From contig OW203773.1 in NCBI GenBank assembly GCA_934045905.1, forward strand, positions 17,967,246 to 18,031,245: a DNA stretch of 64,000 nucleotides, read 5' to 3'. The stretch's first letter is position 1. Each line of letters begins with the position of its first letter. Position numbers and translations under genes: made by a program. This stretch comes from Leuctra nigra. Lineage: Eukaryota; Arthropoda; Insecta; Plecoptera; Leuctridae. Shown piece after piece: positions 1 to 64,000 of the stretch. The notes under the pieces are model-generated. The model was not told the origin of the DNA and ran no database searches. It saw nothing but the letters and a program-made list of their open reading frames with translations.

Positions 1-10
1 TAGTAGAGAA

Positions 11-240
11 GTGGAAGGAAGAGTCAAGAAGGCAGAGAGCTTCTACCAAACTGTGAGAAAGTTATTATGGGACGAAGATTTTCCGATGTGCTGTAAGTTA
101 ATCATCTATCAGATGTATTTCATCCCTATACTAACTTACGGAGCAGTAACTTGGACAATCGGAGGAAAAGAAGAAACTCAAATACAATCATCAGAGATGA
201 AATTTCTTAGAAGTATGAAGCGAGTAACAAAGTTAGATAA
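11..240 (+). pseudogene. Non-LTR retrotransposon reverse transcriptase, C-terminal piece (left part)
   Basis: The open frame encodes the thumb and C-terminal region of a non-LTR reverse transcriptase: a segment reading PILTYGAVTW is the usual YG-x-x-x-W motif found after the catalytic core. The catalytic YADD part would lie before the window. The frame runs to position 240, where a tRNA-carrying insertion interrupts it, and it resumes in the same family after position 1488 with the expected KLDKIR-type continuation. The gene is therefore broken by a later insertion. The exact clade (RTE, Jockey or other) cannot be fixed from this piece. Confidence 0.8.
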
Positions 241-273
241 TGTTTTGGAGGTAACCTGCGAAATAAAAACGCG

Positions 274-346
274 CACCCCGACTGGGAATCGAACCCAGAT
301 CCTTCGGGTTTCCGGCCCTATGCTTTAACCATTAAGCTATCGGGAC
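274..346 (-). tRNA. tRNA-like gene, inverted copy
   Basis: This is the reverse complement of the four plus-strand copies at 411, 717, 1023 and 1329. It folds as a cloverleaf with a 7-bp acceptor stem, a D arm, an anticodon arm and a perfect T arm with the B box GGTTCGATTCC. It sits at the left end of the insertion, facing away from the other copies. Confidence 0.6.
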
Positions 347-410
347 GCAAAGGTCAGATACTCGGACTCGCAAGAGTTGTATGGCAACCCAACCTGCTGA
401 TTAAGAATGC

Positions 411-483
411 GTCCCGATAGCTTAATGGTTAAAGCATAGGGCCGGAAACCCGAAGGATCTGGGTTCGATTCCCAGTCGGGGTG
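411..483 (+). tRNA. tRNA-like gene, array copy 1
   Basis: The 73-nt segment folds as follows: acceptor GTCCCGA with TCGGGGT (two G-T wobbles), D stem GCTT/AAGC with a GG loop, anticodon stem TAGGG/CCCGA with one A-G mismatch, loop CCGGAAA, variable loop AGGAT, and T arm CTGGG-TTCGATT-CCCAG. The nominal anticodon at 34-36 is GGA (Ser). Base 33 is C instead of the near-universal U, and the variable arm is short whereas serine tRNAs have a long one. A TTTTT Pol III terminator follows at 488-492. It is probably a tRNA-derived Pol III unit and not a working serine tRNA. Confidence 0.6.
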
Positions 484-716
484 CGCGTTTTTATTTCGCA
501 GGTTACCTCCAAAACACCATCCCTAAGTGAGAGATTCACTAAATTTTCCATCATTATCAAACAATCCACTCGTAGCTCAGAAGTTTGAGCATAGCCATTC
601 GAGAGAGATGTATTCACGTTGTCAAATGAAGTCGAAGTGCTTCAGTCTTCGTGTATAGGTCAGATACTCGGACTCGCAAGAGTTGTATGGCAACCCAACC
701 TGCTGATTAAGAATGC

Positions 717-789
717 GTCCCGATAGCTTAATGGTTAAAGCATAGGGCCGGAAACCCGAAGGATCTGGGTTCGATTCCCAGTCGGGGTG
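717..789 (+). tRNA. tRNA-like gene, array copy 2
   Basis: Same sequence as copy 1, exactly 306 bp downstream, with the same TTTTT terminator a few bases after the acceptor stem. Confidence 0.6.
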
Positions 790-1022
790 CGCGTTTTTAT
801 TTCGCAGGTTACCTCCAAAACACCATCCCTAAGTGAGAGATTCACTAAATTTTCCATCATTATCAAACAATCCACTCGTAGCTCAGAAGTTTGAGCATAG
901 CCATTCGAGAGAGATGTATTCACGTTGTCAAATGAAGTCGAAGTGCTTCAGTCTTCGTGTATAGGTCAGATACTCGGACTCGCAAGAGTTGTATGGCAAC
1001 CCAACCTGCTGATTAAGAATGC

Positions 1023-1095
1023 GTCCCGATAGCTTAATGGTTAAAGCATAGGGCCGGAAACCCGAAGGATCTGGGTTCGATTCCCAGTCGGGGTG
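1023..1095 (+). tRNA. tRNA-like gene, array copy 3
   Basis: Same sequence as copies 1 and 2, again at a 306-bp spacing, with the same terminator. Confidence 0.6.
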
Positions 1096-1328
1096 CGCGT
1101 TTTTATTTCGCAGGTTACCTCCAAAACACCATCCCTAAGTGAGAGATTCACTAAATTTTCCATCATTATCAAACAATCCACTCGTAGCTCAGAAGTTTGA
1201 GCATAGCCATTCGAGAGAGATGTATTCACGTTGTCAAATGAAGTCGAAGTGCTTCAGTCTTCGTGTATAGGTCAGATACTCGGACTCGCAAGAGTTGTAT
1301 GGCAACCCAACCTGCTGATTAAGAATGC

Positions 1329-1401
1329 GTCCCGATAGCTTAATGGTTAAAGCATAGGGCCGGAAACCCGAAGGATCTGGGTTCGATTCCCAGTCGGGGT
1401 G
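1329..1401 (+). tRNA. tRNA-like gene, array copy 4
   Basis: Last copy of the array at the same 306-bp spacing. Downstream of it the repeat unit is cut short near 1475 and carries small changes (ACCACC for ACACC, GTTTC for ATTC). Confidence 0.6.
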
Positions 1402-1475
1402 CGCGTTTTTATTTCGCAGGTTACCTCCAAACCACCATCCCTAAGTGAGAGTTTCACTAAATTTTCCATCATTAT

Positions 1476-1876
1476 CAAAGTTAGATAAGATCAGAAGTTC
1501 TAAGATAAGAAAGGAATTGGGAGTAGAAAGATTGTGCTTTAAGATTGGTAGAGGGCGTTTGAAATGGTTTGGGAATATAAAAAGGATGGACAATAAGAGA
1601 ATACCTCGGAAAGAGTTTGAAAAGTTGGAGCAGGGAAAGAGGCAAAGAGGGAGACCGAGAGCGAGGTGGCGTAGTTTAGTTGAAGAAGATGTCGAAGTGA
1701 GAGGCGAAAAATGGGAGATGGTGAATAAAGATGAATGGTGGTTAAATAGAGACTTGTGGCGGGCATTGGTAGATAGAGAAGAAGATGAAGTGGAAGAAGA
1801 GGAAGAGGAAGTGGAAGAAGATGAAGCTAACGCAGAAGTTGAAGAAACGTCAGGCCCGGCCAGCCGGTTTCAATAA
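1476..1876 (+). pseudogene. Non-LTR reverse transcriptase, C-terminal piece (right part)
   Basis: Continuation of the frame broken at 240. It carries the KIRSSKIRKELGV segment, the GRGRLKWFGNIKRM segment and the GKRQRGRPRARW basic block that typically end reverse transcriptases of this kind, followed by an acidic Glu-rich tail of about 40 residues and a stop at 1874-1876. The tail is low complexity and may be an element-specific extension. Downstream, an AATAAA-like signal near 1950 and an ATTATT-rich tail fit a retrotransposon 3' end. Confidence 0.75.
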
Positions 1877-2451
1877 TTAGTTTAATAGGCTCTTGCATTT
1901 GTGTGGGTAGGTTTTCCTACCTCCTTTACCCATTGTATTTTGGAAAAGGATAATAAAGATTATTATTATCTAATTATTATTCCCAATCAAATATGAATAC
2001 ATTTGTAATTTAACTTATCAATAAGCATAATAGACTTTTCACCGTTTAATTTATCCTGGACCGTAACCGATCATTTATACCTAATATAAAATGTGAAGCA
2101 CTGAGTTTTGTATTCAAAACATGTGTATTGTGTGTGTATTGTGTACATATTAAAAAATATCTGGTGCATCGTGAATCAGCAAAATGCGCCATTTACTGCG
2201 AGTCCTTTGTTGACCTATTTACCAAACATACACGATATAAATATTAAATCATATTCATAACGTTAATTTGTTGATAGAGGAAGTAACGTAACACTCATTT
2301 CGTATTAAATTATTCATAAGACAAGCACTTATTGTAATTTACGTTGTACTCTAGAGATTAAATTGTCACTCATACTCATCAACAATTTCAAATAGTCAAA
2401 TGTTGTAAAGGTTCAATATCGCCACAAACTAACGACGAAGCAAGAAGCGTC
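1877..2451. other. Retrotransposon 3' tail and 5' flank of the gustatory receptor gene
   Basis: AT-rich sequence. The first 100 bp are the untranslated tail of the retrotransposon. The rest is the presumed 5' flank and 5' UTR of the receptor gene that starts at 2452. I see no clear TATA box or other site. Confidence 0.5.
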
Positions 2452-5306
2452 ATGAATTTCATCGACGTGATCAAACCTTTTCTAAACATTTTGAAATTCC
2501 TTGCTCTCGCTCCTTACAGAAATGTTTCAAATAAATACGAGAAATCTAAAGAATCTTTGATACTGTCAGTAGTGTGGTTCATATCATTATTCGTATTTAC
2601 ACAATTACATTTATTTTTAAGTGGCTTCAAGTGGATTAATATTTCTTTATTAGATTTCACACAATATCTCCACGCCATTTTCAGATGCCTTGTAATTTTT
2701 TATGCCTTTATGTTACGATTCTTTAAGCAAGACACTTTTCTCTCGGTTTTAGAAACTATGTCGTTTTTGACAAAGGAATTGCATATCGAAAAATCACAGT
2801 TGATTTGGTATCAGAAAGTAATGTATCGTCATGTAGCTTTGTTCGCCCTTCACCTTATGATGAGTAGCGGAGTTTACGTATTTATGCTGGGTAGTGGTGA
2901 AACTTTATACACTTACCTGATGATCGTTGCATTGCTGATCACGGATGTGTCAACATCGGTCGCGGATCTGCAGTTCAACTTCTCCGCGTTGTTGATTGGA
3001 GAGTTCTTCAAAACTCTTACGAAGATGTTAGAGAAGTGTTGTCAAGATCCGGGGAAAATTAAGGCCAACAGGTAGGTATAGCAATGATAGTAGTAGAGTA
3101 GGAGTATCAGTAAAATTAGTAAAGCAATTAGTAAAATTCGATGGTAAAAATTGAGTGTCACACCGTCACAAGTTCATTAAAAATCAAGGAAAAACACCTC
3201 AAACTATATTGGAAGAGATTTAAGTTGAATGGTTATCCATAGATAAATCTTTTCTAATACTGAGGTGATTTTCCTTGATTTTGTAAGAACTTGATGATGG
3301 TGCAACACTCAATTGGGCCACTTGAAATGTTCGTCGTGGTTGAGTTGCTTATTCGCCGATATCTTACAATAATGACGCATTATGTTAAGAAGTCACACAA
3401 TTTAACTATGTGCACTGGAAACTCACACCTCTCCGATTACCCTACATAGCTTGATTATATTCTTCCAAATGTGTGCAACGCGAATTGAATAACTGCGATA
3501 CAGAATTATACTTTCTATTCCAGTGTTGTGAATGTCTTAAAACATAACTGGATCGGTTGTCACCACCAACCCGTAGAAGATATCAACCAAGATTGTAGCA
3601 TCATCCAGATCGAGCCCAGTTCATCTCCCAGCGTGGTCCACATCTCCCAGCTACACAGCAAGATCTACGACGTCACTAACACGGTGAACAACTTGTTCGG
3701 AGTCCAGAATCTCCTCTCGACTCTGGCCTCCTTCGTCACCATCGTCCTCGTGGTCTTCTTCTTACTCTCCGCCGTGCTGGGAGTGCAGGGAAGTTACAAT
3801 CTCACGGCGACGTTCCTTGGAGCTCTTGTCATGAATGCGTCCAGTCGTGTCGTGAAGATCATATTCATGATATCTGCGTGTGGTTCAGCGAAGACAAAGG
3901 TAATTATCACTTTTGAAAATTGAAGGAGTCAGCGGTAAATCAAATTCGGATGAAACTAAGACACAGAAAGTCTTATGTTGAAACTTGTACATATCTTCCA
4001 TACAGATCGACAATTCAATTGATTTTTTCAAGACTTTGTGCCAATATTTTCTAAAAATTGAAGGACTATTCTGAAAGCTCATAAAATTCAAAATAACGGC
4101 AAAATGACACCTTAAACAATTTTTTTTATTTACTCATTTCGTTCTGCCGCTGTACCCTTCAACTATAATGACGTGATATTGTTTAATATTATAACTAGAA
4201 ATGCATTAACAAATGGCCTCCCAAAAGCCAAACTACCTAAGTCACTCAAGAGGTAGCCCGATTAATACCTAAAGGTATTTAAAATATGTGGTACCAATAC
4301 ATTCCTGTATTTTTACATTACACCATAAAGATACATTCAAGAATGTATACTTTCAATTCCAAAGTTACTAAACCCTTGATTTCCCAAGCTTCTGTGAGGT
4401 TCTGTGAGACTTCTGTTAGGCTTCTGTGAGGTTAACATGTTCAGCAGCAAAAAGTTAACAGAACTTCTTGAATCTTCCGTCTACAGGCTAAGGAGCTGGC
4501 GTACGCGGTGTCCAAGTTACAGACTTCAGTCAGAACGGCACAACTTAAGGACCAAGTAAGCTGATCTTAATTGTGATTTATTATCCTTAAAACAACACAC
4601 TATAAGATATTTTGTCAAGTACATAACCGATCACATGTATTAGTGTGGCAATGACAAGAATGTAAATTACTTCCTTTTACCAAAAGAAGCAGTATTCTGT
4701 ATTTTGATATTCAATAATCATGTAGAGGGCTGTTAACAAAGATTCAGTTCTTATTTAATTGGGTGCCCATTGAATAAATTAGGTTAGCCAATTGATTGTA
4801 CCTGAGAATCTAATGAAAACCAAATCACATACTTTTACTAGTACTATGTCACAAATGGCCAGTTTTTCAAAGCTCTGCTTAAACTAGGAGTTTAAGATCA
4901 ATGAATCGAGGTCAATCATGACATTCATGGCAATATAGTCCCAATCAACTGTTTCAAATTTAGCAGAACATTGAAAAATTGGCCATAAATGTATTAGTTG
5001 ACAATCATTTTAAAAAGTCGTGGAAATGCAAGACTGTAAAGATGTATTCTTGTTGAAGATCGACACGTTTTCGTTCCAACTGCTTCATCGCAAAGTGGAA
5101 TTCACAGCATGCGGGCTCTTCCCCATTGACTCCACTCTCTTCTACTCGGTAATGTTCTTCTGGGTTTCAACTCGAACTCTTGTTTCAATACGAAGACGGC
5201 GAGTGACTCTGGACTCTGTTCACAGATCGCTGGTGGAATCACCACGTACCTTGTCATCATGATCCAATTCCAACAGGCATCCAAGTTGACAGATAGCACA
5301 ATGTGA
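2452..5306 (+). CDS. Gustatory receptor (7tm_7 family), five exons, 411 aa
   Basis: Insect gustatory receptors are seven-membrane-segment, inverted-topology cation channels of chemosensory neurons that detect tastants. The proposed exons are 2452-3071, 3524-3899, 4487-4555, 5059-5148 and 5226-5306. All have GT/AG borders and the phases (2,0,0,0) join without a stop, giving 411 residues, the normal size. Exon 1 holds hydrophobic segments 1-4; exon 2 has the next membrane segments. Exons 3-5 carry the family signature: LQLLHRKVEFTACGLFPID-like residues (here FSFQLLHRKV), then IAGGITTYLVIMIQFQ, the canonical TY-h(5)-QF motif of the last membrane segment. The start is the first ATG of the frame. 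The acceptor of exon 4 (5058/5059) is the least certain, chosen by phase. No break is seen, so it is probably functional. Ligand unknown. Confidence 0.88.
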
Positions 5307-6946
5307 ATTCACCAAGGGGTGAACAACTTAAGGTGGGAATTCACGTTTGACTTTGGCCTATTTCTTAAAAGGCTCGCTGAAATAGCTGGCGTGCGAAATC
5401 ACCCCCCACTCCCAAGTGCGACATGTGAAACGCTGGAGGAGGTCATAAATTTTAACGGCTAGCCAGATTAGATTTCATTCATTCCAGACGTGTTTACTTC
5501 CTAGAAAATGAATGCGATAACATTTGGTGTATATGAGCGTTTGCACTTGTTTATTGTTTTTCAATGTATTCACAATGTTGTAATTGTTCATTTCATTAAT
5601 AATTATGGACGTAATAATTATAGTTCATTATTATTGGACTATAATTTATTATTTATACTTAGAGAATGTGTTTATTTATTTGGTTATTGATTTTCAATGC
5701 AATTATAACCATTTATTTCACAATATTGTAATTATTTTATACTTTTATTTAATAATTCTTGAACTTTATAAGGGTATTTAAAGCAATGGGTATTTAGTAT
5801 TTAAATAAATATAAATCTCCCCAATTTGAATTCACAAAGAGAATGCGTAGCATGTAATTTTACGCAAACATCACTAACCCATAAAGACCAACAAGAATCT
5901 ACCTTTTTTCCGCTTTTTTCTACGAAACTTTATAAATCAAATAAATCGAGTTTGAAAAAGATTTACAGACAGCAGCGAGCGAACTGATGCTTTGTTCTTT
6001 TGAACTAGGTGCTACCATAGACATTGTATAGCCTCCAAGCCGAAAGCTCTTCAATGTCTATGGAAGAGCATAGACAGAAATATTTGACAGAAATATTTTG
6101 TGATCAGATCAGAATATAAAAGGATCGGTACCTAATTTTAAAGTAAAACATAGTTCAAATGTATTGTTTTCTCGCAAAGTAAGGTCAATGAGTGGTCACC
6201 CCACCTGGACAGTTAATGTATACTTGTAGTCCACTCAAACAGCCACCTGGGGGGCCAGGGCTCGATTCCTGCCATGGCATTCTATCCTGAGACATTTTAC
6301 ACAATTTGAAACTACCTAGTCTGAGATGAATGCTAGAATCAGGGGCGCCGACTTTTGCAAAATCCAATGGGTGCCCGACAGAGGAACGGTTTTCCATCAT
6401 GATCATGGGGGGGGGGGGGGGGGGGGGACTGCTATATCCGGATGATGGTCATAGAGACCCCAGTTCTAGGCCCCGAAGAGCGTTACTTAGAATTTAAACA
6501 AATTATAAGTGATTCTGGGACGCTATAAACTTTATTTTTTATGCGTTCATACTGTTTGAGTGACCTTCCTACGAACTTAGTGCCCGAAAAATAATGTATT
6601 ACAATTAATTGAGTGTGGTTGAAGGGAGGAAGATGACATGCAGGCAGGTCCGGGGCGCACAGCCCTGTTTTTTGTATATCATCCCTAATTTTAGTATTTT
6701 TTTATGCGTTTTGAGTGCAGTTTCAACAATGTTATCAATAGTTATCATTTTCAAATTACAACAGTAGTCAATACTTCAACATTTAATAACAATACCCAAA
6801 TTAAAAATATATCAAAAAGAGGGAATATTAACATAACTATAAATTAATTATGTATCAATTATAGAAAAAACTATATTCTCTCTGAATTCTAAAGATTACT
6901 AATAAATCGATTCATAGGCGAAGATTATCAGGATCAAGTAGGCCAT
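5307..6946. other. Intergenic region without a recognisable gene
   Basis: Low-complexity AT-rich stretch at 5500-5830 with an AATAAA near 5804 that could serve the receptor gene. A run of about 23 G residues lies near 6405-6427. It is flanked by repeat-like text mentioning no conserved frame. The short open frames here show no family features. Confidence 0.5.
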
Positions 6947-8198
6947 TTTGCTTCATCGGTCGTATAACAGGCTAATTTTTTAATATGTTGTTACAAACAG
7001 TCCAAGAAAACCACGATTCAAAATAAGTCAAAATAAAACCATCGGAACATGCCCAAAACACTCTAGACACCCAAAAGGGGGGTCAAAATTTGAAAATTTG
7101 AAATCGACCATAACTTTTTCAATTTCAGTCCGATTTTCACAATTCAAAAATAATAATAATGTTCAAATCAACTATCTTAACATATAAAAAAAATAATTTG
7201 TGTCCATTTTTTATAATGACGCAGTCTTTTCGCTAAAACATGTGCCAAAATGGACACAAAAATCCAACATGAGGCACTTTCGATTGCTGCTGCGTCCGAG
7301 ATATAACTATATTTTCCAAAAAATTTGCATGATAAATTAGTCCGATCTATTGCCAACAAATTCCTCACTGGACATTTTTCCTGACTTGAAATCCACAGCT
7401 CAGTTTTTGAAATTTCCCGAACTCTGTCGTTTCGCTAAGCCGATATTTACTCTCATTCCAACCGGTTAATTGTGCGGTTGCTAAGCAATATAATTGTTCA
7501 TTTTGTGATCAAAAGTTATACTTCAGCATATATCTCAATAAGACCCCCTTTTAACTTTTTTAAACATGATTTATTTGATTCGTGCCTGCGGTTTCAAGAT
7601 GGCGGCCCACTAAAGATGGCATCCATTGGAATTATAGGTAAAGCAATATCTTGGCTCCCGTTGACCCGATTTTAAATTTTTTGAGCTCAAATTGGGGCTG
7701 AATAATTTCCGCATCTTTTCCATAATATGAATATACATAAATCGCACGGTAATTGAATCATAATTATTGTTATAATAATGCGTATTGGATGAAAAGCTTT
7801 CATCAACGCTTATTTTTTTATTCTCGATAAACCGTTTTCCAATATAATTTACATAAAGGCGCGTAGGATGGGGGAGGGGGCTGGGGGAATACCCTCCACA
7901 CTTGAGCAGTCTACCCCCGCCCCCCCCCCCCCCCCAAATAATCATACAAAATTAAGATTCCCCCCCCCCCCCCCATGATGTCTGTAGTTCCTACGCGCAT
8001 GTATACTTGTAATTTCATTAGCTCTCATTTGGTATTCTCATTGTTCTAATCGATGGACGTACACTTGGCCAAACAAAACTTGAACGTTCAATAAATCTGA
8101 AAGGCTGATAAATGTAAGATCGCACCATCAAAAGTCAGTCTAAGCGATCTCCTTGTCTCACTTTAGTAGGTGATCTCAAATTTTAATAATAATAATAA

Positions 8199-9008
8199 CT
8201 AGGAAAATGCTCAGTGTAACGCGTTGGTGAGCGAGCACGGGGACGTGCAAATTCTCGAACCGGAAATGCGTGCACAAGCACAGAAAACATATACATCCAT
8301 ATTGAATTGAAATATGATCACTTAATCAACACAACATAATGCTTTTCATTGAAACTTGAAAATAACATCTAAGCATCCTGGTAAATAGCAAATCAGATGC
8401 AATTCAAGTGGCACTGGAAAACATTCATTTTGATACTTCATTAGATTACTGACAGATATGAAAAATGTCAATAAGTTCATACGTTCTTAACTGATTGGGA
8501 TGAAATTTTGTAAAATAAGAGACAATGTTGGTCTTAATAATCATGCAAAATATGAGTTTGATCTGAATTATCGAAGACCGTTTTCATTTTTCAGCCTATC
8601 AGGAGACATTTATTTAAATTTTAACCAATGAATGGATTTCAAAAAAATTATGGTCTTCAAACAGAGAAGGCTGGCTTTACATGTGTGCAAAATTTCAGCT
8701 CGATCAAAGAAAAACTCTGACCTGTATAGCCAAAATATGAGTTTGATCAGAATTATCGAAGACCGTTTTCATTTTTCAGCCTATCGGGAGATATTTATTT
8801 AAATTTTAACCAATGAATGATTTAAAAAAAAATTAGGGCCTGCAAACAGAGAAGGTTGGTTTTACATGTGTGCAAAATTTCAGATCGATAGGTGAAACGG
8901 TGCGACCTGTGTATCGTCTATTAACAGACAAAAACAAAAACAAAAACAAAAAAAAACAGAAGTCCGTGCCAAAAGAGCCAAAAGGAGACGCTCGCTTCGC
9001 TCGCTCAA
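8199..9008 (+). mobile_element. Dispersed MITE-like element, CTAGG...CTCAA family
   Basis: It starts CTAGGAAAATGCTCAGTGTAACGCG and ends in AAAGAGCCAAAAGGAG followed by CGCTCGCTTCGCTCGCTCAA. Related copies lie at 9164-10383 (same strand), 40852-41658 (inverted, with an empty-site comparison showing its borders) and 63266-64000 (inverted, cut by the window end). Non-coding. It looks non-autonomous. Confidence 0.65.
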
Positions 9009-9163
9009 CAAGCTTTGATTGGTTACGGGGCATGACCAGCATTCATTCAAATTTGGTCAGCGTTCAATTTTTGTTTGGCCGAGTGTACGTGTGCGTGGCC
9101 TTTCAATTCCATATGCCCAAGACATCCATCTCTACCTCCTCACAATACAACAATACAATAATA

Positions 9164-10383
9164 CTAGGAAAACGCTCTGTGTAACGCGTTGATGAGCGAG
9201 CACGGATACGCGCAACACCTCGACCCGAAATTTTGTCTATGGAAAATGTTATTAAATTTAAAAGCCAATATTTATTCTTGAATTTCTTCACAGACTTGTA
9301 TAAAAGTCTCAAAAATTTCTAAAATATTGGTCCCAATAACCTTGAGAAGTTTTAAGTTGATCAATTAAACCTTTCTAATTAAACGGTTCCTTAATAATTT
9401 TCAAAAATCACAGGATCTCATTAAAAAAAATATACCTGGGACCACTCATATAATATTAGTGTGTATACACAATATTAGATATCTGTTAAACGGTCATCAG
9501 TTTCATCAAAGATAATGGACCAATGGTGATGGGAGGAGCATAATAGTTCTCTTTACTCACACTAGAGCAGCACGGTCCAGAGTGGGAGAGAGAACCAATC
9601 AAACGTGTTGGGTAAAGAGACTAGACCTACATTTCCCCCGCCCCACCCGGCGGAAGTGTAGGTCTAGTATGTTTAGCATTGCTGTCAGAGCCTTCTTGAC
9701 GGTCACGACCCACATCCTTCTGTCATCTGTTTTATTCGTGATGTCACATAGCAAGATAATGACTAGTGGTCCATTAATGCTTTAATTATCTTTGGTTTCA
9801 TGCGTTTGAAAGTTTCTACTCTAACTACCTTGAATTAGAACTGAAGATTCGAAGATGCCGTGAAATATGAAATACGAGAAATTTGACAGCCAACACACAA
9901 AATATCCGTAAAATGTCAATAACTTTTGAATTTAAACACAGATTAGTCTGAAAATTGTCAAAAATGCAGATAATGTTGGTCTTGACCATGCAAAGTTTTA
10001 AGTTGATAGGACAAACGGTTCTTCTTTAAATTTCAAAAAGCATATAAAATATTTTTTTAAATTTTAACCAATGGGAGGATTTGACAGAAAATTTGTAAGA
10101 TTGGTTACAATGTTGGTCGTAATGAATTGTCAAAATTTCAAATTGATCGGAACAACCAATCGAAAGATAATTTTTTTTTAAATTTGAACCAATCAGGGGA
10201 TCCCGTTCAAAAACGATCCCAGGGACCGCATAGAGTCCGTTAGTATGTGTACAAAATTTCAGATTGATTGCTTGAGCGGTTTGACCTGGGCAGTGAACAC
10301 AAACAAACAAACAAAAAAAAAAAAAAAAAAACACAGAGAAAGTGCCATAAGAGTACCGTGGTGACGCTCGCTACGCTCGCTCA
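9164..10383 (+). mobile_element. Dispersed MITE-like element, second copy (longer)
   Basis: Same termini as the element at 8199 (CTAGGAAAACGCTC at the left, GCTACGCTCGCTCAA at the right) but about 400 bp longer. A run of about 20 A residues lies near 10311-10330. The segment 9330-9560 matches, in reverse, the end of the window (63770-64000). Confidence 0.65.
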
Positions 10384-11416
10384 ACAACAATTCATTATAA
10401 TATCTTAATTTTGTATGATTATTTGGGGGGGGGGGGCGGGGGTAGACTGCTCAAGTGTGGAGGGTATTCCCCCAGCCCCCTCCCCCATCCTACGCGCCTT
10501 TATGTAAATTATATTAGAAAACGGTTTATCGAGAATAAAAGAATAAGTGTTGATGAAAGCCTTTCATCCAATACGCATTATTAACAATAATTATGATTCA
10601 ATTACCGTGCGATTTATGTATATTCATGTTATGGAAAAGATACGAAAATTATTCAGCCCCAATTTGAGCTCAAAAAATTTAAAATCGGGTCAACGGGAGC
10701 CAAGATATTGCCTTACCTATAATTCCAATGGATGCCATCTTTAGTGGGCCGCCATCTTGAAACCGCAGGCACGAATCAAATAAATCATGTTTAAAAAAGT
10801 TAAAAGGGGGTCTTATTGAGATATATGCTGAAGTATAACTTTTGATCACAAAATGAACAATTATATTGCTTAGCAACCGCACAATTAACCGGTTGGAATG
10901 AGAGTAAATATCGGCTTAGCGAACGACAGAGTTCGGGAAATTGCAAAAACTGAGCTGTGGATTTCAAGTCAGGAAAAATGTCCAGTGAGGAATTTGTTGG
11001 CAATAGATCGGACTAATTTATCATGCAAATTATTTGGAAATTATAGTTATATCTCGGACGCAGCAGCAATCGAAAGTGCCTCATGTTGGATTTTTGTGTC
11101 CATTTTGGCACATGTTTTAGCGAAAAGACTGCGTCATTATAAAAAATGGACACAAATTATTTTTTTCTATGTTAAGATAGTTGATCTGAACATTTTTATT
11201 TTTGGATTGTGAAAATCGGACTGAAATTGAAAAAGTTATGGTCGATTTCAAATTTTCAAATTTTGACCCCCCTTTTGGGTGTCTAGAGTGTTTTGGGCAT
11301 GTTCCGATGGTTTTATTTTGACTTATTTTGAATGGTTACCACTTTTTGAGTGGTTTTCTTGGACTGTTTGTAACAACATATTAAAAAATTAGCCTGTTAT
11401 ACGACCGATGAAGCAA

Positions 11417-12333
11417 ACTTCTTTATTTGAAGAGATAGCCGTTTGATAATCCTAGACTAATATTTTAAGTGGGAAATAAATAATTTAATTTGATGATTTG
11501 ATTTCTTAAAATTATTTTTATGGGTCATCGAACCTCGGAGCACCCACGTGTTCGGCGCCACTGGCTAGAATAGTATCAACCTAATAACAATATAAGCATT
11601 ATCAAAAGTAATATCACATTGAAATATAATATGACATTTTGGACTGCCTGGTGATGTCATTTTCTAAGACCACAACAATGTGTTACCATGGTGAAGACTT
11701 TGTTGTCATGGCAACCTCTTTTCTATATCAATTACTTCAAAACTAGTCATCCTACCATCCCACAATAATAATTTTTGTTTGTCTACATCCTAAACATGTA
11801 TACATTCAATAATTGTTAGTTTTGACTGTTCTGAACTCAATCGGAGTAAAATTTGTAAAATCCATCCATCATTTTTCTTCAAACTAATCGAGTAGGTTGG
11901 AAGATCTCGCTACAAATCATGGACCAAAAAATAAGTAGGTAAATAATTGATCCCATTCCCAACTATGATGATGTTTACATCATTATTTGAAGACAAATAG
12001 ACCGAGTATTCAGGGTAAATATAAAATATTTCCCAAAATATCTATGGAAAATACTGATTTATATCTTTCCGCGCTATTGTAGGATATTGACTCTTCTAAA
12101 TTACAAGCGATTGAATTACTACAAACGGGATAACTTACAGATCATTGGAAGGAAGGCAAACTGTTGCTTATGAACTTAATATTCGTAAGCTTTTTCACAA
12201 TAATCGAACGAAGCCTAAAAATGTAGTTGCAATCTTCATTTTGTTATGAATAATTGAATAATTGAATAATATTGTTCATGTTCAGAGATATGAAAATGTT
12301 ACTAATATCAAAAAAGGCAAGAAAATACACTTT
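11417..12333. other. Intergenic region, nothing recognised
   Basis: Unique-looking AT-rich sequence with no long frame, no RNA gene and no terminal repeats that I can see. Confidence 0.4.
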
Positions 12334-12735
12334 CATGGGCGTCCACAGGGAGGGGCAAGGGGGGCGCTTGCCCCCCCCCCCCCCCTGGATGTCAGGAAAA
12401 CATTAAAATGTTCTGGGGTTTTACGTATAGTCTCATTTTGTAACCAAAAAAACTAAAGAAAATTGATTTCAAAGTGTCAAGAAACCAAAAATTACCCTGC
12501 GGGGCAGGTTTGAACATTCCCCCCCCCCCCCCCCCCAAAGTGCAATATTTAAAAATATTGAATATTTCAACAAAATACACATCATAACGTCTCAAAATTG
12601 ATTTCAAAGTGTCCAAAATCCAAAACACGCCTTGCGGGGCAGGGTGGGGGGCGCGTCCCCCACACCCCCCTTAACCCGTAAAATATTATTTCCTTGCCCT
12701 GCCCCCACCTGGCATAAATGCTGCGGACGCCCATG
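12334..12735. mobile_element. MITE-like element with short terminal inverted repeats
   Basis: The ends CATGGGCGTCCACAG and CTGCGGACGCCCATG are inverted repeats. The inside contains C-runs near 12370 and 12520 and text related, in inverted orientation, to 47988-48400 (shared blocks around ATCAATTTTRAGACGTTATGA). Non-coding. Confidence 0.6.
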
Positions 12736-15181
12736 TACACTTTGTATAATAGGAAGTAGGTATACCTACACTTCTAACAAAAAGAAACTATAGAAATTGA
12801 GATGTTCGGTCGAGCTCTTTAGCAATCATCTCCTTAGATGTAACAATCGGTGCAAATTCAGTGCATTTCATCAATGTATACAGCATCCACATTCATTGCA
12901 ATCGGCACAATAGAAACAATAAAGTGTCTCCAGCTAACTGAATATAATAATACATTTCCAAATCATGTTGCGCAAGCTAATTACTGTTCAAATATTTTTG
13001 GGTAGGTATTCCATAATTTGTATTTCATTTTATTTCATTTTTGATAATTATTGAATATATTTAATGCAATTCTAATTGGGCATTGACTTCGCATTGACAC
13101 ATCGAGTAAATTTATTCCCTTGAGTTAGTGAAAGATGCAGAGCACATGTGTTTATCAACACAATGAATTACGTCATTCTACCCACAGGGTGAAACTGATC
13201 CGCTCTCGACTCTCGAGTCGTGTTATCGCTGCGTTGACAGTTAAATTAATGTCTTGTACGTGACAAGAAGGAGGGGAAATATTCGCTGCAAATGTGGACT
13301 AGAAAATGAGCTGGAAAATTATCATTTGAAGGTTTTAGTACATTTTTAATTCCCGTTTGAGCAGCAAGCCGATTGACCGATTAATTTCAAATTTTCAGCA
13401 TGTGTTACCAATATATGCACATTGTTGCTGGACATTTTACTTTTACGATATAACAATAATTACGTAAGTTGTGATAGCCTGAAGTTGACAAAAAAATGAA
13501 AAGTTTCAAAAATTTTCATGCGCTTTTCCAGTTCAAAAATTTAAAAAACAAAATGTCCAGCAACAACTCAAATCTGTTATAAGCATGAGAAAAAAAAATT
13601 GGAGTGCTCCTGTCAACCGTTCTCCCGGCACAGAAGCATTAAAAAAGGTCCACCAAAATGCGATGTGAATGCCCACCTTAACAAGTCAATGTACAATTTA
13701 AAAAAAAAAAAATTAAAAACAAATCTAGTATGTAAAAAAAATAGGGAAAAATTCAAAAACCTATTAAAAAACAGAAAAAAATAAAAAAAATCATATCAAA
13801 ATCATAAAAAAATCATGATTAAAAAAACATTTAAAAAAATTAAAACATTCCTAAAAAAAAAATAAAAATTACCTAGTATATAAAAAATCAAAATAATGAT
13901 AATAAACAGAAAAAAATCAATTAGAAAAAAAAATAATAATCAGTAGCAAAAATCAAAATTAAAAATATCATAAAAACAAAAAATCATATAATCAAATAAT
14001 CTGGTGTACACTAAGATATTGAGTTGTTGATCCCTCGGAATTGTGTTACGCAATAGCACAATTTTGATTTGATCTTGATATTTGATTTTGAATTTGAAGG
14101 GCGTGTGACTAAGGTCTCATAACTATGCAACTAGCGTTATTTGGATAGTGTTACGCACTCTATTAGGCGACTAGGCTAAATGGCGACGGATGAAAGATTA
14201 TGATGATTGCAGGGAGATGATGTTGAAGAATAGGTGAGGGTGGACAAAGGGAAGGAGGTGGTCGTGACCTAAGTATTGTCAATGAACCACCCATGTATTT
14301 TCGCTCGAAATATGAGTTTTGTGTTTGCATAAATATCTGTATTGCATAAGTAATCAAACTAAACATGAGGATCGAAAGCCAGCTGCGAGGGGTTACAACT
14401 CGACATTTTAGGGTACACCTGATTTTTAAATTTTTTATTTTTTTATTTTTTGATCTTTGATTTTTTCATAATTGCAAATAATTTTTTAATGTTTAAAATT
14501 TTTTACAATTTTTTTTTTTTTTTTTCCATTTCCCTTTGAATTTTTTTATTATTCTTTTTTTTATATCGCCGCTTGTTTTTAATTGTTCTAATATTTTTTA
14601 ATTTTTACGATTTGTCTTGTATTTTTGTTGTTGTTTACCCTTCAGGCAGCTGTCAGTTTCTTTTGCAAGATATAGTTAGTTACCATATTTCCCGCCAGCA
14701 TCTGTTATCACATCATAGAATGACGCAAAGTAAACTTCTTTATCTACTGAACACAATGATAAGAGTTATCAGTCTCAGAACTGTTAATCCTAGTTAATAT
14801 CTTTTCACCACAGATTGCACCACGCTTCATATTATTAGTCAACACGACACCGGGCCAGCACCCATCATGTGTTTTTCCAATTCACAACAACACTTTTGAC
14901 AGAAACTGCCTTACAATGAAGACTCTATTACGAGGACTGGTGTTACAAGTGATTTTGTGTTAATTTAGTCTAATTATACTTTACAGTGAAGTGTTTAAAC
15001 TTGAAGACGACACGAAAGAAACGAACCGTTTCTATATGTATTCGTGTGGAGGGAGCTTTGTGATAATTTTTAAGATTTTATTTTTATGACTTTTGAGATG
15101 AGTTACTTAAGGAAAAGTGCGTGGACAAAACAAAAAGGGTCAACAAAAAGGTGAGTTGAAACGTTTTGATTTTGATAGATG
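12736..15181. other. AT-rich intergenic region with an A-rich then T-rich pair
   Basis: 13570-14000 is an A-rich stretch made of AAAAATCA-like words that ends with GGTGTACACTAAGATATTGAG and a TCCCTCGG motif. 14400-14570 is T-rich and begins with the inverse GGGTACACCTGATTTTT, so the two may be inverted relatives. The same A-rich module with the GTGTACACTAAAATGT end recurs at 44340-44560 and 59215-59700. No gene is supported. Confidence 0.5.
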
Positions 15182-16373
15182 AATAAATGATGGGATGGAG
15201 GCGGTCTTGGTCTATTGGCAGTGTTCGTCGCACTGTTCTGCAGCGAGGCTAATGGCGACGGATGAATGATTATGATGATGATTGGGAGATGATGATGAAG
15301 AATAGGGGAGGAAGGACGGTGGGAAGAGGCGGTCCTGGCCTATTAGTAGAGAACCTTAACAGCATTTGCTCTCGGGAATACAACTGTTAAGGTGGCTCAT
15401 CTAATCGGGCATAGTCTCAGATTTTCATAATTTTTTGTCTACTTATTGATAATCATGCCATACACAATCCTTGAAACAATTAAACACTTCTCGTGTCTAG
15501 TTTCTGAGAAAAATTGAGTTTTCCTCCCCATGTTATCTTATGGCAGACAGGTAAAATCGTGTCACATTTAGGCTAATAATGAAGATCTAATTTTTAGTTT
15601 GTCCCAACTTTGATCAAAAAACTTATTTTCTGATAGATATTTGGACATTCTATTAGGAAAAAAATTAAAAACAATACCAACGTGTGCTATTTTAAAAGTT
15701 ATAAACCAAAAACGAAATGATTTCCCTATACCTCCTGTGTTAAAGTTTTGTTCAATCTCGAAAGGCAATAAATTAAAACCTCGCTGTAAGACAGGAGTTG
15801 CAAGTTAAATTACATTTTATGATTCTCTTATACTTAAATATAGTTGAAATGTTGGAAAAAGTAATTCATGATGGTAATTTCAAAAAAAAATATTTTGGAA
15901 TGTTCGATCGGTTGAGCCACGTTAAGGAGTATGGTCGCGGGGGTTGGTCACGGGGCCTACGGAGTGGAAGCGCATGTAAATATCGTTAGTAAATAATGTC
16001 TTGAAAAACAATAAGAATTGTAGACTATGGTGAGATTTTATATTGTAGCTCTATCAATTTGCATAAGATTAAAAACCATTTTTTCACAACACAGAGAATA
16101 TATTAATATTAATGCAATATAACAATAAAAGATTGTGTTACACTCCTGAAAATATTTTAAGTTTATATGAACCGACGTGATTAAGAAATTGGTTGAACGA
16201 GTATTAGCTTGTCATAAAATGTAAACTATTAACATAGTAATAAAGTGTACACAATTTCACAATCTGTAACACAATTTGAATAGTCGAGCATGATGACAAG
16301 CAAGCTGCAGAGGACTCTTGAATTAAAAGTGCTGAAAAGCGGTGTTACGTTCATTAATCACTCTGTTGTCAAA
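15182..16373. repeat. 3' flank of the odorant receptor A unit, duplicated at 27765-28896
   Basis: This stretch matches 27765-28896 in order: a GTCGCACTGTTCTGCAG block, an ATGATGATGATGAAGAATA block, then AGGAGTATGGTCGCGGGGG and the following 300 bp. In this copy a MITE (15385-15925) interrupts it; the copy at 28.5 kb lacks that insertion. A degenerate relative of the first block lies at 14160-14280. Non-coding. Confidence 0.7.
15385..15925. mobile_element. MITE with TTAA target duplication
   Basis: Terminal inverted repeats TTAAGGTGGCTCATCTAATCGG and TCGATCGGTTGAGCCACGTTAA. The paralogous site at 28555-28570 reads straight through (ACTGTCAAGGAGTATGG), which gives the empty site. TTAA duplication is what piggyBac-type elements make. 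It is related to the element at 24865-25637. No transposase frame. Confidence 0.75.
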
Positions 16374-16908
16374 TCACTTCATGGCCTTGGACATCACCGA
16401 GTAATAGCTGTGCACTGCCTTCAGCTCCTGGAAAATAATAGAAGAAAACTATGATGATTCATACAGATGCTTTCTGAGAACGACAATAATGTACTAGGGG
16501 GACATAACATTTAGTTACCAAAACTAACTCAACTTTAGATTGGAAATTAAGACCATACCAAAGTTAATACCAAATACTAATACCAAAGTTTGTAGAAAAT
16601 GAGGAAAGAACAAGTTGTACGTCCTATACTAAATAGCTGACCATGAATTTACAGCCAACGATTTAGTTCTGATGAATATAAATTTTTCATTAAATTTTGA
16701 ATTGAAGTCGTAAGAAACTATCAACCAATTCGAATTACGTGTCAAAATGAATCATAATGTTTTTGGGACAGCCTGATTTTATCATATACACATTATTATT
16801 CGATTTCACCCAATTATGTAACACACAAAGGCATGAAATCATCCAGGAATATTGGATGCTCTAAAACCGCAATAGGGCAGAATGAAAAAATATTAAAAAT
16901 AGTCCCAT

Positions 16909-17301
16909 TTAAGAGGCAAACGGAAGCGAACGGGAATCGCACGGTTCGTCAGAGCGTTTTTTAAAATTTTTGTCTTTCCACTTAATAATTTTAAAAAATC
17001 AGATAGTAACGACCCATAACAGCGTTATAGACTAAATAATGCCGCACACTGGAGTTCATTATGACCTCTGGTACGACCTCAAAGTGTTAAATACACTATT
17101 TTTAGTAAAATAATCGTATTTAACACTTTGAGGTCGCACCAGAGGTCATAAAGTACTCCAGTGTGTGGCATTATTTAGTATTTTAGGCTGTAATGGGTCG
17201 TTACTATCTGATTTTTTAAAATTATTAAGTGGGTAGACAAAATTACAAAAAATCGCTCTAACGAACCGTGCGATTCCCGTTCGCTTCCGTTTGCCTCTTA
17301 A
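16909..17301. mobile_element. Palindromic MITE in intron 5 of odorant receptor A
   Basis: A nearly perfect hairpin of about 393 bp. The arms begin TTAAGAGGCAAACGGAAGCG and end with its reverse complement, meeting around 17105. The flanking TTAA on both sides fits a TTAA target site. It is absent from the matching place in copy B. Confidence 0.75.
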
Positions 17302-17406
17302 TGAAACACTTTTTTATAATAAGAATTCTGTTTAGATATGTGAGGTCCGAATTCCAATTAGAAGGAAATAAATAAAACATGATTATAAGGTGACGTTACA
17401 GTAAAT

Positions 17407-18906
17407 CCCCATAAAAAAACACTCCGTGTAAAAATACCAGCCAAGTCTATTCAACTAAAAAAATTTAAGAAATCCAAAAATTCAGCACTGAAAAGTAGTG
17501 ATATAGAAAAATTGGCCAAGTCAAAACATTTCAAAAAATACTTTGCGCATCGTGCGTATAAATAGTATAAAATAATCAAAAAATCAAATATATTCATCTA
17601 TACTTATAAATAATATATCATATCTATAATGCACTAAAAAAACGATGCGCCAAGTATTTTTTGAAATGTTTTTACTTGGCCAATTTTTTTATATCACTAC
17701 TTTTCAGTGCTGAATTTTTAGATTTCTTAAATTTTTTAGTTGAATAGACTTGGCTGGTATTTTTACACGGAGTGTTTTTTATGGGGATATCACTCCTTTT
17801 TTTAGTATATTCTTCCAACTTGTTACATTATTGTGGCTCCGAAGACATAATTACTTGAAAATATACGCCTTTTTGATTTGGTTGCTAAGAAGAGTTGTGC
17901 TTGTTACTATGATTTGCTATAAATAATATGCTATGAAGTGTATTCTATTTTATTTACTATTTCAGTGCCTATATGATATTTTCAGTTTATTCTTACAACT
18001 TGTAACATATAACTATTGTGGCACCGAAGACTAGAATTCCTTTAAAAAATACGCATTTGTGATATGGTTGCTAAGAAAAGTTGTGCTTGTTATTATGTAT
18101 ATGCTATAAATAATATGCTATGAAGCACAGCGAAAGTTTCGTTCCAATCGGTCAAGCCGTTCTCGAGTTATGGCATTACTTCCGGTTTTCAAAATGGCGG
18201 TTGACATGACTGCCACCTAAAATTTGTATATATAAATGTTATTTATCATTATAAGCCTTCTGAATATGTAGTTATTGTTATAAGAGATAATTTTAGTCAT
18301 ATTTGGTATTTTTTTGACGTCATTTCCGGTTTTGGTAATAGTACATGTCTATTTCAACTATTGATATTTTATAAAGATGACCGTCCGAACCGTTTGGCGC
18401 TAGTTTCGTCTCGATAGGTCCATCCGTTTTTGAGATATGACGTCACTTCCGGTTTCAAAATGGCGGCACAAAAAATTGTAAGCGCAAGGTATCATCAGAC
18501 GCCAAAAGTGCACATGTGGTAAAAATTTCAGATCGATTGGTGAAGCCGTTTAGGCTGTGGCGCTGTCAACAGGGTTTCCTGATATCTACATCATCATCAT
18601 CATTATCTTCATCAGAATCAGAAAGCAATGTAATTTCACGTTTTTCACGGCCCTCGAGCTCGCAAACGGCATAGCCTATTGTTCCCAAATTTGGTACAAG
18701 TGGTAGGGTGGGCCATAGCTCGAAATTGAGATATTTCGCAACAATGTGAGATTTTCCAATTTTAAGATCCAGTAGGCCGAAAATGCCATGTTGTTGCTTA
18801 CAGTAAAAGTGTTTGGTCTGCTCCTCAGTTTATTAGGCATTTACGGTATGTTGAGTGAGTGTGAGTGTACAGTACGACTTGGCTGGGTGGAGCGACCGCT
18901 CCACTA
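17407..18906. mobile_element. Hairpin-headed repeat with TGACGTCA/CTTCCGG motifs, in intron 5 of copy A
   Basis: 17407-17786 is an inverted repeat (CCCCATAAAAAAACACTCCG at one end, its complement at the other). It is followed by two or three blocks with TATGACGTCACTTCCGG and AAATGGCGG (18160-18480), and by a 3' end with a hairpin GTGGAGCG-AC-CGCTCCAC and CTAG. The same order is found in the larger copy at 28897-37558. The homologous site in copy B (around 38677, CGTAAATATGACAAC) lacks it. The hairpin plus CTAG end recalls Helitrons, but I cannot assign a class. Confidence 0.6.
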
Positions 18907-21900
18907 GATATGGAAACATCGCATCATAAAATAAGCTGATTTGGTAGGGTAAAATTATAGAACTTAGCCATGAATATAGTACACAGTAAGGGGAAACTGT
19001 TCAAAGCTAGATGGTATGGTTTCATGAAAATGTATGCAAATTTCAAATATATCTAATAACCATGGCCGTAACCATCGTTCATCGTTCATTTCCATACTTC
19101 TAGAAAAGTTTCAATTGAAATCGGCACTAAATTCATTGCTCTGATGACAACAAGTTGATTAGCCATCGACATCATGATCCTCATTGATCTCTTGAAGCTT
19201 TCAGAAGCTTCGAACCAATCACAACCGTAGACAGCCTCCCTCAAACCTGAGCTCTGTAACATTGAGAAACAAGGATGAGTAATTGGCGCCCAAACGTAGG
19301 GACAACTCTGCCACTTGTTGCATTCTTACCACTTCGGTTAGCAAGTCACCCATCCAGCAGAAGAGAGCGAGAAATAGTGACGCAGCAGACATCATCACGA
19401 TAATTGTGCAAGCTACTGCATTCATAGATTTCACCTGTGAAATGATTTTAATTTTATGTTATTAAAATTCATTCTGATTAATCTATCATTGATAAATTTT
19501 TAAAATATGATCATTGTGGGAGCGAAGCGAGCTAAAATTATGATTTTTTTAAAACGGATTAATTGTTCTTTTTGTTTGAATTTTATTCTGTTATTGCCGA
19601 TATACAAATCGCACCATTTCAAAGATCGATCTGAAATTTTGAACATATTTTATGTAAGCAATTTCGTGGTGGTTTGCACCAGCATTTTTTATTTTTTAAT
19701 ATTAGAATTATTATCTACTAAAGGGTGAAAAATCAGACAGGTCTTCCATAGACAGATTATATTAAAATTTTGCATATTTATAAGACCAACGTAGGTTCTT
19801 TTGCGGTTCACTGTATTTTTTTAATCTTCTTATTGGTTAAAAATTAAAAAATATCGATCAATTTCAAATATAACATGGTCATTTGGTTCAAAGGTAAATC
19901 AGCTTTTAAAAGTTTCAGCCACATAGTTAAAGACATTTTGTTTATGTTGGTTTCCAAGTAAGAGTAACATTGAAGTGTACCACTTTTTATTTAATAACTT
20001 ACATTCATGATGTACAGAAGAGCAAGTGCCGATAGAATTAGATAGAATATCACACCGCTAAAAAGATTTGGTTGGAGTAAATGAAATGAATCATTCATAA
20101 TTCTGGAACATAGACAGTAACTTGTCAATAATTTTTCATTGAAAATAAGGCTACGAGGGATGAGTAGAAATTTTTACTTTGAATAATTTTAACTTGATTT
20201 GTATCAATTTCTGTTACAAATTTAATAGATGATGAAATAGGGCATCATATGGTTCAATAAAAATATTACCACAAATTGTAACAGAAATCGAACATGGTAT
20301 TCGTCTTAATATTATGTTCAATGCCTGAAAATTAGTAAAAATATGGCACTGCATCTGTAGGCAAAATAAAATTAATAAATCATATCAAACTATGAAATTA
20401 CTTTCATTGGACAGTTCTGAAGAAAGGTAGTACGTAGCCTCATTTCACAAAAAAATCATTGGTAAAAGGTATTGATACAAATCGATCAAAAAAATCTTCG
20501 AGGTCACGCTCACCAATCAAGCGTCTATGAGAGTTAGTATCTCTAAAACAATATTTTACAGAATAAAATAATGATCAAGACATCACAGTTTGTTTACCAC
20601 AGGTATGTTTGGAAACAATATCCTCCACTATGGTTGCAAATGCTTACTTGATAAGGTCCTGATGATGCTGGATGCATTCCTTCAGACGTCTCTCCATCTC
20701 CAAATCAAGCTCACGCTTCTCTTCATCTGCATTCTCAATGATTCGATGTCGCTGATTTTTAATCAACTTCCAACCACAAGTCGATACATCAGCAACATCG
20801 CCATGATGAATGTCCAGGTGACTTAACTTCAACTCAATCTGTGTTCCACTCTTCTCGGTACAAACCCTCTTGTCAATTTTGCGGTAACTACTGATGATTT
20901 CATATCTCGATAACTTAATCTCATCTTGCAAAGGTGATGGTGCAAATGGATGTGTTTCCTCATGGCTTAACTCCATCACACGACGCTCATCTGGTATTCG
21001 ACTGTTCTCAGTCTTCTGGCGACGCTTGGCCTTGATGTGCTCGAGACTGTCAGCTCGGATATTCAACAACTTGTCGCATAGGACTCGGAATTGGCAGATG
21101 AAATGATAGATCAATGTAATTGTCACCTCCTGAACTACGCAAAACAGAATTGACACCAGGACTACCGAGAGACTGAATAGAGCTACCAATATTTCACGGA
21201 GTGGTGAGACCGATGCATCAAATGGAAAGTAAATCCTGCAAAATTATTAACTCGGTATTACAACTCTGTCATTACAATAATATTATTTAAATGGCATGGC
21301 AATGTAAAACATAATTTAATACAATACGAACCAAACAATTACATGCTCTTAGGTATATTCATTGTTATTAATGTAAAAAAATCATGTCATAAATTGGGAA
21401 TGGGATGGAAGCAGTTTGTTCTCAACCTTTGTTCTTACCCATCAAGAACTGATATTTTTTCGATGATAAAATAACAAATAGCGAACGGATTTACTGAAAC
21501 AATGAAATAGTACAATAAATGCACATAATTTTTCATTATTGAGTCCGCAAATTTCTTTGCCTTTTGCATGGACAATCGGTGTCTTCTTGTACTCAACGAA
21601 TATTTGTTAATTACGTCTTGAAACTTTAAGATGACGGACAGCAATTCTTCAGCCCTCCAATTGAAGTTGATCAGATGTACTGAATAGAAAACGAGTATAC
21701 TCAATTGGAATATTAAAACCGGTGATTGAGAATAGATCATGTCTTGAGAATGATGATAGAAATACAGGCAGCGACTGATGATCTCAAAGAAGACTACAGC
21801 AACTATCATACGAGGCAGATAATACCATACTCGACGCATCACAGTGATATTTGTTGAATTGTTGAAGTCATTCTTTCCTATTGAGAAAAACAAAATTGAA

Positions 21901-22010
21901 TGAATGACAGGACAGTAATGAAACATGTCGATTTATGGAGAAAATTAGGTATAGAGGGTCGTCTGGAGTGGGTCTATGCGGAGCTTTCAAAATCTCTCCT
22001 TGTTTGTTTT

Positions 22011-22118
22011 TTTAGCAAGCGTCTCCTGTTTTACTCTTTCGACACGGACCTCTTTTTTTTGTATATTTTTATGTCCGTGCCAAAAGAGCCAAAAGGAGTC
22101 GCTCGCTTCGGTCGCTCA
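22011..22118 (+). repeat. Fragment of the dispersed AAAGAGCCAAAAGGAG repeat
   Basis: A short piece in intron 1 of odorant receptor A with GTGCCAAAAGAGCCAAAAGGAG and GTCGCTCGCTTCGGTCGCTCAA. Copy B carries related, partly rearranged pieces at 44206-44275 and 44812-44845. Confidence 0.55.
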
Positions 22119-22998
22119 ATAATCCCAACTTGTATAGTTTCCACAACATTGAACTGTTGGTAATAGAGAGAAAAGTTATTCCGTGATAAACACTGTTTTT
22201 ATCAAAATAAATCGCTACTAGGTCCATTGAAACAAAGAAGTAATTCACATGATGTCATATTTATATCGAGTGGTTCTTAACATGCTCTGGACAAAACACA
22301 TATAAAATAAAACTACTAATTTCTATAACACACTGATACTTTCCAAAATTATAAAATGCAAATTGAGGTTTGTTGAGGATAGTTTTCAGTTCATTTTATT
22401 AGTGGAAAACATGTTGCAGTAAATTATAAGTCACTGAAATTTCATGTACGATAATACGATAGACGACAACAAATACCTTGGTCGACAAGAAAGTAGTTTG
22501 CAGGTTGCAATCGTTGGTAAAGTTTCGTGATAATTATTTCGTAGAATGGATTTTTAATTAAGACATGTTTGTAGGAATATTAATACATTTATAGAAAATT
22601 TAGAAAATTTGCTCTAAGAATAATATCTTGTATAGTATTTTTCTACCCTATGTACTCTAATTATCCTAAATGGTACCCCCGTTTGGATATAGGACAAAGA
22701 AAGTCATGGTAACGAAATATTTGTTATGCATTTTGTCCTATATCCAATTTTTAAGTAGTTTCTGTACAGAAGAAGGTACATTTCTAGTTTCAACTACTTA
22801 AGCATTTTTTCATAATTCTAACACCATTTTATTATATTTTAAGAAAACAAAAACATGTTTCTTATAATTTAAAATAAAAAACGCCGTGTAAAGGAGCAAA
22901 AACTAAAAAAAAAAGGGTAAAAAAATTCTACCTAGACGCAAATAGCTTAGAAATTAAGATTTACTTGAAAATTGGTTTTATTATTATTAAGTCTATAT

Positions 22999-23300
22999 TC
23001 TCAACGGAGCCGAGGCTCCACTAGTGAGAATGTAATATAGAGAAGGGAGGAGAGGAAACCAGGTACCGGCATGTAGCCTACTCCTGACAAAAGATACCAA
23101 GGGGACCAACGGCTTAACGTCCCTTCCGAAGGACGGTGTAACATTCACAGCACGAGCCTCCACAACCCGCGCCGTCGAGAGACTGATAACAGGTGGAGGG
23201 AGGTCGTCACAATGATCCCCAAACACCCCAGTCTCTCTGGCCCAACGGCAGCAACCTGGCAAGGCATAGTTATTTATGCGAATATTCGAATATATATGCG
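22999..23300 (-). repeat. SINE-like body fragment
   Basis: GC-rich compared with its surroundings. Read on the minus strand it contains CCTTCGGAAGGGACGTTAAG and CCGTTGGTCCCCTTGG, a block I associate with 5S-rRNA-derived SINE families of arthropods (from memory). The 5S-like head on the same strand lies at 24735-24812, on the other side of a LINE insertion. It marks the left end of a 2.6 kb transposon cluster that copy B lacks in the same intron. Confidence 0.45.
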
Positions 23301-23342
23301 TTATATATGCGAATATAAGAAAGCAGTTCCCCATGTTATCTT

Positions 23343-24733
23343 ATGGCAGGTTTGAAAAATGATCAATTGTATGAGTACTTTGAGAACAATAATTTAATTG
23401 TTCCCCATCAGTCTGGGTTTCGGAGGATCCACTCATGTGAAACTGCGTTTCAAAATGTCATCAGCAAGTGGTTGGAAGATCTGGACAGGAAAGAGGTTAC
23501 CATTGCAGTGTTTCTTGACCTCAAAAGAGCGTTTGAGGTTGTCAACGTGAAGAGACTGCTGAAGAAACTGGAGTTCATTTACGGAGTGACTGGTATGCCA
23601 TTGGCATGGCTAGAGGATTATCTTATTAATCGGAGCCAGAAAGTTCGATATGGTAATGCTATTTCTGATCGGATGGAATGTCATAATGGAGTGCCGCAGG
23701 GCTCTGTCTTGGGACCCCTGCTATTTACAATATATATCAATGACCTGAAAATGTGTAATTCTAATATGTTCCTCAACATGTATGCGGATGATATGGTTAT
23801 TTCTTTGAGTGGATCAAATGCATTTGAAATGATGTCGCAAATGAATAGCGAGTTAGAAAACATTGCTACATGGCTAGAGATTAACAAACTGAAACTAAAT
23901 GTAAATAAGTCCAAATCAATGTTCATAGGAGTTACTAATAAGATGAGTGAACAACTGTTAACGTGTAATGTAAAGTTAAACATAAGAGGGGATGAAATCC
24001 AAGTTGTTAAAGAATTTAAATACTTAGGCATAATATTAGATGATAAATTAGAATTTAAACTACATGCTGAATATATGATAAAGAAGATAGGAAAAAAGAT
24101 AGGATATCTCAGAAGAATAGGAGGAAAATTGTCGTACTGGTCAAGATGTATGGTATACAACACCATAATTAAGCCACATTTCGAATATGGAGCAACAATT
24201 CTCTTACATGTAAATAAAAATCACTTGGATAGATTACAAATATTACAAAATAAGGCCATGAGAACGATCATCAGATGTGGTAGAGAAACACCTATCTTGA
24301 CAATGTTAGACATGCTGGAGTGGCTGAGTATTAAGCAGTCTGTGTTACTATTAGTAGTTCTTATATTTATGTTTAAAATTAGTATTGGCCTTATGCCACA
24401 ATACATCTTAGATAAATTAGATAATGTTAAAACAATTCATAATATTAGTACTAGAGCAGCCAGCAGTGGAATGTGGTTTAAGAAACACTGTTATAGTAAG
24501 AAATGGTATGCATCAATTTTTAACACTGGAAGCAAAATTTATGACAGGTTACCTGTAGACATTAGAAATGAAAAACATGTATGTTCATTTAAAGCTCATT
24601 GTATTGTGTGGATAAAGCGACAATCAGTTGATGATGTATTCTAAGTGTAATATATGTGCTGTTGGTAACAAGTGTATCTGTAATGTCACTGGCTTAGTAA
24701 GCTAAATAAAATCTATAAATACAAAATACAAAA
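23343..24733 (+). pseudogene. 5'-truncated non-LTR retrotransposon, reverse transcriptase domain
   Basis: A 433-codon frame ends at 24644. Residues 57-70 carry FLDLKRAFEVVN (first catalytic Asp), residues 115-127 NGVPQGSVLGPLL, and residues 146-151 MYADDM, the polymerase active site. KYLGIILDDKL and EYGATIL follow in the thumb and C-terminal region. Only the downstream part of the ORF2-type protein is present: no endonuclease. The first six codons belong to flanking DNA; the element itself seems to start at about 23361. The tail has AATAAA followed by ACAAAATACAAAA. It lies opposite in direction to the host gene, inside intron 1 of odorant receptor A, and is absent from copy B. The core motifs look intact although the element is truncated. 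Jockey or CR1-like clade possible. Confidence 0.85.
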
Positions 24734-24734
24734 A

Positions 24735-24812
24735 TGGTCACCCATCCAATCGCTGACCGCGCTCAATGTTGCTTAACCTCGGTGATCTAACGAGAACCGA
24801 GGTATCCAACAC
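24735..24812 (-). repeat. 5S rRNA-like segment (SINE head)
   Basis: Read on the minus strand it has TACCTCGGTTCTCGTTAGAT, CACCGAGGTTAAGCAACATT and GATTGGATGGGTGACC, which follow the middle of arthropod 5S rRNA (TCGGTTCTCGTCCGATCACC, TTAAGCAGC, GATGGGGGACC) with several differences. About 78 nt are present, so it is not a complete 5S gene. It best fits the head of a 5S-derived SINE. Confidence 0.6.
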
Positions 24813-24864
24813 ACCAGCCGTTAGGTGTGTTAGGTGTTAGGTGTTTTATTATGATAGGTATATA

Positions 24865-25637
24865 TTAAGGTGGCTGGGTCGATCGACCATTTTTTCAGAT
24901 AGTGTTCAATTTTGCTGTACTCACTCATTGGTATCCCCAAAACAACACTGCAAAAAATACAATACTTCCCGTGTCTAGTTTTCGAGATATGCGAATATAA
25001 GAAAGCAGTTCCCCATGTTATCTTATGGCAGGTTTGAAAAATTTGCTACAAATGAAGATTGTATTTAATTGGCCCGATAGATTTTCAAAAAACCCAATCA
25101 GATTAGAATCTTTATTCAATTAACTTTCATTAAAAAAATTTAAACCAGTACCATCGTGTGCTAAATAAAAAGTAATAGGCGATTTAATTCAAATTGCGAA
25201 TCAAGTCAAAATACTTTTGGCAACACGGGAGTGCTCAAGGTAGTTAGAAGGCACTTAATGCCCACTAAAGATACCTTGACTTTTCATGAAAGTAAACTCT
25301 AGGTGCAAGCTCAGCAAGCTCAGCCATCATGATTCCGCACAAATTCAAATTTCCAAAGTACGATGTTGCCATATTGTACCGTATTGTTAAAATTATAGAA
25401 AAATCCGGAAAAATCTTCAATATCCAATTCAAAACTAACTTCTTTGGAGAAGTAATACTGCTCTAAATAATAAGATAACGTAAAAATACCATTTAAATGT
25501 TTTCTATTTCAGCTAAACAGTATATTATAAAAGTAGATTATGTGCTAAAAGAATTTATAAACGTGATTGTTTTACACTTAATAAATTGGTGAAAGCTCTC
25601 CAATACTTCAAAAAATCGATCGATCCAGCCACCTTAA
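24865..25637. mobile_element. MITE of the TTAAGGTGGCT family
   Basis: Ends TTAAGGTGGCTGGGTCGATCG and CGATCGATCCAGCCACCTTAA are inverted repeats, each beginning with TTAA. The interior is related to the element at 15385-15925 (shared TTCCCCATGTTATCTTATGG-like block). Non-coding. Confidence 0.75.
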
Positions 25638-25969
25638 AGAAGAATAAGCAATGTCCAATACCTAACTCACAATTTTCAAAAAGTGGATAATAGGACAAAA
25701 TAAGTACTAAGCCGACGAAATGTGTGCTATTTCGATTGCTGTGATCGAGTTATACATATGTTTCTTTTAAAACAATTGCAATATAGTCTACCAAAAAAGT
25801 GGTTGCATTATAATTTGCAAAATATCAACATAGCACACATCCAGAAAAGGTGGAAGCTCTTACCCACAAAGCGTGTTATTTTTATGATCTCTTCAAAGAC
25901 GTTAATTTCGTCCTCCAGTTGTTCCTCGCTACTTTCAACATCAGCTCGCGACATTCTGAGTCGTGTCAT

Positions 25970-27764
25970 CAGCAGAGATGTACTCTCTAATCCATGGACC
26001 AAATAAATATTTAAAAAATCAGGTTATTTACATTTGACTCATACATTAAAATATTTCAAATGACATCTCCTCAATAAACGTATACACACCCTGCTCCCTT
26101 GATCTATATTCTGTATTTGCCACGACTGTAAAAAATTTAAGTTATTACTTTCCTATGAAATGATCGACCGATTCGACGGAATACAGTTTTTATGTTGATG
26201 GGAATTTTAGCAGGTGGGATGTCCGAGTAGGTAAACACATCCATACTTTTATAGTTATTTACGTAATCATCTATGCACGTACATACCGATTATATACTGA
26301 ATTGCCTGAAACTTTGAACAATAATTCATGGGATCAATTTCATTTATTTGTTTTAGTTTTAATATTTTCTATACTTGCTTACTTTTCATAACATTAAACT
26401 ATATACGTCATGAATATAGTTATTTAAAAAATTGTTGCTATACTAGCACCTAATATAGGTAACTAGAAAATATTATGATTATGATGTATTATTTCGATAC
26501 TAGATAGGCAAAAGGGCTTAAGCGCCACTTTTCAAATTGTTCAGGAAACGAAAAAACTCTTAACTTATTTTTCTGTGTGAGGTTAGAGTTCATTTTTTGT
26601 GTGGGTATTATGTAGTTGATTTATTTATGATTTAATGGACATCGTACAATAAAGGTCAGTCTAAAAATAGTAATACATTTGGCGCTCCCAATTTACTATA
26701 TCAAATTATAATTCCAATGTCGCTTATGCCCTTTAGTGCTTATGACAATAGCTATGTCACTGGCGCTTACGCCCTCGAAGTAGCGCTTTCGCCCTAACTA
26801 AAGTGTAAATATCTATAAAACTGTTCATATGTCGCTTATGTCCTTTTACCAGATTGTGTATTTGATATTCTAGTTATAGAAATGATAAAAACATTGATTT
26901 CTCAAAAAGTGGCGCTTAGGCCCTTTTGCCTATCTAGTATCGATTTAGTTTACATCGGATTGAAAAAAACATGCTACTGAGCAAACTTCCTCTGTTTGAA
27001 ACTATCACAAATTATAATAGGTAACATTTGGTTTGTTATGTAAAAAGTTTCAAGGTTGATATAGCTATTAATTTATTAAATATCTCTTGACACAACCGAA
27101 TTCATTTCGGTGAAATAATATCCTTATTTCTGTGAAATGAATTTGGTTACAACTAGATCAAAAAACGATATACGATTATTAGTAGAAAAGTAGCCACATA
27201 AATTTAAATTTAGTTATTGAAATTGTGTGTATTAGTTATAAGTATTATTTCATCCTTATTGACAACGAGATAAACCCAAAAGTGCAATAAACATTAAAAT
27301 AAGTAAAGGATGTAACCAACGTGCAAAGTAAATAATTAATAATGAACAATCTGAAGTTAAAGATTTTAACAAATTAAAGATATTTATTCTTTAATCATCA
27401 AACAAACTATTCTATAGGATTAGACAGCAAAATAATTTGTTGTTTAGAGTTTAACGAGAATGAATTCGTAAATGGAAGCTGAATTTAGGGGCCATGTTGC
27501 CATTAGTTTAATCTTCAGTTTTGTTAAACTCCACTTCGGGAAATGTAAAGTGCGTTACTATTATGTACTGCGGCATGGCTCAAAAAACTGCAGTCAATGT
27601 AGCCTAAGGTTAATTTAAACTGAGGAAATATGAACACTTCTTGATTTTTTAGTTTTATTTCCAAACTTTGTGATAATTCAACCTCTAAAGAATATTTTAG
27701 GATACTTAATTACATAATTAAGAAATTTGGACGATGATTTTTTTAATTAAAAAAATAACGTCGC
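25970..27764. other. 5' flank of odorant receptor A, duplicated at 46283-47486
   Basis: The first 1.65 kb match the DNA upstream of copy B and so probably include the promoter and 5' UTR of both genes. In copy A a segment at about 26470-26940 has no counterpart and shows inverted ends: GATACTAGATAGGCAAAAGG and CTTTTGCCTATCTAGTATC, a probable MITE. Homology to copy B ends near 27633. No TATA box stands out. Confidence 0.5.
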
Positions 27765-28896
27765 ACTGTTCTGCAGTTAGGCTTATGATGACTGATGAAT
27801 GATTATGATGATGATTAAGAGATGATGATGAAGAATAGGTAAGGAAGGACGGTGGAAAGGAGGCGGTTGGGACTTTTTAGAAGGTAACCTTAAGGCCATT
27901 GTATATCACGTGACTTTATTTCTCTACATCCGATCAAGAGAAATAGTTACCTATGAGTACATACCTTACATCGTTCATGTTGAATAATCCAAGGTGATTT
28001 ATGAAGAAAATTCACTGCATACTGGAGCTGATCAATATTTGCAGTCAATATTATTTATTTTTGCAGTGGTTTAATAAATAAAAACAACACAAATATCGTG
28101 TATACGTACGCGTGTGAAGACTGTCAAAACCACGTGATGTTCGTTTAAACATTACATTCATAATAGTGGATATAATTAATATCTCAACATTTCGTTGGAA
28201 AGAGGAAGAAAGAGCGCATGTTATACATTCTGACATTGCGTCAGGTTTGTGATGCATATGTGCCTTTTTATTAGAGTAATGTTTGCTGTTCTTGGCAACT
28301 CGTAGAATTTCCTTCAACTTCAGGTCTTGATTTGAGAATATTTAGGTGCAAGGAAGTAAAATCATCTAATATATTATTTTCGCAGTTCTTTTCTGCGTAG
28401 AATTAGTTCCAACTGATGTGTCCTAACTTATCTGATGAGTGAGAAGTCTTTGTTAAACTGAACCCTTCCAATAGAAAATGAGTAGCTTTTTGGTTAAAAA
28501 GTCACGTGATATACAGGGACCTTAACAGCATTTGCCACTCGATTATGGCATATAACTGTCAAGGAGTATGGTCGCGGGGGTTAACACGGGCCCTCCGGAG
28601 TGGAAGCGCATGCAAATATTGTTAGGAAATAATTTCTTGAAATACAAAGAATTGTTGACTTTTGCGAGATTTTATATTGTGCTGCTCTATCAATTGCAAT
28701 AGATTAAAATACATTTGTGCACGGAGAATATTATATTAATACAACATTAAAAGATTGTGTTACACTCATGAAAAGATTTTAAGTCTATGTGAATCGACGT
28801 GAATAAGAAATATGACTTAACCTTGATTGTCCGAGCATTTTCTTGGAACAACGTGATGAAGAGACTTGAATAGTGGAGCAACATGACAGATGGTAT
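27765..28896. repeat. 3' flank of the odorant receptor B unit, duplicated at 15182-16300
   Basis: Matches the region downstream of copy A (see 15182-16373) and provides the empty site for the MITE at 15385. The junction of the two tandem units thus lies near 27640-27765. No gene is supported. Confidence 0.65.
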
Positions 28897-29603
28897 ATTA
28901 TACCCAGAAAAAAACACTAGCCAAGTCTCTTTACTATAAAAAAATTCAACACCGAAAAGGAGTGATATCAAAAAAGAAGCCAAGTCAATGACATTTCCAA
29001 ATATTTAATCGTATCTTTGAAATAAAAGTATAAACACCGAGAAATACTTTACAAAAGGACTTGGCGCATCGTTTTTTTAAAGACATCATTCTATCCTATA
29101 AGTGGAAAGAAATTTACAATTAGGTACATTTTCCTCTTTTTTTTAGAGCCAATATCAATGAATCAAGCTACTTTTAGTAATGGCTATTTTATAGTTTTGT
29201 CAATGGCGATAGAAGAAAGATTTCATGCTGTAATAGATAAGTAATGTAAGGGTGGAAGAATTAAATAACAATTGGAAGTGGGCTCATTTATATTTTTATA
29301 GCACTGTTAATATGGTGATATTAGAAGGGTATGTTTTCATAATTTGATCTTGATTGAGGGAAATCATGAAACGTTGTAAAATAATTACTAACTATCTATG
29401 GAACACTATTATATATTTTTGAAGTGTCAAGTGTATAAAGTTAAAAAATTTAAAGAAATTCCATGTGCCGTCTTTGTGTACTTTGTGAAATGTATTGTTA
29501 TAAAATGCGGATTAATAGAAATGTATTTCATGATGCGAAGGTATAACGCATGAGACTTAATTATGTTGACCACGAAACAATATTACGAAGATAACTATTG
29601 TGT

Positions 29604-30845
29604 TGTAACAAGTTGGCCTATCTAGGTTAGAAAATTAACTTTAAAAATAATAATGTTTGCTTGAAATAGGTTTAAAGAATGAACAAGCTTGTAGCATGGC
29701 ATTCTTAGAGTCAAGGTTAACTGAACACAAAGTAATTAATTAGAATCATTATGTAAACTTACAATCTTAAAATTCAACAGCAATCAAAATATAGACAAAA
29801 ATATAACGAGCAATCAAACAAGTTTAACAATGTGCAATTATATCAAGAAAGTGAGTGAATCCATATAAAAAGTATGTGACCTTACCTAAATTGTGATGTC
29901 ACCACGTAATAACAAGTGAACCAGTCATTGTGATAACGCTACAAAACCAGTCAGCCAGACTAGTTTTCAGTGATTCCAAGAAAAGCATGGGCCTACGTGC
30001 AGAAAGAAAGTCGTTTCGCGGGCTTTAGAAATGACAGAATGTCTAAAATTAGCTACCACGTGTACGAAACCAACCAATCAGATTCTTTGGAGGGAAAACG
30101 ATGTCAGAGGGTATAAAACGTCAGGCTACCAGCCAAACATCATCAGTCGGAGTTTTCTCAGAGCAGTGAGACCTGCCTCGCGAACCGTGAAGCCTTGTGC
30201 ACGCAACATAGTATAATTTCAGCGAGACAGTGCCGATGTGATCGAAGGTAAACATTAAAATAACATTTTTGTATAAACGTCAACCCAGTAAATTCAAACT
30301 TCAAGCCTAGTGCTGAGGCAAATAATATCGCATTAAGACAATTTCAACTTACAAGTGATCAACTGAACAGTTTCAACATAAAAGTCAGTAAATGTTAAAG
30401 TATAAAAGTTAGTGAATTGCAACTCCGGGAGAAACCGACGAGTCTGCAGCCACGAACGTCATCAGCCTGAGCCAACTTGATCCAACTGCTCGAGGAGGTC
30501 ACTCCTTGTGCACGGACTGCTGGACGTCCTGGTAACCAAGGGGTTATTAGACAACATCATCGCATCGCATCTGAAGGAGGTGACATATCCAGTCATTTCA
30601 TTCTGCTGGTGGACTGGAGTTCACGGGACACACTACGCAAGAGTCAACGCCATCCACTTGTTTACGCGGAAGTAAACAAACCAGACGACATCATCACTAC
30701 TGCCGACGTATCGAACGTAATATTGTTTCATAATTTTTGATTGCTCTTTTCACATCAATGAACATTTATTTTCTCTGTAATAAACAAATTATAATATTGC
30801 TGATTCTTTGTGTTCTACCCTCTGAGCCAAATCCCGCAGGTTTCA
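29604..30845 (+). repeat. 5' LTR (1242 bp)
   Basis: Starts TGTAACAAGTTGG and ends GCAGGTTTCA, the usual TG...CA. The same 1242 bp return at 33895-35136 with no difference that I found. A 4-bp target duplication GTGT lies at 29600-29603 and 35137-35140. Confidence 0.93.
30112..30118 (+). promoter_or_regulatory. LTR TATA box
   Basis: TATAAAA, preceded 35 bp upstream by a CCAATCAG box. It would start transcription near 30140-30150. A polyadenylation signal AATAAA lies at 30779-30784, near the LTR end, so R would span roughly 30145-30800. Confidence 0.7.
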
Positions 30846-30846
30846 G

Positions 30847-30864
30847 TGGCGCCCAACGTGGGGC
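30847..30864 (+). promoter_or_regulatory. Primer binding site, lysine tRNA type
   Basis: TGGCGCCCAACGTGGGGC starts one base after the 5' LTR. This is the form complementary to the 3' end of tRNA-Lys1,2. Confidence 0.8.
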
Positions 30865-31071
30865 TCGAATAACATTCCTGGGAGCAATTGTTTTGAAAGA
30901 AATAATTGTTTTCTTGATTGTGAAAGAGTTACTCAGTTGTTCTGAAACTTGTGGACACAGGCATTGCGTAAAATTTTCATGTATTTGGAAATTTTACATA
31001 GAATCAACCCGTTAACGTAAAGATAAAGCCAACTGTAGATTTGTGCATGTTAGTTCATTACATCTGTTACG

Positions 31072-32625
31072 ATGGCAGATCGAGATGCAAGTTTAGCGTC
31101 AACTGTAGATTTAGATGAGACTGTAGAGGGGGCGGGGGACCAGTCAGTGGTTAGTGAACTCGAGGTAACTAGGAGCCAGGTGATAGGGGAGGACGAACAC
31201 GATGACTCGCTACCTCATGTTGAAATGCCAATCTTTGAAGAGAGACAAAAAGAAGCCAGAGCTGACAGTATATATTCACAATTCGGTGAGAAAGAATCCT
31301 CTAATCCAGTTATGGAATTCTTAATGAAAATGCAGCAAGAACAACAGGAAAGGGAAGTGAATAGGAAACAGGAGAAAATTAAGGAAAAGGAAGAAAGAGG
31401 AAAGGAAATACGGGAGTTGCTATTAGAAACTAAAAATGAATTCAGGGAGATCGCGAGTAAATTTGAAGCTGGATTGAAAAAGGTTGAAACTAGGGTCACA
31501 AATGTAGAGGAAAGAGTACAACAAGTAAATGATAAAGTCGACACAGAGTTGGAGGTCATTAAGTCTTACGTAGAATCAATCGGAGCACAGACGAGCAGTG
31601 TTGAGGAAAAAGTAAATACCGGATTGGTAAAGATAAACACTGAGATCGATGAGCGTGACAAGAAACTCAGCCTGGAGATATTTTCATTAAGCTCGCGATT
31701 TGAAAGAAAGGATAAAGAGAAGAATGAAAGCATTTCAGCTATGAAGGAGAAAATAGAGGACGTAAGTAAGAAAGTAGATGAAAATGCAAAGAAGACTGGA
31801 ACAACATCAAATGTCATCTGTCACGCAAATAACGAGTTGCAATTTGCAAAACATTGTACTGAGTCGCTGATACAAGAGGCAATAAGATTTAATGGGGAAG
31901 AGAGTTGCCCAATAAACGCAATGCAATTTTTGAAGCTAATCAAAGAGCGTTTTTCAACATTCAATGTGAATAACAATCAGAAGCTGGGAATCATTGTCAA
32001 GTGTTTACATGGAAAAGCAGCAGACTGGTATGTAAATAATCCCGTTGAGAATATTGATAAATTTGAAGAGGTTTTTAAAGATAAATATTGGTCGCAAACT
32101 GTACAGCATCAGCTAATCAGATCAATCTATGCTGGAGAATACAAAATTAGTTCGAACCTAAACATGGTGACCTATGTCAATCGGATTATCAACAAGGCAA
32201 AATATGTGACAGAGTTGGTCAATATGACGGAACAAGTTTTGGTTGGCATATTGATTAATCACTTACCACCAAACATCAGGGTGATAGTGCGAGGCAAAGT
32301 CAAAACTAAAGACGAATTGATCAAGGAGCTGACTGATTTAGAGCATGATGAATTCACTGAGAAGCTAATAAGAGACCCAAAGCAATATGAGCCAATTCGT
32401 AACGGGAACGGTTACAATGACAATAGGAACGGCTACAATAACAGGAATAGTTATGACAGGAATTGCAATAACAATAACAACGGGAGAAACAGTCATAACA
32501 GAAATGGGAATGGTAACGGGAATGGTAACGGGAATAATAATAATCGTCCACCAGAGTCCGATACGAAGGAAACGAAAAATGAGAATTCGGGAAACGAACA
32601 GGGGTCGGCACAGAATGGAAAGTAG
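31072..32625 (+). CDS. Gag-like protein of the LTR element, 517 aa
   Basis: The protein would form the capsid of a retrotransposon particle. The N-terminal half is highly charged and predicted to be coiled coil (about residues 70-250, Glu/Lys-rich heptad-like text). Residues about 275-440 look like a retrotransposon gag (capsid) domain: FNGEESCPINAMQFL, then LHGKAADWY, then EVFKDKYW, a pattern of Ty3/gypsy-type gag proteins. The last 75 residues are rich in Asn and Gly, with no CCHC zinc knuckle. The ATG at 31072 is the first in frame and lies 208 bp after the primer binding site. It is intact. No protease, reverse transcriptase or integrase follows, so the element depends on enzymes from elsewhere. 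Confidence 0.8.
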   Translation: MADRDASLASTVDLDETVEGAGDQSVVSELEVTRSQVIGEDEHDDSLPHVEMPIFEERQKEARADSIYSQFGEKESSNPVMEFLMKMQQEQQEREVNRKQEKIKEKEERGKEIRELLLETKNEFREIASKFEAGLKKVETRVTNVEERVQQVNDKVDTELEVIKSYVESIGAQTSSVEEKVNTGLVKINTEIDERDKKLSLEIFSLSSRFERKDKEKNESISAMKEKIEDVSKKVDENAKKTGTTSNVICHANNELQFAKHCTESLIQEAIRFNGEESCPINAMQFLKLIKERFSTFNVNNNQKLGIIVKCLHGKAADWYVNNPVENIDKFEEVFKDKYWSQTVQHQLIRSIYAGEYKISSNLNMVTYVNRIINKAKYVTELVNMTEQVLVGILINHLPPNIRVIVRGKVKTKDELIKELTDLEHDEFTEKLIRDPKQYEPIRNGNGYNDNRNGYNNRNSYDRNCNNNNNGRNSHNRNGNGNGNGNGNNNNRPPESDTKETKNENSGNEQGSAQNGK

Positions 32626-32693
32626 AGAAGGGACAAGATTTTGCGTCGACCGAAAAGACACGTTTCAAAGAGAGAAAAGAAGAAATTAGGAGA

Positions 32694-33524
32694 ATGCAGA
32701 AGAAAGAGCGTGAGGATCTTAAAGAGTATATACGCAGATCTTCAAGACGGTGGAAGAAAGAGATGGATGAGCGAGAAGCTGCCAGAGAAGCAGAGGTTTC
32801 TGCAATAGAAAAGCAACTTCAAATAGATTTTTTGCTTTTCAAGAAAGGGATTGAAGACGCTGCTGCTTGCAAGACGTTGCAATCACAAGAGAGTACAGAG
32901 GGGGGCTGTGTGCCAGAAGAAATTGTCCAGAATAAAATTGAAAGTTTGGATGGACCAGACAAAGAAGAAGTTGATGAAAGTAGGTGTGAATATACGAAGA
33001 TGAAGAAAGATGAAAATGTATTTCGAAGGAAGAATTTTGAAGACAATTGCGAGGTAGTATTGCCACAAGTGAGCGAGAAGGAAGAATTACAGATTCCGAT
33101 TGCGAATCAAGATGATTTCGACAGAGTTCGAACAGTTGAAGAAATTGGCGATGTTTTGAAGTCTATAGGCGACTTTAAAAGTAATGGTGAAAAGTTTCAC
33201 GACGAGAAAAATGACAAGGTGATTATGAATGAAAACGATGATGTTTTGAAGAAAGGGTTGAATAATGATTTGAGAGAAGAACACGAAAATGTTTGCTTGC
33301 AAGATGGACTGCAAATGAACGTACGAGAACTGAAGAAGAAAGCTGACGAAAATGAAAACTACACATCGACCACTGCTCAAGATAACAAGGAAGATTCTAC
33401 TTGGAAACAGCTACTTGAAGATATTTCAAGAGTGACAACTCAAGGCGGTGGAGAAGACAGTACGATTTCATTTCCATATGATCGTGGACGGAAGGAACAA
33501 CGTCGATCAGCTGATACTTACTGA
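32694..33524 (+). CDS. Second ORF of the LTR element, unknown function, 276 aa
   Basis: It starts 68 bp after the gag stop in a different frame. The product is acidic overall, rich in Glu, Lys and Asp, with a helical, probably coiled-coil N-terminus (residues 1-60). I recognise no protease DTG/DSG motif, no YxDD and no zinc-binding motif. The C-terminus ends 370 bp before the 3' LTR. It occupies the place of pol but does not resemble it. It may be a structural or accessory protein, or a decayed remnant that stayed open. Confidence 0.5.
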   Translation: MQKKEREDLKEYIRRSSRRWKKEMDEREAAREAEVSAIEKQLQIDFLLFKKGIEDAAACKTLQSQESTEGGCVPEEIVQNKIESLDGPDKEEVDESRCEYTKMKKDENVFRRKNFEDNCEVVLPQVSEKEELQIPIANQDDFDRVRTVEEIGDVLKSIGDFKSNGEKFHDEKNDKVIMNENDDVLKKGLNNDLREEHENVCLQDGLQMNVRELKKKADENENYTSTTAQDNKEDSTWKQLLEDISRVTTQGGGEDSTISFPYDRGRKEQRRSADTY

Positions 33525-33875
33525 TGACAACACCAATGTTGATGTTTGGTATGATGACCCAGCAAAAGTAGGTCACTAGGCCAATAACGGGATTGTGATA
33601 AGAGAGAGGGTTGAGTCGAGCATCGTTTCCGGGAAGTAGGATGAGGTTTGTTTTTGTTTTGGTAGGTGGAGGGGTGAGTTCATTCATTCAGGTTTAGATT
33701 AGACAGCTGTAAGGGGAAATAAACTTGCATCTGTTGAAGGAAACTTTTTGTTTGTCAAAAGGAAGAAATTATTCCTGCTAGATAGTCCAGTCTCTATGTG
33801 AATCCTTGTTTTATCACCATTTTCTCATTCAAAATTTCAATGTGTTTCAAATTTACTTCAGTCAAAAGGTGAACA

Positions 33876-33894
33876 ACAAGAATTCAGGGGGCTC
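33876..33894 (+). promoter_or_regulatory. Polypurine tract before the 3' LTR
   Basis: The purine-rich AAGAATTCAGGGGG followed by GCTC abuts the TG of the 3' LTR. It is interrupted by TTC, so it is a weak match, but the position is right. Confidence 0.45.
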
Positions 33895-35136
33895 TGTAAC
33901 AAGTTGGCCTATCTAGGTTAGAAAATTAACTTTAAAAATAATAATGTTTGCTTGAAATAGGTTTAAAGAATGAACAAGCTTGTAGCATGGCATTCTTAGA
34001 GTCAAGGTTAACTGAACACAAAGTAATTAATTAGAATCATTATGTAAACTTACAATCTTAAAATTCAACAGCAATCAAAATATAGACAAAAATATAACGA
34101 GCAATCAAACAAGTTTAACAATGTGCAATTATATCAAGAAAGTGAGTGAATCCATATAAAAAGTATGTGACCTTACCTAAATTGTGATGTCACCACGTAA
34201 TAACAAGTGAACCAGTCATTGTGATAACGCTACAAAACCAGTCAGCCAGACTAGTTTTCAGTGATTCCAAGAAAAGCATGGGCCTACGTGCAGAAAGAAA
34301 GTCGTTTCGCGGGCTTTAGAAATGACAGAATGTCTAAAATTAGCTACCACGTGTACGAAACCAACCAATCAGATTCTTTGGAGGGAAAACGATGTCAGAG
34401 GGTATAAAACGTCAGGCTACCAGCCAAACATCATCAGTCGGAGTTTTCTCAGAGCAGTGAGACCTGCCTCGCGAACCGTGAAGCCTTGTGCACGCAACAT
34501 AGTATAATTTCAGCGAGACAGTGCCGATGTGATCGAAGGTAAACATTAAAATAACATTTTTGTATAAACGTCAACCCAGTAAATTCAAACTTCAAGCCTA
34601 GTGCTGAGGCAAATAATATCGCATTAAGACAATTTCAACTTACAAGTGATCAACTGAACAGTTTCAACATAAAAGTCAGTAAATGTTAAAGTATAAAAGT
34701 TAGTGAATTGCAACTCCGGGAGAAACCGACGAGTCTGCAGCCACGAACGTCATCAGCCTGAGCCAACTTGATCCAACTGCTCGAGGAGGTCACTCCTTGT
34801 GCACGGACTGCTGGACGTCCTGGTAACCAAGGGGTTATTAGACAACATCATCGCATCGCATCTGAAGGAGGTGACATATCCAGTCATTTCATTCTGCTGG
34901 TGGACTGGAGTTCACGGGACACACTACGCAAGAGTCAACGCCATCCACTTGTTTACGCGGAAGTAAACAAACCAGACGACATCATCACTACTGCCGACGT
35001 ATCGAACGTAATATTGTTTCATAATTTTTGATTGCTCTTTTCACATCAATGAACATTTATTTTCTCTGTAATAAACAAATTATAATATTGCTGATTCTTT
35101 GTGTTCTACCCTCTGAGCCAAATCCCGCAGGTTTCA
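33895..35136 (+). repeat. 3' LTR (1242 bp)
   Basis: Same length and, as far as I can compare by eye, the same sequence as the 5' LTR, including the TATA box (34403-34409) and AATAAA. The identity indicates a very young insertion. Confidence 0.93.
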
Positions 35137-35689
35137 GTGTATTTATAGAAAACATAGGCAACAAGTTTCATAGCGTATATATTCAAATAGAAAATATTTT
35201 ACAGTAGGTATGTATAATATGTAATTGAAAGATGTGTCCCTATTATTCTAAAAATTCTAAATGACGGTTGTATATAAATGGCATATGCTTATGAATAGAA
35301 ATATGTCTTTAAAAAAACGATGCGCCAAGTCCTTTTGTAAAGTATTTCTCGGTGTTTATACTTTTATTTCAAAGATACGATTAAATATTTGGAAATGTCA
35401 TTGACTTGGCTTCTTTTTTGATATCACTCCTTTTCGGTGTTGAATTTTTTTAAAGTAAAGAGACTTGGCTGCCTTTTTTACACGGAGTGTTTTTTTCTGG
35501 GATATCACTTCTTTTGTTAGTTTATTCATACAGCTTGTAGCACATGTCCTACCAAGGACTAATTTCTTTAAAAAAATACGCCTCAACCGATTTGGTTAGT
35601 AAGAAAAGTTGCATTTGGTACAAGCTTAAAATGATTATCCAAGAAGAATAGTGTAAGTTTCGTTACAATCTGTCCAGACGTTTTCGATA

Positions 35690-37170
35690 TCTGACTTCCC
35701 TTCCAGTTTAAAAAATGGCGCTCAATAATACTGCCGCCTTGAATTCATAAAAGTGCAACATAATTGCATAATTAAGCTGCAATCTCGGCAGTTGTTTTCG
35801 ATATATGACGTCACTTCCGGTTTTGAAATAGCGGCCGAAAATAATGTCATCTTGAATCCATAAATATAAGGGCTATATAATTACATAATTTAGTTGCAAT
35901 CGGTACATCTGTTTTCTATAAATGACGTCACTTCCTGTTTTAAATATGGCGGCCAGAAATAATGTTGTCTTGAATTCATAATTATAAGTCCAACATAATT
36001 AGATAATTTAGTTGCAATCGGTACAGCCGTTTTCGACATATGACGTCACTTTCGGTTTTAACAATGGCGGTCGAAAATAATGTCGTCTTTAATTCAAAAA
36101 TATAAGTCCTACATAATTACATAATTTAGTTGCAATCGGTACAGCCGTTTTCGATATATGACGTCACTTCCGGTTTTAACAATGGCGGTCGAAAATAATG
36201 TCGTCTTTAATTCAAAAATATAAGTCCTACATAATTACATATTTTGTAGCAATCGGTACATCCGTTTTTGATATATGACGTCACTTTCGGTTTAAACAAT
36301 GGCGGCCAAAAATAATGTCGTCTTGAATTCATAATTATTAGTCCTACACAATTCCAAAATTTGGTTACAATCGATACAGCCGTTTTCGATATATGACGTC
36401 ACTTCCGGTTTTTGCAAATGGCGGCCGAGTACACCGCAATCTTGAATTTATAATTATTCACAATGTATGTTTCTAAATATCTATTTAAAAGTATAGATTG
36501 GGGAATTTAGTGTCATTTAGCATATTAATGGCGTCATTTAGCATATTTATGACGTTTCCGGTATAGGTAATAAGAAAACAATCTAGTTCTATCTAGTTGA
36601 TACTTCATGAATGACCTTCTGAATTCTTTAGCGCTAATTTCCGTCAAATCGGTCATGCCGTTTTCAATATATGACGTCACTTCCGGTTTCATTTAGTGGT
36701 TCCTGCTGCCATTTCCGGTACCGTTTATTTGTATATTCATTTATCCCAATTGATTTTTCAAAAAGATTGCAGAATGCATAGACAGGAGCTAGTTCAGTGG
36801 CAATCGGTACAGGTGTTTTCGATATATAACGTCACTTCCGGTTTCAGGAATGGCGACCGAGAACACTTTATTGAAATTATAATTATTTTGTATTGTCTAT
36901 GTTACAATGTAAGCTAATTATATGTTTATTTAAAGTATAATTTGATGAAATAAGCTAAATATTGTGAATTTATGACGTCACTTCCGGTTTAGAAAATAAG
37001 AAAATAATGTTTTTTAGTATCATACTTCATATAGATGACCATCTAAATCGAATGGCGCTAATTTCGTTCTAATCGGTCCAGCCGTTTTTATATATGACGT
37101 CACTTCCGGTTTAAAAATGGCGGCACAAAAAATTTATAAGAGGCAAGGTATCATCAGACGCCAAAAGTGC
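35690..37170. repeat. About ten imperfect tandem blocks with CRE, ETS and YY1-like motifs
   Basis: Units of about 117-120 bp (longer in the second half) share GCAATCGGTACAGCCGTTTT, then TATGACGTCACTTCCGG, then AATGGCGGCC. TGACGTCA is found at 35806, 35923, 36041, 36159, 36276, 36394, 36672, 36973 and 37095, with degenerate forms at 36549 and 36828. The flanking text of units 36041-36276 is the most alike. No coding potential. Two or three such blocks also lie at 18160-18480. Confidence 0.8.
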
Positions 37171-37938
37171 ATATGTGGTAAAAATTTCAGGTTGATCGGT
37201 TCAGCCGTTTAGGCTGTGGCGGTGACAGCAACTTTTTCGGGAATCATATGAAGAAGCAGATGAAAGCGGTGTAATTTCACGATTTTCACTGCCCTCTAGG
37301 TCGTAAACGGCATGACTGGTTGTTGTCGCGTGATGTATATGTTGTTAGGTGGGCCATAGCTCAAAATTAAGACATTTCACAACAATGAGAGATTTTCCAT
37401 TGTTGAGATCCAGTTGGCCGAAAATGCTATGTTGTTGCTTACAGTAAAAGTAGTTGGTCTGCTCCTCAGTTTATATAGGCATTTACGGTATGTTGAGTGA
37501 CTGTGAGTGTACGGTAAGACTTGGCTGAGTGGAGCGACCGCTCCACTAGATCAATTGCACAGATGGTATCATCAGATGACAAGCAAGCTGCGGTGTACTC
37601 CTTTTTATTCGAACAAATAAGCGACGTGATGGAGCCACTCTGGCAGGAAACTTTTTAGCTGTACTTTTTTTATTTTGGAGTTCGTGTTTCCATAGGGCAG
37701 TGAAAAAGGAGAAACAATTGAAATTAAAATTTAGTTACAAGTTTACTTTTTACCCATAACAAACAACTAAAGCGAAATGTTATCAAATTTATTTATATAA
37801 ATATCCCCGTGATATCCTCCGTGATATCCCCTATGTCTAGTACCAAAAAATCCACCAGAGGTTAGTCGTGTTCCTTATTTTCACGAATTAAAAGTGCTGA
37901 AAAGCGGTGTTATGTTCATTAATCACTGTGTTGTCAAA

Positions 37939-40900
37939 TCACTTCATGGCCTTGGACATCACCGAGTAATAGCTGTGCACGGCCTTCAGCTCCTGGAAAA
38001 TAACAGAAGAAAACTATTTGATGATTCATACAGATGCATTCTGAAATCAACGATGATGTACTGGGGACAGAACATTTAATTTACAAAACTAACTAAAGAT
38101 ACGAAATAAATGTAAGGTATCGAAGAAATACCATCATCTCCACTAGTTTGTAGAAAATCAGGAAAAACAAGTTGTACGTTCTATACTAATGGTTGACCAT
38201 GAGTTTTCAACCTACAATTCGATTCTGATTAATATTTTTTGCGTGAGATTTTGAATTGAAGTCGTAGGAAACTATCAACCATTTCGAATTGCATGTCAAA
38301 ATGAATCATAATTTTTTTGAGGTAGCCTGATTTGATCATATTATTGTTCGAATTTCACACATTATGTAATTAACTAAAACCTCAAGAGGCGGAATGGAAA
38401 AATAATGAAAATAGTTACAATTTATTAATATTTTTTTTTAGAATAAGACTGCGGTTTGGATATATGCATGAGGTCCGAATTCCAATTGGAAGGCTATAAA
38501 TATTTTTTTTTTATGGCGTTACAGGACTGGTAGTCCTACTGCCGCCTCAACAACTCTGCTCCTTTGACGATGCGCCATTATATCGGAGGTGAAGTTGGTT
38601 GAGGATTCGTAACTAGGGATGTTAAGCGAGTGAGTAGTTAGCTCCCTGCGCCTAATCAAAACTTGATTAGTCTACCGTAAATATGACAACATTGTATCAT
38701 AAAATTAGCTGATTTGGTTGGGTAAACGTGGAACTTAGCCATGAATATATTACACAGTAAGGGGTTACTGTTTAAAGCTAGGTCTCATTCATTTTCATGG
38801 TTTCATTACAATTGGTGCAAAATTCAAATATTTCTAATCGCTATGGCCGTAGCCATGGAATCAATTTATCATTTATTTCCTTACTTCTAGAAAAGTTTCC
38901 ATTGAAAGCGGCACGAAGTTCATTGCTCTGACGACAACAGGTTGATTAGCCATCGACATCATGATCCTCATTGATCTCTTGAAGCTTTCAGAAGCTTCGA
39001 ACCAATCACAGCCGTAGACAGCTTCCCTCACACCCGAACTCTGTAACATGGAGAAACAAGGATGACAATTGGCGCCCAAACGTAGGGACAACTCTGCCAC
39101 TTGTTGCATTCTTACCACATCGGTTAGCATGTCACCCATCCAGCAGAAGAGAGCGAGAAATAGTGACGCAAAAGACATCATCACGATAATTGTGCACGCT
39201 ATTGCATTCATGGATTTCGCCTGTATGGAACGATTTTCATTTTATATTATTAAATTTTTTGTTTTGATTAATCTATTATTGATAAATTTTTAAAATATGT
39301 TGAACTTATTGCGAGAGAAGCGAGATAAACCATGAACTAATACACCTATACAGGGATAGATAACTTCGCGTTTCATTTGAACTATCCGCTTCACCTTAGC
39401 CTTCTAAACATTTCTACTTTCGTTTTCATGCAGTTTTCATGCATGCAGTAAAAGTAATATAAACCACAGCCTTCTGAAAGTCACTTCATTGAAACAGCTG
39501 GTACAAAAATGTTTTGACATATTTTATGTGCTTTTGTCGTATATATTGTGATTTTCTTTAATTGTTTCTTCATCCGTAAAATAACTGACAATACTGTGAA
39601 TACTCCCACGCCAAAGAAGAAGAATCAGTGTTTATTTAATTGCCCATGAAGCAGAGAGTAAATATGTAAATTAGAAAGACATCAGAATGAAACTATTCAA
39701 TTTTTCCGTCCATATTTAAGAATCTGAAAACCCGCCTTCGTGTTGACATGGCTTTCTCTGTACATAAGCTGTTTATTAAGGTTTGTCTGGTTTAATTAAG
39801 TCGATATTGTATTGGCGCTCCTATATACATCATGTTTTGGTAATATATTGGTGTAGGCCTTGTGTCAGCTTGACAAGAAAACTCATACTATTTGGCTTTT
39901 AGTGGTCGGCCATGTTTTATTTCTGTGAATTTTATTTGAAAACAGGACACGGATAGGGACTGTCGTTTAGCATGTAATTGATACGGCGTTATCTATCCCT
40001 ATATAGGTGTATTCGTTCATGGATAAACTAATATTTTTTTTAACACGGATTTATTGTTATTTTTGTTTGAATTTTATATACAAATCGCACCGTTTCACCG
40101 ATCGATCTGAAATTTTGAACATAATGTTACGTAATAACCATTTCGTGGTTTGCAAAACTAGCATTTATTGTAAATCAGTTAATTGGTTAATATTAAAATT
40201 ATTATCTCCTGACGGGTGAAAAATCAGAATGGTCTTCCATAGACAGATGATAATAAAATTTTGCGTGTATATATAAGACCAACGTTGGCTCATTTGGTTC
40301 GTTATTTTTTTATTCTTCTTATTGGTTAAAATTGAAAAAATATCGATCAAGTTTAAATGTTACCTACATGGTCATTTGGACCAAACATTAATCAGCTTTA
40401 AAAAATATTCAGACACATATTTAACGATCATTTGTTTATGTTGAGCGTTTACAAGTAAGAACTTAACATTGATTTAAAAATAACACGAGTCGTTGGACGT
40501 TCACAAACCTTAATGTTTTTATTGCAATATTTCGTTTATATTTCAATAAACTTCTTCAGGCAGTCAATGACATTTGTCAAGAAAAAAACAAATTTGAAAA
40601 TCAACATTTCAGTTACTCTGTACATTTCCAAAGATTTCAAATTATGAAATAACTTTGTTAAAATTAATAAATAAATAACAAACCTTGGATTATAAAAACT
40701 AAATCACATGTTGCAATTCTTCAATTATCTCTGTTTTTAAACAGTCCAACGACCAACGACAAAGTCCAACGACTTGTGCTATTTTTAAGTAATAGCCAAA
40801 CCCAAGAAGTTCATTTTATAAGTATCATTGAAGTGTTTCACTTTTTATTTATTGAGTGAGCGGAGCGAGCGTCTCCACTTGAAACTTATGGCTCAAATTT

Positions 40901-43900
40901 CTGTTTTTTGTTTGTCTGCTGTCTATCTGTGTATTTCGCATTACCTTTTAAACAAGGTAATGGATCCGGCCAATTTTTTTACAAAAGGTGCATTACAATC
41001 CGTCGCAGAAGGCTATTGATTTCCAGCAAAATCGGTCCATTAATTTCATCGGAAACTTGATAAGTAGTAGTAGTACCTACTTGGCTTGGCAATATGAAAG
41101 AAACGTCAACTCTGTGTGCCAATAAAACTGTCATCGGTTGACCGATCATCACCAAATTTTGCATTGTCATTGGCACCAGCATTATAAGTGTATTTTGACA
41201 AATCTTTAATGAACTTCAAGAGTAATAGACATTTTACAGACATTTGTATGCTTAATTTAAAATGGCCTGTGGCTATACACCACCGTTTGACCTATCAAAT
41301 ATCTTCTATAAATCAGATTAAACTCATATTTTGCATGGTCGTTAAGACCAATATTATCTCTTATATTACAAATTTTCAGCCCAATCAGTTAAGAACACAA
41401 TGCACTTATTGACAGTTTTAATAACTGTCAGAAATGACGTATCAAATGAATGTTTCCACTGCCAAATGGATCTGATTTGCTTTATGTAGGAAACAAAGTG
41501 TATAGATTGCTGTTCTTATAAGTTTCAATATTTCAATATTTCAATTCAATATGGATGTGTATGTTCCTGTGCGTTTGGTACGGAATTCCTATTGGAGAAT
41601 TTACACGTACGTATACCAGTGCTCGCTCATCAACGCGTTACACTGAGCGTTTTCCTAGTAACTTACATTCATGATGTATAGAAGAGCAAATGCCGATAGA
41701 ATTATATAGAATATTATACCGCTTATAAGATTTGGTTGGAGTAAATGAAATGAATCATTCATCATTCTGGAACATAGAAAGTTACCTGTAAATAATATTT
41801 CATTGGAAATGAGTAAAAATATAAAACTATACGAATTAAACGTACAAGTTCTATGGTTACGAAGGATTAGTAGTCGTTTTGACATTGAATAATTTTTATC
41901 TCGATTTGTATCAGTTTCTGTTACAAATTTAATTGTTGATCAAAATATTACCACAAATTTTAACCGAGTATCTATGACATGGCGTTGGTCTTAATAAGTT
42001 CAGTGCTTGCAACTTAGTTAAGATATGGTTCTAAATAAAATAAAATAAACAAAATAAACAAAAAAATTATATCAAACTATGATATTACTTTCATTGAACA
42101 GTTCTGAAGACAATTGTTGTTTCCTCATTTCATAAACGATCATATTTGTAAAATATATTATTACAAATCGATTAAATATCTCTTCAAGATCCGCTTCTCA
42201 ATCGACAGTCTTATTGATAAATAGATAACCTAAAACAACAGTTACGGAATAAAATAAAGGGCAAGACCCTTTAGTTTTTCTTTACCATTGGTACCTATGT
42301 TTGAAAACAATATCCTCAACTATCGTTACAAATACTCACTTGACAAGCTCGTGTTGATATTGGATGCATTCCTTCAGACGTCTCTCCATCTCCAAGTCAA
42401 GCTCACGCTTTTCTTCTTCAGCATTCTCAATGATTTGATGTCGCTGATGTTTAATCAACTTCAAACCACAAGTTCTCTCATTTGAGACATCAGCAACATC
42501 GCCATGATGTATGTCCAGGTGATCTTTCTTCAACTCAATCTGTGTTCCACTCTTTGATACCTTAATCTCATCCTGCAAAGGTGATGGTGCAAATGGATGC
42601 ATTTCTCTTTGATTTGACTCCATCACACCTCGCTCAGTTGGTGTTCGACAGTTCTCAGTCTTCTGGCGATGCTTGGCGATGATGTGCTCGAGACTGTCAG
42701 CTCCTCCTTGACTTAACTCCATCACACCTCGCTCAGCTGGTGTTCGACTGTTCTCAGTCTTCTGGCGACGCTTGGCCATGATGTGCTCGAGACTGTCAGC
42801 TCCTCCTTGACCCAACTCCATCACACCTCGCTCAGCTGGTGTTCGACTGTTCTCAGTCTTCTGGCGATGCTTGGCGATGATGTGCTCGAGACTGTCAGCT
42901 CCTCCTTGACCCAACTCCATCACACCTCGCTCAGCTGGTGTTCGACTGTTCTCAGTCTTCTGGCGACGCTTGGCCATGATGTGCTCGAGACTGTCAGCTC
43001 CTCCTTGACCCAACTCCATCACACCTCGCTCAGCTGGTGTTCGACTGTTCTCAGTCTTCTGGCGATGTCTGGCGATGATGTGCTCGAGACTGTCAGCTCC
43101 TCCTTGACCCAACTCCATCACACCTCGCTCAGCTGGTGTTCGACTGTTCTCAGTCTTCTGGCGATGTCTGGCGATGATGTGCTCGAGACTGTCAGCTCCT
43201 CCTTGACCCAACTCCATCACACCTCGCTCAGCTGGTGTTCGACTGTTCTCAGTCTTCTGGCGACGCTTGGCCTTGATGTGCTCGAGACTGTCAGCTCGGA
43301 TATTCAACAACATGTCGCACAGGACTCGATGTTGGCAGATGAAATGATAGATCAATGTAATTATCACCTCCTGAACTACGCAAAACAGTATTGACACCAG
43401 GACAATCGAGATACAAAATAGAGTTAATAATATTTCACGGAGTGGTGAGACCGATGCGTCAAATGGAAAGTAAATCCTGCAAAATTATTAACTCGTATTA
43501 CAAATCTGTCATTGCAATTATATTATTTAAATTACATGACAATGTTAAACATAATATACAATACGAACCAAACAAGTACATGCTCTATATTCATTTTCAT
43601 TCATGCAAAAAATCATTTCATTAGGATAGAAACAGTTTGTTCTCAACTTTTGTTCTTACCCATCAATAACTGATATTTCTTCGATGATCAAATAATAAAT
43701 AGCCAACGGAGTTATTGCAACAATGAAACAGTACATTGAATGCACATAATATTTCAGTATTGAGTCCGCAAATCTCTGTGCCTTTAACACGGTCAATCGG
43801 TGTCTTCTTGTACTCAAGGAATATTTGTTAATTACGTCTTGGAGCTTAAAGATGACGGAGAGCAATTCTTCAGTCCTCCAGAAGACGTTGATCAGATTTA

Positions 43901-46282
43901 CAGAATAGAAAACGATTGTACTCAATTGGAATACTAAACGTGGTGATTGAGAATAGGTTATGTCTTGAGTGTGATGATAGAAGTACAGGCAGCGACTGAT
44001 GATCTCAAAGAAGACTACAGCAACTAACACACGAAGCAGATAATACCATACTCGACGCATCACAGTGCCATTTGTTGCATTGTTGTAGTATTTCATTCCT
44101 ATTGATAGAAACAAAATTGAATGAAGGACAGTGCAAGAATGAAATATCTCGATTTTTTTTAGAAAATTAGGTATAGAGGGTCGTCTGGTGTGGGTCTATG
44201 AGCTTTCAAAATCTCTTCTTGGTTTTTTTAGCAAGCGTCTCCTTTTGACTCTTTTGACACGGACCTCTGTTTTTTTTTTTACATACACGAACCGTGTATC
44301 TTCGAATTTTATACCAATTTTCTCCTGAACATTCACATTTAAAAAAAAAAATCACATTGATGTCGGAAAACATTAAAAAAAACATATCAAAATCATAAAA
44401 AAATATCAAAAACAAATACAAAAAAATGGTTAAAAACATTTAAAAAAAATCATTACCAAAAATCAAAGTTAAAAAAAAATCATGAAAAATCAAAAAATCA
44501 AATACAAATGTGTACACTAAAATGTTGAGTTGTTTAATCCTCGGAATGGTGTTACGCAACAGCACATCTGTCCGCATCAGTCCAAAATGTATTTTTATAA
44601 AGTTTTAAATCCCAGGTAATATAAGTAACGATGTTTACACATTACGCTCACGAAATGGTGAAGGAAAAACTTTGATAATTAATATTACCAAATTACCAAA
44701 TAAACAAATTACCGGTATTACCAAAAAGTTAACTAACGTTTGGGTGAAATTCAATTGTTTCAATCATTTTGAGGTATCTGATGAACAGAAAAAAAACAAT
44801 AAAAACAGAGTTCCGTGCCAAAAGAGCCAAAAGGAGTCGCTCGCAACCCAACTTGTATAGTTTCCACAACATTGAACTGTTGGTAATAGAGAGAAAAGTT
44901 ATTCTGTGATAAACACTGTTTTTATCAAAGTAAATCGCTACTAGGTCCATTGAAACAAAGAAGTAATTCACATGATGTCATATTTATATCGAGTGGTTCT
45001 AAGCATGCTCTGGACAAAACACATATAAAATAAAACTACTTATTTCTATAACACACTGAAACTTTCGAAAATTATAAAATGAAAATTGAGGTTTGTTGAG
45101 TGAAAGTTTAAAGAGCATTTTATTAGTGGAAAAGATATTGCAGTAAATTATAACTACTCATCGAAATTTCATGTATGATAATACGATAGTCGACAACAAA
45201 GTAGTTGGCAGTTTGAAGTTTGTTGTTAGAATTATTTCGTAGAATAGATGGTTAATTTAGACATGTTTGTACGACTAGGAATAGTAATACATTTATGGAA
45301 AATATATAGAATTCGCTCAATTGTTGAAACAAATCGTCGTCTTAGTACTTCTTCGTCATATATCCACTTTTTGCTATTCGGATATAATGAGGTTTAAAGA
45401 TTGAATTCATTCTCACGGCAAAACTACTAAATCTATGTTACAGAAAAAATACAACTCATTCTTATGGATCTCTTAAATTATATCCAGTAGTATTTTTCTA
45501 CCCTGAACTCTTAATTAACACAATAAAGGGCACCCCCGTTTGGATAAAGTACAAAGAATGTCATGGGAACGAAATATTTGTTACGCATTTTGTCCTATAT
45601 CCAATTTTTACGTAGTTTTTGTACATAAGAAGGTACATTTCAACTATTCAGGCATTTTTTTCATAATTGTAACACTATTTTATTATATTTTAAAAAACAA
45701 ATAAATGTGTCTTATAATTTAAAATTTAAAAAAACGCCGTGAAAAGAAGCAAAATACAATGTCTACTTTTTATCAACTTTGATCAACTTTGTTTAAGGGG
45801 GAATTAAATCTAGATCAAAAGGTACCTTATTTGGCATTTTTAAAATTTTTGAAAAATTCTACCTAGAAGCAAATAGCTTAGAATTAAGGTTTACTGGAAA
45901 ATTGATATTATTATATTAGGTACATATTAACGGAGAATAAACAATACCTAACTAACAATTTTCAAAAAGTGGATAATAGGACAAAATAAGTACCTACTAA
46001 GCTGACGAAATGTGTGCTATTTCGATTGATGTGATCGAGTGTATAATTAACTGAAGTTAAATATACAACGTTTTGCTTAATACAATTGCAATATATAGTC
46101 TACCAAAATAAGTGGTTGCATTATAATTTGCAAAAAATCAACATAGCACACATCCAGAAAAGGTGGAAGCTCTTACCCACAAAGCGTGTTATTTTTATGA
46201 TCTCTTCAAAGACGTTAATTTCGTCCTCCAGTTGTTCCTCGCTGCTTTCAACATCAGCTCGCGACATTCTGAGTCGTGTCAT
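37939..46282 (-). CDS. Odorant receptor copy B (7tm_6) with expanded intracellular loop, six exons, 723 aa
   Basis: Odorant receptor subunit expected in the dendrite membrane of olfactory neurons, working with Orco. The exons are 46282-46177, 44098-43660, 43476-42340, 41766-41667, 39220-38885 and 37992-37939. All have GT/AG borders and matching phases (1,2,2,0,0), 2172 nt in total. Exon 1 encodes the cytosolic N-terminus. Exon 2 holds the first membrane segments. Exon 3 holds one membrane segment and then a long charged loop in which a 33-residue unit is repeated seven times (residues about 243-473). Exons 4-6 give the last membrane segments and the family C-terminus: LALFCWMGDMLT, CDWFEASESFKRSM, NFVPLSMETFLE and HSYYSVMSKAMK. 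Usual odorant receptors have about 400 residues, so this one is unusually long. The frame is intact. It is the tandem paralogue of copy A. Confidence 0.88.
38524..38676. mobile_element. Short insertion in intron 5 of copy B
   Basis: About 150 bp lie between GGCGTTACA and GTAAATATGACAAC. Copy A has another, larger element at the same spot. The insertion has small palindromes (CAGGACTGGTAGTCCTACTG and CTAATCAAAACTTGATTAG) and is moderately GC-rich. Possibly a SINE or a short MITE. Confidence 0.4.
39341..40011. mobile_element. MITE in intron 4 of copy B, 24-bp terminal inverted repeats
   Basis: Begins TACACCTATACAGGGATAG and ends CTATCCCTATATAGGTGTA, inverted repeats with one or two differences. 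The matching part of copy A (around 19540) lacks it. No long frame inside. Confidence 0.75.
40473..40789. mobile_element. MITE in intron 4 of copy B, 317 bp
   Basis: Ends TTAAAAATAACACGAGTCG and CGACTTGTGCTATTTTTAA are inverted repeats. Copy A (around 19965) reads across without it. Confidence 0.65.
40852..41658 (-). mobile_element. MITE-like CTAGG...CTCAA element beside the exon 4 splice donor of copy B
   Basis: Inverted copy of the family at 8199-9008. It is flanked by TA on both sides (40850-40851 and 41659-41660), and copy A shows the uninterrupted site (TTTTTATTTAATAACTTACATTC). Its right end lies about 8 bp from the end of exon 4, so the donor GTAAGTTA is intact but the intron beyond is transposon DNA. 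Confidence 0.75.
42603..43295 (-). repeat. 99-bp coding tandem repeat, seven copies, in odorant receptor B exon 3
   Basis: Units start at 43295, 43196, 43097, 42998, 42899, 42800 and 42701 (minus strand). Each encodes 33 residues beginning ADSLEHI and ending in ELGQGG or similar. The units differ mainly at two sites (IKAKRRQ, IIARHRQ, IMAKRRQ, IIAKHRQ) and in the last copy. Copy A has a single unit at the same place. The near identity at the DNA level indicates recent expansion or homogenisation. Confidence 0.95.
44206..44860. repeat. Repeat debris in intron 1 of copy B
   Basis: Holds two pieces of the AAAGAGCCAAAAGGAG repeat in opposite directions (44212-44275 and 44812-44845) enclosing an A-rich module with a GTGTACACTAAAATGTTGAG end. 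Copy A has only a short piece here (22011-22118), so this is a copy-specific insertion between the repeats. Confidence 0.5.
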
Positions 46283-47987
46283 CAGCAGAGATGTACTCTC
46301 TAATCCATGGACCAAATAAATATTTAAAAAATCAGGTTATTTACATTTGACTCATACATTAAAATATTTCAAATGACATCTCCTAAATAAACGTATACAC
46401 CCTGCTCCCTTGATCTATATTCTGTATTTGCCACGACTGTTAAAAATTAAGTTATTACTTTCCTATGAAATGATCGACCGATTCGACGGAATACAGTTTT
46501 TATGTCGATGTGAATTTTAGCAGGTGGGATGTAGGAGTAGGTAAACACACCCATACTTTTATAGTTATTTACGTAATCATCTATGCACGTACATACCGAT
46601 TATATACTGAATTGCCTGAAACTTTGAACAATAATTCATGGGATCAATTTCATTACATTTGTTTTAGTTTTAATATTTTCTATACTTGCCTAGTGTTCAT
46701 AACATTAAACTATACGTCATTAGCATAGTTATTTTAATGGTTGCTACTTGCACCTAATATAGGTAACAATGAAGTTATGAATAATATGATGTATTATTTA
46801 GTTTACATCGGATTGCACAAAACATGCTCCTGAGCAAACCGCCTCTAGTTGAAACTTTCACATATTATTAAATGTAATATTTGGTTTGTTGTGTAAAAAG
46901 TTTTTATGGCCAATATTTTATTCAATACATCTCTTATTGATCTAGTCGCAACCGAATTCATTTCGGCGTTATGATATCTTAATTTCTGTGAAATGAATTT
47001 GGTCACATCTAGATCAAAAAACGATATACGAGTATAGTAGAATAGTAGCAATAGCAATTTAAATTTAGTTATTGAAATATCGCGTATTAGGTATTAATTA
47101 TTATTTCGTCTTTATTGACAACTGGATAAACCCACTAGTGCAATCTACATTAAAATAAATAAACAATGTAACAAACAGGCAAAGTAAATAAATAATATTG
47201 AACAAAGTGACGTAAAATATTTTTAAAAAATTAGAGAGATAATATTATTCTTCTATCTACAATCAAACTATGCTTTAGACAGCAAAGTAATTTGTTGTTT
47301 TAGATTTAAACGAGAATGAATTTGTAGAATGGAAGTTGAATCTAGGGGCCATATTATCATTAGTTTAATATTCAGTTTAGTTAAGTTCAACTGCGGGAAA
47401 TGTGTTGCGTTACCATTATACACTGCGACATTGCTTAAAAACGGCAGTCAGTGTAGCCTTAGGTTAATTTAAACTGAGGAAATAAGCTCCTGAATTAAAT
47501 TGCAGTAAATACACTGAGTTTTCTGAAGTGGAGCTTAAGCTAACTGTAAGCATATGGTATAATACCGGACCTTAGACATCTAGAAATCTATTAAACCGAG
47601 CCCTGCTTGGAAGTGCGGTCGCACCAAGCAGGCAACTCGTTACAATACACCTCTAAATACTCTTCAACTGCATACTACTTAGGGTCATGTCTTTCAATAG
47701 TCTGCTAAACCAGCAGTTAAGTTTTAAACGGTCATTCGAGGATTGTCTTTGGCTGTTGCCATGACAATATAGTCTCCTAATTGACTGTTTAAAAGTTTGC
47801 AAACCATTGAAAAACTGAACCTTAGCGAACATCAAGTATAGTAGTAAGTAGTAGATTTTGGGCCAGGTTAATCATGCTAATTGAAAATGTCTTTGAATAA
47901 TTTACATTTTAATTTAATTTGTCTTTGAATAATTTACACATGTAAATTGACTTATTTGTAAGCAACCGTGGTGTAGTCCCAATATTT
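46283..47987. other. 5' flank of odorant receptor B and intergenic DNA
   Basis: 46283-47486 is homologous to the flank of copy A; beyond that the sequence differs. 47487-47987 holds no gene, repeat end or RNA that I can identify. Confidence 0.45.
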
Positions 47988-48400
47988 CTTTTGGGTATAC
48001 GCAGGATTTCTGCCAGTTGGGGGGGCAAGGCAAGGAAAACTATTTTCCTCGAAATAAGGGGCAGCCCCGCAGAGCGTTTTTTGATTTTTGGACACAGTGA
48101 AATCAATTTTAAGACGTTATGAGGCGTATTTTGTTACAATATTCAATATATTTTATAATTTGACACTTTGTTTGGGGGGGGGGGGGGGGCACGGCACTAC
48201 TATGCCCCGAATGGCATTTTTTGGTTTTTTACACTTTGAACTTAACTTTTTTGAGTTTTTTGCTTACGTAATGAAACTAGACGTAAAACACCACACAATT
48301 TTTAAGTATTCCATACATCTTCACTCTTCAGCAAAACTATTTTTTTTTTTTAGGTATATACGGCGTATACCCGCGTATACCCTCGACTACACCACTGGTC
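47988..48400. mobile_element. MITE-like element related to 12334-12735
   Basis: It shares, in inverted orientation, the block around ATCAATTTTAAGACGTTATGA and a run of about 17 G residues near 48173. The ends have TATACGCAGGATTTCTGCCAG on the left and GTATACCCGCGTATACC on the right. Confidence 0.5.
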
Positions 48401-48900
48401 AACAATAAGTTAGTATGTTTCAATCTTTTTTCTGTTAAATACATTGCAAATTGAAAAGATTTGCATGGGATTCGGATTGGCTGTCAAGTGTTCCAACCAT
48501 TGAGCTAGTGTTCCATACTAAGCTAAGCTGCGTTGTGTTTCGTATTTTGAACTCTATTTCTTTAGTCCAAGACGTGTTGGCGTGATCAGAAAACCGTGGA
48601 ATCTGTTCCACGCTTGACATCTGACATTCTAATTCTCATATGGATGTTTCTCACGGATAATTCAGGGACGTGGGTTCGAATCCCACACTTGCAGAAAAAT
48701 CATATCTCACAACCATGATGGGGAAATTCCACAGCTTTCTGATAAATACTCCAAGAAATTCCTGAGGTCAAAGTCAGGCTGATTGTCCTGAAAACTCGGG
48801 CATGGCGTAGTGTTTAAGGATGTTCATCATCACTATGTCCAGTACATCTAGATGCCTGGAAGGTTGTTTCGAGGTGGCGGGGTTCTTATTCGCCCTGGGC
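48401..48900. other. Intergenic, with an isolated B-box-like site
   Basis: GTGGGTTCGAATCCCAC at 48669-48685 is a perfect T-arm with a Pol III B box. No matching acceptor and D arm are present in front of it, so it is at most a tRNA-derived SINE remnant. The last 100 bp should be 3' UTR of the gene whose stop is at 48901-48903. Confidence 0.45.
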
Positions 48901-51900
48901 TTATTCTTCAAGAGTGACCAGAACTGCATTGTGATCAGAGGTAAGAAGTGGCAGAGGCTCCAAGTTCAAGGAGTGTCTCAAGTTCTTCATTATCACGATG
49001 TCCAGGACGTCTGGTAGTTTGGAAGGTTGGCAGAATGTCATCTCTACAGGTCCTAGAAAATAATCAAAATAGAATCTTCTCAAAATAAAGCTTTTTCAGT
49101 GTTTTTCAAACAACTTTTTGGCGTGCTTGATCTTAATTTCTGTGATATCAAAGTGAATTTTAAGAAATTGTCAATTTATTTTAGATTGTTGATACAAATT
49201 TGAATGGTTCAGGGGTATCCACTTGATACAATTCAAAGATAAACCTGTCTGAAAAGTGAAGTCCTATGCTAATGCATTGACAGCTACAGTTGAAATGTTC
49301 AATTTGTGGAATTGTATCAATATTTCTTTCAGACCGATTTTTTTTTGAAAGCTCATAAGCCACTACCAGTTGACACCTCTTTCTCATTTTCTCCAAAAAT
49401 GAACTTGTCGTTCTTCCCGTGCACCCTTCAAATTATCTGGCCGTGGAAAAGGTAATAACAGCACGGTACCATTAACAGTAAATCTTTTCTGTCTGGAGTG
49501 GGCAAAGAGAGATTTCCCCTTCTTGTTATTCTCCCATGAGTTCCAGCTCTTGTGTTTGGCGTTGAGATCTCCACAGATGATGGTTGGTAATGCAGAATCC
49601 AGGAGGAAGTCGATGTCGTCCATCAGGAGCTCAGTGTTTGGAGCGCAGTAGGCGGAGAAGAGCCGGATGTTAGGAGACATGTCTCTGATGAGAACGCCAG
49701 TCACTTCCAACTGAAGATGACGCCGTAGCTTGATCTCTTCATGTTGGATGTGGGAAGCGATTACAATTGCAGTTCCTGAAAGTCAAAGGCAAGTTAGAGT
49801 TAGAAAAAATACATTGGAATTTGAAAATCTTTTAGATTTCCGAGAAATATAAATGACATCTAATGTTATCATTGTATCGTATTCACAGTTGATTCTGCAA
49901 TAATTAACAATGCTTTGACCAGTTAGGTGTCAAAAAAGTCAATTGAAATGTATGCTCCAGGAAAATATTATAGGACTCAGAACGGGTATTCGTGTATTTC
50001 TTTGAAGTTTTCCATACGGGGAAATCCGTATTAAGGGGGCATTAGCAGCCCTCGACATAATAACATTTTCACCAGCCCATTTAAAAAAAACACTGGCCAT
50101 CAAACCATGGACCAAATTGTAGCATGGAAGCCGCATAAAAAACTGGGTGTCATACAAAACTATAATTATTTATTTGCCACCTCCACACGCTTTGGCCCCT
50201 TGGTCCGGCCTGTCAGTCCTGTAGATTGTGAATCCCTCTAGAGCGATGGACTGATGTCTAGCAGCCAGATGCGTCTCCGAGAGCAACGCGATGTTGACTT
50301 CCTTGAACCTCATCACATTCTCCAATTCCTCAACTCTCTTCTTGAAGCCGTTGACGTTCCACATTACCAGCTTCAGTCCGGACAGCTCAAGACCAGGTGG
50401 TTCTGTGTACGGAAATAGAAACCTAAACATTCTTCCAATGTGTGGAATCCTTTAGCCGTGGAGATGGTATTCGTTAGAAGGAGTTGTGATTAGAGTGGAA
50501 AGGATAGTGTGAATGTTGTGAATCTGGTATCTGGTGTGAATGTTTAACGCATAGAAACTCAGAGGTTACCTAAAAGACCGTAGTTGAGAATTCCTCCTAG
50601 TAAGAAGACGGCGACATCTAGTAGAAGGAGGATAGGACAGAAATTTGTTTCTGATGACATAAGGACTTACTGGATGGACAGGAAAGTTTGTTCATTGGGT
50701 GCGGAAAGCTGTGTGATTAGCAATTGCACTTTTGCTATTTGTTACATTAGGTATGCAATAATTAAGAGGAAACAAATGTTCTTAATTCTTATTCTTTGGG
50801 AACTGTTACTTTAACGACTTACTTTGCATACCAATTACTCTTATTTAGAATTAATGTTAACGTGATAAATGTTACTTACGTATTGTCTTATGGTCAGGAC
50901 AGTGGAAGGTTGCACAAAGGAACATCATGCTGTCGAAATGAACGAACTCCGATGTAAACGACGAACTGCAATTGCCCATCATCAAATCTTGCTTCAGGTC
51001 CATGTATCTTAGGAAGGTGTTTTTCAGATCATCAAATTTCATAGCAATTTCAATGGCTGTGAAAATCAATAAAGGTACAATTATCATTATTGTACACGAC
51101 TTGCCATTAGAACATAAATATATTTATTATAAATTCATTTATAATAACATAAATAAAATAATCCAACATAATGGTTGACCCCAAGGATCAAGCTTTCATA
51201 AAACTCTAGTAGCAATACACACTTTACTACTAAGAATAATTTTCTATCTGCCTGCGCTGTGAAAATGTAATTGTTTGTGCAATACTTAATTTACCATCTA
51301 ACATTTGACATTATTTGCATTTTTTTTATTTAGAATGCCAAGATTTTTTCTGTATGTTCCCTGTTACAAAATTAAAAGAATTGTGGAAAATATTAAAATA
51401 AAATACTCCCCTGTCGGGAAATTTTAACAATGCAAAAAATGGTGTTTATACAAACGTGATTTAGAAGTCACGATTGGTCAGAGGTTTAATTGTTTTTGTA
51501 AGGGGCAATGATTTGGACTGAATCAATATTCTGAAAAAATATTAACTATCAAAACATATTTAATTAGTTTTAAAATAAAATTATGGCACATAACATCTGT
51601 AGGAAAAATAAAACTAATGCGTCTATACAATCTATGAAATAACGTTCATTTATTAGCCCTAAAGCAGCCTATTTCATAAATAATTCAATTGGTAAAGGAT
51701 TTGGAACAAAATCAGTTAAAAAGACGCTAACTATATTCCGCAATATAATGAGACAGATTCTGTTATTCAGTTCTTACTGTCGAACTCATCATCGAAGATA
51801 ACTACAAGATTACTCAGCATCGTCTCCTTCTTATCTTCATTGCAGTAATCCACATCAGCTGGATTCCACAAGAGTGCATTGTGCTCGTAGAAGCAGATCA

Positions 51901-52573
51901 GATCATGTTCCTGATCAGATGTCCACACTTTCCTCCCACCGTGCTCCTAGAAGAAAGCATCATCAAGGCATTCGACAATGATTCTTCAGCCGTATGCGAT
52001 CCAGAAACGACCGAAATGCCCCATTAGATTGCCCCACTGATTGGTATGGCAAAAAATAAAATTACACTCTCAAGAACATTTCCAATATTTTGACTTTGTA
52101 AGTAATAATGACACATAATGTCCCTTATTAATGATTTTGTATTTTTTAAGTTTTTATTATCAGAGAATGAAGAATATTTTAACAGAGGAGTTATTGGAAA
52201 ATCATTTCGAATTTGGAATATTTTATAATATAGCACACGGTGGTATTGTTTTAGTATTTTAATTTGACACGTGAGGTGTTTTATCTTTTCTAAGTAATGG
52301 TGAATGGAATGACTGTCGTTATAAGTAGACAAAAAGTTGTGAATAACTGAGAGCATGACCACCATCGGTGGAGCCACTTTAAAAACCTTCCCTTCCCGTT
52401 CATATCTCTCACACTGATTTTTTTATTATGATGTTATGATTTTAATATAAAATTTAGCAATTATTGCAACACACGCATATTTTCTATTTGGATGGCATCA
52501 TGGAAGATATTTAAATACATATATTTTATTAAGCGGCATTTTAATATAACTGGTACTTACTTACCAAAGACAT
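48901..52573 (-). CDS. Gene C: MADF-like domain fused to a retrotransposon-type endonuclease, six exons, 344 aa
   Basis: Exons 52573-52565, 51946-51778, 51056-50880, 50402-50181, 49775-49470 and 49052-48901 (phases 0,1,1,1,1; total 1035 nt). Exons 2-3 encode a MADF-like domain, a DNA-binding fold of insect nuclear proteins: HDLICFYEHNALLWNP, DYCNEDKKE, then a KFDDLK...LRYMDL helix and HFDSMMFL. Exons 4-6 encode an endonuclease/exonuclease/phosphatase domain closest in pattern to non-LTR retrotransposon endonucleases: MWNVNGFKKRVEEL (Asn), LLSETHL (Glu), SAYCAPN, CGDLNAKHKSWNS (Asp, Asn) and TSDHNAV (Asp, His). All key catalytic positions are kept. No reverse transcriptase follows, and introns cut the domain. 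The tiny first exon (MSL) is inferred from a strong GTAAGT donor and phase. Donors of exons 4 and 5 (GTGGCA, GTACCG) are weak. Function unknown; a nuclear nuclease is the guess. Confidence 0.75.
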
Positions 52574-54255
52574 TTTGATGAAAATTGATGAACGCACAAT
52601 CTACTGTCGAAAGTTGTGAATAACCATTTGTGAATAAACTGTTACCTACAACTGTGGTTTTATCTATTTCTATTGATAATGAATACTATCTTATAAACGT
52701 TATAATTGGAATATTACATCATCGTTTTTATCGTAATCCAACGTGTTGAAAACCCAATCGAATTTCTAAGAATTGTTCAACAAGAAATTATTAAATTAGA
52801 TAAAATATTCTACCGCAATCTAATCAAACTTATTCTCCAGAAGAAGTTTGTGAATGAAACAATATGTTAAAATGAACAAATCTTAAGAAATGAAATGAAA
52901 AATAACTTCCAACTGATCCAGAAAAAGGTTTAATGATCTGATCATTATCTTAATTTTTCACACCTATTTTAAATTTGTATGAAATTGTACTTATCAATTA
53001 ATATTATACATATAAGATCTTGACTGTACATAAATAAAAAAATATCACATGTTTATAAAATAATTTCTAACGGTAAGGAATCATTTTGTTGGAGTTATGG
53101 CTGGCTTGGCAAAAAAAAATCGCCAGATTCTAAAATAAGATAAAAAAAATAATTATTTATCTACACGTATCAACAGTGCTAAACTGTGCGACCCACAATT
53201 TTGAGAAATATATTATTTTAGCTACAACTAAATCATTTGCATGTTACTTAAAAGTATTTGAACAAAAATAAATATCTAATATTAAATTGTAAGGGACACT
53301 TTTTATTAATACAATTATAAAACTTCGGAGGCCTTATTCTCTCATTGACAATTTAGGGTTTTGCCTAATCCAAGTGACTGCACTTCAATATGGGTAACAT
53401 TTCACCGAAACGGATTCGGACCGAAGGCGGAAATATATGAGTTACCTATATAATATGGCCCCTGGAGGCCAAGTCTTGAAAAAAGCGTTTTGAAACCGTC
53501 TGGCGTTTTCATTGATCAAAACGTAAAAAAAGTTGAAGGCTAAGGTATAGTCGTCAACTTTTTTACGTTTTGATCAATGAAAACGCCAGACGGTTTCAAA
53601 ACGCTTTTTTCAAGACTTGGCCTCCTGGAAGTAACTTCCGAAATCATTCCTTGTAAGAATTGATCATAAAATATTTAACATCATAATACGATGAACAAAA
53701 AATATACATTCTTCAATCCACGATAGTTTTTCAATGGTATAATAAATATGAAATAAAACAAATCACAAACATCATCTACTAATAGAGAACGGAAATGAAA
53801 AAATATGATTTAAGAATTCTTAGATAAAGTAAAGTTATTCCGAGAATAGCTTCTCAATAAAATAATATGCAATATAGCAAATAGCTTACAAATTCTTAAA
53901 TCTGTTCAGTATTTTGTTTCAACAGCGATTCAACCCCAGATGTTCCCCTGTTCTATAACATAAAAATTAACGATTCTGGCTGGAATGCGATTCCATGCGT
54001 TGTGAATCCATAAGGCCGTGAATCGGATTCCTGTAGATTCGGGAACTTCCAAGATAAAGAATAAGGTCCCAGAGGAAAACACAAATTGCACCTGAGATCA
54101 CATTCTTTTTATAAGAGTCTGCATGACAACTCCAGGGGTAAAAACTATACTTTGTTGCGGTCCGATGGATGTCGTAAGCAAAGTTTATTCTATTTTCAAG
54201 TTTATATTATTTTATAATACAACAAATATACATAAATACATCACTATCCCACAAG
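52574..54255. other. Intergenic region between the MADF-endonuclease paralogues
   Basis: AT-rich, no gene. The first few hundred bases upstream of 52573 would hold the promoter of gene C. A 162-bp hairpin lies at 53464-53625 (separate entry). 53900-54180 has moderately GC-rich, unassigned text. Confidence 0.45.
53464..53625. mobile_element. Near-perfect hairpin, 73-bp arms
   Basis: Arms GGAGGCCAAGTCTTGAAAAA (left outer part) and its complement ending TTGGCCTCC flank a loop of about 16 bp. Non-coding. Short palindromic MITE or solo-hairpin element. Confidence 0.7.
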
Positions 54256-54649
54256 CCCATCAAGAGCTAAATTGCGGGAATAAATACATTAAATAACGTA
54301 ATAATATCATTTTAAATATAAAAAAAACTAAAGATTTTTAAACAAAACACAATTTATAATAATAAAATCATTTTCTGACCGGAGGTCCATAATTTCTGTT
54401 CTAACAGTCACATGTCCTCTCATCAACGAACTTAGTTCTCAGTCTCTCTCTTCCCATCAAGAGCTAAATTGCGGGAATAAAAACATTAAATAACGTAATA
54501 ATATCATTTTAAATATAAAAAAAAACTAAAGATTTTTAAACAAAACACAATTTATAATAATAAAATTATTTTCTGACCGGAGGTCCATAATTTCTGTTCT
54601 AACAGTCACATGTCCTCTCATCAACGAACTTAGTTTCAGTCTCTCTCTT
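54256..54649. repeat. 197-bp tandem duplication at the 3' end of gene D
   Basis: Two units, starting at 54256 and 54453 (CCCATCAAGAGCTAAATTGC), differ at a handful of positions. The second unit contains the last codons and stop (54638-54636) of gene D and its 3' UTR; the first repeats them further downstream in the direction of transcription. Confidence 0.9.
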
Positions 54650-57600
54650 CTTCTCCTAGTATAACGACTACTGCATTTTGGTCAGAAGTAAGAAGTGGCA
54701 GAACTTCTAACTCAACGGCGTTACGTAAGTTCTTCGTGATCACAATATCGAAGACATCTGATGAAGTGGTAGGTTCGGAGGATGTCGTCATCATTATAGG
54801 TCCTTAAATAACAAAAATAACACTATAGTCAGCGCTAAACCGTATCTGGACCGCATCTTCCTATCTTCTTTGTTCCTTTTCAATGATTTCTTTTCAGAGT
54901 ACGTAATGTGGATTCTTAAGGGTCAATGTGTTACGAATTTGGCAATAAGCGCTGCTGAAATTGAATTGTTTTGAGTTGAAATTGACTACACTAGCAACAG
55001 ACCATCGTAGCATTTCTTATTGAAATTTCCAGCAGCAACAAAGAAACAAAGCTATCCAGACAGACAGAAAGGTCGCAACTATAACAGTTACCCCCAAATA
55101 TACAACGGCATCATTGGCGAACCACACATCAACGTCACAAATCCGAGTAACTGCTAGGCGATCTCATTCTCGTGTTGCATCAAATAGGATACAAGGACCG
55201 TGGTATCCACAGCTCCAGCAGTTTCAATGTGAAAGTTTTCCCTTGATGAAATTACCGACAGAGTCTAAAAAATTATTTGAACATATCAAACCAACCTTTT
55301 ACGTCAAATCCTTTCAATATAGAATGTGCAAAGAGATCTATTCCCTTTACGTTATCCGCCGGTGAGTTCCAACTCGTATGCTTGGCATTGAGATCTCCAC
55401 ATATGATGGTTGGTAATGCAGAGTCCAGTAGGAAGTCGATTTCTTCCATCAGGAGCTCAGTGTTTGGAGCGCAGTAGGCGGAGATGAGTCGGATGTTGGG
55501 AGACGTGTCTCTGATGAGAACTCCAGTCACTTCCAGCTGGAGATGTGGAGGTAACTCTATCTCTTCATGCTCGAAGCCGTCGTACACTACGATTGCAGTT
55601 CCTGAGAGTCATATCAGGTCATATTAGAGTGCAATACTGAATATAAAATGTGAGACTCTATCAGTTGAATGATTTCTAAAGGAAAGTAGAGCAAAGTTTA
55701 TCAGAACGTTGAAAAACCTGACTCATGTTTTAATTTGAAAATACTATAAATTGGAGACATCACAGAATAAAATTCTGTACACTTAAAGTTTTTTACAGAC
55801 GATCCAAACTTCAATAGACAGATTTGATATGTAAGTCACTGCAGAGGTAGCTTGATTAATCAAAGTTTAAAAGATTTCGAAGAGTATCTCCAGTATCAGT
55901 ATCATTCTAGGATAAATTAATAAATTCACAGCAAAGAGACACCGAGGATTTAAAACCTAAAGGAAAATCCACGAATTTACCAATTGAAACCTATTGAAAC
56001 TTTTGATTACTCAAGGTGCGGCAGAAGTGACTGAGCTTACTTGACTTTGAGATGCCCAAATGCCTAATTTGTGGCGCTGTTTTTACAAGGACGATGATTA
56101 GTCTTACCATATCTTCCAGGACGAGTACTTGTCTTTATTATCACATCTTGTCCGCAGACCCACTCGTTCCTGTTCTTCAGAGTGTTCCTTTTCCGAACAT
56201 TCGGGAGTTCATCTTCATAGAACTTGAACCAATACCTCGTCTTCTCCATGAATTCGTCGTCAGATATTTCTCTTGTCCCGAACATGTTGAACATCAAGTC
56301 TTCCTTGGGCGAGTCTGGTGGAAGTTCTGTGAAATACACTGCGACCGGCATTCTTGCGCCTAGTCCTTTGCCACCGTGAGGGCGGACAGATCTGATGTAG
56401 CCGGTGGAGTAGATCCCGTCTTTACCCTTCTTGTCTGTGTAGTGGTACAAGAGTCTTCGTGGAGGATCTGGGAGCGAGCAAATGGATCAAGATAAACGGT
56501 TTGCAGCGAGCGGAGATTTGAGAAGCGATGTGAATTGACAACTCTCCTAGTATCTAGCGTATACATAAATCAAACGAATATAATATTTCTTTGGAACAAC
56601 AGACAATCTTCCGTGATGTTTATTTTTATAATGCTTAAGAAATTATCTGAAATGACTGCTTGTAACATATTAGTCATCAAGTATTGTGATCTTTAATATT
56701 ATCGCATTTTATATTTATACGACATTACAGCTCTATTTTTGAAGAATAAAATAGAATAAAGGAATGATATGAAGGATAATATTTTTAAGGGTGGTTATAG
56801 ATCGTTTATTGAAGTATTTTGCTAACTGAAGCAGCATTTACATCAAATTTTCATGACTATAAATAACTCATTATCTGTAATGTTTCTATTTTTTATGGAC
56901 ATGCGAGGTTTGGAAGCCGTTGTAGATACTCAATGTTCGTATACTATTTTTAAGTAGTGTCGACTTCTCCCTTCGACACATTTAGTAAGACATCCCTTGG
57001 CAAAAAATTATTGTAAATATTACACACCTCCACACGCCATGTCTTTGTCCGTCTTATCAGTCCTGTAGATTGTGAATCCCTCTAGAGCGATGGACTGATG
57101 TCTAGCAGCCAGATGCGTCTCCGAGAGCAACGCAATGTTGACTTCCTTGAACCTCATCACGTTCTCCAGCTCCTCCACTCTCTTCTTGAAGCCGTTGACG
57201 TTCCACATGACCAGCTTCAGTCCGGACAGCTCAAGACCAGGCGTTTCTGTAGGCTCTTCCAGATAAACTAGAAACCCATTTAACACAATTCTTGATTGGT
57301 ATGTCCCCTTACTCTATAGGGACCATCCATAAGTTACGTTCGCGATTGGGGGGAAGGAGGGGGTGTAAGTAGTTATGTGACGTCACTCTTACAAAACTCA
57401 ATTTTCCATAATTTGTATTTATTTTTGAAACCTAAAAAAATGATTTACTGAAGTTGGCTGGTAATCAGGTAGTTGGTGATGGTTAAATAATAGTTTGAAA
57501 AATCTAAATTCATTGCAGAAATCCAAATAATATAGAATTCATTTTTTTTTTTTGAAGGGGTGGGGCAATTCATGGTCACAATTTGTGACGTAATTGCAGA

Positions 57601-59937
57601 GGGGGGTTGTTGACTTTGTGACAAGCTGTGACATTGGGGAAGAGGGGGGGGGGGTTGAAGGAGGCCTAAAATACAGTGACATAATTAATGGACGGCCCCA
57701 TAAAGGAATATTTTACAAAAAAATTGTGACTATGCAATTTGCTTGACCAAATGTATTATTATTGAAGCATTCAACGCACTTTTTCTTGCCATATTAAAGT
57801 AAAGGACACAAATATAATATATTTCTCACGAAGGGGAAATCTCTTTCAATATTGATGTTACTTACGTTCGTCCAGCATGGATGTCACATCGTCTGGAAAG
57901 TGGAAGATGGTACAGAGGAACATCAAACTGTCGTAATGCACGAAGTCTGAGGTGAATGCAGTGCTGTTCATCATTGAATCCTGCTGCTGATCCAGATGTC
58001 TCAGGAAGGTGGTTTTCAAGTCATCGAACTTTTCCGCAATTTCGAGGGCTGTTAAAATTATATTCATTAGCATTTTGAACATTACTTCCTATCTCTTATC
58101 CAATGTATTTATATTTGTATGTACCTAATTTTTCATATTATTGAAAAATATACGAAGATAAGTAATACTAATACATGTTGAATATTAGGAAAGAAAAATT
58201 TAGTGAAGTAATATAATTTTTTATTCCCGATTCTCTGGAATTCCATTCAGAGACATGGCACAACTTTGAACCGAAGATTTGCGATTTTTTACGTCGAATA
58301 TGAATATCAAATAAATAATTTACAAACTATTTCGAATATTGAATAGAATATCGAATACGTGGAGACTAAATTCAGGGGACATTATCACATAAAAAATATT
58401 GTCAGCCCCAAAATTGTGATAAATTTCTAGTTAAAAATACAGGGATTATATTATTTTAATTTTATTTTAGAGAAATGGAGAATTGACAGGATAATTAGGC
58501 GATTTGAACAACTAAATCTTTTCGAACACTTCAAATGCTCAAGTCGTAACGTGGACATATATTTACTGAAACAGATCCTCTGATTATGTTCTTACTGTCG
58601 AACTCCTCATCCAAGATCACTCTGAGACTACTCAGCATCATCTCCTTCTTATCTTCATCGCAGTAATCCTCATCAGCGGGGTCCCACAAGAGTTCATTGT
58701 GCTGATAGAAGCAGATCAGATGGTATTCCTGTTCCACGGTCCATTTGCTCCTCCCTCGGATATCCTAGAGGCAGAAGACGAGATCATCGATTGTAACAAG
58801 TCATTTTATAGGAACCGGAACCCGTATTTATATTTTAGATTATTTGGGTTCCATCGGCTCCGTAGGGTTTTAAATAATTAATTTCATTTAATTTTTACTT
58901 CTTGCTTTTCAAACATGAAATTATGTTTTATCATTCACAGTTTTTCAAATAAATGATCACTGAGTCAAATTAATGCTAGGTATTTATGTGCATGTAAGTT
59001 CTCAAGACTCCATTTTAGAAATATGGAATTATTGTCTGAATTTGATGGAACCCATTGGAACCCTTATGGAGCCTAAATGGAACGGAGCCAGAAGTCGAAA
59101 CCGTTTTTTTCTCCAGGAACCGGAACCGGAATCAGAACCGATATTCATTTGGGTTCAAGTCCCTGAAAAAAATATAACCATATACACAGTATTGGAAAGT
59201 TTAAAAAAATATCAAGAAAATCAAAACATCACATCAAAATAAAAGTTAAAATAAAAAGTACCTAGATATATCAAAAAATATACAAAAACCAAAAACCAAA
59301 AAATTAAAAGTTAAAAAATCATCTTAATAAAAGCAATTAAAACAAATAAAAAATAATACCAAAATCAAAAAAAAAAAAAAAATTACACAACAAAATTCAA
59401 AATTTAAAAAAAAAGCGAAAAAAAATCATAAAAAAATCATATCAATATTAAAAAAGGAAAAATATATCACGCAACGAAATAAAAAATCAAAGAAAAACAA
59501 AAAAAAACATAAAGAAATAAAAAAATTACAAAACATCTTGTAAAATATTTAAAAATTAAAAAAGTATTTAAAAATTGAAAAAAAAAATTAAAAAATTTAA
59601 TAAAGAATAAAAAATAAAGAAAATTTAAATATACAAAAAAAATAATCAAGGAGTCAAAAAATTAGGTGTACACTAAAATGTCAAGTTTTTAACCCCTCGG
59701 TTCACACCGACACATGGACACAAGGGAGTCAATTCACCGCGGAAACCACTGACGAGGAAGTGCAACGATAATACTCGCAAGATTGTTCATATCACTACAC
59801 AACTATCAAACTACTTTTAAGATTACATTTCAGGCTTTAATATTTCATTTCAGAAATTTAAATACCTACTGCAATATTTGTTATTTGATGGATTCTTGGA
59901 ATACATTTCTTAATTATTGAATACTTACGGAAGTCAT
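54636..59937 (-). CDS. Gene D: MADF-like domain fused to a retrotransposon-type endonuclease, six exons, 350 aa
   Basis: Paralogue of gene C with the same structure: exons 59937-59929, 58764-58596, 58048-57866, 57246-57028, 55601-55296 and 54802-54636 (phases 0,1,1,1,1; total 1053 nt). Exons 2, 5 and the first have identical lengths in the two genes. MADF-like part: residues about 14-115 (YHLICFYQHNELLWDP, DYCDEDKKE, KFDDLKTTFLRHLD, HYDSLMFL). Endonuclease part: residues about 130-345 with WNVNG at 135-139, SETHL at 162-166, GDLNAK at 262-267 and SDQN at 335-338. The last position is His in gene C and in active nucleases of this fold but Gln here, so catalysis may be lost or changed. The intron between exons 4 and 5 holds a further open exon-like segment (56467-56108). 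First exon (MTS) inferred from phase and a GTAAGT donor. Exon 6 acceptor TTTAAG is acceptable. Confidence 0.72.
56108..56467 (-). other. Exon-like 360-nt segment resembling a HYD1-type ADP-ribosyltransferase domain
   Basis: An open segment with a good acceptor (TTGCTCGCTCCCAG) and a strong donor (GTAAGA) and phase 1 at both ends, so it can be spliced in between exons 4 and 5 of gene D without a frame change, adding 120 residues after residue 193. Its text starts LLYHYTDKKGKDGIYSTGYI and continues with VAVYFTELPPDSP: the HYT(D)-x-G-x-x-x-I-x-x-(S/T)-G-x-I and GVYFT-x-L-P-P patterns of the HYD1 class, predicted ADP-ribosyltransferases known mainly from bacterial polymorphic toxins and some eukaryotic proteins. 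If read through, the frame stops at about 56064. Gene C has no such segment in its 405-bp intron. It may be a cassette exon, an alternative last exon or an unrelated nested gene. Family assignment is from pattern memory. Confidence 0.55.
59215..59700. repeat. A-rich repeat module in intron 1 of gene D
   Basis: Made of AAAAATCA/AAAAATTA words and ending AGGTGTACACTAAAATGTC plus CCCCTCGG. Related to 13570-14050 and 44340-44560. Just outside lie GGAACCGGAACC-type repeats (58810 and 59115). No gene. Confidence 0.6.
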
Positions 59938-62900
59938 TACCGGGTTGAGTCTCTCTCACTCTAACAAACACGTGAATGAAATTTCTCTGTCATGAGTCTT
60001 ATCTCCTACTGATAAAGTGTATACAGTCTTAATCATCAACGCATTATCAATGTGTTATCTTAAACCGACTTGTTAAGAGATCAACAATATTATAACATCC
60101 GCTAAAAATATTTTATTGATAGGCACATAAGTGTAAATTTTTAATGCAGTCAAATCTTGTAATATTGGACAATTCTTTAAATGAATTAAATAAAACTATA
60201 GTTAAATACTTGGTCCTGATCATCAATATGAATTACAATGTTACAACAAAATTGTATTTATTACTAAAGCAATCCCTTACGAAACAAAATTATACGATAT
60301 TATAATAAGAATTATGTTTAATTATAATTAATTACATTTATTATGATAAAATATTATAATTTATTATAGTTTGTAGTGAAAATTATAATTTTTATTAAAA
60401 TATGTTTAATAATAATTATAATAAAATATTATAGTATTTATCATAATATATAGATGGTCAAAAACACTTCAATTAATTATACTTATAATTCATTATAAAT
60501 ATAATGAAAGAATAATATTTTTTCGTAAGGGACCTTCTTCTTCAAGTACACTATTTTGAATCATCAAATAATAGGAAAACTTACTGAGTCACTGATTCAA
60601 TTTATTCTCATTTCACTTGAAAGATAGCGCCACTAACATCATTCCTAATGTTTGTTGATATTACTTTACTTGTCGATAAAGTAGGTAGCTGTAAGGTTAG
60701 TTCATAATCTCCCCCCAGAGTGCTCGTATATTCGAGCGTGACGTCAAAGTGACGTCAGTACGAACGAAATATCATTCAATCTGCCAAATCAGTTGATTAT
60801 TTTGATCTGTCTGACGTCAGGATGCCGTGAATCCGTAAGACAAAACGAATAGAACTCTTCTTAAGTATCTCTCCGGTATGTAAATATGTTTCTGGCCTGC
60901 AAGACTTCGTATAAAGACAAATTGTATTGATTAAAATTCCAGTTTTATTTTAATTTTAATTGAAGATATTTACAGGGAAATATAATATAGTTTATTTCAA
61001 AAGATTTCACGGTAGCCCTTCGACGGAGTTAGAGTAATGAAAACTTTTTGGAGTAAAAACAGTATTTTTTATTATTAGTTTATACATAAATACTTACATG
61101 TATACACTAAAAAAAACTGAATACCCACAAAGCCAAATAATGGCTTGACAGCGGGTCAGAAATCATATATTATAAAATATACATGAAGCACATAATGAAC
61201 TCTTCAAATAATAACTGTACACAACAAACAATATAAGGCATTCGATAGGATATATCGAATATAAGGCATATCGATATAAGGCATTCGACTATGGAATACA
61301 CTGCTCCAAGAAGCCATTTTTTACGTGGCTTCTGGATATCTGAAACTCTATTAAAAATCCCTAGAAAGCATTTGGATATACTTCTAAGTATTAAAAAAGT
61401 GAAGGACTAAGAATTTTCTTTGAATTGTCTATTAAGTATATTTAATTCGAAATGTTGCATATTGCATATTTAATGTTAATATCCTTTGTTTTACTAAATA
61501 ATATAATAGCTGTCAGAATACAACATGTTTCCTACACTTCTATAAAAAAAATTGTCACCGTCAATTTTTCTCCCATTTCTTAAAAGTCGATGCGAGAATA
61601 AATGTCGTCTCCGGTAACATGTTGTAGAAGCGTGCGATGTTAATCCTATGGCGTGAGGCGGTCGCTGATAAGACAAATCAATCACAGATTTCCATCTTTA
61701 AAAACACTTCATCTTGATTTGATGATTAAATCAGACGTTTTCGTAATATATTAACATGATGATAACAGACTGTCGCATGCCGTAAGTGATGCCATTGTGA
61801 TAACAAAATATTAAGTAATTGAATTAGCTTGTTATATTAAAATAATATTTTTTTTAGTTTGACATTGTAATTCGAAAAGGTTAATACATTTCTAACTTTA
61901 AATCAATATATCATCAAAAATATTTAGGTACTCATAAGAATATGTGCTAAAACGCCTGTATATCTACTTATACTCAGCTGTATTTCTCTCTCCAAACTGA
62001 AGGAAATTGATTAACATTATAATTTTCATTGGTTTTACATTGATATAATTAATGATTTCTTTATTTTATTGACCGAATTCTATGAGTGCTTCAAAATTTG
62101 GGAAAATGTTGGTCTTGATTATTTTTAAAGAAAAATACAGAAAATCAATATGATTTGAAAACATTCTCCTTTAAGTCATTTCAGTGGATGTTGTCAAAAT
62201 CTATACTACAGGCCAAGGTAAAAATGTGACAAAATTTAATCTTGATCAGAGTAACCGTGTGGTCTGTATTGCACCAACAATCGGAATCGACAACAGAATC
62301 TCTTTCAAAAAGTGACAAAAATAGACAGACGCTCAGTTCGCTTTAACATTTCTTTTAAAGTTGCAACGAATAGATCATAATAATCAGTTGATTTTAATCA
62401 AAGTTTGACTCTTCAATGTTAATATTTCAACGCCTAGTTCAAGTACTGATACCTTATCGGGAAGGTTGGAATATTTTAAATGTATTATTACATTATGTTG
62501 GTCAGTTGCTGACATTTTATCAGGCGACTGAGGCAGTTTTGTGCGGAAGCTGTGAATAATGGTTACCAAACCTCCTGCCAAGTAAGTGAAGAGAAAAATA
62601 ATAAAGAAAAATAGTAAATAGAATTTGGACATTTCGTCATGATATTAATTTTTATTGATTTATTTATGTCGACCGTTCGATTTCTGTTTTGAGTTCTTCT
62701 CCAAGACAATAAATTACCGATATTTTTTTTTTCTTTTTCATATTTTTCATATTTTAATTTTAATTGAAAATTTGACAATTTATTGTCCTGAAGATTTCAA
62801 AACAGAAATCAAACTGTCAATATAAATAATGTAATATACCCCAAAAAAAAGTCCAATGGGCGAGACACCGCTGTGAATAAAATACTGCAGATATAATTCT

Positions 62901-63265
62901 GAAAATTTCATATGTTATAACAAACATGCCAATGTTTGATGTGTGAAAGTTTCAAAATCATTTCTTTTGTAGGAAAAAAGTTGCAGCTGTTCGAATTTGG
63001 TTGTCGAAAAATCGATTATACAGAGCTCAAAGAGCGCGTTTTCAGAAAAAGTACACTGGCATGGACACTTTTATTTTCAACACTACTGATGATATCAGGC
63101 TGAAAATTTCAAATATTATTCACAACATATGACTATCTATTGTATACAAATTTCAATTAATTTGAATAAGTGTAACGAAAGTTATGGTATCTCGAAGTTG
63201 AGCTTAAAAACAGAAAATATTGGAGATAATTTCACTTCTAAAATTAATTGTGAAATCAAACTTGA
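59938..63265. other. Intergenic region, no firm gene
   Basis: Very AT-rich; 60230-60500 contains many ATTATAATTAATT-like palindromes. The first few hundred bases are the 5' flank of gene D. One weak candidate exon lies at 62384-62632 (next entry). Nothing else is recognised. Confidence 0.4.
62384..62632 (-). CDS. Weak candidate: small secreted-type ORF, 82 codons
   Basis: The frame begins MSKFYLLFFFIIFLFTYLAG, which looks like a signal peptide, followed by about 60 hydrophilic residues. A possible donor (GATAAG then GTATCAG) occurs about 60 codons in, so this could be a first exon. No homologue is recognised. The surrounding DNA is T-rich on this strand, which can produce Phe/Leu/Ile-rich text by chance. 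Confidence 0.2.
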   Translation of the reverse strand: MSKFYLLFFFIIFLFTYLAGGLVTIIHSFRTKLPQSPDKMSATDQHNVIIHLKYSNLPDKVSVLELGVEILTLKSQTLIKIN

Positions 63266-64000
63266 TTGAGCGTGCGAAGCGAGCGTCTCCTTTTGGCTCA
63301 TTTGGCACCGACCTCTCTTTTTTTTTGTATGTTTTTCTGCTACCTGACGATATACAGGTCAGAATTTTTCTTCGATCGAGCTGAAATTTTGCACACATGT
63401 ACGGACCATTTATGGGCGTTGCAGACCCTAATTTTTTTTGAAATCCACTGATTGGTTCAAATTTAAAAAAAAATATCTTTCGATTGGTTGGTTCGATCAA
63501 TTTGAAATTTTGACAAGTCATTACGACCAACAATGTCCCCAATCTTACAAAGTTTAAGCCAAATCCTCCCATTGGTTAAAATTTAAAAAAAAATTAATGT
63601 GATTTTTGAAATTTAAACTAGAACCGTTTGACCGTTCAACTTAAAACTTTGCATTGTCATTGGGACCAACATTATCTGTATTTTTGGAAATTTTCAGTCT
63701 AATCTGTGTTTAAATATTAAAATTATTGACAGTTTACGGACATTTTACGTGTTGGCTGTCAAATTTCTCGAATTTCATATTTCACTGTAACTTTTAATCT
63801 TCAGTTCCAAGGTAGTTAGAGCAGAAACTTTCAAACGTGTATGAAACTGATATGACCGTTCAACATATCGATCTAATATTGTGTTCACACACTTATATTA
63901 TCATATGAGTGGTCCCAGGTATATTTTTTGAACGAGATCCTGTGATTTTTGAATATTAACAAGGAACAGTTCAATCATAAAGGTTCGACAATCGATCAAC
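63266..64000 (-). mobile_element. Dispersed MITE-like element, cut by the window end
   Basis: Starts TTGAGCGTGCGAAGCGAGCG and continues with sequence that matches 9330-10383 in reverse, including the ACCACTCATATGATAATATA region. It is the longer form of the CTAGG...CTCAA family; its other end lies outside the window. Confidence 0.65.

Follow-up and report, generated by a model that had tools for sequence, protein, structure and literature searches.

The window, a stretch of 64,000 nucleotides of the Leuctra nigra genome, holds two tandem neighbouring genes, here called C and D, both located on the minus strand and both predicted to consist of six exons (Table 1). All ten introns of the models are of the GT-AG type and their phases are 0, 1, 1, 1, 1 in either gene. 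The spliced frames are free of stops and frameshifts and measure, stop included, 1035 nt for C and 1074 nt for D, or 1053 nt when exon 4 of D starts at an AG 21 nt further downstream. The description of the pair in the initial annotation, with six exons, identical phases and frames that are complete after splicing, is thereby upheld. Candidate first exons were sought in the 2.5 kb that precede exon 2 (exons of at most 180 nt, GTRAG donors). As C and D each have a single phase-0 candidate, of 9 nt followed by GTAAGT, the choice of so short an exon is not arbitrary. In C, an in-frame stop lies directly upstream of exon 2. A comparison of the two genes by blastn showed that exons 2, 4, 5 and 6 match at 70-92% DNA identity, that exon 3 matches at the protein level only (62-63%), and that the introns give no match.

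Table 1. Predicted exons of genes C and D and exon H in intron 4 of D (positions within the window).
Feature	Position	Strand	Basis or remark
C exon 1 (MSL, 9 nt)	52565..52573	-	sole phase-0 ATG + GTRAG candidate in the 2.5 kb before exon 2
C exon 2, MADF first half	51778..51946	-	gene model, Pfam
C exon 3, MADF second half	50880..51056	-	gene model, Pfam
C exon 4, EN motifs WNVNG, SETH	50181..50402	-	gene model, Pfam, EN alignment; 92% DNA identity to D
C exon 5, EN motif GDLNAKH	49470..49775	-	gene model, Pfam, EN alignment
C exon 6, EN motifs DVLDI, SDH, stop	48901..49052	-	gene model, Pfam, EN alignment
D exon 1 (MTS, 9 nt)	59929..59937	-	sole candidate in 2.5 kb
D exon 2, MADF first half	58596..58764	-	gene model, Pfam
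D exon 3, MADF second half	57866..58048	-	gene model, Pfam
D exon 4, EN motifs WNVNG, SETH	57028..57267 (alternative AG: start 57246)	-	gene model, Pfam
D exon 5, EN motif GDLNAKH	55296..55601	-	gene model, Pfam, EN alignment
D exon 6, EN motifs DVFDI, SDQ (His replaced), stop	54636..54802	-	gene model, EN alignment
Exon H, predicted HYD1-type ADP-ribosyltransferase domain	56108..56467	-	open, phase 1 in and out, no own ATG before the domain

The two halves of the encoded proteins are related to different families. The N-terminal half, which had been recognised earlier as MADF-like, matches the MADF profile PF10545 over positions 1-84 of 84 in both C (2.4e-8, 34.7 bits) and D (3.5e-10, 40.5 bits), above the curated cut-off of 22 bits. 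The C-terminal half is an endonuclease (EN) domain that scores above the curated cut-offs of PF14529 (3.5e-17 for C, 2.1e-12 for D) and PF03372 (3.8e-10 and 1.8e-7). It is collinear with the EN domain of jockey-like non-LTR retrotransposons (an APE-like EEP nuclease), shares the N, E, D/N, D and SDH motifs with it (SDQ in D), and is 40-53% identical to eight representatives resident in the genome (43-53% for C, 40-48% for D). A whole-genome search with D, in which 114 of 948 candidates were scored, returned almost exclusively such EN regions (113 of the 114 matches, at 41-48%), many of them within open frames of 902-924 amino acids. A search of the PDB sequences with a C/D profile yielded only weak EEP relatives for the EN domain (best E 1.4e-4), among them the EN of TRAS1 (1wdu, E 3e-4), and a search of the protein collection with D (2528 candidates) gave no homologue at E<=0.001.

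The genes nevertheless differ from the resident elements in several respects. In the jockey-like elements the EN lies in one unbroken frame, whereas in C and D it is interrupted by introns; in one element inspected by eye, one frame carries CCHC-like motifs and the EN frame runs on into the reverse transcriptase. In C and D the EN domain is fused to a MADF domain and ends the gene, in agreement with the earlier claim of an EN that lacks reverse transcriptase. Moreover, the genome searches found only the two tandem copies of the fusion, and a DNA-level search with EN exons 4 and 5 of D (22 matches, very common words skipped) found only D itself and C. In a tree of C, D and the eight elements the two genes group together and apart from the elements with a support of 100/100.

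Judging from the substitutions that separate the two genes, both halves appear to be under constraint. The dN/dS ratio (NG86), which rests on this one pair of paralogues and for exon 3 on a dS near saturation, is 0.21 for the MADF half (bootstrap 95% 0.10-0.39), 0.30 for the EN half (0.20-0.44) and 0.28 for the whole coding frame (0.20-0.39), and dN equalled or exceeded dS in 0 of 2000 bootstraps for either half. The dN/dS check proposed in the initial annotation, here made between the two paralogues, came out in favour of constraint. Exon 4 has a low dS (0.21, versus 0.44-2.2 in exons 2, 3, 5 and 6), a hint of gene conversion that would distort pairwise estimates of this kind.

The two genes are not alike in the catalytic residues, which we take to be N, E, D/N, D and SDH in the non-LTR endonucleases. 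C has kept the complete set in the EN alignment. In D, SDQ replaces the SDH that is found in C and in all eight retrotransposon endonucleases compared, so that the full motif order claimed for both genes holds for C and fails for D, where the change from His to Gln had been overlooked. The D endonuclease is probably impaired. Out of 71 columns that are invariant in the eight elements C keeps 52 and D 48. At 13 of these columns C and D have the same deviating residue, which implies that the changes occurred on their shared stem. Seven others, including the His, are altered in D alone, so that D, if not C, may have no nuclease activity. In addition, D carries 17 unique changes relative to one of the elements versus 7 in C.

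The origin of the MADF half was traced within the genome itself. A search with the MADF of D gave seven matches, four at C and D and three in copies of a PIF/Harbinger element, the latter being the nearest MADF domains found beyond C and D (36-37%). Elements of this kind carry TIRs, a 3-bp TSD and a DDE_Tnp_4 transposase; the single copy examined further has 66-bp TIRs that are 94% identical, TAA on either side and a PF13359 transposase (27.7 versus 24.8 bits). The MADF of the PIF/Harbinger element has an intron at the position and in the phase seen in C and D. Both halves of the genes may therefore derive from transposons, considering that the closest MADF found sits in a PIF/Harbinger element with the same intron. 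The common intron is no proof of descent, because 20 of the 27 genome-wide PF10545 matches start or stop at profile positions 36-46 (putative junctions); the MADF exons of C and D are absent from these 27, each being too short on its own. Domestication of PIF/Harbinger MADF proteins has been described in insects, where, according to PMC9710019, they are kept beside a domesticated transposase under purifying selection. C and D resemble these proteins in having a MADF that may come from, or is akin to, gene 2 of the transposon and in the purifying selection, yet those proteins are kept beside a transposase, whereas C and D combine MADF and a retrotransposon EN in one predicted polypeptide.

Intron 4 of D contains a further open candidate exon, H, which is new relative to the initial annotation. 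It is absent from gene C and constitutes the only HYD1 match within the window. Exon H shows the YHYT...G..GI...G pattern of the HYD1-type ADP-ribosyltransferases (Tox-ART-HYD1, PF15633) as presented in PMC3482391, and differs from the proteins presented there in being an exon within a MADF-EN gene model. Its PF15633 score (21.9) falls just below the curated cut-off of 25, and the two domains of one member of the exon-H family, which is expanded elsewhere in the genome, score 26.3 and 20.3. All six family members tested match PF15633 at E<=0.1, and 25 of the 27 proteins recruited by a profile of the family are labelled PF15633. Exon H alone had no match in the protein collection, the PDB sequence search with the ADP-ribosyltransferase (ART) family found no relative, and AlphaFold2 on exon H alone gave a mean pLDDT of 40.6, a model that was left aside. 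A stand-alone gene was considered and rejected: the YHYT motif has no ATG before it, and the reading frame is closed by a stop about 20 nt ahead of the acceptor. Since exon H is open and of phase 1 at both ends, D could also yield a MADF-ART isoform. Alternatively, H may be a dead fragment. Under simulated neutral change (substitutions only), its frame stayed open in 28% of the runs at 0.1 substitutions per site, in 9% of them at 0.2 and in 3% at 0.35. When D intron 4, H included, was resampled 2000 times with a first-order model, 27 of the resamplings had an open stretch of at least 128 codons.

Considering the two copies, the constraint, the uniqueness at the DNA level and the element-like EN, C and D most likely represent a domesticated pair and not a mobile element. 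That the pair is a domesticated chimeric gene we hold to be very probable; the fuller account that follows, with the capture of the EN and the proposed mechanism, is in our view the probable one. The ancestor would have been an intron-bearing MADF gene, either the host's own or that of a PIF/Harbinger transposon, which gained the EN domain of a jockey-like non-LTR retrotransposon through a phase-1 intron and came to end with that domain. Two introns would then have arisen in the EN part, and the gene would have been duplicated afterwards. The initial proposal that a host DNA-binding gene captured an endonuclease is thus supported as regards the gain of an EN by an intron-bearing gene (Pfam, jockey-like kin, two copies, constraint), while the MADF gene may or may not have been the host's own, as the nearest MADF found in the genome lies in a PIF/Harbinger element. 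In the proposed mechanism the MADF domain would anchor the protein at particular DNA sites, where the EN of C would nick the DNA by metal-dependent APE-like chemistry, a guided-nuclease role that we infer; granted a domesticated chimeric gene, the chances that C indeed nicks DNA seem to us about even. Its most plausible use would be to restrain or compete with transposons, or to act at sites first used by transposons. For D, which has lost the catalytic His, the role would be that of a binding partner, competitor or decoy; through exon H it may also provide a MADF-ART isoform.

A different reading of the same constraint is that the pair works without cutting, as a regulator or dominant-negative, with an EN that recognises DNA or chromatin and a catalysis that is not selected. 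The catalytic His is gone in D while the pair is constrained, and the 13 element-invariant columns altered on the shared stem point the same way; C, however, retains all the catalytic positions, and a loss in one copy alone does not show that the ancestral function was lost. We regard this reading as a serious but rather unlikely one. More speculative, and in our opinion doubtful, is that the locus of D acts as a module switch made up of three domains linked to genetic conflict, in which a DNA-binding MADF head of DNA-transposon lineage would be spliced either to the EN or, via H, to the ART, so that C would nick and the D isoform would ADP-ribosylate, each directed to DNA by its MADF and together policing transposons or their chromatin.

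It is improbable that the halves have been wrongly joined, whether from two adjacent genes or from a MADF gene and an old intronised EN gene next to it, with EN exons that are really part of a different transcript. The models are predictions from the sequence, D exon 4 has two possible acceptors and an in-frame ATG ten codons upstream of exon 4 in C could begin a separate EN frame; against this, the junction of exons 3 and 4 is of phase 1 with equal order and orientation in both copies, and the 16 open codons before exon 4 of D contain no ATG. Pseudogenes in decay, or what is left of a transposon insertion under relaxed constraint, would fit the SDQ and the faster change of D, but are highly improbable in view of spliced frames that lack stops and frameshifts and of dN/dS values well below 1 in each half. 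Finally, the nearest relatives found of either half lie in transposons, as would suit a chimeric mobile element bearing MADF and EN jointly; with two copies found, in tandem, introns inside the EN, and EN exons 4 and 5 of D that lack a DNA-level match beyond the pair (in a search that skips very common words), we judge such an element exceedingly improbable.

Genes derived from transposases are well documented. There are few earlier examples of a DNA-binding gene that captured a retrotransposon endonuclease, and to our knowledge the only one is Bcnt/RTE-1: Iwashita et al. reportedly described in 2003 that bovine Bcnt (p97Bcnt) has the endonuclease domain of RTE-1. As in C and D, a host protein gained a non-LTR retrotransposon endonuclease domain, but the Bcnt domain is not a MADF, the donor was an RTE and not a jockey-like element, and the organism is a mammal. 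In the open-licence literature we found no paper on a MADF-endonuclease fusion; the one match was a mere list of Pfam names. C and D are a likely case of a genome that has made a new tool out of parts of its own parasites. Because one active site is intact and the other altered in a pair under constraint, it can be asked directly whether, and where, an endonuclease of this kind is still used by the host to cut DNA. Exon H, where a conflict-type ADP-ribosyltransferase family and a transposon-derived gene meet, offers a testable instance of exon shuffling.

Spliced models of the tandem minus-strand genes C and D confirmed the exons, splice sites and phases proposed in the initial annotation, and likewise its pairing of a MADF domain with an endonuclease (EN) domain in both, for which the Pfam scores exceed the curated cut-offs. 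In both genes the stop codon lies directly at the end of the EN domain and, as had been stated, neither model contains a reverse transcriptase. When first-exon candidates were defined by a length of up to 180 nt, a GTRAG donor and phase 0, the 9-nt exon 1 was the sole candidate in C and in D (2.5 kb upstream of exon 2). A blastn comparison of C and D matched exons 2, 4, 5 and 6 (70-92% identity) and none of the introns; exon 3 was matched at the protein level only (62-63%). The exon 3-4 junction is a predicted one and the weak point of the models: with an in-frame ATG 10 codons before exon 4, an EN-only start, without the MADF exons, is conceivable in gene C; in D the 16 open codons that precede exon 4 contain no ATG.

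All genome-wide searches covered the 536-Mb genome (144 contigs, the window being C12:17967246-18031245), presumed to be an insect's from the 7tm_7 chemosensory receptor frame in the window. For the origin of the EN half, the D query gave 114 scored matches among 948 candidates. The top match was D itself (exon 5), and the other 113 were EN regions with 41-48% identity to D, many of which belong to 902-924-aa open frames. By eye, one element copy has a CCHC-like pattern in the upstream frame and an EN frame that continues into reverse transcriptase. Eight such elements, labelled jockey-like on basis of motif pattern and ORF layout, are 43-53% identical to C and 40-48% to D, collinear along the whole length, and in a tree built from C, D and these eight elements C and D form one clade (support 100/100) beside the elements. 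The EN is a single open frame in the elements and is interrupted by two common introns in C and D, which most simply would mean that these introns were gained after the capture and before the duplication. A fragment resembling EN exons 5-6, about 4 kb past the window end, apparently lacks the intron and so probably represents part of a retrotransposon that lies upstream of D.

The full EN motif order had been ascribed to both genes. C indeed keeps N, E, D/N, D and SDH, which we take to be the active-site positions of EEP nucleases, but D has SDQ. Among the 71 columns that are invariant in the eight elements, 52 are unchanged in C and 48 in D; seven are altered in D only, three in C only and, by subtraction, 16 in both, where 13 carry the identical replacement residue. 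In a comparison with one element, 17 changes are unique to D and seven to C. With its retained motifs and fewer changes, C is the stronger candidate for nuclease activity. A pairwise dN/dS comparison gave, for the single C-D sequence pair on which all these values are based, 0.28 overall (0.20-0.39), with both halves well below 1 (MADF 0.21, EN 0.30) and dN≥dS in 0 of 2000 bootstraps for either half. Exons 5-6 alone gave 0.29 and the three codons of exon 1 1.38. The dS is 2.17 in exon 3 and 0.21 in exon 4, the latter low value likely reflecting gene conversion.

Features of the window and related loci elsewhere in the genome (positions are those of the window unless a contig or locus is named)
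Feature	Location	Strand or setting	Remarks
PIF/Harbinger element with MADF gene	loci L053, L054, L055, L068	transposase opposite to MADF gene	3 matching copies
Nested PIF/Harbinger copy	contig C1 ~66.83-66.84 Mb (L054 3-1220, L068 3136-3501)	in non-LTR retrotransposon (by eye)	
Exon H	56108-56467	(-), D intron 4	360 nt, AG/GT borders, phase 1 both sides
H-like ART family	C4 11.19-11.43, 15.27-15.32, 21.1 Mb; C10, C11, C13		expanded family
Fragment resembling EN exons 5-6	locus L040 3968-4267	past window end	41-53%
Short remnant like gene C exon 6	48810-48875	(-), just 3' of C stop	22 aa, 59%, E 0.002
Tandem duplication	54256-54453, 54453-54650	spans gene D stop codon and 3' end	198 bp, 98% identical
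Long near-perfect inverted repeat (by eye)	53460-53640	between C and D	looks like a foldback element
Open frame with repeats	42336-43397	(-)	seven in-frame ~33-aa copies (by eye)
Frame related to the preceding	20644-21189		one ~33-aa copy
7tm_7 chemosensory receptor piece	3528-3920	(+)	Pfam 1.2e-8
tRNA-Ser(GGA)	273-1402		5 calls, four at exact 306-base spacing

For the MADF half, the D query gave seven genomic matches: C and D themselves account for four, their MADF exons, and the other three are remote copies (36-37% identity). The remote copies have 1.94 kb in common at 96.5-99.5% identity. The one analysed measures about 5.06 kb, has 66-bp inverted ends (94%) with TAA flanking both sides, and carries, opposite to its MADF gene, a partial DDE_Tnp_4 transposase (27.7 bits against a cut-off of 24.8); these features identify it as a PIF/Harbinger element, and the likeness of the three copies suggests that it was probably active recently. 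Its MADF gene is interrupted by an intron whose position, to the residue, and phase agree with those in C and D. However, 20 of the 27 MADF matches of a genome-wide PF10545 search, which did not include the C and D exons, likewise start or stop within profile positions 36-46, so that the common intron is no proof of descent; it may be an ancient feature of the family at large. PMC9710019 describes repeated domestication of PIF/Harbinger MADF proteins in insects, which makes such an origin of the C/D MADF plausible. By eye, the nested copy lies between a CCHC-type frame and an EN-like frame, the latter piece giving no Pfam match at 0.01. Such nesting makes a MADF gene and an EN adjoin on one strand, and the arrangement is a possible model for the start of the C/D fusion.

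Judged from its sequence, exon H encodes a HYD1-type ADP-ribosyltransferase (ART) domain, of a family described as bacterial toxins in PMC3482391. Its match to PF15633 (E 2.9e-4, 21.9 bits) is under the cut-off of 25; a profile of H and its relatives picks up 27 proteins of the public collection, and 25 of these carry the PF15633 label. The genome holds 39 H-like matches including H, mostly on contig C4, with DNA likeness to H confined near the exon (15 of 22 matches). Twelve of the 38 others were compared: they are 52-67% identical to H with dN<dS in every comparison, and as read from the sequences all 12 have, like H, a same-phase AG before the domain. One (L067) has a stop close to the domain end. 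At least one relative (L056) contains two ART domains 2.8 kb apart, and the open frame of the second extends 134 codons beyond the match; the H-type exon may therefore be terminal in this family and the GT after H fortuitous. H has no start codon ahead of the motif and is the sole HYD1 match within the window, and hence, if used, needs splicing from upstream; D exons 2, 3 and 4 each end in a fitting phase. D may use H in this way, or H may instead be a leftover piece of a gene in which decay is still to come.

The nearest precedent known to us is bovine Bcnt, which reportedly has an RTE-1 endonuclease. No MADF-endonuclease fusion was found in the open-licence literature searched, and we rate C/D as a domesticated transposon gene whose combination of domains is absent from it. 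In the proposed mechanism, the MADF of C would bind DNA and its EN would nick it, while D would bind DNA, cut poorly or not at all and, if it uses H, may contribute an ART domain. A putative role of C and D in the restraint of transposons fits the origins of their parts.
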